From Candidatus Parepulonipiscium sp. PG-Nun2H_MBin03 (GTDB lineage Bacteria; Bacillota; Clostridia; Lachnospirales; Cellulosilyticaceae), in the NCBI GenBank assembly GCA_001995005.1, contig MDJN01000134.1, forward strand, positions 1 to 44,951: 44,951 nt of DNA, in the 5' to 3' direction. Shown one piece after another: positions 1 through 44,951 of the stretch. Below the pieces are notes generated by a model that saw only the letters and a program-made list of their open reading frames with translations, searched no databases and was not told the DNA's origin. The position numbers were made by a program, and so were the translations under genes. Every line of letters starts with the position of its first letter. Within the stretch, counting starts at the first letter, position 1.

Positions 1-327
1 ATCGGTAAAAACCTAGTTGCAATGATGATGCGTGGTGCAGGTATTGAAGTAATTGATGCAGGAGTTGACGTATCAACTGAAAAATTCTTAGAGTTAGGTG
101 AAAAACACAACGCTCAAATCTTATGTATGTCTTCTTTATTAACAACTACTATGGAAGCTACAGGAGATATTATTAAAGAGATTGAAGATGCAGGAAAAAG
201 AGATAAGTTTAAAATAATGGTAGGTGGAGCACCTGTTACAGAGGAGTATGCTAAGAAAATCGGAGCAGACTACTACACACCAGATGCAGCATCTGCAGCA
301 GAAGTTGCAAAACAAATTTTAGCTTAA
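1..327 (+). CDS. Corrinoid (B12-binding) methyltransferase subunit, 5' partial
   Basis: This is the C-terminal part of a cobalamin-binding protein of the MtbC/MttC/MtgC type, which carries the methyl group on its corrinoid between a substrate methyltransferase and a pterin or CoM acceptor. The reading frame is open from base 1 (IGKNLVAMMMRGAG), so the gene starts outside the window and the ORF-track ATG at 22 is internal. In this family the lower-ligand histidine sits in a DxHDxG motif. The window begins at the last two residues of that motif, so the His lies just off the edge. The visible part shows the Rossmann-like B12 fold, with a 'SSLLTTTM' stretch and a 'VGGAPVTEEYA' loop as usual. Substrate (methylamine, betaine, methanol and so on) cannot be told from this fragment. 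The next three genes look like its maturation and reactivation partners. Confidence 0.9.
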   Translation: MGKNLVAMMMRGAGIEVIDAGVDVSTEKFLELGEKHNAQILCMSSLLTTTMEATGDIIKEIEDAGKRDKFKIMVGGAPVTEEYAKKIGADYYTPDAASAAEVAKQILA

Positions 328-383
328 TTAAAAAAATATTAACTAAGATTGTAGATATTAAAAAAATAATTTGTATGCAAACA

Positions 384-409
384 GAGGGATACAGTAGTAT
401 GTATCCCTC
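384..409 (+). terminator. Hairpin after corrinoid protein gene
   Basis: Perfect inverted repeat gagggatac/gtatccctc, extendable by one A-T pair, with a 6-nt loop. The following sequence (atttagtata) has only a weak T run, so it may act as an mRNA 3' stabiliser or partial terminator that sets corrinoid-protein levels above those of downstream genes. Confidence 0.55.
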
Positions 410-447
410 ATTTAGTATAATCAGCTTAAATAGAGAGGAAAAAACGT

Positions 448-1344
448 ATGGACTTATATTTATTAACAGGATTTTTGGGTGCAGGTAAAACTACTACTAT
501 ATCCGAAATATTAAAAATATGGCAAGATAAGAAAGTTGCACTAATAATAAATGAATTTGGTAAAGCGGGAGTTGATGGTAAAATTTTAGATGATACATCA
601 TATTTATCTGAAATAACTGGGGGCTCTATTTTTTGTACCTGCAAAATTAACCAGTTTGAAAATGTGCTAATAAATATTATACAGCAAAAACCTGAAATAA
701 TTATCGTAGAAGCATCTGGTCTTAGTGACCCGACGAGCGCATATCAAATTTTAGATAAGTTTGACGAAGTAATATACAAAGGATGTATTTGTATTGTAGA
801 TGCATATTATTTTGAGAAAGTTATACGAACTGCAAAGGTTAGCAAAAAACAAGTTAGAATTTCAGATGCAATAATAATTAATAAACAAGATTTAGTAGAA
901 GAAGATAAAATAGAAGAAGTTAAAAAACTTATCTATATGCATAATCCATACGCTACAATACATCGCACTGCATTTGGGAAAATAGACTCTGAGTGGATAA
1001 TGGAGCTAGAACCTACTAGGAAAGAAGATGCAGGTATTAAAACACGGGATATAACTTTGCAAAAATATATGTTACACTTATCTGAGGCGTGCAGTTATAA
1101 CCAGTTAGTTAAGATGCTAGAAGTTTTTATTGAAGATACTTATAGAGTAAAAGGATTTGTAAAGATAGAAGATGGAAATTTCTTAGTAGATTGCGTAGGA
1201 GACAGTATAATAGTAAAACCTTATGAGGGAGAAGTTTTAGAAAATCTATTAGTAATTTTATCAGGAGATGGTTTGCCTGCTTATAAGAACTTAAAAAAAG
1301 CTAAGGAAATGTATTGCAAACAAATATTAAAGATAGAACGTTAA
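448..1344 (+). CDS. CobW/COG0523-family GTPase
   Basis: A G3E-family GTP-binding protein (298 aa). Walker A is GFLGAGKTT at about residues 8-16, followed by 'IINEFGKAGVDG' (switch region), 'EASGLSDP' (Walker B/G3 region) and 'NKQD' (guanine specificity) near residue 150. Family members act as metallochaperones or insertases for metal or cobalamin enzymes. The usual family GCxCC metal site is altered: here it reads GGSIFCTCK, keeping Cys63 and Cys65 but not the full triplet. The C-terminal domain is present but short. It sits directly downstream of a corrinoid protein and upstream of two corrinoid-activation genes, so a role in cofactor loading or reactivation of that corrinoid protein is a reasonable inference. 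The start ATG is preceded by 'agagagga'. Confidence 0.85.
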   Translation: MDLYLLTGFLGAGKTTTISEILKIWQDKKVALIINEFGKAGVDGKILDDTSYLSEITGGSIFCTCKINQFENVLINIIQQKPEIIIVEASGLSDPTSAYQILDKFDEVIYKGCICIVDAYYFEKVIRTAKVSKKQVRISDAIIINKQDLVEEDKIEEVKKLIYMHNPYATIHRTAFGKIDSEWIMELEPTRKEDAGIKTRDITLQKYMLHLSEACSYNQLVKMLEVFIEDTYRVKGFVKIEDGNFLVDCVGDSIIVKPYEGEVLENLLVILSGDGLPAYKNLKKAKEMYCKQILKIER

Positions 1345-1382
1345 ATGTGTATAAAATAAAAAATAAATAGGGAGAGAATATA

Positions 1383-2042
1383 ATGCAGATTTATAGTAAA
1401 AACAAAACACACATTGTTAATGACTTTAGCATTAAATGGAATAAAACTAAAATTCTTAAATCTCTAGATTGTTTTCCGGATAGTCCGGTATATGATGTTA
1501 TGGAAGAAGTATATGATGAGCTGATAGAAGATATAGAGGAGTGGGTGCACCCTACGCTTGCATTTTATATAGAAGATGTGACAGAGGATTGTCAGATAGC
1601 AGAATTAAAAGATTGCACAGAAATTATATATATGACAGCGACAATCGGCGAAAAAATCAGCAATAGAATAACAGAAATGTTTGAAGCATATGATCAGATG
1701 GAGGCTATGTTATTAGATGCTGTTGCAACAAGTATTATTATGACGATATCTGAGCAAGTTCACCAAGTGGTATATAACTATATAAAAGATAGTGGATTTG
1801 GAGCAAAGGCAATATCACCTGGTGAATTTGGAGCAAATATAGAATATCAAACAATTATAGAAGAGAAGATGAATGGCGAAAATAATATTAGTGTAACGAA
1901 CTCATTTTTATTAGAGCCTATTAAATCAAGCTCTAAAATATATGGGCTTAAACAGGGGATACCTTTAAGCAAAGCTCTGCACAACTGTGGTTTATGTATG
2001 GATAAAACATGTAAGTGGAGGAGTGTGCCATATGCAGGTTAG
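1383..2042 (+). CDS. MetH activation-domain-like corrinoid accessory protein
   Basis: 219 aa, similar in layout to the stand-alone 'vitamin B12-dependent methionine synthase activation domain' proteins of anaerobes. The middle part (about 100-170) is helical and matches the shape of that domain. The C-terminus holds a Cys-rich tail HNCGLCMDKTCKWR, the CxxCxxxxCxxR pattern typical of the anaerobic versions and absent from E. coli MetH. In MetH this domain binds AdoMet and reductively remethylates oxidised cob(II)alamin. Here it is probably a reactivation helper or scaffold for the corrinoid protein. Its 3' end overlaps the next gene by 11 nt, which suggests translational coupling. A strong 'gggagag' ribosome binding site precedes the ATG. 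Family placement is by motif recognition only. Confidence 0.7.
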   Translation: MQIYSKNKTHIVNDFSIKWNKTKILKSLDCFPDSPVYDVMEEVYDELIEDIEEWVHPTLAFYIEDVTEDCQIAELKDCTEIIYMTATIGEKISNRITEMFEAYDQMEAMLLDAVATSIIMTISEQVHQVVYNYIKDSGFGAKAISPGEFGANIEYQTIIEEKMNGENNISVTNSFLLEPIKSSSKIYGLKQGIPLSKALHNCGLCMDKTCKWRSVPYAG

Positions 2043-3522
2043 TGTAAATAAAAGCAATGGAACTATATTAGATGAATTACGAAAAATGGATGTGCATATG
2101 AATGCACCCTGTAACGGAAATGGAACTTGCGGAAAATGTAAGGTGAAAATTTTAGGAAACGCTCCTGTACCTACAGATTTAGAACTAAAAAGCATGGAAC
2201 AAGCAATACTAGATGAGGGATATAGATTAGCTTGTAAAGTAAAATGTGATACAGATTTTACAATAGAGATGGATAGTGAAAAAGATAAGTTTAGCATAGT
2301 TGCAGATTATGCTGAGTTTAAAGAAGATTTAGTTTTAGACAGCACAGACGGGCTGGGGATTGCAATAGATATAGGTACAACTACAATAGCTCTTATGCTA
2401 GTAGATTTGCAAACAGGAGAAACATTAAAAACACATACTTTATTAAACAGCCAAAGAAGATATGGTTCAGACGTAATCTCACGTATTGATTATGCTAATA
2501 ATAATGGAGTAGAGGAGCTGCAAAATCATATAAAAGCGGATTTAATAACAGGTATAAAAAAACTAGCACCTGCAGTAGATGTAATAAGTAAAGTTGTAAT
2601 AGCAGCAAATACAACAATGCTACATTTGCTTACAGGAGCAAATTGCAAAGGATTAGGTGTATATCCGTTTACAGCAGAATTTTTAGATACGCAAACTGGT
2701 AAGTTAAGCGAGTTGTTTGGCGATGAATTTAGCGGAACATATACTCTGCTTGCTGGTGTCTCTACATATGTGGGAGCAGATATTGTAAGTGGTATGCTTA
2801 TGACAAATATGTATAATCAAGATGCTATAAGCCTGCTTGTTGATATAGGTACAAATGGTGAGATGGCGATTGGTAATAAAGATGGCATACTATGTTTAGC
2901 TACGGCAGCAGGTCCGGCGTTTGAGGGTGGCAATATTAGTTGTGGCATAGGAAGTATTGAGGGTGCAATATGCAAAGTATTTGATAATAAAGGTACATTT
3001 ACTGTCAACACAATTGAGGATAAAGAAGCAGCAGGGATATGCGGAAGTGGCTTAATAGATGCGATAGCTTGTGCATTAAAACAAGGTATGATAGATGAAA
3101 CAGGATATGTAGAAACAGATGATGATAAAATTCATCTGACTGATAAGATTTCTCTGAACCAAAAAGATATACGTGAGTTCCAACTGGCAAAATCGGCAAT
3201 ACGTGCAGGCGTAGAAGTATTACTAATAAAGCATGGGGTAAAGGCTGGGGATATTGAAAATGTATATTTAGCAGGGGGATTTGGACAATTTATAAATCTT
3301 GATAATGCATTTGATATAGGGCTTTTGCCGAAAGAATTTGTAGGCAAGGTGCAACGTGTGGGTAATATATCAGCAGGTGGAGCAAAAAAATATCTTGTGT
3401 ATAAAGACCAACAAGCGTCTGTGGAAAAAATTACTGAAATTGCAGTCGATTTAAACTTGGCACATGACCCTATATTTAATGAATTTTTCGCAACGCATAT
3501 GCTTTTTGAAGAAGAAGAGTAA
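2032..3522 (+). CDS. Corrinoid activation protein, 2Fe-2S ferredoxin plus ASKHA ATPase (RACo/RamA-like)
   Basis: About 496 aa. The N-terminus is a plant-type 2Fe-2S ferredoxin domain (PCNGNGTCGKCKV plus a later 'LACKVKC'). The rest is the ASKHA/DUF4445 ATPase body: 'AIDIGTTTIALMLVD' (phosphate 1), 'GTNGEMAIG', 'GICGSGLIDA' (phosphate 2 region) and 'AGGFGQFINLDNAF' (adenosine region). Such proteins use ATP and a low-potential electron to reduce inactive cob(II)alamin to cob(I)alamin in corrinoid proteins. I moved the start from the track's 1987 to ATG 2032: a 'ggaggag' site ends 8 nt before it, and the first 15 residues of the longer form match nothing in the family. It has a 2Fe-2S domain like RACo rather than the C-terminal 4Fe-4S pair of RamA. 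It closes the corrinoid operon. Confidence 0.88.
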   Translation: MQVSVNKSNGTILDELRKMDVHMNAPCNGNGTCGKCKVKILGNAPVPTDLELKSMEQAILDEGYRLACKVKCDTDFTIEMDSEKDKFSIVADYAEFKEDLVLDSTDGLGIAIDIGTTTIALMLVDLQTGETLKTHTLLNSQRRYGSDVISRIDYANNNGVEELQNHIKADLITGIKKLAPAVDVISKVVIAANTTMLHLLTGANCKGLGVYPFTAEFLDTQTGKLSELFGDEFSGTYTLLAGVSTYVGADIVSGMLMTNMYNQDAISLLVDIGTNGEMAIGNKDGILCLATAAGPAFEGGNISCGIGSIEGAICKVFDNKGTFTVNTIEDKEAAGICGSGLIDAIACALKQGMIDETGYVETDDDKIHLTDKISLNQKDIREFQLAKSAIRAGVEVLLIKHGVKAGDIENVYLAGGFGQFINLDNAFDIGLLPKEFVGKVQRVGNISAGGAKKYLVYKDQQASVEKITEIAVDLNLAHDPIFNEFFATHMLFEEEE

Positions 3523-3528
3523 AATGCT

Positions 3529-3558
3529 AAAGCCACCAAAATTGCTTTGGTGGTTTTT
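3529..3558 (+). terminator. Rho-independent terminator of corrinoid operon
   Basis: Stem aaagccaccaaa/tttggtggtttt (12 pairs with one G-T), loop attgc, running into ttttatttta. It lies 7 nt after the ASKHA gene stop and also lies just past the end of the convergent small ORF, so it may serve both strands. Confidence 0.88.
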
Positions 3559-3561
3559 ATT

Positions 3562-3753
3562 TTAGCCAATTAATTTGTTAACGTCTATAGGGACTATTTT
3601 AGAATATCCATTTCCTAAATCAACTAAATGTGAATTATTTACATAATCGATGCATTTTGACTTTGTCATTCTATCTGCTAAACTAATTTCTGTGTATGGG
3701 TTGCAAAGATGTTCTCTAGAGTGTCGGCTAGATGAAATAATTATCTTTTTCAT
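3562..3753 (-). CDS. Small hypothetical protein, third gene of kinase cassette
   Basis: 63 aa, not recognised. It starts MKKIIISSSRHSREHL and has several Ser/Arg/His residues early, then 'NPYTEISLADRMTKSK'. No membrane segment or metal motif is visible. I accept it as real because an AGGAGG site ends 7 nt before the ATG, it lies 16 nt downstream of the kinase gene on the same strand, and it stops right at the terminator 3529-3558. The first residues resemble the beta-strand opening of small cytosolic folds, but no function can be given. As a short partner of a Ser/Thr kinase and rich in Ser/Thr, it could be a substrate or inhibitor; this is a guess from context. Confidence 0.6.
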   Translation of the reverse strand: MKKIIISSSRHSREHLCNPYTEISLADRMTKSKCIDYVNNSHLVDLGNGYSKIVPIDVNKLIG

Positions 3754-3769
3754 ATAATTACCTCCTATT

Positions 3770-4585
3770 TTAAATATTATTTATAAGGCTTAAATCATTC
3801 ATAATTTGTATAGTATTAGTATATCGTTTAGTATTATCAACAGATAAAGCTTTTAATACTATTTGCTTAAGTGAGTGAGGGATATTAGCGGAAAAGACTT
3901 TTCTGTCCGGAAATCGCCCTTTTAATGTAGCATGCATAAGATCTGTGGGTGTGCTAATTTTTTGGAGCATACAGGTTTTATTAAAAATATTATCCTCATT
4001 GCAAAGCTGATACATGGTTAGTCCTATTTGAAAAATATCTGTTTGCACAGTGTGTGCCAATGCTATATAAGACTCAGGGGACCTGTGTTGTAAGTCCATT
4101 ATGGGCTGTTTAACAATACCGTATCTATCCATAAATTTTGATAATCCAAAATCAGTAATCAATGCTTTGTTGCTAGAATCAAGTAGTATATTAGTAGGCT
4201 TGATATCCAGATGCAGCAGGTTGTTTGAATGTATGTAGGTAATTGCACATAATAAGTCTAGTGAATATTTAATAATCTCACGTATAGTAAGGCATCTTGT
4301 TTGCATCAGTGAATGCAGGGAACCTCTATTATAATAAGGCATGGCTAAATAAATATTTTCGTGGTCTTGTGCGGCGTATTGAATTTTAACTACATTAGGG
4401 TGTTTATTGGCGTATATTATTTGAGATTCTAAAAAATATTTATCAACATTAAATTTACTTTTAGATATTTGTTTGATTACTAATTCCATATTTAGTTGCA
4501 CATCTTTTGCGAGAAAAAGCGTAGAATTATTTCCTTCTAAATGACCTATATCCTTTATTTTAGTAAATTTAATAAATCCCGTCAT
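3770..4585 (-). CDS. Soluble Hanks-type Ser/Thr protein kinase
   Basis: 271 aa, a bare eukaryotic-like kinase domain. Visible parts: 'VIKQ' with the ATP-anchoring Lys38, catalytic loop HLDIKPTNILL with Asp127 and Asn132, metal-binding DFG at 145-147, and SPE in place of the usual APE near 169-171. The catalytic loop has HLD rather than HRD, so it is a non-RD kinase that may not need activation-loop phosphorylation. Unlike PrkC-type kinases of Firmicutes it has no transmembrane helix, PASTA repeats or other sensor domain. It overlaps the upstream gene by 17 nt and has its own AGGAGG site, so the two are translated together. Soluble kinases in compact small-gene cassettes occur in signalling and in phage-defence loci. 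Nothing here decides between those. Confidence 0.85.
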   Translation of the reverse strand: MTGFIKFTKIKDIGHLEGNNSTLFLAKDVQLNMELVIKQISKSKFNVDKYFLESQIIYANKHPNVVKIQYAAQDHENIYLAMPYYNRGSLHSLMQTRCLTIREIIKYSLDLLCAITYIHSNNLLHLDIKPTNILLDSSNKALITDFGLSKFMDRYGIVKQPIMDLQHRSPESYIALAHTVQTDIFQIGLTMYQLCNEDNIFNKTCMLQKISTPTDLMHATLKGRFPDRKVFSANIPHSLKQIVLKALSVDNTKRYTNTIQIMNDLSLINNI

Positions 4586-5075
4586 TAACCTCCTCCTTTA
4601 CCATAACAGCCAAAGCAACTAATATAGCTTCTTGATAATGCAAAGTAACTTCTTGGTTTTCGTCTGTTTTATAGTCTGTTATGTCTAATACTTCACGCAT
4701 CATGTCTGAGCAATTATAAGTAGTTAATTCTAAAATTGTAGATATAGTATTAAATGTGCATAGTAAGTATTTATTAATTATAGTACTAGAAAATAATTCA
4801 ATTAAAACCCCTTCTAGGTTAAATCTAAATAGGTGAGTATGATTTAGATTTTCATACCCTTCTATTAGCTTTATTCCAGCGTAACATACATTATATTGTG
4901 ATATTATAGTTATAATATTATTTCTTATATACGCAAGCTTATCAGGTATATCCATTAAGATAGGAACCTTTAAACTTGATATACTCTTAATAGTATAGTC
5001 ATCTGTGTTATTTGATACAATACAATAATAAATTTCGTTTGCTTTGACTCTAAATCCAATAGATACTTTTTGCAT
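4569..5075 (-). CDS. Hypothetical protein with RNase H-like (DUF3010-like) features
   Basis: 168 aa from the ATG at 5075. The track's GTG at 5084 lies inside the ribosome binding site (aagaaggtgg), so the downstream ATG is preferred. The start 'VSIGFRVKANEIYYCIV' has the strand-turn-strand look of RNase H/RuvC-fold proteins such as DUF3010 (pattern G-x-x-x-K-x-N/S-E), followed later by 'YAGIKLIEGYEN' and a C-terminal helix 'HYQEAILVALAVMV', also typical of that fold. The first catalytic Asp of active RuvC-type nucleases is not evident, so it may be a non-catalytic member. It is the first gene of the cassette and overlaps the kinase gene. The family call is a low-confidence pattern match; the gene itself is well supported. 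Confidence 0.6.
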   Translation of the reverse strand: MQKVSIGFRVKANEIYYCIVSNNTDDYTIKSISSLKVPILMDIPDKLAYIRNNIITIISQYNVCYAGIKLIEGYENLNHTHLFRFNLEGVLIELFSSTIINKYLLCTFNTISTILELTTYNCSDMMREVLDITDYKTDENQEVTLHYQEAILVALAVMVKEEVNDGIY

Positions 5076-5114
5076 ATTGGCCACCTTCTTTTGAACTGCA
5101 ACGTATAATAATAG

Positions 5115-5162
5115 ATACTATTATATTATATTATACTATATTATACTATAACATAATAGTAT
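5115..5162. repeat. AT-rich palindrome with repeated -10-like boxes
   Basis: Between the divergent kinase cassette and dprA. Perfect 10-bp arms atactattat (5115-5124) and ataatagtat (5153-5162) flank a centre of repeated tatat/tatact units. On the minus strand these read as several TATAAT/TATAGT-like boxes, so this is the likely promoter/operator of the cassette. The whole spacer 5076-5262 holds nothing else I recognise apart from the dprA ribosome binding site. Confidence 0.6.
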
Positions 5163-5262
5163 GTATGCAAAACAAGAGTGCATGGGTATTTAATAAATTA
5201 TTTTGTTTAAACTCTTAATATTTTGGTAATTCTTTAATTAGAATTTTTTAGAAGGTGATAAG

Positions 5263-6351
5263 GTGGAAGTAATTTATAAAATGTGGTTACACCACACACA
5301 TATGCCAGAAATGGTAAAATTAAAATTATTAAACTATAAGAACAAGAATTATAAAAATATTTATGACATGACGTATAGAGAATTTGATAAAATAGGCGTG
5401 AGATACGAGTATATAAAAAAGATGGAAGAATCCAAAAAAAATATGATAAAATATTCGGAAATTGTAGAATATACTAGGCAAAATAGCATAGATATTATAG
5501 ATATAACACAAACAGAATATCCAAAATTATTAAAAGAAATACCTGATCCACCTATTATATTATATGGAAAAGGCAATAAAAAATCTTTATTAGAAGAAAT
5601 AAAATTTGCTATTGTAGGAACGAGGCAACACTCAGATTATGGGGAGCAAATGGCGAGGCAGTTTTCGGCCGAGCTTTCTCAACGTGGATTTTGCATAACT
5701 AGCGGAATGGCACTAGGAATAGATGCTATAGCACATGAAAGTGCTCTGAGACAAAATAATAATACTATAGCAGTATTAGGCACTGGTGTAGACATATGTT
5801 ACCCTATAGTAAACAATAATTTATATAATAAAATATTAGAACATGGTTATATGATATCCGAATATGCCCCTAGAACTATGGCTAAGACATATCACTTTCC
5901 GAAAAGAAATAGAATTGTAAGTGGCATGTCAGTTGGAGTATTAATTGTAGAAGCGGGATTAAAGAGTGGTTCTTTAATAACTGCAAACATAGCACTTGAG
6001 CAAAATAGAGAAGTATTTTCAATTCCTGCGGATGTGGATAAGATTAGAGGAAGAGGAACAAATGAGATAATTAAAGTTAGTGCAGCAAAGTTAGTAGAAA
6101 ATATAGAAGATATAATGAATGATATACCAGACCACGTGACAAAAAAATTAATATCCTCTAAAGAACAACATTCTCTTGATAAAGTTCAAAGCATAGTTTA
6201 TAATGGTTTAAGTTGGCAACCTATATCGTATGCACAACTTGAATATAAAACGAAAATAGATACACAATCATTGGATGTGGCATTGATGCGTCTTGAAATG
6301 CAACAGTATATAAAAAAAGTATTGGGGAATAAATACGTAAAATTAAAATAG
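5263..6351 (+). CDS. dprA: DNA-processing protein DprA
   Basis: 362 aa, start GTG with 'gaaggtg' upstream. DprA loads RecA on incoming single-stranded DNA in transformation. The Rossmann-like core is clear: 'FAIVGTRQHSDYG' near residue 115, 'ITSGMALGIDAIAHESAL', 'VLGTGVDICYP', 'FPKRNRIVSGMS' and 'SGSLITANIALEQNREVF'. The N-terminal helical (SAM-like) region and a C-terminal winged-helix segment (about 300-362) are both present, giving normal family length. The gene is 15 nt upstream of topA, the dprA-topA arrangement common in Firmicutes. No other competence genes are in the window, so it may simply serve recombination. Confidence 0.95.
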   Translation: MEVIYKMWLHHTHMPEMVKLKLLNYKNKNYKNIYDMTYREFDKIGVRYEYIKKMEESKKNMIKYSEIVEYTRQNSIDIIDITQTEYPKLLKEIPDPPIILYGKGNKKSLLEEIKFAIVGTRQHSDYGEQMARQFSAELSQRGFCITSGMALGIDAIAHESALRQNNNTIAVLGTGVDICYPIVNNNLYNKILEHGYMISEYAPRTMAKTYHFPKRNRIVSGMSVGVLIVEAGLKSGSLITANIALEQNREVFSIPADVDKIRGRGTNEIIKVSAAKLVENIEDIMNDIPDHVTKKLISSKEQHSLDKVQSIVYNGLSWQPISYAQLEYKTKIDTQSLDVALMRLEMQQYIKKVLGNKYVKLK

Positions 6352-6366
6352 AAGGAGTGGTTAAAT

Positions 6367-8430
6367 GTGGCTAATAACTTAGTAATTGTTGAGTCTGCAG
6401 CTAAAGTTAACACGATTAGTAAATTTTTAGGAAAGTCTTATAAAGTAGAAGCTTCTATAGGGCACGTTAGAGATTTACCAAAGAGCCAACTGGGTGTAGA
6501 TGTAGACAATGATTACGAGCCAAAATACATTACTATAAGAGGAAAAGGAGAAGTCTTAAAAAAGCTACGCAAAGAGGCCAAAGCTGCTAAATGTATATAT
6601 CTTGCAACTGACCCTGATAGAGAAGGAGAGGCAATATCATGGCATTTATATTATGCACTGCGTCTTGAGGATAAAGAAGTTAAAAGGATTACTTTTAATG
6701 AAATTACAGAAGGTGCTGTTAAAGAGGCTATAAAAAACCCTAGAGATATAGATACAAATTTAGTAGATGCACAACAAGCTAGAAGAATATTAGATAGGCT
6801 AGTTGGATATAAGATAAGTCCTATACTATGGAAAAAAATTAGAAAAGGACTTAGTGCGGGAAGGGTACAATCTGTTACCTTAAGGCTAATTTGTGACAGA
6901 GAAAAACTAATAAATGATTTTGTAGAGCAAGAATATTGGTCGATAGAAACTTTATTCAAGATGGGTAAAACAAAAGGTTTTACTGCAAAGTTGCACCACA
7001 AAAGCGGAAAAAAGATAGAAATTAGAAATGAACAAGAGGCAGCCGACATTATAAAAGAGTGTGAGCAGAATAAATATTTAGTACAAGAGTGTAAGACGAG
7101 TAAAAGGATTAAAAACACTTATTTACCGTTTATAACAAGCACATTACAACAAGAAGCCTCAAGACAATTAGGTTTTTCTAATCATAAGACTATGAATATA
7201 GCTCAGCAATTGTACGAAGGGATAAAGGTGGATAAAACTGAGTTTGGTATAGTAACATATATTAGAACAGATTCTACTAGAATATCAGAGACATCCGCAG
7301 AGCAAGCAGCAAATTTTATATTATCAACTTATGGTGAGGAGTACTTGCCTAATCAGAATACTAAAAAGGTGAAGACCTCTAAGATACAAGATGCACATGA
7401 AGCTATTAGGCCGACATATATAGAAAAAACGCCTGCCATGCTTAAAGAGTATCTATCAAGAGACCAATATAGATTATATAACTTAATTTATAATAGGTTC
7501 CTGGCAAGTCAAATGGCATGTGCAATTTTTGATACTCATTCTATTACAATAGAAAACGGAGAGTATACATTTAAAGCAAGCTACCAAAAAGTAAACTTTG
7601 ATGGTTTTCTAAAAGTGTATAATGATAATCCAGAAGATAAGCAAACTAAAACTATAACAGTACAAGAAGGTGAAGAGCTAGAGCCTATCCAAATCACTCC
7701 AAAACAACATTTTACACAACCTCCAGGTAGATTCTCAGAAAGTTCTATAGTAAAAGTATTAGAAGAAAATGGAGTAGGAAGGCCTAGTACATATGCACCT
7801 ACTATTACAACGTTATTAGCACGTGGATATGTTACAAAAGAAAATAAAGTGTTATACCCAACGGATTTAGGCGAGATTGTAAATAATATAATGTTAAATT
7901 ATTTTGATGAGATTGTTGGAGTGGAATTTACTGCGCAACTAGAGATGATACTAGACCAAATAGCAGCAGGCAATATAGAATGGAAAGAAATTATCAAGGC
8001 CTTTTACCCATACTTTAACCAAGCTGTGCAAAAAGCTGAGCTTGAGATTGAAAATATTGATATGACAGAAAAGACTGACATACCGTGTGAGAAATGTGGC
8101 ACCAATTTAGTGGTAAAATACAGTAAGTATGGAAAATTTTTAGGATGTTCAAATTTTCCAGACTGTACTTTTGCCAAGCCTTGGCAAGAAGCTATTGGTA
8201 TAAAATGTCCAAAATGTGCAGGAGAAATTATACTACGTAAAACTAAAAAAGGACGCATATATTATGGGTGCGAAAATAACCTAGATGATAAGTGCGACTT
8301 TATGTCTTGGCAAAAACCTACAGGAGACACGTGTCCTACTTGTGGCGATGCATTGGTAGAGAAAGGCTCAGCAAAAAAGATTGTTTGCAAGAGCGAAACA
8401 TGTAATTACGGAAAAGAGAATAAGAAATAA
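6367..8430 (+). CDS. topA: DNA topoisomerase I
   Basis: 687 aa type IA topoisomerase that relaxes negative supercoils. The Toprim domain opens with 'VIVESAAKVNTISKFLG' and contains DPDREGEAISWHL. The catalytic tyrosine lies in 'YIRTDSTRIS' near residue 298, and 'GRPSTYAPTI' is the usual later motif. Three Cys4 zinc-ribbon modules follow at the C-terminus (CEKCG...C, CPKC...C, CPTCG...C). The start is GTG at 6367 with 'gaaggagtgg' just upstream. A terminator follows the stop. Confidence 0.97.
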   Translation: MANNLVIVESAAKVNTISKFLGKSYKVEASIGHVRDLPKSQLGVDVDNDYEPKYITIRGKGEVLKKLRKEAKAAKCIYLATDPDREGEAISWHLYYALRLEDKEVKRITFNEITEGAVKEAIKNPRDIDTNLVDAQQARRILDRLVGYKISPILWKKIRKGLSAGRVQSVTLRLICDREKLINDFVEQEYWSIETLFKMGKTKGFTAKLHHKSGKKIEIRNEQEAADIIKECEQNKYLVQECKTSKRIKNTYLPFITSTLQQEASRQLGFSNHKTMNIAQQLYEGIKVDKTEFGIVTYIRTDSTRISETSAEQAANFILSTYGEEYLPNQNTKKVKTSKIQDAHEAIRPTYIEKTPAMLKEYLSRDQYRLYNLIYNRFLASQMACAIFDTHSITIENGEYTFKASYQKVNFDGFLKVYNDNPEDKQTKTITVQEGEELEPIQITPKQHFTQPPGRFSESSIVKVLEENGVGRPSTYAPTITTLLARGYVTKENKVLYPTDLGEIVNNIMLNYFDEIVGVEFTAQLEMILDQIAAGNIEWKEIIKAFYPYFNQAVQKAELEIENIDMTEKTDIPCEKCGTNLVVKYSKYGKFLGCSNFPDCTFAKPWQEAIGIKCPKCAGEIILRKTKKGRIYYGCENNLDDKCDFMSWQKPTGDTCPTCGDALVEKGSAKKIVCKSETCNYGKENKK

Positions 8431-8439
8431 TATGATGGG

Positions 8440-8471
8440 GGGTGGTGCTATAAATGGCATTACCCTCTTTT
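8440..8471 (+). terminator. Terminator after topA
   Basis: Stem gggtggtgc/gcattaccc (9 pairs, two G-T) with an 8-nt loop, followed by tctttt. It separates dprA-topA from mnmH, though read-through is possible since mnmH begins 15 nt later. Confidence 0.7.
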
Positions 8472-8485
8472 GAATAAGGAGAAAT

Positions 8486-9559
8486 ATGTACGATTTTAAG
8501 AAAATTATAATAAATAACATCCCTCTTATAGATGTTAGAGCACCTATAGAATATAACAAGGGAGCGTTTCTAAACTCAGTAAACCTACCTATTATGCAAG
8601 ATGACGAAAGACATGAAATAGGGATTGAATATAAAAAAAATGGGAATGCAGCAGCAATAGAACTAGGGCATAGATTAGTATCTGGTAATATACGAGCAGA
8701 AAGAATAAATAGCTGGATAAAGTTTATAGAAGATAATCCGAATGCTGTAATATATTGCTTTAGAGGAGGACAACGTTCAAAAATTTCTAAACAATGGATA
8801 GCAGAAGCGAACAGAGACGTAGAACGTATAGAAGGTGGATATAAGGCATTTAGAACATATTTAATGGAAGAGTCCAAAAACATAAATTCTTCAATTTTAA
8901 TATTGGCCGGATACACAGGAGCGGGCAAAACTCGAGTGTTGGATAATATAAACTATGCAATTGACCTGGAAAAAATTGCAAATCATAGAGGGTCATCTTT
9001 TGGTAGATATGTAAGCAAGCAGCCAACGCAGATTAACTTTGAAAACAACTTAGCATATGCCATAATAAAACACCAACATGAAAATTATAAATATATGCTT
9101 TTAGAAGATGAGGGTAGGCATGTTGGAACTAATTTTATACCACGAGATTTAACACAAAAATTTGCTACGGGTAGCATGGTAGTTTTGGACGAGACTCTTG
9201 AGCATAGATTAGATATAACTCTAAATGAGTATGTATGCGTGGCACAAGAGCAATATTGTGCCATTACAGAAGACGGTCTTAACGACTGGGCAAATTATAT
9301 TACCGAAAGTATACAACGCCTACAAAAGCGACTGGGTAACACTATGGTAAGAGAGGTTGTGCAAATGTTTGATGATGCCTTCTCATATCAACTAAAAAGT
9401 GGTGACATAGAAGCGCATAAAGACTGGATTGAATGTCTGTTAACAAATTATTACGATCCTATGTATAAATACCAATTAGAAAAAAATACAATGCCTATAT
9501 TGTTTAGAGGCAACACAAGAGAAGTTACCGAATATTTACTGGATTTGAAGATATACTAA
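8486..9559 (+). CDS. mnmH: tRNA 2-selenouridine synthase
   Basis: 357 aa. MnmH (SelU/YbbB) replaces sulfur by selenium in 2-thiouridine at the wobble position of Lys, Glu and Gln tRNAs, using selenophosphate. The N-terminal rhodanese domain shows 'PLIDVRAPIEYNKGAF' and the active-site cysteine in 'YCFRGGQRSK' near residue 92. The C-terminal half has the P-loop 'AGYTGAGKTRVL'. Both halves are full length. It is one of the accepted markers of selenium use, which fits the selenium-type xanthine dehydrogenase cluster 4 kb downstream. selD and selA/B are not in the window. 'aaggag' precedes the ATG. Confidence 0.95.
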   Translation: MYDFKKIIINNIPLIDVRAPIEYNKGAFLNSVNLPIMQDDERHEIGIEYKKNGNAAAIELGHRLVSGNIRAERINSWIKFIEDNPNAVIYCFRGGQRSKISKQWIAEANRDVERIEGGYKAFRTYLMEESKNINSSILILAGYTGAGKTRVLDNINYAIDLEKIANHRGSSFGRYVSKQPTQINFENNLAYAIIKHQHENYKYMLLEDEGRHVGTNFIPRDLTQKFATGSMVVLDETLEHRLDITLNEYVCVAQEQYCAITEDGLNDWANYITESIQRLQKRLGNTMVREVVQMFDDAFSYQLKSGDIEAHKDWIECLLTNYYDPMYKYQLEKNTMPILFRGNTREVTEYLLDLKIY

Positions 9560-9570
9560 AGTAAGGAATT

Positions 9571-9594
9571 TTGAGTATATATTTGAGTATATAA
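9571..9594. repeat. Tandem 12-bp direct repeat upstream of glycerate kinase
   Basis: ttgagtatatat followed at once by ttgagtatataa, 11 of 12 positions identical, ending next to the ribosome binding site (agggagg). Either a local duplication or paired regulatory half-sites. Confidence 0.6.
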
Positions 9595-9610
9595 AGGGAG
9601 GCTAAATTAG

Positions 9611-10747
9611 ATGAAAGTTGTAATTGCAATTGATTCATTTAAAGGCAGCATAAGTTCTATTGATGCTGGAAATGCGGTAAAAGCAGGTGTATTAACAGTG
9701 TATAAAGATGCAATAGTAGATGTTTTGCCGTTAGCAGACGGCGGAGAGGGCACGGTTGAAACATTAGTTTTAGGAATGAATGGCACAAAAAAACAAATAC
9801 AAGTTACTGGTCCGCTAATAGATATGCAAGTAATGGCAACATATGGCGTAGTATCAGGGACGGTTATAGTTGAGATGGCACAAGCGGCAGGGCTGCCAAT
9901 AGTCCCAGAACAATTACGCAATCCGCTAAATACTACAACATATGGCGTAGGCGAGATAATTAAAAATGCAATTGAAGAAGGGTATCGTAATTTTATTATT
10001 GGAATTGGCGGAAGTGCTACGACTGATGCAGGTATTGGTATGCTAAGTGCACTAGGGTTTGAATTTTATGATAAATATGATAACTTAGTAGGTGCTGTGG
10101 GTAAAGATTTAGCAAACATTAGCAGGATTGGCACAACAAATATATTACCTGAATTATCACAGTGTAAATTTAAAATTGCATGCGATGTGAATAATCCGCT
10201 ATATGGTAAAAATGGTGCAGCGTATATATATGGTCCGCAAAAAGGGGCAACAGAAGAAATCGTAATAGAGTTAGATAATGGATTGCAAAATTTTGCATCA
10301 GTCGTTAAGAAACAATTAGGCAAAGATATTGCCAAAGTGGCTGGTACAGGAGCAGCAGGAGGGTTGGGCTATGCATTTTTAGTATTTTTAGATGCTAAGC
10401 TAGAATCGGGTAGTGATATTATTATTGAAGAAATTGCACTAGAAGATAGAGTAAAAGATGCAGATTTTGTAATTACAGGTGAGGGCAGATTGGATGCACA
10501 AACTATTATGGGCAAGGCTCCGGCCGCTGTTACTAAGATAGCTAAAAAATACGGCATAAAGACATTGGCGTTTGCAGGGTGTATTACAGATGATGCAGTG
10601 CAGTGTAATCAAAGTGGAATAGATGCATTTTTTCCTATACTTCCTAGGGTTATGAGCTTAGCTGATGCAATGGATGTAAGTAATGCACAAAAGCATTTAA
10701 CAATGACTACTATACAAGTATTTAACTTAATAGGGTGTCTTAAGTAA
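9611..10747 (+). CDS. glxK: Glycerate kinase
   Basis: 378 aa, GarK/GlxK family, phosphorylating D-glycerate to (usually) 2-phosphoglycerate. Family motifs are intact: 'VVIAIDSFKGS' at the start, 'PLADGGEGTVETL', 'IGGSATTDAGIGMLSALG' and 'ITGEGRLDAQT' near residue 290. Length is normal. It lies between mnmH and pyrB. In several bacteria glycerate kinase completes breakdown of glyoxylate from purines (allantoin route), so its location ahead of a purine-degradation block may be meaningful, but no glyoxylate carboligase or tartronate semialdehyde reductase is present here. The tandem repeat 9571-9594 lies just upstream. Confidence 0.93.
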   Translation: MKVVIAIDSFKGSISSIDAGNAVKAGVLTVYKDAIVDVLPLADGGEGTVETLVLGMNGTKKQIQVTGPLIDMQVMATYGVVSGTVIVEMAQAAGLPIVPEQLRNPLNTTTYGVGEIIKNAIEEGYRNFIIGIGGSATTDAGIGMLSALGFEFYDKYDNLVGAVGKDLANISRIGTTNILPELSQCKFKIACDVNNPLYGKNGAAYIYGPQKGATEEIVIELDNGLQNFASVVKKQLGKDIAKVAGTGAAGGLGYAFLVFLDAKLESGSDIIIEEIALEDRVKDADFVITGEGRLDAQTIMGKAPAAVTKIAKKYGIKTLAFAGCITDDAVQCNQSGIDAFFPILPRVMSLADAMDVSNAQKHLTMTTIQVFNLIGCLK

Positions 10748-10859
10748 AAGAAGATGTCTGTGGTTGAAAAATAACTCAGTTTAAAAAGAACAGAAGTATG
10801 GATAAACTCCTAAAAGTATGGTATTATATATCTAAATATTTTTATATAAGGAGTTGGAT

Positions 10860-11774
10860 ATGAAGCATTTAATAAGTCCATTAGATTTATCTACTAAAGA
10901 AATAGACGATATATTAGAATTAGCTGAAGATATAGAAAAAAGGCCAGATAAGTATACAGATATTTGTAAAGGGAAAAAACTTGCGACCTTATTTTACGAA
11001 TCAAGTACTAGAACCCGCCTAAGCCATGAGGCTGCCATGCTAAATTTAGGTGGTTCAATACTAGGCTTTTCAAGCTCAGATGCAAGCTCTGCCGCAAAGG
11101 GTGAGAGTGTTGCTGATACAATACGTACGGTATGTTGCTACGCTGATATAATAGCTATGCGTCACCCAAAAGAAGGTGCACCTATTGTTGCTGCAAATTA
11201 TTCTAGTATACCTATAATTAATGCAGGAGACGGAGGGCATGAGCATCCGACTCAAACTTTGACAGACTTACTAACTATCCGTGCTGAAAAAGGAAGATTA
11301 GACAACTTAACGGTTGGAATGTGTGGAGACTTAAAATTTGGCCGTACAGTACATTCGCTAATTCATGCCCTAGTCAGATATCGCAATATAAAATTCATCT
11401 TAATTTCACCAGAAGAATTACGCTTGCCTAGCTATATGTTACAAGATGTTTTAGTAAAACATAATATCAAGTATATACAAGCGGAAAAACTAGAAGAAGT
11501 TATGTCAGAATTAGATATATTGTATATGACTCGTGTGCAAAAAGAACGCTTTTTTAATGAAGAAGATTATATAAGAATGAAAGATTTTTATATATTAGAT
11601 GCAGATAAAATGAAGATGGCAAAATCGGATATGCTAGTATTACATCCGTTGCCACGTGTAAATGAAATTCACCCTGAAGTTGATAAAGACCCACGTGCAA
11701 TATATTTTAAGCAAGTCCAGTATGGTGTATATGTACGTATGGCGTTAATACTAACATTATTAGAGTTAATTTAA
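10860..11774 (+). CDS. pyrB: Aspartate carbamoyltransferase catalytic chain
   Basis: 304 aa. It joins carbamoyl phosphate and aspartate in pyrimidine synthesis. The carbamoyl-phosphate loop reads '[13 protein letters not shown]', followed by '[13 protein letters not shown]' and 'HPLPRVNEI', all diagnostic. The track start is a TTG at 10854, which directly abuts the 'aaggag' site; the ATG at 10860 has a 6-nt spacing and is the better start. The regulatory chain gene follows after 12 nt, so this is the two-subunit, allosteric form of the enzyme. The other pyr genes are not nearby. Confidence 0.95.
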
Positions 11775-11786
11775 AGGAGGTTTTTT

Positions 11787-12227
11787 ATGAGCACATTAAA
11801 CGTTGGTGGTATTTTAGAAGGATTTGTACTAGATCATATTCCGGCGGGAAAAAGTATGCAAATATATGGATATTTAAATCTTGATAAGCTAGATTGTTGT
11901 GTTGCAATTATTAAAAATGCTAAAAGCAATAAAATGGGTAAAAAAGATATAATTAAAATTGAGTGTCCGATAGATCATATAGACTTAGATATACTAGGCT
12001 TTATTGACCATACCATCACTGTGAATATAATAAAACATAAGGTTATTGTAGAAAAACGACAACTAGATTTACCCAAAGAAATCATTAATATAGTTCACTG
12101 CAAAAATCCACGTTGTATAACATCTATAGAACAAGGATTGGAGCATATCTTTTTGCTTACAGATAAAAATAAAGAAACCTATAGATGTAAGTATTGTGAG
12201 GAAAAGATAATAAGTAGAAATGTTTAA
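11787..12227 (+). CDS. pyrI: Aspartate carbamoyltransferase regulatory chain
   Basis: 146 aa. PyrI binds nucleotides and holds the catalytic trimers together. The N-terminal allosteric domain starts 'LNVGGILEGFVLDHIPAGK', matching the nucleotide-binding pattern. The C-terminal zinc domain has CxxxxC (CKNPRC) and CxxC (CKYC). Preceded by 'aaaggagg'. Ends at the strong terminator 12236-12285. Confidence 0.94.
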   Translation: MSTLNVGGILEGFVLDHIPAGKSMQIYGYLNLDKLDCCVAIIKNAKSNKMGKKDIIKIECPIDHIDLDILGFIDHTITVNIIKHKVIVEKRQLDLPKEIINIVHCKNPRCITSIEQGLEHIFLLTDKNKETYRCKYCEEKIISRNV

Positions 12228-12235
12228 ATAAATTT

Positions 12236-12285
12236 AGCATTTACTTTTTTAAAAAAATTTTTTAAAAAAAGTAGATGCTTTTTTT
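12236..12285 (+). terminator. Terminator of pyrBI
   Basis: Long hairpin: agcatttact followed by a T run, mirrored by an A run and agtagatgct (one T-G pair), then seven T residues. Strong and well placed, 9 nt after pyrI. Confidence 0.9.
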
Positions 12286-12359
12286 ATATTTTTAAAAAAA
12301 TTTATTCTAATTATGAGAAAAATTTAACAAGCATACATATTAAAATTGACAGGTAGCAA

Positions 12360-12389
12360 TTGACAACAAGAAGGGGGTGTCCCTATAAA
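12360..12389 (+). promoter_or_regulatory. Sigma-A type promoter, distal, for purine cluster
   Basis: TTGACA at 12360-12365 and TATAAA at 12384-12389 with an 18-bp spacer. The spacer contains the short dyad aggggg-tgt-ccct, a possible operator. A second TTGACA lies 14 bp upstream (12346-12351). Confidence 0.6.
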
Positions 12390-12550
12390 AATAATATAAA
12401 GGAATTTAAGAATTATAAGCTATTTTGAAATAATATAAGAATGTTTATAGACCAAGCAACATTATTAATAGATATCTTTTTTAGACAATATGCAAGAAGT
12501 CTTAGATAAAAAAATAACAAAATTGTTAACAAAAAAATTTATATTATATC

Positions 12551-12579
12551 TTGAAAATAGGTAAAAATAATGGTATATT
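12551..12579 (+). promoter_or_regulatory. Sigma-A type promoter, proximal, for purine cluster
   Basis: TTGAAA at 12551-12556, 17-bp spacer, TATATT at 12574-12579. It would start transcripts near 12586, about 250 nt before dpaL. Confidence 0.55.
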
Positions 12580-12689
12580 ATTATTATAGTAATATTTCAC
12601 ATTAGAAAAATGCATAAACTATTATTCATATATTATTGGATAGAGTATATAATAATTAAAAGGGATAAATTAAGAGAGTACAATTATCG

Positions 12690-12816
12690 CCAAGTAATAA
12701 AATTATATATATAAATATCCAATAAATTAATTTTCTATGCATAGATTAATGCGAAATTGATAAAAATAAGTTGTATAAATAAATTTGTTTATACACTATT
12801 ATTACTTGGATTTTTT
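12690..12816 (+). promoter_or_regulatory. Candidate structured leader closing in a terminator-like T run
   Basis: ccaagtaataa (12690-12700) is perfectly complementary to ttattacttgg (12799-12809), which is followed by A and six T residues (12811-12816), then the dpaL ribosome binding site (aaaggag). Inside lie further small hairpins. This layout could act as a closing stem with an attenuator or as an operator pair; the 98-nt separation favours RNA structure with inner helices. No known class is recognised. Confidence 0.4.
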
Positions 12817-12835
12817 GAAAGGAGATGTTTAATTT

Positions 12836-14032
12836 ATGGAATGGTCCATTAATTCCATGCCAAAAACAGATGACTTGCAACTACAAGTTATGGATATCGA
12901 AAACGTACAAAAAGCGAGAGATTTCCATAAAAGTTTTCCGCAATATAGTATAACACCACTTGCGAAACTTGATAGTATGGCAAATTATTTAGGGGTAAAA
13001 GAAATTTACGTAAAAGATGAGTCGTATCGTTTTGGCCTAAATGCATTTAAGGTATTAGGAGGTTCGTTTGCTATGGCAAAATATATTGCACAGCAAACAA
13101 ATCAAGATGTGTCTGATGTGCCGTATAATGTGTTAACGTCTAAAAAATTATTAGATGATTTTGGGCAAGCGACATTCTTTACAGCAACTGACGGAAATCA
13201 TGGTAGAGGGGTAGCATGGGCTGCAAATAAATTAGGTCAAAAATCAGTAGTATTTATGCCAAAAGGCTCAACTATTACAAGACTTAATAATATTAAAAAA
13301 GAAAATGCTATCGCAACTATTGAAGAAGTGAACTACGACGAGTGTGTGAGAATGGCAGCTGAGCAAGCGAGCAAAACTCCAAATGGTGTGGTTGTACAAG
13401 ACACAGCATGGGATGGATATGAAGAAATTCCAGCTTGGATTATGCAAGGATACGGCACAATGGCAATGGAGGCGGCTGAGCAAATGTCAGAGCAAGGGTG
13501 CGACCGTCCAACTCATATATTTATACAAGCGGGCGTAGGTTCTTTGGCTGGAGCAGTACAAGGATATTTTGTAAATCGTTACCCAGAAAATCCACCGACT
13601 GTTGTAGTTGTAGAAGCGGATGTTGCGGCTTGTCTTTATAAAGGAGCAAAGCAAGCAGATGGAAGTATTCAATTTGTAGATGGAGATATGCAAACCATTA
13701 TGGCGGGGCTTGCATGTGGTGAACCTAATACAATATCATGGGATATCTTAAAAAACCATACTAAGTGTTTTATATCTGCACCAGATTGGATGGCAGCTCT
13801 TGGTATGCGTATGCTTAGTGCACCGATTAAAGGTGATGCTCAAGTAACGTCGGGTGAATCCGGTGCCATAACAATGGGTGTTTTAAGTTGTATTATGAAA
13901 ATGGAAGAGTATAAATCTTTAAGAGAAGAACTGAAATTAGATGAAAATTCAAAAGTTTTATTATTCTCGACAGAAGGGGATACAGATCCAGAGCGTTATA
14001 AGAGTATAGTATGGGAAGGTAAAGAAAAATAA
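12836..14032 (+). CDS. dpaL: 2,3-Diaminopropionate ammonia-lyase
   Basis: 398 aa, the YgeX/DpaL family of fold-type II PLP enzymes, converting 2,3-diaminopropionate to pyruvate and two ammonia. The PLP lysine is Lys72 in '[13 protein letters not shown]'. The '[13 protein letters not shown]' phosphate/substrate loop and '[14 protein letters not shown]' glycine loop are present. Length equals the family norm. It is the first gene of the purine block; ygeY follows after 13 nt. In gut anaerobes this enzyme is the exit step from urate-derived diaminopropionate to central metabolism. The long leader upstream suggests control of the whole operon here. Confidence 0.96.
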
Positions 14033-14045
14033 CAGGAGGTTTAGT

Positions 14046-15350
14046 ATGGACGTAGCAGCTATTAAACAAGCAGCACAAAATTATGAGAAAGATATGACTA
14101 AGTTTTTAAGGGAATTAATAGTAATTCCTGGTGAAAGCTGTGGTGAAAAAGGTCACATAGACCGAATTGCACAAGAAATGAAGGCAGTAGGGTTTGATGA
14201 AGTAGTAATTGATAAGATGGGTAACGTACTAGGATATATGGGAACTGGTTCAACATTGATTGGATACGATGCTCATATAGATACAGTAGGTATCGGAAAT
14301 ATTGATAACTGGACATTTGACCCATACAAAGGTATGGAAGACGATACTACAATAGGAGGCCGAGGAACTTCTGATCAACTAGGTGGAATTGTATCTGCTG
14401 TCTACGGTGCAAAAATCATGAAAGATATGGGTCTATTAAATGATAAGTATAAAGTAGTTGTTACGGGTACAGTGCAAGAAGAAGATTGCGACGGATTATG
14501 TTGGGAATATATTATTAAAGAAAGCAATGTAAAGCCAGAGTTTGTTGTATCTACAGAGCCTACTGACGGTGGAATTTATAGAGGGCAACGTGGTAGAATG
14601 GAAATCCGTGTTGATGTTAAAGGGATTTCTTGCCACGGTTCTGCACCAGAGCGTGGAGACAATGCTATCTATAAGATGGCAGATATATTACAAGATATAC
14701 GTTCATTAAATGAGAATGATGCGTCTGACTCAAATGAGATTAAAGGTCTTGTGAAAATGTTAGATGAAAAGTACAATCCTCAGTGGCAAGAAGCAAACTT
14801 CTTAGGCAGAGGTACAGTTACTGTATCAGAAATTTTCTATACTTCACCTAGTCGATGTGCAGTTGCAGATTCATGCTCAATTTCGTTAGACAGACGTATG
14901 ACAGCGGGTGAAACTTGGGAGAGTTGTCTAGAAGAGATACGAAACTTACCAAATGTTAAAAAATATGACGTAGTTGTAAGTATGTACAACTATGACAGAC
15001 CATCTTATACTGGATTAGTTTATCCTATTGAGTGTTATTTCCCAACTTGGGTAATTCCAAAAGAGCATAAAGTAACAAAAGCTTTAGAAGAAGCTTATAC
15101 AAGTTTATATGGAGATAAAAGAATTGGTCCTGATGTAACATTGGCTATGAGAGAAGCACGTCCGCTTACTGATAAATGGACATTCTCAACTAATGGTGTA
15201 TCTATTATGGGTAGAAATGAAATCCCATGTATTGGATTTGGCCCAGGTGCGGAAGCTCAAGCTCACGCTCCAAACGAAATTACTTGGAAACAAGATTTAG
15301 TAACTTGTGCAGCTGTGTATGCATTGTTACCAACTATGTATTGTAAATAG
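14046..15350 (+). CDS. ygeY: YgeY-family M20 hydrolase, selenium/purine-linked
   Basis: 434 aa zinc hydrolase of the M20 peptidase/deacylase superfamily, YgeY branch. Metal-site motifs: '[10 protein letters not shown]' (His, Asp), '[10 protein letters not shown]' (bridging Asp), '[10 protein letters not shown]' (general-base Glu and metal Glu), 'STEPTDGG' and a late '[14 protein letters not shown]' His. The family is restricted to genomes with the ygeX-ygeW-xdh set and was linked by comparative genomics to selenium-dependent molybdenum hydroxylases. By context it should remove an acyl or carbamoyl-type group from a nitrogen-rich intermediate on the way to diaminopropionate; the exact substrate is not readable from sequence. 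Good ribosome binding site (caggagg). Confidence 0.95.
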
Positions 15351-15421
15351 TTGTATTAGTTGTATTAAATATATTAAAGAATAAAATACTAAATAAATTA
15401 AAATTTTAAGGAGACAAGAAG

Positions 15422-16606
15422 ATGCAAAAATATATTGATAAATTAAAAAGTTTAGATCACAAAAATATGTATGAAGGTGACTTTTTCTTAACATGGGAAA
15501 AGACAAAAGACGAGTTAGAGTCTATTTGGACAGTAGCAGATGCGTTGAGAGATTTAAGAGAAAGAAATATTTCTACAAAAGTATTTGACAGTGGACTAGG
15601 AATTTCTATATTCCGAGACAACTCTACAAGAACTCGTTTTTCATTTGCATCAGCTTGTAATTTACTAGGTCTTGCAGTACAAGACTTAGATGAAGGTAAA
15701 TCTCAAATAGCACACGGTGAAACAGTGCGTGAAACAGCTAACATGGTGTCATTTATGGCAGATGTTATAGGTATTAGAGATGATATGTATATAGGAAAAG
15801 GAAATGCTTATATGCACGAAGTAGTAGATTCTGTAACTCAAGGACACAAAGACGGTGTATTAGAGCAAAAGCCAACGTTAGTAAACTTACAATGCGACAT
15901 TGACCATCCAACTCAAAGTATGGCAGATGCATTACACATTATTAATGAAATGGGCGGAATTGAAAATCTTAAAGGTAAAAAAGTGGCTATGACTTGGGCA
16001 TATTCACCATCTTACGGAAAGCCATTATCTGTACCACAAGGTATTGTAGGTCTTATGACTCGTTTAGGTATGGATGTAGTTTTAGCACACCCTGAAGGGT
16101 ATGAAATTATGCCAGAAGTTGAAGAAGTGGCTAAAAAGAATGCTGCAGAATCAGGCGGTTCATTTACTCGTGTAAATAGTATGGCAGAAGCATTTAAAGA
16201 TGCTGATATTGTTTATCCAAAGAGCTGGGCACCTTTTGCAGCAATGGAAAAACGTACTGACTTATATGGAAACAATGACTTTGATGGCATTAAAGCATTA
16301 GAGCAAGAATTACTGGCTCAAAATGCGAAACACAAAGACTGGGCTTGTACAGAAGAGTTGATGAAAACTACAAAAGACGGTAAAGCACTTTATATGCACT
16401 GTTTACCAGCGGATATTACAGGTGTGAGTTGTAAAGAAGGAGAAGTTGACGCTTCAGTATTTGACAGATATCGTGATCCATTATATAAAGAAGCGAGCTA
16501 TAAGCCATATGTTATAGCAGCGATGATTTTCTTAGCTAAATTTAAAAATCCTGTAGCATTACTTGAGCAATTAAATCAAGATGCTAAAGCAAGACAAATG
16601 AAATAA
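15422..16606 (+). CDS. ygeW: YgeW-family carbamoyltransferase
   Basis: 394 aa, a knotted transcarbamylase. Carbamoyl-phosphate motif 'FRDNSTRTRFSFA', 'DIDHPTQSMAD' and 'YMHCLPAD' are all intact, and the central insertions that set YgeW apart from ornithine and aspartate enzymes are present. In the purine operon it probably works in the catabolic direction: phosphorolysis of a ureido compound to an amine and carbamoyl phosphate, which the next gene (carbamate kinase) turns into ATP, ammonia and CO2. The natural substrate is inferred to be a ureido derivative of diaminopropionate. Preceded by 'aaggag'. Confidence 0.95.
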   Translation: MQKYIDKLKSLDHKNMYEGDFFLTWEKTKDELESIWTVADALRDLRERNISTKVFDSGLGISIFRDNSTRTRFSFASACNLLGLAVQDLDEGKSQIAHGETVRETANMVSFMADVIGIRDDMYIGKGNAYMHEVVDSVTQGHKDGVLEQKPTLVNLQCDIDHPTQSMADALHIINEMGGIENLKGKKVAMTWAYSPSYGKPLSVPQGIVGLMTRLGMDVVLAHPEGYEIMPEVEEVAKKNAAESGGSFTRVNSMAEAFKDADIVYPKSWAPFAAMEKRTDLYGNNDFDGIKALEQELLAQNAKHKDWACTEELMKTTKDGKALYMHCLPADITGVSCKEGEVDASVFDRYRDPLYKEASYKPYVIAAMIFLAKFKNPVALLEQLNQDAKARQMK

Positions 16607-16630
16607 TTTCTAAAATACTATGTAAATAAT

Positions 16631-16651
16631 AAGTCCCCTTTAAGGGGACTT
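16631..16651 (+). terminator. Intra-operon hairpin between ygeW and carbamate kinase
   Basis: aagtcccctt and aaggggactt separated by one T, near-perfect dyad followed by TTTG. The short T run suggests partial termination or RNA processing rather than a full stop; the carbamate kinase gene begins 24 nt later. Confidence 0.6.
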
Positions 16652-16674
16652 TTGAAGAAAGGATACCATTAGCT

Positions 16675-17619
16675 ATGAAAAACAAAAAACGTATAGTTAT
16701 TGCACTAGGAGGAAATGCACTAGGTAATACACTTCCAGAACAGATGAAAGCTGTCAAAATTACTGCTCAAGCAATAGTTGATTTAATCCAAGAAGGATGC
16801 GAAGTTGTTGTAACCCATGGAAATGGACCACAAGTTGGCATGATTAACAATGCTATGGCAGCATTATCAAGAGAGGACAGTAACCAACCTAATACACCAC
16901 TATCAGTATGTGTGGCTATGAGTCAGGCATACATAGGGTATGACCTGCAAAATGCCTTACGAGAAGAACTTAAAAACAGAAATATGTTAGATATTCCTGT
17001 AGTGACTATGGTGACTCAAGTTAGAGTTGATGAGAATGACGCTGCATTTTTAAATCCTACTAAGCCTATTGGACAGTTTATGACAGAAGAACAGGCGAAA
17101 ATAGCAGAAGAAAAATATGACTATGTAATGAAGGAAGATTCAGGCAGAGGCTATAGACGTGTAGTTTCATCTCCAAAACCTGCTGAAATTATTGAAATAG
17201 AAGCTATTCGTGCCCTAGTAGATACCGGTCAACTTGTTATCTCTTGTGGCGGAGGCGGCATACCTGTTACTTTAAAAGGAAACCATCTAACAGGAGCAAG
17301 TGCAGTTATAGATAAAGACTTTGTGAGTGCATTGCTTGCCAAAGAACTAGATGCAGACTTTTTAATTATTTTGACTGCAGTAGAAAAAGTAGCCATAAAC
17401 TTTGGTAAACCAGACCAAAAGTGGCTTGCACAAATGAATGTGGAGGAAGCTAACCAATATATAGAAGAAGGCCACTTTGCTCCAGGTTCTATGCTACCAA
17501 AAGTGGAGGCAGCTATAGAATTTGCAGATTCAAAAGCAGGGCGCGTTTCTCTTATAACATTATTAGAAAAGGCTAAAGAAGGTATTTTAGGAGAAACAGG
17601 TACAAGAATTTGTAAGTAA
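16675..17619 (+). CDS. arcC: Carbamate kinase
   Basis: 314 aa. It makes ATP from carbamoyl phosphate and ADP. Motifs: 'VIALGGNALGN' at the N-terminus, 'THGNGPQVGMINNAM', 'VISCGGGGIPV' and 'AVIDKDFVSALLA'. Length is standard. Equivalent to E. coli yqeA in the same cluster type. It follows the carbamoyltransferase, so the pair forms a substrate-level phosphorylation step, likely the main energy gain of the pathway. Confidence 0.96.
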   Translation: MKNKKRIVIALGGNALGNTLPEQMKAVKITAQAIVDLIQEGCEVVVTHGNGPQVGMINNAMAALSREDSNQPNTPLSVCVAMSQAYIGYDLQNALREELKNRNMLDIPVVTMVTQVRVDENDAAFLNPTKPIGQFMTEEQAKIAEEKYDYVMKEDSGRGYRRVVSSPKPAEIIEIEAIRALVDTGQLVISCGGGGIPVTLKGNHLTGASAVIDKDFVSALLAKELDADFLIILTAVEKVAINFGKPDQKWLAQMNVEEANQYIEEGHFAPGSMLPKVEAAIEFADSKAGRVSLITLLEKAKEGILGETGTRICK

Positions 17620-17655
17620 GTAGATTTGTATCTGTGCATTAAATGATGATAATTA

Positions 17656-17687
17656 AGGATTTAGATGGATTTAATCCTCTAAATCCT
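17656..17687 (+). other. Strong hairpin ahead of the fused xanthine dehydrogenase gene
   Basis: Outer stem aggatttag/ctaaatcct, with inner stem ggat/atcc and a TTA loop. There is no T run after it, so a stabilising or processing element at the 5' side of the next mRNA segment is more likely than a terminator. Confidence 0.55.
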
Positions 17688-17712
17688 AAAATTAGGAAGA
17701 ATAGAGGTAGAT

Positions 17713-20265
17713 ATGTATAAATTTTATGTAAATGACGAGTTAGTAACTGCGGAAGAAGATGGCAAGTTATTACCTTTTCTAAGAAATGTCTGTCAACTAA
17801 AATCAGTTAAAGATGGATGTAGTGAGGGTGCTTGCGGAACGTGTATGGTAATTGTAGACGGTAAGGCAACAAAAGCTTGTATACCTAAATTATCAAAGTT
17901 AGATGGAAAACATATCATTACTGTTGAAGGATTATCCGATTTTGAAAAAGAGGTTTATGATACAACTTTCTCAGAAGCTGGAGCGGTACAATGTGGATTT
18001 TGTATACCTGGTATGGTAATATCTGCTAAGGCTTTGTTAGATGTAAATAATAATCCTACTAGAGATGAAATTGCATTTGCTATAAGAAATAATATCTGTA
18101 GATGTACAGGGTATAAGAAAATTATTGATGCTATAGAAAATGCAGCCAAAATGATAAGAGAAAACAAAGTAGTTAAAAAAGAATATGAGTGGAAAATTGG
18201 TGAATCTGTGCCACGTGTTGACGCTCGTGAAAAGATTTTAGGATACGGCGAATATACAGATGATATGGAAGTTGAAGGAATGCTTTATGGAAGTTGCGTT
18301 CGTTCAAAATACCCACGTGCAAAAGTATTACGCATAAATACTATGGAAGCTAAATTAACAAAAGGCGTCTCAGCAGTATTTACAGCAAAAGATATTAAAG
18401 GTGCGGTTAAGATAGGGCATCTTAAAAAAGATTGGGATGTATTAATTCCAGAAGGCCATATTACACATTATCTAGGTGATGCAATTGCCTTAGTAGTGGG
18501 AGAAACACCAGAGGCTGTTGAAGAAGGTAAAAAATTAGTAGAAGTTGAATACGAAGAATTACCGTTTGTAAGTAGTCCAGAAGAAGCTATGAAAGAAGAT
18601 GCACCTCTAGTTCACGAAGACGGAAATTTATTAGCAAGAAAATTTGTAAGCCGTGGAGATGCACGAGGAGCAATCGAAAAGTCTAAATTTGTTCTAACAG
18701 ATACATTCCACACACCATATACAGAGCATGCATTTTTGGAACCAGAGTGTAGCGTAGCAATTCCAGAAGAAGATGGTGGCATACACATTTATTCTAGTGA
18801 CCAAGGCGTATTTGATACAAGACATGAATGTGCCATGATGCTGGGGATTGACCCAGAGAAAGTAAAAGTTACTAACAAATTAGTTGGCGGTGGCTTTGGA
18901 GGAAAAGAAGACTTAGCGGTGCAACAACATGCAGCACTTGCAGCTTATTTGTTACAGTGTCCTGTAAAAGTAAAATTAACTAGACAAGAAAGTATACTAA
19001 TACATCCAAAAAGACATCCAATGGATATGAAATTTACAGTTGGTTGTGATGAAAATGGTATTATCCAAGGCGTTTTAGCAGATGTTATATCAGATACTGG
19101 TGCATATGCATCATTAGGTGGGCCTGTTTTAGAAAGAGCATGTACGCATGCGGCTGGGCCGTATAACTATCAAAATTTTGAGATAGAAGGAAAGGCGTAT
19201 TACACAAACAACCCTCCAGCTGGTGCATTCCGTGGATTTGGAGTTACACAAACATGTTTTGCCATAGAGATGTTATTAACTAAGATGGCAGAATTAGTAG
19301 GTATTTCGCCATGGGAGATAAGATATCGTAATGCAATACGCCCAGGTCAAGTGTTACCAAATGGACAGATTGTGGATGAAAGTACAGGATTGGTAGAAAC
19401 GCTAGAAGCTGTAAAAGAAATATATACAGAAAATCCACACGCAGGTATAGCTTGTGCTATGAAAAATGCTGGTGTTGGCGTTGGACTTAAAGATATTGGT
19501 AGATGTAAGCTAGAAATATCAGATAATAAAGTGCATGTAAGAATTGGTGCATCTGAGATAGGCCAAGGTATGAGTACAATATTTGTGCAGATAGTAGCAA
19601 CTCATACAGGATTAACACCAGAGAATATAAGTCATATTGCTTCTACTACAATTAATGCACCAGACTCAGGCACAACTTCAGGCTCTCGTCAAACTTTAAT
19701 AACTGGAGAAGCTGTTAGAAAGGCAAGTCTTGACTTAAAAGAAGATCTTAAGAATAATACTCTAGCAGAGCTAGAAGGCAAGGAGTATTATGCTGAATAT
19801 TATGAGGCGACTGACCCGTTAAATAGTGATAAGACTAACCCAAAATCTCATGTAGCATATGGTTATGCAACTCAAGTATGTATATTAAACGAAGAAGGCA
19901 AAGTGGAGAAAATTGTTGCCGCTCACGCTGTGGGTAGAGCTATGAATCCACTAGCTGTTGAGGGGCAAATAGAAGGTGGCGTAATTATGTCACTAGGGTA
20001 TGCCTTAACAGAACAATATCTATTACAAGAGTGTGCACCAAAATCAAGATTTGCAACATTAGGATTATTCAGAGCAAATCAAGTGCCAGATGTAGAAAGT
20101 ATTGTCATTGAAAAATCAGGATTAAACGTAGCACATGGGGCTATAGGAATTGGTGAGATTACGTCTATTCCAACAGCACCGGCAATTGCTGGAGCTTACT
20201 ATAAATTAGATGGTGAATTTAGAACGAGTCTACCTCTTGTAAATACACCTTATAAAAAACGCTAG
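17713..20265 (+). CDS. xdh: Selenium-dependent-type xanthine dehydrogenase, fused FeS and molybdenum domains
   Basis: 850 aa. Residues 1-155 form the two-cluster 2Fe-2S domain (CSEGACGTC near 36, CGFC near 94, CRCTGY near 130). Residues 158-850 form the molybdopterin domain ('VPRVDAREKILG', 'VGGGFGGKEDLAVQ' near 392, 'AFRGFGVTQ' near 505, 'EIGQGMSTIF' near 617). The catalytic glutamate is in 'GIGEITSIPTAPAI' near 814. No FAD domain is present. This fused layout is that of the selenium-dependent molybdenum hydroxylases linked to ygeY, ssnA and ygfK; selenium there is a labile ligand of molybdenum, not selenocysteine, and the frame has no in-frame TGA. Electrons may pass to YgfK. The substrate is expected to be a purine. 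Confidence 0.93.
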   Translation: MYKFYVNDELVTAEEDGKLLPFLRNVCQLKSVKDGCSEGACGTCMVIVDGKATKACIPKLSKLDGKHIITVEGLSDFEKEVYDTTFSEAGAVQCGFCIPGMVISAKALLDVNNNPTRDEIAFAIRNNICRCTGYKKIIDAIENAAKMIRENKVVKKEYEWKIGESVPRVDAREKILGYGEYTDDMEVEGMLYGSCVRSKYPRAKVLRINTMEAKLTKGVSAVFTAKDIKGAVKIGHLKKDWDVLIPEGHITHYLGDAIALVVGETPEAVEEGKKLVEVEYEELPFVSSPEEAMKEDAPLVHEDGNLLARKFVSRGDARGAIEKSKFVLTDTFHTPYTEHAFLEPECSVAIPEEDGGIHIYSSDQGVFDTRHECAMMLGIDPEKVKVTNKLVGGGFGGKEDLAVQQHAALAAYLLQCPVKVKLTRQESILIHPKRHPMDMKFTVGCDENGIIQGVLADVISDTGAYASLGGPVLERACTHAAGPYNYQNFEIEGKAYYTNNPPAGAFRGFGVTQTCFAIEMLLTKMAELVGISPWEIRYRNAIRPGQVLPNGQIVDESTGLVETLEAVKEIYTENPHAGIACAMKNAGVGVGLKDIGRCKLEISDNKVHVRIGASEIGQGMSTIFVQIVATHTGLTPENISHIASTTINAPDSGTTSGSRQTLITGEAVRKASLDLKEDLKNNTLAELEGKEYYAEYYEATDPLNSDKTNPKSHVAYGYATQVCILNEEGKVEKIVAAHAVGRAMNPLAVEGQIEGGVIMSLGYALTEQYLLQECAPKSRFATLGLFRANQVPDVESIVIEKSGLNVAHGAIGIGEITSIPTAPAIAGAYYKLDGEFRTSLPLVNTPYKKR

Positions 20266-20271
20266 GTTAAG

Positions 20272-20310
20272 ATAAGTGTGAGCGAGGGCTCTTTTGCTCA
20301 CACTTATTTT
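20272..20310 (+). terminator. Terminator-like hairpin after fused xanthine dehydrogenase
   Basis: Stem ataagtgtgagc/gctcacacttat (12 pairs), 12-nt loop, then TTTT. It lies within the gene block, 24 nt before the hydantoinase, so probably attenuates rather than ends transcription. Confidence 0.75.
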
Positions 20311-20333
20311 AGGTAAGTAATAAGGAGGCACCA

Positions 20334-21689
20334 ATGAAACATTTATTAAAAGGAGGAACAGTTGTAACAGGGGCAAACGCAACCAGAAATGACATATTAT
20401 TTGACGATGAAACAGGAAAAATATGCGAAGTCGGCTTAGATATAAAATATGATGAAGCAACGGTGACTGATGTGACTGGTAAACTGTTATTTCCAGGATT
20501 TATAGATGCTCATACACATTTTGACTTGGATGTGTGCGATACAACAACAGCTGATGATTTTGAGAGTGGAACAAAATCTGCCATTATAGGAGGCACAACC
20601 ACTATTATAGATTTTGCGACTCAAAATAAAGGGGAAACCCTAATTCAAGCATTGCAAAATTGGCATGATAAAGCAGATAATAAATGCTCAGCCGATTATG
20701 CCTTTCATATGGCAATATCCGATTGGAACGATACAACAGCAGCAGATATTAAAACTATGGTAGAAAAGGGAGTTACGTCATTTAAGTTATATATGACATA
20801 TCCGGCTATGGTAGTAAATGACAGAGAACTTTATGAAATTTTAAAGACAATAAAACAAGCAGGTGGAATAGTAGGAGTGCATTGCGAAAATATGGGTCTT
20901 ATAGATGCACTAGTAAAAGAGCAAAAAGCTTTAGGAAACCTTACGGTAAGTTCTCACCCAATTACAAGACCTGATTACGCAGAAGCGGAGGCAGTAAATA
21001 GGCTATTGAAAATAGCTAAAGTGGCAGATACCCCTGTGATTATCGTTCATCTTAGCTCTAAAAGGGCGTATGATGAGATAAAAGGCGACCAAACAGTATA
21101 TCTAGAAACTTGTCCACAATACCTTATATTAGATGATGAAGTATATAAAAATGGCCGTATAGAATATGCTTGTTCTCCACCTATTAGAAAAAGCGAAGAT
21201 AGAAAAACTCTATGGAAAGCTCTAGCAGATGGAAAAATCCATACTATAGCGACAGACCATTGCAGTTTTACGCTAGATCAAAAAGAAGTAGGTAGAGCAG
21301 ACTTTACAAAAATTCCAAACGGACTACCCGGAGTGGAGACACGTGCGATTTTATTATATACATTCGGAGTAGCTACAAAGAAAATTACGCTAGAACAGAT
21401 GTGTAAAGTATTGTCAGAAAATCCTGCTAAGTTATATGGATTATATCCAAACAAAGGCGTAATACAACAAGGAAGTGACGCAGATATAGTAGTGTGGGAA
21501 GACTTAAAATGGAAGATAGACGAAAAAGAGCAACATTCAAAAGCTGGGTATAGCCCGTATCATAATATGGACGTTTTAGGAAAGCCAATGAACGTATATT
21601 TAAGAGGGAAATTAATTGTACAAAATGGTAATATTATAAATGAAAAGCAAGGTGCATATCAAAAAAGAGTCGGAGGAAACTTATGTTAA
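20334..21689 (+). CDS. hydA: Dihydropyrimidinase/hydantoinase-type amidohydrolase
   Basis: 451 aa, cyclic amidohydrolase family (E. coli hyuA/ygeZ equivalent). Binuclear metal ligands are visible: HxH in 'GFIDAHTHFDLD', the carboxylated lysine in 'TSFKLYMTY' near 156, His in 'GVHCENMG' and 'VHLSS', and Asp in 'ATDHCSFT'. Such enzymes open five- and six-membered cyclic ureides. In this cluster it should hydrolyse a reduced or hydroxylated purine-derived ring. Overlaps ssnA by 7 nt, and starts after 'aaggagg'. Confidence 0.92.
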   Translation: MKHLLKGGTVVTGANATRNDILFDDETGKICEVGLDIKYDEATVTDVTGKLLFPGFIDAHTHFDLDVCDTTTADDFESGTKSAIIGGTTTIIDFATQNKGETLIQALQNWHDKADNKCSADYAFHMAISDWNDTTAADIKTMVEKGVTSFKLYMTYPAMVVNDRELYEILKTIKQAGGIVGVHCENMGLIDALVKEQKALGNLTVSSHPITRPDYAEAEAVNRLLKIAKVADTPVIIVHLSSKRAYDEIKGDQTVYLETCPQYLILDDEVYKNGRIEYACSPPIRKSEDRKTLWKALADGKIHTIATDHCSFTLDQKEVGRADFTKIPNGLPGVETRAILLYTFGVATKKITLEQMCKVLSENPAKLYGLYPNKGVIQQGSDADIVVWEDLKWKIDEKEQHSKAGYSPYHNMDVLGKPMNVYLRGKLIVQNGNIINEKQGAYQKRVGGNLC

Positions 21690-23014
21690 TAATAGGAAAT
21701 GGGAAAGTTATAACAAGAGATGATACACAACCGTTTATACAATGTGGAGCAGTTGTTATTGATGGGAATACAATTACAGATGTGGGAGAGCTCGAGGATA
21801 TAAAAAAGAAATACCCACAAGCTGAATTTTTAGATGCAAAAAACCAATTGATTATGCCAGCTTTTGTAAACACTCACGAGCATATATATAGTGCATTTGC
21901 AAGAGGGATGAGTATTAACAACTATAATCCAAATGGATTTTTGGATATTTTAGACGGCTTATGGTGGAATATTGATAGACACTTAAATTTAAAGCAAACT
22001 AATCTTAGTGCTATGGCGACTTATATAGAATGTATAAGAAATGGTGTAACTACTATATTTGATCATCATGCAAGCTATGGAGAAGTTGAAGGGTCACTAT
22101 TTGCTATAGGTGATGCAGCTAAAGAATGTGGTGTTCGTAGTTGTTTATGTTATGAAGTATCTGATAGAGATGGTAAGCAAGATGCTGCTATAAAAGAAAA
22201 TGTGGATTTTATTAACTATGCGTTAAAAGATGAAACTGAGATGCTGCGAGGAATGATGGGAATGCATGCATCATTTACAATCTCTGATAAGACTATGGAT
22301 AAGGCAGTTAGTGCAACTCCAGATGGCGTAGGCTTCCACATTCATGTTGCTGAAGGGATTGAAGACTTACATGATTCGCTGAAAAAATATGGCAAACGTA
22401 TTTTATACCGTTTGATGGACCACAATATTTTAGGAGAAAAAACCATAGCAGCACATTGTATATATGTAAATGATGCTGAAATAGAATTATTAAGACAAAC
22501 AGATACTATGGTAGTTCATAATCCAGAATCAAATATGGGTAATGCGTGCGGATGCCCTCCAACGCTTCATATATTTAACCATGGAGTGTTAACAGGATTA
22601 GGCACTGATGGTTATACACATGACATGATTGAGTCATATAAAGTTGCAAATATACTACACAAGCATAATCTTTGTGATGCAACAGTAGCATGGGGTGAGA
22701 TACCTGTTATGTTATTTGTAAATAACCCTATAATTGCAAATAGATATTTTAGTAAACCGCTAGGCATCCTAAAAAAAGGAGCAGCAGCAGATGTAATTAT
22801 ACTAGATTATGTTGCACCAACTCCTCTTAATGCAGATAATATTAACTCACACATTCTGTTTGGAATGACAGGGCGACACGTAGTAACTACTATTGGTAAC
22901 GGAAAAGTATTAATGAAAGACCGTGTATTACAACACTTAGACGAAGAAAAAATAATGGCAGATTGTCGAGCGTCAGCGGAACAATTAGCAAAATCTATTA
23001 ACAAAGGAGTATAG
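21683..23014 (+). CDS. ssnA: SsnA-family aminohydrolase
   Basis: 443 aa, amidohydrolase of the chlorohydrolase/cytosine deaminase-like group. Metal ligands: 'FVNTHEHIYSAFARGM' (HxH), 'FHIHVAEG', 'AAHCIYVN' and 'LGTDGYTHD'. SsnA is a constant member of the ygeX-ygfK-xdh neighbourhood and has been tied to selenium-dependent hydroxylase systems; in urate-degrading gut anaerobes it belongs to the required set. The chemistry (deamination or ring opening of a purine-derived compound) is inferred from the superfamily. It overlaps hydA by 7 nt and ygfK starts 3 nt later, so the three are tightly coupled. Confidence 0.95.
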   Translation: MLIIGNGKVITRDDTQPFIQCGAVVIDGNTITDVGELEDIKKKYPQAEFLDAKNQLIMPAFVNTHEHIYSAFARGMSINNYNPNGFLDILDGLWWNIDRHLNLKQTNLSAMATYIECIRNGVTTIFDHHASYGEVEGSLFAIGDAAKECGVRSCLCYEVSDRDGKQDAAIKENVDFINYALKDETEMLRGMMGMHASFTISDKTMDKAVSATPDGVGFHIHVAEGIEDLHDSLKKYGKRILYRLMDHNILGEKTIAAHCIYVNDAEIELLRQTDTMVVHNPESNMGNACGCPPTLHIFNHGVLTGLGTDGYTHDMIESYKVANILHKHNLCDATVAWGEIPVMLFVNNPIIANRYFSKPLGILKKGAAADVIILDYVAPTPLNADNINSHILFGMTGRHVVTTIGNGKVLMKDRVLQHLDEEKIMADCRASAEQLAKSINKGV

Positions 23015-23017
23015 CAT

Positions 23018-25936
23018 ATGAGCGATATTATGATACCTATCCCATTTAAAAATTTATTAGATGAAATACTAAATGGTAAAGCGTTCGGAGTATATAGACC
23101 ATTTGTGCCAAAAAACACATGGGAGATATTTGGTAGAAAGCTTGAAACACCTATAGGACCCGCTGCGGGTCCGCAAACTCAACTTGCACAAAATCTTGTA
23201 GCATCTTATTATTCAGGAAGTAGATTTTTTGAATTGAAGACAGTACAAATTTTAGATGGTGAAGATTTGCCAGTAAGCAAACCTTGTATTTTAGCAGATG
23301 ATGAGTGTTATAACTGTGAATGGTCAACTGAACTATATGTTCCGCAGGCACAAGAGGAATATATAAAAGGTTGGTTCTTATTGGCTGTTATGGCTAAAGA
23401 GCGTGGACTCGGAGAAATTGATGGGTTCCAATTTAATATGAGTGTTGGATATGATTTAGATGGTATTAAGAGTGAAAAGATTAATACTTTTATAGACTCT
23501 ATGATGAATGCAGCTGATACTACTACTTTTAAAGAGTGTAAGCAATATTTATTAGATAATATTAATTTATTTAAACATTTAACGAAAGAAGATATAGAAA
23601 ATATTTCACCAAACATTTGTAATTCTATAACTTTATCAACATTGCACGGATGTCCTCCAGAAGAGATTGAAAGAATTGCAACATATTTAATTACTGAAAA
23701 AGGGCTGAATACATTTATTAAATGTAATCCAACTCTTTTAGGATATGAATATGCTAGACAATTATTAGATGATAGAGGATTTGATTATATTCAGTTTAGT
23801 GATTTCCACTTTAAAGATGACTTACAATATGAAGACGCAGTTCCTATGCTTAAGAGACTGCAAGGTGTCAGTGAAAAACGTAATCTACAGTTTGGAGTAA
23901 AAATTACAAATACATTCCCAGTTGATGTAACTCAAAATGAATTACCAAGCGAAGAGATGTATATGTCTGGTAAAGCACTGTATCCTCTTTCACTGGCAGT
24001 GGCAAAAAAATTGTCTGATTCATTTGAAGGAACGTTAAGAATTTCATATTCTGGTGGAGCAGACGCATTTAATATTAAAGATATTGTAGACGCAGGAATT
24101 TGGCCAGTTACAGTAGCAACAACAATATTAAAGCCGGGTGGATACCAAAGATTTGCACAATTATGTGAAAATGTGGAATGCAAAAAATTTACTAAGGTAG
24201 ACTATTTTGCAATATCAAAATTATTGGAAAATTCTATTAAGAGTAAGTTTTATTTAAAACCTATTAAGCCTATGGAGTCTAGAAAGCTTAAGAAAAAAGT
24301 ACCTCTAATTGACTGTTTTATAGCTCCTTGTAAGCAAGGATGCCCAATAAATCAAGACGTTACAGCATATTTAGACTTAGTTGGTAAAGACCAAAATGAT
24401 GAGGCTCTAAAAGTAATTGTAGAAAAAAATCCACTTCCATTTATTACAGGTACAATTTGTCCGCATAACTGTATGACAAAATGTACAAGAAATTTCTATG
24501 AAGAACCTGTTCATATTAGAGGACAAAAATTATTGGCGGCCGATAAAGGATTTACTAACTTTATAGCAAATATGCCAGCGGCTAAACCTAATAATGGTAA
24601 AACAGTATCAATAGTAGGAGGAGGGCCAGCAGGAATGTCGGCTGCATTTTTCCTAAGCCGTGCAGGATTTAGCGTGACAATATATGAAGCTACAGCAAAA
24701 TTAGGTGGAGTGGTGCGTAATGTTATTCCAGAGTTTAGAATTGAGTCACAACGCATAGATAAAGATGCACAGTTAATTCAAGCATATGGCGTAGATGTAA
24801 AATACAATACTAAGATAGAAGATATTACAAAGCTTGAAAGTGATGCAACTATTTTAGCGATAGGAGCATATGAAAAAGGTACGTTAAAATTAGAACAAGG
24901 CGAAACTATAAATGCAATAGATTTCCTTAAAGACTATAAACAAACTGATGGAAATTTAAACATTGGTAAAAATGTTGTAGTTATAGGAGGTGGTAACACT
25001 GCAATGGATACTGCTCGTGCAGCTAAAAAGACTGTAGGAGTTGAAAATGTATATCTTGTATATCGTAGAACAAAAAGATATATGCCAGCAGATGAGGAAG
25101 AATTAGTAATGGCGATAGAAGATGGCGTTGAATTTAAAGAGCTGCTTGCACCAAAGAGCTTAGAAAATGGTCAACTTATTGCAAACGTTATGAAACTTTC
25201 TGAGATGGACTCTTCTGGTAGAAGAGGTGTTGTTGCTACAGATGAGATAGTAAATATACCAGCAGACACTGTAATTGTGGCAGTTGGAGAGAAAATTCCA
25301 ACTAAGTTTTATGAGAAGAATAATTTAGAAACAGATAAGTGGGGGCAAGTTGTTGTAAACCCTGAAACACTAGAGAGCAAAATTAAAAATGTTTATGTAA
25401 TAGGAGATGGTCTGGCAGGTCCAGCTACTGTAGTAGAAGGTATACGAGATGCGAAATTGGCTGCTAATAGTATAGCAGGGTGCGAGTTATTTAAAGATTA
25501 TGTAGAAGTGAAAACTGATGAACAAATTTATGCTAAACGAGGAATTTTAGAAGTTGAAAAATGCGGTAAAGCAGAATCAGATAGATGTTTATCTTGTGGA
25601 GTGATTTGTGAAAATTGCGTAGAAGTCTGTCCTAACCGTGCTAATATGTCAATGACAGTAAACGGCAGACATCAAGTAGTTCATATAGACTCTATGTGTA
25701 ATGAATGTGGTAACTGCACAAGTTTTTGCCCATATGAAAGCTCTCCATATTTAGATAAATTCACATATTTTGAAGATGAGAAAGCTATGATGAATAGTAA
25801 AAATGAAGGCTTCATGTTTGTAGATGCAACTAAGTATAAGGTAAGACTATTAGGAGAGATTATAGAAAGTGATGTCAAAGATAAGATACCACAAATGCTA
25901 CATGAGTTAATAAACACTGCTAGGGAATTGGTATGA
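23018..25936 (+). CDS. ygfK: YgfK, putative selenate reductase-like FAD/FeS oxidoreductase
   Basis: 972 aa multidomain reductase. Order: a dihydroorotate dehydrogenase-like TIM barrel (about 1-410; 'GPAAGPQTQLAQN', 'HGCPPEEIER' near 208), a glutamate-synthase-type Cys domain ('CIAPCKQGC'-like segment near 431, 'CPHNCMTKC' near 482), an FAD/NAD(P) domain pair ('IVGGGPAGMSAA' near 531, 'VVIGGGNTAMDTA' near 651), and a C-terminal ferredoxin (CLSCGVICENC..CP near 855 and CNECGNCTSFCP). This is the same set of parts as dihydropyrimidine dehydrogenase (PreT plus PreA), rearranged. The database name 'selenate reductase' is historical; in this context reduction of a purine-derived ring is more plausible. 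Its 3' end overlaps guaD by 4 nt. Confidence 0.95.
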   Translation: MSDIMIPIPFKNLLDEILNGKAFGVYRPFVPKNTWEIFGRKLETPIGPAAGPQTQLAQNLVASYYSGSRFFELKTVQILDGEDLPVSKPCILADDECYNCEWSTELYVPQAQEEYIKGWFLLAVMAKERGLGEIDGFQFNMSVGYDLDGIKSEKINTFIDSMMNAADTTTFKECKQYLLDNINLFKHLTKEDIENISPNICNSITLSTLHGCPPEEIERIATYLITEKGLNTFIKCNPTLLGYEYARQLLDDRGFDYIQFSDFHFKDDLQYEDAVPMLKRLQGVSEKRNLQFGVKITNTFPVDVTQNELPSEEMYMSGKALYPLSLAVAKKLSDSFEGTLRISYSGGADAFNIKDIVDAGIWPVTVATTILKPGGYQRFAQLCENVECKKFTKVDYFAISKLLENSIKSKFYLKPIKPMESRKLKKKVPLIDCFIAPCKQGCPINQDVTAYLDLVGKDQNDEALKVIVEKNPLPFITGTICPHNCMTKCTRNFYEEPVHIRGQKLLAADKGFTNFIANMPAAKPNNGKTVSIVGGGPAGMSAAFFLSRAGFSVTIYEATAKLGGVVRNVIPEFRIESQRIDKDAQLIQAYGVDVKYNTKIEDITKLESDATILAIGAYEKGTLKLEQGETINAIDFLKDYKQTDGNLNIGKNVVVIGGGNTAMDTARAAKKTVGVENVYLVYRRTKRYMPADEEELVMAIEDGVEFKELLAPKSLENGQLIANVMKLSEMDSSGRRGVVATDEIVNIPADTVIVAVGEKIPTKFYEKNNLETDKWGQVVVNPETLESKIKNVYVIGDGLAGPATVVEGIRDAKLAANSIAGCELFKDYVEVKTDEQIYAKRGILEVEKCGKAESDRCLSCGVICENCVEVCPNRANMSMTVNGRHQVVHIDSMCNECGNCTSFCPYESSPYLDKFTYFEDEKAMMNSKNEGFMFVDATKYKVRLLGEIIESDVKDKIPQMLHELINTARELV

Positions 25937-27186
25937 CATTTGCTCTAAAGGGCAATATATGCCACACCCCAGATAAAAAAATAGAGATTTATGAAAATAG
26001 TTATTTAATAGTAAAAGATACAAAAGTGGTAGGAATATTTGAAGATATACCACAGCAGTTTAAAGATATTGAGGTTAAAGACTATGGCAAAAATTTAATT
26101 TTGCCAGGTCTGACTGACCTACATGTGCATGCACCACAATATACATTTGCTGGTCTTGGGATGGATTTAGAGCTATTAGATTGGCTAAATACGCATACAT
26201 TTGTAGAAGAAGCAAATTATAGCAATTTAGAGTACGCTAATAAAGCGTATGAGATTTTTACTAATGATTTGAAATATTCTGCTACAACTAGAGCTTGCAT
26301 TTTTGCAACTTTGCATACACCAGCTACTAAAGTTTTGATGGATAAACTAGAACAAACGGGACTTATAACTTTTGTAGGCAAGGTTAATATGGACAGAAAT
26401 TCACCAGATACTTTAATTGAAGAGACAAATGAGTCTATAGAAGAAACTACTAAGTGGCTAGAATTAATAGATGGAAAATATAAATACACTAAACCTATTT
26501 TAACTCCAAGATTTATTCCATCTTGTACAGATGAACTGATGACTAAGTTAAAAGAAATTAGGGATAAATATGATTTGCCGGTACAATCTCATTTATCTGA
26601 AAATCCATCTGAAATAGAGTGGGTAAAAGAATTGTGTCCCACATCTTCTTCTTATGCAGATGCATATAGACAGTTTGGAATGCTATCAGGGTCTATTATG
26701 GCACACTGCGTACATTCAGATGAAGATGAACAACAAATGTTAAAGGAACAAAATGTATTTGTAGCTCATAGCCCACAGTCTAATATAGGCCTTTCTTCGG
26801 GTATTGCACCTGTAAGACAAATGCTAGACAAAGATATCAATGTAGGGCTTGCAAGTGACGTTGCAGGAGGATATTCAATATCTATATTTAAAGCAATGGC
26901 AGATGCCATTCAAGTGTCTAAACTTAGATGGAGATTAATTAACTCAGATGAAAAAGCACTTTCTATCGCGGAGGCATTTTATTTAGGTACAAAAGGTGGT
27001 GGAGCATTTTTTGGAAAAGTAGGAAGCTTTGAAGAAGATTATGATGCAGATATTTTAGTAATTGATGATGCTAAATTAAACGTTATTCGAGAGTTTACTG
27101 TTTCGCAACGAATTGAAAGACTTATATATATGAGTGAAGTCGTAGATATTAAAAGTAAATATGTAGCAGGTAGATGTATATTTTAA
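25933..27186 (+). CDS. guaD: Guanine deaminase
   Basis: 417 aa. It converts guanine to xanthine and ammonia. Zinc ligands and substrate motifs: 'GLTDLHVHAPQY' (HxH), 'VGKVNMDRNSPD' (a guanine-deaminase signature), 'PVQSHLSENPSE', 'MAHCVHSD' and 'GLASDVAGG'. Length fits the family. The ATGA overlap with ygfK shows co-translation. It feeds guanine into the two xanthine dehydrogenases on either side. Confidence 0.94.
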   Translation: MTFALKGNICHTPDKKIEIYENSYLIVKDTKVVGIFEDIPQQFKDIEVKDYGKNLILPGLTDLHVHAPQYTFAGLGMDLELLDWLNTHTFVEEANYSNLEYANKAYEIFTNDLKYSATTRACIFATLHTPATKVLMDKLEQTGLITFVGKVNMDRNSPDTLIEETNESIEETTKWLELIDGKYKYTKPILTPRFIPSCTDELMTKLKEIRDKYDLPVQSHLSENPSEIEWVKELCPTSSSYADAYRQFGMLSGSIMAHCVHSDEDEQQMLKEQNVFVAHSPQSNIGLSSGIAPVRQMLDKDINVGLASDVAGGYSISIFKAMADAIQVSKLRWRLINSDEKALSIAEAFYLGTKGGGAFFGKVGSFEEDYDADILVIDDAKLNVIREFTVSQRIERLIYMSEVVDIKSKYVAGRCIF

Positions 27187-27241
27187 TTGCTGGGTAATAC
27201 CCACAACACAAATTTCGCATACTTAGAAAGGAGCATCGACG

Positions 27242-29524
27242 ATGGTAGGAAAGAGTATACCTAGAGTAGACGCATTCGATAAAGTAACAGGTAGAGCCAA
27301 ATATGTAGAAGACATACTTCCACAAGATACACTAGTAGCAAGAATTTATCATTCAAAAATTGCTAATGGTCTTGTGAAAAGCATTGATACTACAGAGGCA
27401 GAAAAAGTACCAGGAGTTGTAAAGATAGTTACATGTTTTGATGTAACAGAAAAACATTATTATCCAACAGCAGGTCATCCTTGGACATTAGATGTATCAC
27501 ATCAAGATATAGCGGATAGACTGGTATTAACAGATAGAGTAAGATTTGTAGGAGATGATGTTGCAGCTGTTATTGCAGAAAATGACGTTGCGGCAGATCA
27601 AGCAGTTAGATTATTAAAAGTGGAGTATGAAGAGTATCCGTTTGTTTTAAAACCGCTAGAGGCAATTAAACCTGAGGCACCGCAAATTCATGATGACTTT
27701 AAAAGAAATATACTAAGAGTGACTACTAGAGAAAAAGGAAATTATGAAGAAGCAATAAAAGAACAAGGATTAATTAGAGTAGAAGGCTGGTATTCAACTC
27801 CTATAGTACAACACTGCCATATAGAAAATCATATTTGTACTGCAAGAACAGAAAATGGTAAAATTGTAATTAGTTCATCAACTCAAATTCCGCATATTGT
27901 AAGAAGGATAGTTGGGCAGGCACTAGGAATGGATTGGGGCAAAATTAGAGTAATTAAGCCATTTATAGGCGGAGGTTTTGGTAATAAACAAGATGCATTA
28001 TATGAACCGCTATGTGCATTTTTAACTTTGCAAGTAGGTGGCAGACCAGTAACAATTAACGTATCAAGAGAAGAAACTTTTGTATCAAACAGGGTAAGAC
28101 ATCCGTTTAATGTACATTTGATTTCTCATCTACGTGCTGATGGTACATTAGTTGCAAGAAAAGTAGCGATTTATTCTAACCAAGGTGCATACGCATCACA
28201 TGGTCATTCTATCGCAGCAAAAGGAATGGGTGCATTAGCACAGCTTTACCCATGCGAGCATTTTTCAGCAGAAGCATATACAGTATTTACAAATACTCCA
28301 GTAGCAGGAGCTATGAGAGGGTATGGTATACCACAAACTATGTTTGCAGAAGAGAGCCATATTGAAGATATTATCAAAAAGTTAGGTGAGAATTCATTAA
28401 ATTGGAGAAGAAATCACATTATGCCAGTAGGCTTTGAAGATACATTCTCAAAAAATGTTCATCACTATGATTCATTCAACCAATGCTTTGATAAAGCAAA
28501 CGCATATTTAGATTATGAGAAAAAAGTGGAGCTGTATAAAAATCAAACAGGTGAGAAAAGACGTGGAGTTGGTATGGCAGCATTTTGGTATAACACTGCT
28601 GTATGGCCAATTGCTCTTGAAACTTCAAGCTGTCGTATGATTTTAAATCAAGATGGATCTTTACAAGTGCAATTGGGAGAAACGGAAATTGGGCAAGGTG
28701 CGGATACTGCATTTACACAGATGGTAGCACATGCTGTTGGGGTTACAATAGATAAAGTTTATGTAATCTCAAACCAAGATACAGATGTTACCCCGTATAG
28801 CTCAGGTTCATATGCATCAAGGCAAACGTATGTAGCCGGCTTTTCTATAACAAAAACTGCTCAGGAGTTACGCAAAAAGATATTAGATGTAGGTTATAGA
28901 TATACTAGAGTTTCAGTAGATTTATTAGATATTGTAGATAATAATCTAGTTCGCATTACGGATAATAAAGTAGTTATGACACTTGCAGATTTAGCAAATG
29001 CATCTCTTTATGACACAGACTTTAGTCAGCATATTAGTGCGGAGCAAACGGCACAAGCAAAATCTAATGCATATTCATTTGGGTGTTGTTTTGTAGAAGT
29101 AGAAGTGGATATTCCATTATGTAAAGTAGAACTTATAGATATTATTAATGTTCATGACTGTGGAACGTTAATTAATCCTGCATTAGCAGAAGCACAAGTG
29201 CATGGTGGAATGAGCATGGGTATAGGCTTTGCCCTTAGCGAAAATTTATTGATAGACCAAAAGACAGGAAAAGTTTTAAATGATAATTTACTTGATTATA
29301 AGTTAGCTACATTTATGGATCATCCAGATTTGGAGGCACAATTTGTACAAAATGCAGAGCCTACTAGTCCTTATGGAACAAAAGGCTTAGGAGAACCACC
29401 AACGTGTCCGGTTGCACCGGCGATACGTAATGCAGTGTTGCATGCTACTGGAATTGCAATAAATGATTTGCCACTGAACCCACACAAGCTGTTTGAGGCA
29501 TTTAAAGAAGGAGGGCTGATATAA
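27242..29524 (+). CDS. xdhA: Xanthine dehydrogenase, molybdenum-binding subunit
   Basis: 760 aa molybdopterin subunit of a three-subunit xanthine dehydrogenase. 'SIPRVDAFDKVTG' opens the domain; 'IGGGFGNKQDALYEP' near 242, 'GAMRGYGIPQ' near 358, 'EIGQGADTAFTQ' near 482 and the catalytic glutamate in 'KGLGEPPTCPVAPA' near 715. It is clearly different from the Mo domain of the fused enzyme at 17713 (for example GEPP here against GEIT there). Followed after 1 nt by xdhB. A small dyad gggtaataccc sits in the 55-nt gap upstream; guaD read-through is likely. Reaction: hypoxanthine or xanthine hydroxylation, or the reverse reduction. Confidence 0.94.
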   Translation: MVGKSIPRVDAFDKVTGRAKYVEDILPQDTLVARIYHSKIANGLVKSIDTTEAEKVPGVVKIVTCFDVTEKHYYPTAGHPWTLDVSHQDIADRLVLTDRVRFVGDDVAAVIAENDVAADQAVRLLKVEYEEYPFVLKPLEAIKPEAPQIHDDFKRNILRVTTREKGNYEEAIKEQGLIRVEGWYSTPIVQHCHIENHICTARTENGKIVISSSTQIPHIVRRIVGQALGMDWGKIRVIKPFIGGGFGNKQDALYEPLCAFLTLQVGGRPVTINVSREETFVSNRVRHPFNVHLISHLRADGTLVARKVAIYSNQGAYASHGHSIAAKGMGALAQLYPCEHFSAEAYTVFTNTPVAGAMRGYGIPQTMFAEESHIEDIIKKLGENSLNWRRNHIMPVGFEDTFSKNVHHYDSFNQCFDKANAYLDYEKKVELYKNQTGEKRRGVGMAAFWYNTAVWPIALETSSCRMILNQDGSLQVQLGETEIGQGADTAFTQMVAHAVGVTIDKVYVISNQDTDVTPYSSGSYASRQTYVAGFSITKTAQELRKKILDVGYRYTRVSVDLLDIVDNNLVRITDNKVVMTLADLANASLYDTDFSQHISAEQTAQAKSNAYSFGCCFVEVEVDIPLCKVELIDIINVHDCGTLINPALAEAQVHGGMSMGIGFALSENLLIDQKTGKVLNDNLLDYKLATFMDHPDLEAQFVQNAEPTSPYGTKGLGEPPTCPVAPAIRNAVLHATGIAINDLPLNPHKLFEAFKEGGLI

Positions 29525-29525
29525 T

Positions 29526-30413
29526 ATGTATGATATTGGTAATCTATATGAAGCCACAAGTATAAAAAATGCTATCGATCTACTATGCGAGCATCCGAAA
29601 GCACATATTATCGCAGGTGGTAGTGACGTTTTAGTACAAATGAGAGAAGGTAAATTAGCAGGTGTTGACCTTGTAAGTATTTATAAGCTAGATGAGATGC
29701 GAGGTATTACTATAACTGATGATAAAAGTATTCGCATAGGTTCCTTAACTAGTTTTTCTCACATTACTCACAATAAGATAATTGAAGAAAACCTATATGT
29801 ATTAGGCGAAGCTGTTGACCAAGTTGGAGGACCGCAAGTAAGAAATATAGGTACTATAGGAGGCAACACATGTAATGGAGTTACGTCTGCTGACTCTGCC
29901 TCTACGCTATTTGCACTAGATGCCATGATAGAAATTACTGGTAAAAACGGTGTAAGAACTATACCTATATCAGAGTTTTATATCAGTGCAGGTAAGGTGG
30001 CATTAGAAGTGGGAGATGTTCAAACTGCAATTATTATCCCTCATAAATCATATGATGGATACAGTGGATATTACCTAAAATATGCAATGCGTAATGCGAT
30101 GGATATCTCGACTTTAGGTTGTTCTGTAAATGTTAAATTATCTGCGGATAAAACTATCATAGAAGATGCTCGTATAGCATTTGGAGTAGCAGGGCCTATT
30201 CCGCTACGTGCAAAAACAGCCGAAAAGAGAGTAAAATCAGCACCTATAAATGAGCAAACTTTTGATACGTTCGCTGAGTCAATACTAGAAGACATCAACC
30301 CTCGAGATAGCTGGAGAGCGACTAAAGCATTTAGATGTCATATAGGAAAAAGCATTGCTAAACGAGCGTTAGAAAAGGCAATCCAAAGAGCGGGGGTGGA
30401 GACTCATGTTTAA
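29526..30413 (+). CDS. xdhB: Xanthine dehydrogenase, FAD-binding subunit
   Basis: 295 aa, FAD domain of the CoxM/XdhB type. FAD motifs 'IIAGGSDVLVQMREGKL' near 30 and 'TIGGNTCNGVTSADSA' near 114 are intact, and the C-terminal CO-dehydrogenase-flavoprotein domain is full length. Passes electrons between the FeS subunit and NAD(H). Overlaps xdhC by 8 nt. Confidence 0.94.
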   Translation: MYDIGNLYEATSIKNAIDLLCEHPKAHIIAGGSDVLVQMREGKLAGVDLVSIYKLDEMRGITITDDKSIRIGSLTSFSHITHNKIIEENLYVLGEAVDQVGGPQVRNIGTIGGNTCNGVTSADSASTLFALDAMIEITGKNGVRTIPISEFYISAGKVALEVGDVQTAIIIPHKSYDGYSGYYLKYAMRNAMDISTLGCSVNVKLSADKTIIEDARIAFGVAGPIPLRAKTAEKRVKSAPINEQTFDTFAESILEDINPRDSWRATKAFRCHIGKSIAKRALEKAIQRAGVETHV

Positions 30414-30882
30414 AGAAATCACTTGTAGTATCAATGGAAAAGAATGCACAAAAGTTATAGACGTTAGAGCTTCCCTAACGGATATGCTACGAAATCAATA
30501 TCATTTAACTAGCGTAAAAAAAGGTTGTGAGGTAGGAGAGTGTGGTGCTTGTACAGTGCTTATAGACGGTGAGGCGTACAATTCATGCATATACCTTGCT
30601 GTGTGGGCAGAAGGAAAATCTATTTGGACACTAGAAGGATTGATGAGTCCAGACGGTGAACTGAGTGATATTCAACAAGCGTTTATAGATGAAGCTGCTA
30701 TACAATGTGGATTTTGTACCCCAGGTTTTGTTATGACTACAGTAGAAATTCTAAATCAGAAAAAATTGTATACACGAGATGAACTAAGAAAGCTGTTATC
30801 AGGCCACCTTTGCCGTTGTACGGGATACCAAAATGTTTTAAATGCAGTTGAAAAAGTTATGAAAGACCGATTAAATCAGTAA
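30406..30882 (+). CDS. xdhC: Xanthine dehydrogenase, 2Fe-2S subunit
   Basis: 158 aa with both 2Fe-2S clusters: CEVGECGAC...C at about 39-61 (ferredoxin type) and CGFC...CRCTGY at about 100-138 (helical domain). Standard length. Last gene of the purine block; a strong terminator follows after 7 nt. In E. coli naming xdhC is this FeS subunit, which should not be confused with XdhC maturation factors. Confidence 0.94.
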   Translation: MFKEITCSINGKECTKVIDVRASLTDMLRNQYHLTSVKKGCEVGECGACTVLIDGEAYNSCIYLAVWAEGKSIWTLEGLMSPDGELSDIQQAFIDEAAIQCGFCTPGFVMTTVEILNQKKLYTRDELRKLLSGHLCRCTGYQNVLNAVEKVMKDRLNQ

Positions 30883-30889
30883 CAAAATT

Positions 30890-30928
30890 ATAGTCTATAA
30901 CTAAAATTAATAGTTGTAGACTATTTTT
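30890..30928 (+). terminator. Terminator of purine cluster
   Basis: Stem atagtctataact/agttgtagactat (13 pairs, one G-T), 9-nt loop, then a T run (ttttt including the last stem T). Confidence 0.9.
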
Positions 30929-31002
30929 GCATAGACAATTGCGGTGTTAAGTTTTTGATATCGGTTAATACTAAAACTTAAAAGATGAAGAGGTTATATA
31001 TT

Positions 31003-31350
31003 GTGAAAAAAAATGACATAATATTAATAGGCACTATCTCAATAATTGCTATGATATTTTATATATTTGTATTTTCGAAAGAAGCAGATATAGTTAAGAT
31101 AAGCATTGACGGGATAGAATACGGCACATATTCTTTAGATAAGGATCAAATAATAAATATTAACAATAGCAATACGTTACAAATAATAGATAATACGGCG
31201 ACTATGATAGAGGCGGATTGCCCGGACCAATTATGCATACACCAAGCGTCTATAAGCAAAAACCGGCAAAATATTATCTGTTTGCCAAACAAAGTTATAG
31301 CAGAGGTAATAAGTGTTGATGAAACAGAATTTGATGTATTGGTGTATTAG
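31003..31350 (+). CDS. NusG domain II-containing membrane-anchored protein
   Basis: 115 aa from GTG 31003, which has 'gaagagg' 9 nt upstream; the track ATG at 30985 lacks a ribosome binding site. One N-terminal membrane helix (IILIGTISIIAMIFYIFVF) followed by an extracytoplasmic NusG-II/'DUF' beta domain with the family pattern 'CPDQLCIHQ' and 'QNIICLPNKV'. These proteins occur in Firmicutes beside Gx transporters and often near Rnf or FMN-binding proteins. Their exact role is unknown. The next gene follows after 9 nt. Confidence 0.82.
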   Translation: MKKNDIILIGTISIIAMIFYIFVFSKEADIVKISIDGIEYGTYSLDKDQIININNSNTLQIIDNTATMIEADCPDQLCIHQASISKNRQNIICLPNKVIAEVISVDETEFDVLVY

Positions 31351-31359
31351 GAGAAAATA

Positions 31360-31845
31360 ATGAGCACAAGCAAAATAACATATTTAGGAGTAATGGTAAC
31401 CATTGCACTGATATTTAGCTATATAGAATTTTTAATACCTATAAAATTTCCCGTTCCTGGTATAAAGCTGGGTCTTGCAAATGTAGTTATTTTAGTAATA
31501 TTATATAAGATGGGGTGGAAAGCAGCGTTTTGGGTCTCCACCATTCGAGTGGTTATATCGGGATTTTTATTTGGTAATCCAATGATGATTTTATTTAGTT
31601 TAGTAGGATGTACATTAAGTCTTTTTTCTATGACGCTAATATATAAAAAAGACTCCTTTAGCATTATGGGAGTGAGCATGTTAGGAGCGGTTATGCATAA
31701 TTTAGGGCAAGTTTTGGTGGCCATGATTGTAATGGAAAGTTTTAGTGTAATATACTATTTTATAAGTTTATTAATAGCAGCGTTGTTTACTGGTTTTGTT
31801 ATAGGGATAATTGCACAGCGACTGTTAGCGATTAATGTAAATTAA
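31360..31845 (+). CDS. Gx transporter family protein (heptaprenyl diphosphate synthase component I-like)
   Basis: 161 aa, very hydrophobic with about five membrane segments. The second segment region 'PVPGIKLGLANVVILVILY' carries the G-L-A-N pattern of the Hpre_diP_synt_I / ECF-like S-component group. Despite the old name, these are integral membrane proteins probably involved in substrate uptake. Pairing with a NusG-II protein is the usual arrangement. Starts after 'aggagaaa'. Confidence 0.82.
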   Translation: MSTSKITYLGVMVTIALIFSYIEFLIPIKFPVPGIKLGLANVVILVILYKMGWKAAFWVSTIRVVISGFLFGNPMMILFSLVGCTLSLFSMTLIYKKDSFSIMGVSMLGAVMHNLGQVLVAMIVMESFSVIYYFISLLIAALFTGFVIGIIAQRLLAINVN

Positions 31846-31858
31846 AATTAATATATTA

Positions 31859-31888
31859 TTGTCATAAATAGCTAATACATGTTATAAT
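31859..31888 (+). promoter_or_regulatory. Sigma-A type promoter for the small protein and Zn peptidase genes
   Basis: TTGTCA at 31859-31864, 18-bp spacer, perfect TATAAT at 31883-31888, about 60 nt before the next start codon. Confidence 0.65.
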
Positions 31889-31951
31889 AATTAAATATAA
31901 TCATATATTTGATACAGTTTATACTTAAAATAATTTTAAAGGAGAGATAAT

Positions 31952-32164
31952 ATGAAAGATATTTTGATATCTATATTAGCAATAATTACTTTTGGAGCTA
32001 ATATATTTGCAATCTCTGCAGAAGCACCTATAATTACAAGTGCAGAAGTAAGCGAAGAGATAGATCAAGCAGTAGAAGATATTCATATATCAGACGATAT
32101 GCTAGAGATTGATTTACTATATGATAAAATGCTTTATGAACTTGATGAGGAGGAGATACAGTGA
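31952..32164 (+). CDS. Small acidic exported protein
   Basis: 70 aa, not recognised. The first 20-24 residues form a signal peptide or membrane anchor (MKDILISILAIITFGANIFA, then ISAEAP). The mature part is short and strongly acidic (many Glu/Asp, ending 'ELDEEEIQ') and helical. It has a good ribosome binding site (aaaggagag) and its own promoter, and its stop overlaps the next start (GTGA), so it is translated with the Zn peptidase. It may be a substrate, inhibitor or targeting partner of that peptidase; this is inferred only from coupling. Confidence 0.65.
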   Translation: MKDILISILAIITFGANIFAISAEAPIITSAEVSEEIDQAVEDIHISDDMLEIDLLYDKMLYELDEEEIQ

Positions 32165-32853
32165 TATTTTATGATTCGACATATATTTTAATTATATTAG
32201 GTGCTATAATAACTTTAGCTGCACAAGCTAAATTAACATCTACATTTTCAAAATATTCTACCATAAGAAATGCGAGAGGTCTTACAGGAAAAGAAGTGGC
32301 AGAACAAATTTTAAGGTCTCAAGGCTTGTATGACGTTACAGTAAGATATGTTCCTGGGAATTTATCAGACCATTATGACCCTAGTAGCAAAACAGTAAAT
32401 TTATCAGATGCCACATATAACAAAACATCAATAGCCGCAGTAGGAGTTGCCGCACATGAATGTGGACACGCATTACAACATGATGAAAATTATGTACCAC
32501 TGCAAATGAGAACACTTATAGTACCAGTTGCAAGATTTGGCAGTATGGCAGCAGTACCATTGATTATACTAGGAATGTTTTTATCAGGGACAACGTCACA
32601 ATTAATCATTCAACTAGGCATTATCGCATTTTTGGGTGCGGTTATTTTTCAAGTTGTGACATTGCCTGTTGAGTATAATGCATCAAATAGAGCAGTAGAT
32701 ATTTTAGAAAGCTCAGGCATATTATCTTCTAGCGAAATACCTGCTACAAAAACTGTATTAAATGCAGCTGCTCTAACTTATGTAGCAGCAGTTGCAGCAT
32801 CACTATTGCAACTGCTTAGATTAGTTTTAATAACAAGTAATAGAAATGAATAG
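32161..32853 (+). CDS. Membrane zinc metallopeptidase (YugP/Zn_peptidase_2)
   Basis: 230 aa. Start GTG with 'gaggagg' upstream, overlapping the previous stop. An N-terminal membrane helix, a zinc motif 'AAHECGHALQH' (HExxH, near residue 98) and two or three further hydrophobic segments (about 120-180 and 195-225) match the Firmicute YugP family. The domain before HExxH ('GKEVAEQILRSQGLYDV') is also typical. Physiological substrate unknown. Confidence 0.9.
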   Translation: MIFYDSTYILIILGAIITLAAQAKLTSTFSKYSTIRNARGLTGKEVAEQILRSQGLYDVTVRYVPGNLSDHYDPSSKTVNLSDATYNKTSIAAVGVAAHECGHALQHDENYVPLQMRTLIVPVARFGSMAAVPLIILGMFLSGTTSQLIIQLGIIAFLGAVIFQVVTLPVEYNASNRAVDILESSGILSSSEIPATKTVLNAAALTYVAAVAASLLQLLRLVLITSNRNE

Positions 32854-32882
32854 AGATACTTTAATTATCACTTAGAGTATCT
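32854..32882. terminator. Possible shared hairpin between convergent genes
   Basis: agatact/agtatct, 7 pairs (plus a T-G), located just after the Zn peptidase stop and inside the last codons of the convergent DMT gene. T runs are weak on both sides. Confidence 0.35.
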
Positions 32883-33784
32883 ATTTCAGTAGCTTCGACA
32901 ACATTTTTACGTAAGAAAGCAAACTTTGTTTCCCCACAAATAATAGATATAAAAATTAGAGTAAATCCAATTATCATAGTTAATGTTAACTTGTCATATC
33001 CTAATAGCATTGATAGTATAACTGCAAAAGGAGCTTCAAGCGAAATTAAAATACTGGCATTGGTAGGCGGAGTATAGCGTTGCCCATAGTTTTGGCATAA
33101 AAAAGCTACAATGGAACAAATAACTATGAGATAAGCTATTTCAGGAGCTGCAACTTGTAGGTTTGCCAATATTTCAGGAGTTGGTGGCTGCGTAATAAAT
33201 ACTGCAATCCATGCACATATGGCAAAAAACATAAATTGTAATATGGTCATGGCAAATAAATCACGGTCCTTAACAAATTTACCAACAGCTACAATAGTTA
33301 CGGCAAAACAGCAACCGCCTATTAGAGTTAATATATCTCCTATATTAAGACTAAAACCATCACCGCTAAGAGTGATAAAACCTATTCCTGATAGACATAA
33401 TACACTGGCTACTAAGTTGTATATATCAGGTCTTTTTTTGTCTACTGCCCAATAGAGTAAGGGTACTACAACGCAATAAACTACAACTAGAAAAGCATTT
33501 TTACTAGGAGTAGTATAATTCAAACCGCTTACCTGAAAAGCATACGTAAGAAATAGTGAAATGCCTATAACTGCACTACGACTTATATAATCTTTAGTAA
33601 TTGATTTTAATCTTTTGTGAAAAATAATTGCAAGTATTATACCAGCACCTGTAAAACGTATAGCAAGAACCCAAAACGTAGGTATTGCATCTAAGACTCC
33701 TTTTGTAACAACAAATGCACTACCAAAGCAAAAAGCGGCTAAGGCAATCATAAAAGGAGCGATTTTTTTTACATCTATGTTCAT
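32861..33784 (-). CDS. DMT-superfamily (EamA) transporter
   Basis: 307 aa with ten hydrophobic segments arranged as two EamA repeats (first starting 'MIALAAFCFGSAFVVTKG', second near residue 150). Such carriers usually export amino acids or other metabolites; the substrate cannot be told. Start ATG after 'aagggggaaa'. It lies downstream of the betaine-type operon on the same strand but is separated by a terminator, so it is probably a separate unit. Confidence 0.88.
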   Translation of the reverse strand: MNIDVKKIAPFMIALAAFCFGSAFVVTKGVLDAIPTFWVLAIRFTGAGIILAIIFHKRLKSITKDYISRSAVIGISLFLTYAFQVSGLNYTTPSKNAFLVVVYCVVVPLLYWAVDKKRPDIYNLVASVLCLSGIGFITLSGDGFSLNIGDILTLIGGCCFAVTIVAVGKFVKDRDLFAMTILQFMFFAICAWIAVFITQPPTPEILANLQVAAPEIAYLIVICSIVAFLCQNYGQRYTPPTNASILISLEAPFAVILSMLLGYDKLTLTMIIGFTLIFISIICGETKFAFLRKNVVEATEIDTLSDN

Positions 33785-33819
33785 TTTTGTTTCCCCCTTA
33801 ATATATCTTAATATATAAA

Positions 33820-33850
33820 GTGGTAATCACCTATTGAAGGCAATTACCAC
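33820..33850 (-). terminator. Terminator of the acyl-CoA/BCCT operon
   Basis: On the minus strand gtggtaattgcct/aggtgattaccac (13 pairs, two G-T), loop tcaat, then tttatata. It lies 8 nt past the thioesterase stop. Confidence 0.82.
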
Positions 33851-33858
33851 AATATTTT

Positions 33859-34269
33859 CTATTCAGTCAAAAGTTTACGCATAAGTGGGCTAATTGGCTG
33901 GCTGCATCTGTTTGTTGAATCATATCCAACATATACGCTTTGAGCATCAAATAATAGTTCGTTTTCACCGGCTCTATAAATCTCAAAAATCAGTGTAAAA
34001 CTTCTAGTGCCTATTTCTTTAAGCCGAACACCAACATCTAATAAATCATCATATACTGCACTAGAAGAATAGGTGGCGGTATACTTTCGATGACAAATCT
34101 CTGATTCGCCTTCTGCTAAATATTTATAGGGATGGCCTTTAGCACGAAAATATTCTTCAAATGCTACATCAGTATAAATAGAATAATTACCATTATATAC
34201 TATGCCTTGCTGGTCAACTTCTCCGAAGCGTACACGTATTTGATGAAAAAAATCAAAGTCATTTCGCAT
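33859..34269 (-). CDS. Hotdog-fold acyl-CoA thioesterase
   Basis: 136 aa, 4HBT/YbgC type. I place the start at the ATG at 34269 (MRNDFDFF), since the family domain begins a few residues later ('IRVRFGEVDQQGIVYNGNYSIY') and an 'agaggtg' site lies upstream; the track start at 34320 would add 17 residues inside the ferredoxin gene. The catalytic Asp and the following 'GIVYNGNYS' are the hallmark of this branch. It overlaps the ferredoxin gene by 11 nt. In context it probably recycles CoA from dead-end or product acyl-CoA esters. Confidence 0.88.
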   Translation of the reverse strand: MRNDFDFFHQIRVRFGEVDQQGIVYNGNYSIYTDVAFEEYFRAKGHPYKYLAEGESEICHRKYTATYSSSAVYDDLLDVGVRLKEIGTRSFTLIFEIYRAGENELLFDAQSVYVGYDSTNRCSQPISPLMRKLLTE

Positions 34270-34534
34270 TTTTTTTAACACCTCTTTTAAGTAAAGTTTC
34301 ATATCGTTTAAGAGCCGCATCTTTTGAATTGGCGTTTCTCTTCCTTATTTTATGGAATAGTGCGTCGAATATACATATATCAACGCAATACCCACAGTTT
34401 ACACATCGTTGGTATGCCTCTTTAGTGGGCTGAGGAAATCCGTCTGGTTTATTCTCTAATAAGCCCATAGGACAAAATACGATGCATCGACCGCATTTAG
34501 CACATTTATCTTCTTCAATATGAATAAGACTCAC
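34259..34534 (-). CDS. 2[4Fe-4S] ferredoxin
   Basis: 91 aa with two complete clusters: CAKCGRCIVFCP and CVNCGYCVDIC, the second missing the usual Pro after its last Cys. A basic C-terminal extension of about 35 residues ('KIRKRNANSKDAALKRYETLLK') may contact a partner. GTG start six bases past the stop of the upstream CoA-transferase gene. It could carry electrons for the acyl-CoA dehydrogenase-like enzyme of this operon. Confidence 0.9.
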   Translation of the reverse strand: MSLIHIEEDKCAKCGRCIVFCPMGLLENKPDGFPQPTKEAYQRCVNCGYCVDICIFDALFHKIRKRNANSKDAALKRYETLLKRGVKKNAK

Positions 34535-34540
34535 TTAGCA

Positions 34541-35761
34541 TCACCCTTCTTGGTGTACAGCACCACAGTTTATTAATTCATCAATTCTTTCCTTACTATA
34601 TCCTAATTCTTCTAATACTTCTACTGTTTTAACACCAGGCTTTTGGGCAGCATGTGCCTGATGATTTATAGGCGTTTTACTAAAGTGGATAGGAGTGCTA
34701 GTAGCCATATAATCCCCAACTCCTGGTTGGTCTTTAATAATTGATATAAGCTCTAATTCCTTAGCTTCGTCGCTATGGATAAATTCTGCTAGAGTTTGTA
34801 CAGCAGACGCTGGAACTCCTGCTTCTATTAAAGTTTTTTCTACTTCGTATCTACCCATAGCCTTAGTTGCAACTTCGATTTCTGTTCTTAATACATCTCT
34901 ATTTATATTACGCAGTTCGTTTGTGGCAAAACGTTCATCGTGAAGCAGAGCATCAAGTTTTAGAGCATCACAAAGTGCTTGCCATTCTTCTTCAGTAGTG
35001 GTTGCAATTACAACATTGCCATCATTTGTTGTATACTCACCATTTGGTGAAAACCAAGGGTCAGAGTTACCTGTTCTTGGAGTAAATTCTCCTGTTTGAG
35101 CATAGTCTAATAATGCATCATCACCCATATAAAATGCAATATCTAACATAGCAAGGTCTATACGAGTACCCTCACCTGTTTGTTGTTTATGATATAATGC
35201 CATAGATAATGCACGTAAAAGATTAAGTCCAGACCAAGTGTCACAGAAGGAAAATCCTGGTTTTATAGGAGCAAATCCTTCAACGCCACTTTGAGATACA
35301 AGTCCGCTACGAGCAGCTGCGATAATATCCATACAAGGTAAGTGAGAAAGAGGTCCATAAGTTCCAAAACCAGCTATAGAACCATAGATAAGAGATGGAT
35401 TTACTTTAATCATTTCATCATATCCGATCCCTAGTTTTTCAAGAGTCCCTGATTTATAATTTTCTATTACAATATCAACTTCTGCAACAAGATCCATAGC
35501 TACTTTTTTACCTTCAGGCGAACCTAAATCTATTGCTATACCTTTTTTGCCTCTGTTATATTGGCAAAAATAAAGACTAACACCGTTTACATATGGACCA
35601 AATCCACGAGAGATATCCCCGTCGCCTGGTCGTTCAATTTTAATAACTTCAGCACCTAAATCTGCTAGTAACATTCCGCAAAATGGAGCGGCTAATACTT
35701 GAGAGAAATCTAGCACTTTAATGCCTTCTAATGGTCTTTTTTTCATAGATTTTGTATGCAT
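34541..35761 (-). CDS. Class III CoA-transferase (CaiB/BaiF family), catalytic-type
   Basis: 406 aa. Family motifs 'KVLDFSQVLAAPFCGMLLADLGAEVIKIE' (quoted in part), 'NRGKKGIAIDL', 'ENYKSGTLEKLGIGYD' and 'GSIAGFGTYGPLS'. The nucleophilic aspartate aligns with Asp145 in 'PCMDIIAAARSGL'. Enzymes of this type swap CoA between an acyl-CoA and a carboxylic acid such as carnitine or gamma-butyrobetaine. The start codon is unusual: a 'aagggag' site lies about 16 nt upstream and a 7-bp hairpin covers the ATG (35758-35776). A second in-frame ATG lies at codon 6 but without a ribosome binding site. Confidence 0.92.
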   Translation of the reverse strand: MHTKSMKKRPLEGIKVLDFSQVLAAPFCGMLLADLGAEVIKIERPGDGDISRGFGPYVNGVSLYFCQYNRGKKGIAIDLGSPEGKKVAMDLVAEVDIVIENYKSGTLEKLGIGYDEMIKVNPSLIYGSIAGFGTYGPLSHLPCMDIIAAARSGLVSQSGVEGFAPIKPGFSFCDTWSGLNLLRALSMALYHKQQTGEGTRIDLAMLDIAFYMGDDALLDYAQTGEFTPRTGNSDPWFSPNGEYTTNDGNVVIATTTEEEWQALCDALKLDALLHDERFATNELRNINRDVLRTEIEVATKAMGRYEVEKTLIEAGVPASAVQTLAEFIHSDEAKELELISIIKDQPGVGDYMATSTPIHFSKTPINHQAHAAQKPGVKTVEVLEELGYSKERIDELINCGAVHQEG

Positions 35762-35776
35762 GGCAATTCGCCATGC
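35758..35776 (-). promoter_or_regulatory. Hairpin over the CoA-transferase start codon
   Basis: Plus-strand gcatggc-aattc-gccatgc; on the mRNA the perfect 7-bp stem lies between the ribosome binding site and codon 2, and the AUG (35759-35761) is inside the 3' arm. It could hold back initiation, or bring the distant Shine-Dalgarno closer. Confidence 0.5.
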
Positions 35777-35799
35777 TCTCCCTTCTTTATAATATATAA

Positions 35800-36963
35800 T
35801 TAAATCACGCCATCTGCACGTAGCTTAGCTAATTTAGCATCATCTACATCTATTAAGCCGAAAATTTCTGCGTTATTTGCACCAAGCTCTGGAGCCTTAA
35901 CAAAGTCAGGTTCGGTTCCACCAACAAATTTAACAGGTCTATTAGACATCTTAAGTCCATCAACTTCAACTATCATATTTCTTACATGAAGTTGTTCTTC
36001 TGATAAAGCTTCTTTTATTGTACTACACATAGTTCCTGGAATTAATACTGAATCACATTTTTCAGCCAGTTCTTGCATAGTGTAGTCTTGAAAGAATTCT
36101 TCTATTTTATCTCTAAGGTCACCAAAGTAATGCAGCCCTCTCACGTCGTTAGTACAATACTTTTCATCACTTGACCAGTCTTCTTTGCCTAATACTTTAC
36201 AAAGTTTTATCCATTGGAAATCAGATCCAATTCCTAGTGCAACATAACCGTTTTTACACTTAATAATGTCATATGGATTAACAAGTGGATGAGCGTTTCC
36301 GGTACGCATTGGGTCTTCATCAGTTACACCATAAGTAATAACTTTATCTTCAGTAATAGTAGCAAGAGAACCACAAAGAGTTACTTCGACTAGTTGACCT
36401 TCGCCACTTTGTTTTGCAAGACAAATTGCAAGAATTACGCCTGAAGTTAAAAATCCTGCACTATATCTTGATGCAATAGGAAAGCCAATACGAGTAGGCT
36501 CTTCTTCAGGGAAACCTGTTACATGCATAGCACCTGTTTTTGCTTGAGCAATGATTTCAGATTGAGGTATATTTACTGCATTTCCTGTAGAACCTAGTGC
36601 AGAAATTCGTCCATATACGATAGCAGGGTTGATTTTTTCCATATCTTCGTAGCCTAGCCCTAGCTTTTCTAGAGTGCCAGCAGGGAAATTTTCTAATACA
36701 GCATCTGATTTTGCCACTAATTCTTTAAATAATTTTTGTCCTTCAATATTATAAATATCAAGCGTAATACTCTTTTTGCCTCTATCTCTAAATTGGTGGT
36801 GTCTACTTTTTTCACCTTTAAATGAGCTAAATTTACGAAGGGCATCTCCGCCATTTGGTGTTTCAATTTTAATAACTTCTGCCCCGTGGTCTGCAAATTC
36901 CATGCCACAATATCCAGATAGAGTAGTTAAATCTAAAATTCTTAATCCTGTTAAGGGTAACAT
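35800..36963 (-). CDS. Class III CoA-transferase (CaiB/BaiF family), Asp-to-Glu variant
   Basis: 387 aa. Clear family member: 'LRILDLTTLSGYCGMEFADHG', 'RDRGKKSITLDI', 'ENFPAGTLEKLGLGYED' and 'GRISALGSTG'. At the place of the nucleophilic aspartate it has Glu136 ('PQSEIIAQAKTGAM'). In two-subunit enzymes such as benzylsuccinate CoA-transferase (BbsEF) only one subunit keeps the active aspartate, so this protein may be the partner of the next gene product rather than an independent enzyme. Good AGGAGG site; follows the transporter gene by 12 nt. Confidence 0.9.
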   Translation of the reverse strand: MLPLTGLRILDLTTLSGYCGMEFADHGAEVIKIETPNGGDALRKFSSFKGEKSRHHQFRDRGKKSITLDIYNIEGQKLFKELVAKSDAVLENFPAGTLEKLGLGYEDMEKINPAIVYGRISALGSTGNAVNIPQSEIIAQAKTGAMHVTGFPEEEPTRIGFPIASRYSAGFLTSGVILAICLAKQSGEGQLVEVTLCGSLATITEDKVITYGVTDEDPMRTGNAHPLVNPYDIIKCKNGYVALGIGSDFQWIKLCKVLGKEDWSSDEKYCTNDVRGLHYFGDLRDKIEEFFQDYTMQELAEKCDSVLIPGTMCSTIKEALSEEQLHVRNMIVEVDGLKMSNRPVKFVGGTEPDFVKAPELGANNAEIFGLIDVDDAKLAKLRADGVI

Positions 36964-36975
36964 AAAAAGCCTCCT

Positions 36976-38556
36976 TTAGTTATTTTTTTGAGCAAGTTCT
37001 GCTGCTATTTCTTTTTCTTGTAATTCAATATTAGCTTTGTGAACTCCATTACGTGAATCTTGTGCTAACCATTTGAAAAGACCAATCTGCATTCCAGTTA
37101 CGATAACAACAAATGGAATAGAGATAATAATGGAGATATACTTAATGGCATCAAAACTAGTGCCTGTTAAAATAATTGACATTGGAATAACTGCTAAAAG
37201 TACACACCAAACCATACGAACTGCCATTTTTGGTGTACCTTCTTTTGTTACTGTTTCTGCAAGTGCTAAAGATGCAGAGTCAAGAGATGGTGCAAGGAAT
37301 CCTACAATAAGTATTAATATAATAAATGGCATAAATGCACCCAGTGGCAATGTTGCTAAAATATCAAAAATAACTGATTCGCCAGCACCTCCATTTACAA
37401 GGCCAACAACGTCAATTTGTCCGTTTAAGAAGGTACTAATTGAGAAACTACCATTAATTCCGAAGAATATCCAGCTGCCTGCTGAAATACCAAATAAAGT
37501 AGCCAGAGCAACTTCTTTAATTGTTCTACCTTTAGATACTTTTGCAATAAAGATACCCATCATAGCAACATAGTTTAAGTAGAATGCTTGGAAGTATATC
37601 GTCCAGCCTTCTGCAAATCCTGTGTTTTCAACAGGGTCTGTAAATAATGTCATACGTACAGTATTATCAATCATATGCCCTAGAGAACTTACAATATTTT
37701 TAAGTATAAAAGTTGTAGGACCAGCTAATAAGATAAAGAGTAAAACACAAATTGAAATGACAGTAGTTATATCTGTAAGAACTTTCATACCTTTTTTAGT
37801 TCCTAGATAAGATGTAAATGCATAAACACATGCAATAAATACAATAATTCCAACTTGGACAATTGCCGTTTGTGGAATGCCCAATGATCTTTCTAGTGCT
37901 CCTGCAGCTAATGGAACACCAAGCCCTAGAGATGAACTAAGCCCCCCTAGAATACCAAAGATAACTGCAAAGTCAATAACTTTACCGATTGCAGATTTAC
38001 CTTTAACTTTATCTCCCATCATAGCACTGCAAACAGCACTAGTTTGGAAAGACTTTACTTTCTTTACATAAACTCCATATGCAATAGATACCCCAACAGC
38101 AGTATACATAGCTTGGTTTACAATCCCCCAGTGATAGAACTGATAACTAAGGGAATTTTCAAGTGCAAGCACACTGTAAGGTTCCATGCCAAGCCCTGGA
38201 GACGCATAGTAATAAGCCCACTCAGTAAATGACCAGTAAAGTGCAGAAGAAGCAAGAGAAGCCAATAGCATCATGGAAACATAACTTGGTGTGCTATATT
38301 CAGGTTTACAATCTCCTAGTCGTACTTTGCCATACTTACCAAACGCTAGATATAGAGCAGCGATAAATGTACCAAATGTAAACAACTGGAAGAATGGACC
38401 TAATGTAGACATAGAACTCCAAAAGAAACTTGATATAACAGAAATAGTACCTTCTGCATTAGTCATCATAAGAATGATAAATGCAATTAGTATAACAATA
38501 CTAGTGATCATAAGACCTACTTCAACATTGCTAGTATCACGATTTTTATTCGACAT
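36976..38556 (-). CDS. BCCT-family betaine/carnitine-type transporter
   Basis: 526 aa, twelve hydrophobic segments. Typical BCCT features: 'FGKYGKVRLGD' after the second helix, 'SSALYWSFTEWAYYY', 'FHWGI' -like 'YHWGIVNQAMY', and 'GRTIKEV' after the substrate helix. The family takes up quaternary amines (carnitine, gamma-butyrobetaine, betaine, choline). The aromatic substrate box, normally Trp-rich (WAWWxxW or, in CaiT, WAWWxxY), here reads QAFYLNY, so the binding site is altered. Gene follows the acyl-CoA dehydrogenase gene after 202 bp with an own AGGAGG site. CaiT-type antiporters exchange substrate for product, which would fit this operon. Confidence 0.93.
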   Translation of the reverse strand: MSNKNRDTSNVEVGLMITSIVILIAFIILMMTNAEGTISVISSFFWSSMSTLGPFFQLFTFGTFIAALYLAFGKYGKVRLGDCKPEYSTPSYVSMMLLASLASSALYWSFTEWAYYYASPGLGMEPYSVLALENSLSYQFYHWGIVNQAMYTAVGVSIAYGVYVKKVKSFQTSAVCSAMMGDKVKGKSAIGKVIDFAVIFGILGGLSSSLGLGVPLAAGALERSLGIPQTAIVQVGIIVFIACVYAFTSYLGTKKGMKVLTDITTVISICVLLFILLAGPTTFILKNIVSSLGHMIDNTVRMTLFTDPVENTGFAEGWTIYFQAFYLNYVAMMGIFIAKVSKGRTIKEVALATLFGISAGSWIFFGINGSFSISTFLNGQIDVVGLVNGGAGESVIFDILATLPLGAFMPFIILILIVGFLAPSLDSASLALAETVTKEGTPKMAVRMVWCVLLAVIPMSIILTGTSFDAIKYISIIISIPFVVIVTGMQIGLFKWLAQDSRNGVHKANIELQEKEIAAELAQKNN

Positions 38557-38644
38557 AAGATTTTCCTCCTAACATTTTAGTTGGTATGTTTAATTTAACA
38601 GATTATTTTAATAATAAGGATTTGCTAAATTAACAGTTCCTTTA

Positions 38645-38721
38645 ACTAAGTAGTAATTATAAAATACGATGATATTTATGCTATGTAAGAGCAAGTTCTT
38701 TCAGATAAATTGCTACTTAGT
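38645..38721. repeat. Long-range inverted repeat upstream of BCCT gene
   Basis: actaagtagtaatt (38645-38658) and aattgctacttagt (38708-38721) are complementary over 14 positions with one wobble, 49 nt apart. The region lies between the acyl-CoA dehydrogenase and transporter genes, next to another hairpin, and contains a minus-strand TATAAT-like box (38656-38661). Confidence 0.5.
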
Positions 38722-38725
38722 AATA

Positions 38726-38751
38726 AACCGTGGGAGATTAGGCCCACGGTT
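38726..38751 (-). terminator. Hairpin after acyl-CoA dehydrogenase gene
   Basis: aaccgtggg/cccacggtt, 9 perfect pairs with an 8-nt loop, 8 nt past the stop. On the minus strand only ttta follows, so it is probably a partial terminator or 3' stabiliser within the operon. Confidence 0.6.
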
Positions 38752-38758
38752 ATGTTTT

Positions 38759-39928
38759 TTACCAACCTGTATAAAGTTCAGTTCCACGCTTTTTAATTTG
38801 TCCACCGATGATAACACGTTGTATTTCAGAAGTACCTTCCCAAATACGGTCAACACGTGTATCTCTAGCTAAACGCTCAACTGGGTTTTCTCTCATGTAT
38901 CCACGTCCGCCTAAGATTTGTACACCTTTATCAGCAACACGTCCTACCATTTCAGAACACCATAATTTCATAGCAGCAGCTTTTGCATGTCTTACTTTAC
39001 GATCTGCGTCAGGGTCAGAAATTTCCCAACAATAACGATATAACATACTCTTAGCAGCTAAGATATCCATAGCCATATCAGCAATCATAAATTCAATAGC
39101 TTGGAATTCGATAATTGGTTTACCAAATTGAACACGATTATTTGCAAATTCGTTTGCAACTTCAAGAATACGAGTAGCTCCACCAACGCAACGAGCAGCT
39201 ATTCCTAGTCTAGCTTCAACGAACCAGTCTTTAGTCATGTTAAATCCATCTCCAATTTCGCCTAGCATTTTATCATCGCCAACGATAACGTCTTCAAATA
39301 TGAATTCTGGATGTTTAAATGCAAAGTGGTGAGTATATAGAGGTGTACGCTTAACGCTTACGCCTGGTGCATTCTTTTCTACAAAGAATACGGCAGCTTT
39401 ATTAACATCACCATCAACATGAGCATGTACTAAGATAAAGTCAGCAACATCACCAACTGTTACATACCATTTTTCACCATTGATTTTCCAACCACCATCA
39501 ACTTTAACAGCTGTTGTTAAGCATTGAGTAGGGTCAGAACCTGCATCTGCTTCAGTGATTGCATATGCATCACGACGCTTGTTTTGACAAGCTGGGTACA
39601 GATATTCGTCAATTTGAGCTTGAGTACCAAAACGCATCGGGAAAGATGGTTGAGGAACAGCATCCCAGATAGCTCCTGTAGATTGGCCTAATTGCTCACT
39701 AACTAACATTTGCTCAAATAATGTCATTCCTTGTCCGCCGTGCTCTTTTTTATGGTTAGTTGCATTAAATTCCCAATCTAAAACTTTTTGATTGATAATT
39801 GCATGCGTTTCAGGTGAAATTCCGTCATTTTCTTCACATTCCATTTCATAAGGGAATAATACTTCTTGTGTAAATCTCTTTGCTTTGTCTTGTAACTCTA
39901 AATGTTCTTTGCTTAAACTAAAATCCAT
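38759..39928 (-). CDS. Acyl-CoA dehydrogenase-like flavoenzyme (CaiA/BbuA-like)
   Basis: 389 aa, full acyl-CoA dehydrogenase fold: N-terminal helical domain, middle beta domain with 'AYAITEADAGSDPTQC' and 'INGEKWYVTVGDVADF', and the C-terminal domain. The catalytic base is Glu364 in 'RIWEGTSEIQR', as in medium-chain enzymes. Relatives act on crotonobetainyl-CoA (CaiA) or cleave trimethylamine from gamma-butyrobetainyl-CoA (described for Emergencia timonensis). First gene of the operon; a promoter lies 116 nt upstream, and 'aaaggag' precedes the ATG. Electron partner could be the operon's ferredoxin, as no ETF genes are in the window. The particular substrate is an inference from the BCCT transporter and CoA-transferases. 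Confidence 0.9.
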   Translation of the reverse strand: MDFSLSKEHLELQDKAKRFTQEVLFPYEMECEENDGISPETHAIINQKVLDWEFNATNHKKEHGGQGMTLFEQMLVSEQLGQSTGAIWDAVPQPSFPMRFGTQAQIDEYLYPACQNKRRDAYAITEADAGSDPTQCLTTAVKVDGGWKINGEKWYVTVGDVADFILVHAHVDGDVNKAAVFFVEKNAPGVSVKRTPLYTHHFAFKHPEFIFEDVIVGDDKMLGEIGDGFNMTKDWFVEARLGIAARCVGGATRILEVANEFANNRVQFGKPIIEFQAIEFMIADMAMDILAAKSMLYRYCWEISDPDADRKVRHAKAAAMKLWCSEMVGRVADKGVQILGGRGYMRENPVERLARDTRVDRIWEGTSEIQRVIIGGQIKKRGTELYTGW

Positions 39929-40043
39929 AATTTGTATGCTCCTTTTATTTTCAAATTTGCGAAAAAATAATATAAATAATTAATAAACATCATACAATAA
40001 TATTTATTTGGATTACTACGCTTACCCCCTCGCCCTAATAGAT

Positions 40044-40072
40044 AATATAACATGTTCCTGATTAAATTGCAA
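40044..40072 (-). promoter_or_regulatory. Promoter of acyl-CoA/BCCT operon
   Basis: Minus strand TTGCAA, 17-bp spacer, TATATT, giving a leader of about 110 nt with a G-rich stretch (gggcgaggggg) just after the start point, a possible operator. The rest of the 305-bp gap 39929-40233 holds the groEL terminator and no ORF. Confidence 0.6.
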
Positions 40073-40193
40073 TAACTAAAACGCTAAAATGTTAGAAAAA
40101 AGTATATAAATTTTAAACAAAAAGTTTGGCTATTATGTATATTGACAGTTGAAAAATAAACTAAGTAGTATTATATGTGAAAAAATGATAAAA

Positions 40194-40230
40194 AAAACGT
40201 GCATAAACAGCTATTGTTTACGCACGTTTT
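40194..40230 (-). terminator. Terminator of groEL
   Basis: Minus strand aaaacgtgcgtaaac/gtttatgcacgtttt (15 positions, one mismatch), 7-nt loop, then a run of seven T. Very strong, 4 nt past the stop. Confidence 0.9.
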
Positions 40231-40233
40231 AAA

Positions 40234-42512
<2,279 letters not shown>

Positions 42513-42543
42513 GTAATATGTTCCTTTCGTGAAATAATAATTT

Positions 42544-42572
42544 ATTCTAGGATGTGGAGTAAAAAAAGTCAA
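42544..42572 (-). promoter_or_regulatory. Promoter of MBL hydrolase-groEL operon
   Basis: Minus strand TTGACT, 17-bp spacer, TAGAAT, about 30 nt before the start codon. No CIRCE-type heat-shock operator (TTAGCACTC-N9-GAGTGCTAA) is visible nearby. Confidence 0.6.
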
Positions 42573-42664
42573 GGTGCACAAAAGTAAGTAAAGTAAAATT
42601 ATAGAAATATATTTTAGAACAAGTATAAATATTGGTACGTGTGTCCTAATTTGGTACTAAATTA

Positions 42665-42693
42665 TTGACAAGTCTCACCAGTCATTATATAAT
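42665..42693 (+). promoter_or_regulatory. Perfect consensus sigma-A promoter of chemoreceptor gene
   Basis: TTGACA at 42665-42670, 17-bp spacer, TATAAT at 42688-42693. It gives a leader of about 150 nt. The remaining part of 42513-42848 has a small hairpin (ggatt/aatcc near 42717-42734) and no known riboswitch. Confidence 0.85.
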
Positions 42694-42848
42694 AAATTAA
42701 AGTACATACTACATAGGATTGTCATAATAATCCATAAAATTACACTCAAATTTAACTATATTGTCTCTGATTATGTCAATTTTTAGAAAAGTACTATTAT
42801 ATTATTAAATTACAGGAAGGCAAAAAATTTGAAAGGAATGATGAGAAA

Positions 42849-44951
42849 ATGGGAAAGAAACAAAGTTTATCTAGAAAAATAGTAACTAGAATTGCTGCTC
42901 TTGTTACGGGTTGTTTACTGATTTTAATTTTGGTATCAGTAACGCAAGTAACAAAGACAGTCGGAGATAATATAAGCGGAGAGCTTATGAATCTTGCAGA
43001 GCAAAATGCAACTTTAATAGGGACAATCATGGATTCAGGGTTTTATATAGCAGAGGACATGAAAGATTATATGCTAGAAGTTTATGAGAAAAATACAAGC
43101 TTGCAAAATAGGGAACATAAAAGTGAGGTTTATTCTAGTCTAGATCTTTCGATAACTCATTTTTTAGCTGAAAATTACTTTATTATGTCTGCAAGCGGTG
43201 CCATAAGCAATGAAAAAACAGACATTGCAGAAGTGGGAATTTACTTTGAGCCTAATGCATTTGATACTGGCATATCAACCTATGGATTTCATATGAATGA
43301 ATCTCAAGCAACTAGCAATAGTGTAACACCTATGACATCTTATAGTCAATATAGTAACGAAGAGTATTATACGAGTGCACTAAATTCAGGTAATGTAGAG
43401 GTTTCATTACCAGAACTTCAACCAGATGGCAGATGGATGGCTTACATATCACAACCAGTAATTTATAACGGTGAAACTAAGGGAGTATTTGTGGCACGTG
43501 TTGTAACTTCTAATTTTAGCAGATTAAAATCAGAAGATAGCAGATATGATTCTCTTAATGTATCAGTTATGAACCAAAATTATATTACTATTTATGATAG
43601 TGAAGAAGATACTTTTATGTTAGGTTCACCTCTTACAGCTTATCAAGAGAAAAGTGCACAAGCATTTCAAGCAGAAGTTTCAAAAGGAAATCAGTTTAGC
43701 ATAGAAACTACAAGAGTTCTAGATAATGTAGTTCATATGCGTTATCTTTATCCAATTGAGGTGGGAGATGAAGTTTGGTGGTCACAACTTAGGATGACAA
43801 AATCTGATTATCAAAGTTCAACAATGTTAATAGCCATCGCATTAATAGCAATGTCTGCCATGGCTATAGTAGTTTTAGTAATTGGAGCTGGAATAATTAT
43901 TTCTAAAATGTTACACCCTATTACTAATATTGTAACTGCTACTGAAAGTATCAAAAATGGACAGTTAAATATTTCTCTAGATACATCTTCAAGAGATGAG
44001 ATAGGTATTTTGGCTAATAATTTTATCGCCATGTCGTCTAACTTAAAAGGAATTATTCAAGAAACACAATCAACCCTTACAGAAATGTCGCAAGGAGATT
44101 TTAGTTTATCTAAAGGAATAAATGCAACTTATCCAGGAGATTTTGCACCTATTAAAGTTGCACTAGAAGAAATTTGTAAAACTCTAAGTTCAACACTTGC
44201 ACAAATTAATGTATCGGCTGAGCTTGTTACAGATGGTTCGGAAAATATTGCAAAAGGTGCAGTTGAACTTGCTGAGGGTGCAACAGACCAAGCGAATATA
44301 GTTGATAAATTTATTACAACAACAGAAGACATTGGCAATGGTATTAATGGGACATTAGAACAAGTTGAATCAACTAGCCAATTATCACGAGAAGCGAAAG
44401 ATAAAGCTAGTCAAGGTACAGATGCTATGAATAAGATGCTTAGTTCTATGGAAGATATCCATAAGTCTAGCTTAGTTATTGCAGAAGTATTAAAAACTGT
44501 TGATTCGATTGCAACTCAAACAAATTTACTTGCATTAAACGCTGCTATAGAATCTGCAAGAGCAGGCGAGGCCGGAAAAGGATTTGCGGTTGTTGCAAAT
44601 GAAATACGTGATTTGGCAAATAGAAGTTCACAAACTGTTAAAGAAATTGAGGAAATTATTAAGGAAAGTTTATCTCATATTGCAGAAGGGCAAAACATGG
44701 CAAATGCAACGGAGCAAAGCTTACAAGAAATAGTTCAAACGGTTGACAAAACAGCAGACTTCTTTGAGGAATTGGTTGTAAATACACAAGCTCAAAAAGA
44801 AAGTCTTACTGATTTATTAGAGGGCACTCAACAAATTTCTTCTGTTGCACAAACTACTGCTGCTACTTCTGAAGAAAGTGCATCAATTAGTCAGGAACTT
44901 GCAAAACAAGCTGAAAATCTTAATACTTTATTAAAATACTTTAAATTTAAC
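42849..44951 (+). CDS. Methyl-accepting chemotaxis protein, 3' partial
   Basis: 701 codons read from ATG 42849 to the window edge without a stop; the ORF track omits it because it is open-ended. Layout: membrane helix 1 (about 14-34), an extracytoplasmic Cache-like sensor (about 35-320; '[16 protein letters not shown]' is typical), membrane helix 2 (about 322-346), HAMP ('[27 protein letters not shown]'), a second HAMP-like segment ('[17 protein letters not shown]'), then the signalling coiled coil with hairpin tip [20 protein letters not shown] near 557-576. Methylation-type Gln/Glu pairs are present ('[10 protein letters not shown]'). The end 'LLKYFKFN' suggests the stop is very close to the edge. 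Ligand unknown; Cache sensors often bind amino acids or amines. Confidence 0.93.

Follow-up and report, generated by a model that had tools for sequence, protein, structure and literature searches.

A probable divergent Stk-type kinase cassette, with a RuvC-fold protein and a small third protein, at a chromosomal site in Candidatus Parepulonipiscium

Three minus-strand genes, R, K and S, lie at positions 3562-5075 of the window, the 44,951-nucleotide stretch of Candidatus Parepulonipiscium DNA analysed in this study. The trio is probably a divergent chromosomal form of the abortive-infection cassette of the phage 933W-type kinase Stk, arranged R-K-S, in which control of the kinase has been altered or decay is beginning. 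All three ORFs, encoding R (168 aa), the kinase K (271 aa) and S (63 aa), were confirmed where the original prediction had placed a three-gene kinase cassette. The features are as follows.

4569..5075, minus strand: R, 168-aa pseudo-RuvC protein, ATG at 5075 (phrog_3875, E 2.7e-22)
3770..4585, minus strand: K, 271-aa Stk-type protein kinase, non-RD with HLD, without the C-terminal domain of about 67 aa (Pfam Pkinase 9e-41; phrog_2361 3e-61)
4094..4096, minus strand: Asp164 codon of K (GAC) in the activation segment, Tyr in 68/68 relatives
3562..3753, minus strand: S, 63-aa third gene of the cassette (leave-window-out profile, E 4.6e-18)
3529..3557, unstranded: terminator-like hairpin between S and the converging corrinoid-operon gene (1 found against 0.6 expected in shuffles)
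5111..5166, unstranded: 28-nt inverted repeat with no loop just 5' of R (86% complementary; possible operator)

The trio is located between a corrinoid-activation gene and dprA-topA, and each of its frames is open. The R and K genes share 17 nt, and the K stop is separated from the S start by about 16-17 nt. The strong ribosome binding sites reported earlier were seen as AGGAGG-type sites 5' of K and of S. The start of R is most likely the ATG at 5075; a GTG is also present at 5084. The inverted repeat occupies AT-rich intergenic DNA that separates the R start from the divergently oriented dprA, and from its sequence it may be an operator. Each gene was recovered above chance. R gave tblastn matches in phages, at E 4e-12 to Stx-phage immunity regions and at 2e-10 to SPbeta phages, and K matched its Pfam family. 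A profile made from 10 Bacillota S proteins with the window left out had a single match among 1100 window frames, which was S.

By its PHROG match, K has a kinase domain of the Stk family. K was 34-43% identical to Stk-type kinases, and its catalytic Lys38, Glu53, HLD motif (Asp127), Asn132 and DFG were all intact; Lys38, Asp127 and DFG had already been pointed out in the original prediction. The prediction had also singled out HLD in place of HRD. The motif is indeed present, but HFD, HLD or HMD replaces HRD in all members of the Stk-type family, and by sequence the change is a family signature and no peculiarity of the window kinase. Among plasmids, the top matches of K were Stk-type kinases of Klebsiella, E. 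coli, Providencia and Mesorhizobium, in each case with R in front. A scan of genome contigs with the window K alone as query gave no match. In the kinase tree, K was placed inside the Bacillota group (98/92) on a long end branch of 1.05 changes per column.

We next considered whether the three genes occur together in relatives. Scans led by R yielded 54 and 9 loci on viral contigs and 25 loci on genome contigs, and an independent scan led by K yielded 66 loci on viral contigs. Pooled, these scans gave 71 distinct Stk-type kinases from Bacillota, Pseudomonadota and one cyanobacterium. R was found upstream at all 71, directly adjacent in 68, and the other three were broken kinase frames with R in the locus; R adjoined K in every locus with enough sequence. 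S was found downstream of about 69 of the 71. An ORF of 45-80 aa followed 54/64 Stk-type kinases compared to 45/236 of the remaining long ORFs at these loci (Fisher p 4e-22, for related sequences that are not fully independent). In phi24B and further Stx phages, the match of R (30% identity, E 4e-12) was to an ORF without a name that stands between cI and stk. The SPbeta-like Bacillus phage SPbetaL7 carries the complete trio, S included. Homologues of the three genes therefore occur together almost without exception, which was the check attached to the original prediction, and Stk seems to occupy the middle position in a cassette of three genes. We found no description of this three-gene nature in open-licence papers. 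Among complete E. coli genomes, stk was present in 223 of 5426, about 4%. In Alloyangia, K and S are read as one 403-aa ORF (L096:5443-6651), either a natural fusion or the result of a lost stop codon.

The AlphaFold (AF2) model of R had a pLDDT of 89.5 and a pTM of 0.86, and its best PDB matches were RuvC (4ld0, E 2e-9, TM 0.77). The PHROG family of R carries the name 'RuvC-like Holliday junction resolvase'. R has no Pfam family of its own, a PDB search with the single sequence was empty, and the relation to RuvC was reached through structure and profiles. The profile alignment of R to RuvC is weak alone (E 1e-4), with a plain G-I-[D/R] correspondence in the first strand. Residues R9, E72, R84, E88, E93 and E149 of R were invariant in 42/42 homologues. 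In this alignment, RuvC Asp7 falls on the invariant Arg9, and RuvC Glu66 falls on residue 69, which is Arg in 40 and Lys in 2 of the 42. Only the acid at the Asp141 position is kept, as Glu149. R thus has the fold of the resolvase and lacks its set of catalytic acids D7, E66 and D141. The originally predicted RuvC/RNase H fold lacking the first catalytic Asp was borne out, whereas the DUF3010 label was not, since this family was absent from all searches. With Arg9 and Lys/Arg69 in place of Asp7 and Glu66, R is probably a non-catalytic sensor or regulator, and its sequence suggests that it would have no nuclease activity.

S homologues are 50-75 aa long, mostly basic, and located directly 3' of the kinase, with a conserved tail of the form DLGNGY..I.PID..K. 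The E. coli S is phrog_4063, for which PHROG gives the function as unknown, and Pfam and PHROG searches found no antitoxin or DNA-binding family in S. The window R and S both keep all or nearly all conserved residues. A far relative has a 74-aa ORF with CxxC motifs (MAKCPFCGRRL...) at the S position (L032:3046-3270), possibly a different third component.

The window kinase itself departs from its family in two respects that the original prediction did not mention. In all other complete kinases of the family, a domain of about 67 residues forms the C-terminus, and the window K alone is without it, ending just short of this domain where the profile match stops at 275/343. The domain, modelled from relatives, consists of four strands and a helix (pLDDT 91), and the model had no significant match in the PDB. 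The second departure is in the activation segment, in which all 68 other kinases have Tyr and only the window K has Asp164. The conserved Tyr falls at what we take, from the motif, to be the position of the P+1-loop Thr of Ser/Thr kinases, and it is a putative autophosphorylation site. In total, K departed from its family at 9 positions with conservation of 90% or more, compared to a family median of 1, and these include the invariant Tyr and an invariant Gly (E197), besides the lost C-terminal domain.

Two further explanations of the short kinase were ruled out. The missing domain cannot lie in another frame, as there are only 16 nt between K and S, and S is not a severed C-terminus of K, as full-length kinases have an S of their own, to which the window S is homologous. 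We read the missing domain and the Tyr loss as marks of a variant and not of a non-member, since the evidence on the domain is that family members share it, not that they require it. Together with Asp164, the missing domain may alter the control of K or mark early decay. K may be decaying because its 9 near-invariant departures include the Tyr, the Gly (E197) and the whole C-terminal domain.

Homologues of R-K-S occur in prophage immunity regions, and some chromosomal copies stand beside defence genes. In Paucibacter, an Avs3a-like gene and the PDC-S15 candidate defence gene flank the cassette (L098:1-4545 and 6964-8274), and HKD+Snf2 genes (L102), a dCTPase gene (L091) and DarTG genes (L030) were found beside it in other loci. 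PADLOC reported defence neighbours in 3/6 genome-contig loci, a small sample chosen by hand. Phage defence and toxin-like growth control had both been proposed for the window trio; these surroundings make defence the better guess of the two and growth control the poorer. Two enterobacterial elements carry a DUF3024 gene in the interval from the phage repressor to R (L028:4421-4762 and L029:4317-4424).

No defence or phage neighbours were found around the window cassette. R was not found in genomes of the same genus or in 391 other genomes of the order; the cassette was present in 1/392 genomes of the order, that of the source only, so its conservation in the lineage cannot be shown. When genomes of the same genus were checked for an empty site, the corrinoid operon and dprA-topA were not adjacent. 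A prophage remnant at this place was rejected, as the trio is flanked by core genes and insertion repeats were not recognised. Assembly contamination is unlikely, since the flanking topA is 78-89% identical to genes of the same genus.

The original prediction knew of no described system like this trio; a relative is in fact known, the exclusion kinase Stk of the E. coli Stx phage 933W. Stk is an early case of a prophage kinase aborting infection and is frequently cited, and it has been discussed as a single gene. Its trigger is an HK97 protein of unknown function. As stated in passages of papers citing Friedman 2011, Stk aborts HK97 infection of 933W lysogens (PMC6356687, PMC3564112, PMC3681748, PMC8008677). 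It is made in the lysogen and activated by HK97 infection (passages of PMC3681748, PMC6356687, PMC3564112, PMC8008677 and PMC3430580), and in uninfected cells it has little or no activity, according to a passage of PMC3681748. We compared 933W through close relatives (phi24B, 32deltatox and others). Their kinase is homologous to the window K (about 37% identical), has the same non-RD HxD motif, and stands in the same gene order with the same R upstream and S downstream. In contrast, the Stx-phage kinase retains the C-terminal domain and the activation-segment Tyr that the window K lacks, and is located in a prophage immunity region under pRM, whereas the window cassette occupies a stand-alone chromosomal site. 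The open-licence literature handles stk as a single gene, unlike the three-gene cassette found here. The closest overall group was formed by the cassettes of SPbetaL6/L7 and other Bacillota prophages, with a kinase 43% identical to K and a clearly homologous S; these differ from the window in having a full-length kinase with the Tyr, in lying in prophages, and in being annotated as hypothetical only. By these comparisons, the window has the kinase with intact residues, the overlapping upstream R and the downstream S of an Stk cassette, and is without the C-terminal domain of about 67 residues and the activation-segment Tyr.

Other systems were more distant. PD-T4-6 and Stk2 are single kinases. 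The PD-T4-6 and MADS MAD6 kinases (PADLOC) resemble the window K in the kinase domain only; for MAD6, K scored 102 bits, far under the NCBIfam cut-off of 460 bits, and MADS partner genes were absent. The likeness to PASTA-domain PknB/Stk1 was also confined to the kinase domain (109 bits against the NCBIfam PknB_PASTA cut-off of 450). KKP of Pf prophages is likewise a prophage kinase module, but it consists of two kinases and a phosphatase, with no RuvC-fold or small basic partner. A passage of PMC11341870 describes KKP as a kinase-kinase-phosphatase prophage module with a defence role and Stk2 as a single kinase.

By analogy, the window copy would act like the 933W Stk, and the same analogy suggests roles for R and S. 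R, translationally coupled to K, would most likely sense or gate, for example by recognising a phage protein or DNA that is branched or of phage origin. K, a eukaryotic-type kinase, would be held quiet in healthy cells and turned on by an infecting phage; once active, it would phosphorylate targets and halt growth before phage release. S, small and mostly basic, would probably be an inhibitor, adaptor or substrate of K. We further propose, more tentatively, that the exclusion attributed to one gene is really that of an immune module with three components: a dead RuvC protein that senses phage DNA or a phage protein, the kinase, and a small protein as its link or restraint. The window variant would then carry a phosphomimetic Asp for the switch Tyr and have dropped the C-terminal control domain, so its kinase must be restrained in another way. 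With the trio present in one fixed order in at least three phyla, Stk gains two candidate partners, the dead RuvC and the small basic protein, and the strictly conserved Tyr is a candidate switch. How Stk stays off and is turned on becomes directly testable.

Less probably, the window cassette was gained by transfer, has degraded recently to a remnant and no longer works, its kinase having begun to lose its regulatory parts. The long end branch, the departures from near-invariant positions with the loss of the C-terminal domain, and the absence of the cassette from the same genus agree with such a history, but the three open frames with good ribosome sites, the intact catalytic residues of K and the conserved residues kept by R and S argue against it. 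A kinase toxin-antitoxin module, in which a constitutively toxic kinase is opposed by S or R as classical antitoxin, would fit the compact overlapping operon and a basic S that is nearly always adjacent. We consider it improbable, as the 933W Stk has little or no activity in uninfected cells (a passage of PMC3681748) and no antitoxin or DNA-binding family was found in S.

An Asp where the family has an invariant Tyr could act as a phosphorylation mimic, and the cassette lies amid chromosomal housekeeping genes with its own terminator and a possible operator. Both points would suit a domesticated stress or growth regulator whose Asp164 kinase is always on or differently controlled in normal physiology. 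Such a regulator would be expected to be conserved in relatives, which was not the case, and the family context is prophage and defence; we regard this reading as quite improbable. Hardly credible is an R that is an active Holliday-junction resolvase for DNA repair or prophage recombination and only incidentally linked to the kinase. The RuvC fold, the PHROG 3875 label and the lack of a detected RuvC in 21 lineage genomes speak for it, but every R has basic residues at the D7 and E66 positions, and R stands beside K in every locus with enough sequence. In the underlying survey, RuvC (PF02075) was not detected in the source genome and 20 relatives, and the family was detected in 8/14 control genomes.

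These results favour a divergent Stk cassette as the reading of the trio. In three loci elsewhere in the family (L040, L049 and L055), the Stk-type kinase is split by a frameshift or stop and both R and S are open, hinting that the kinase can be the first gene lost.
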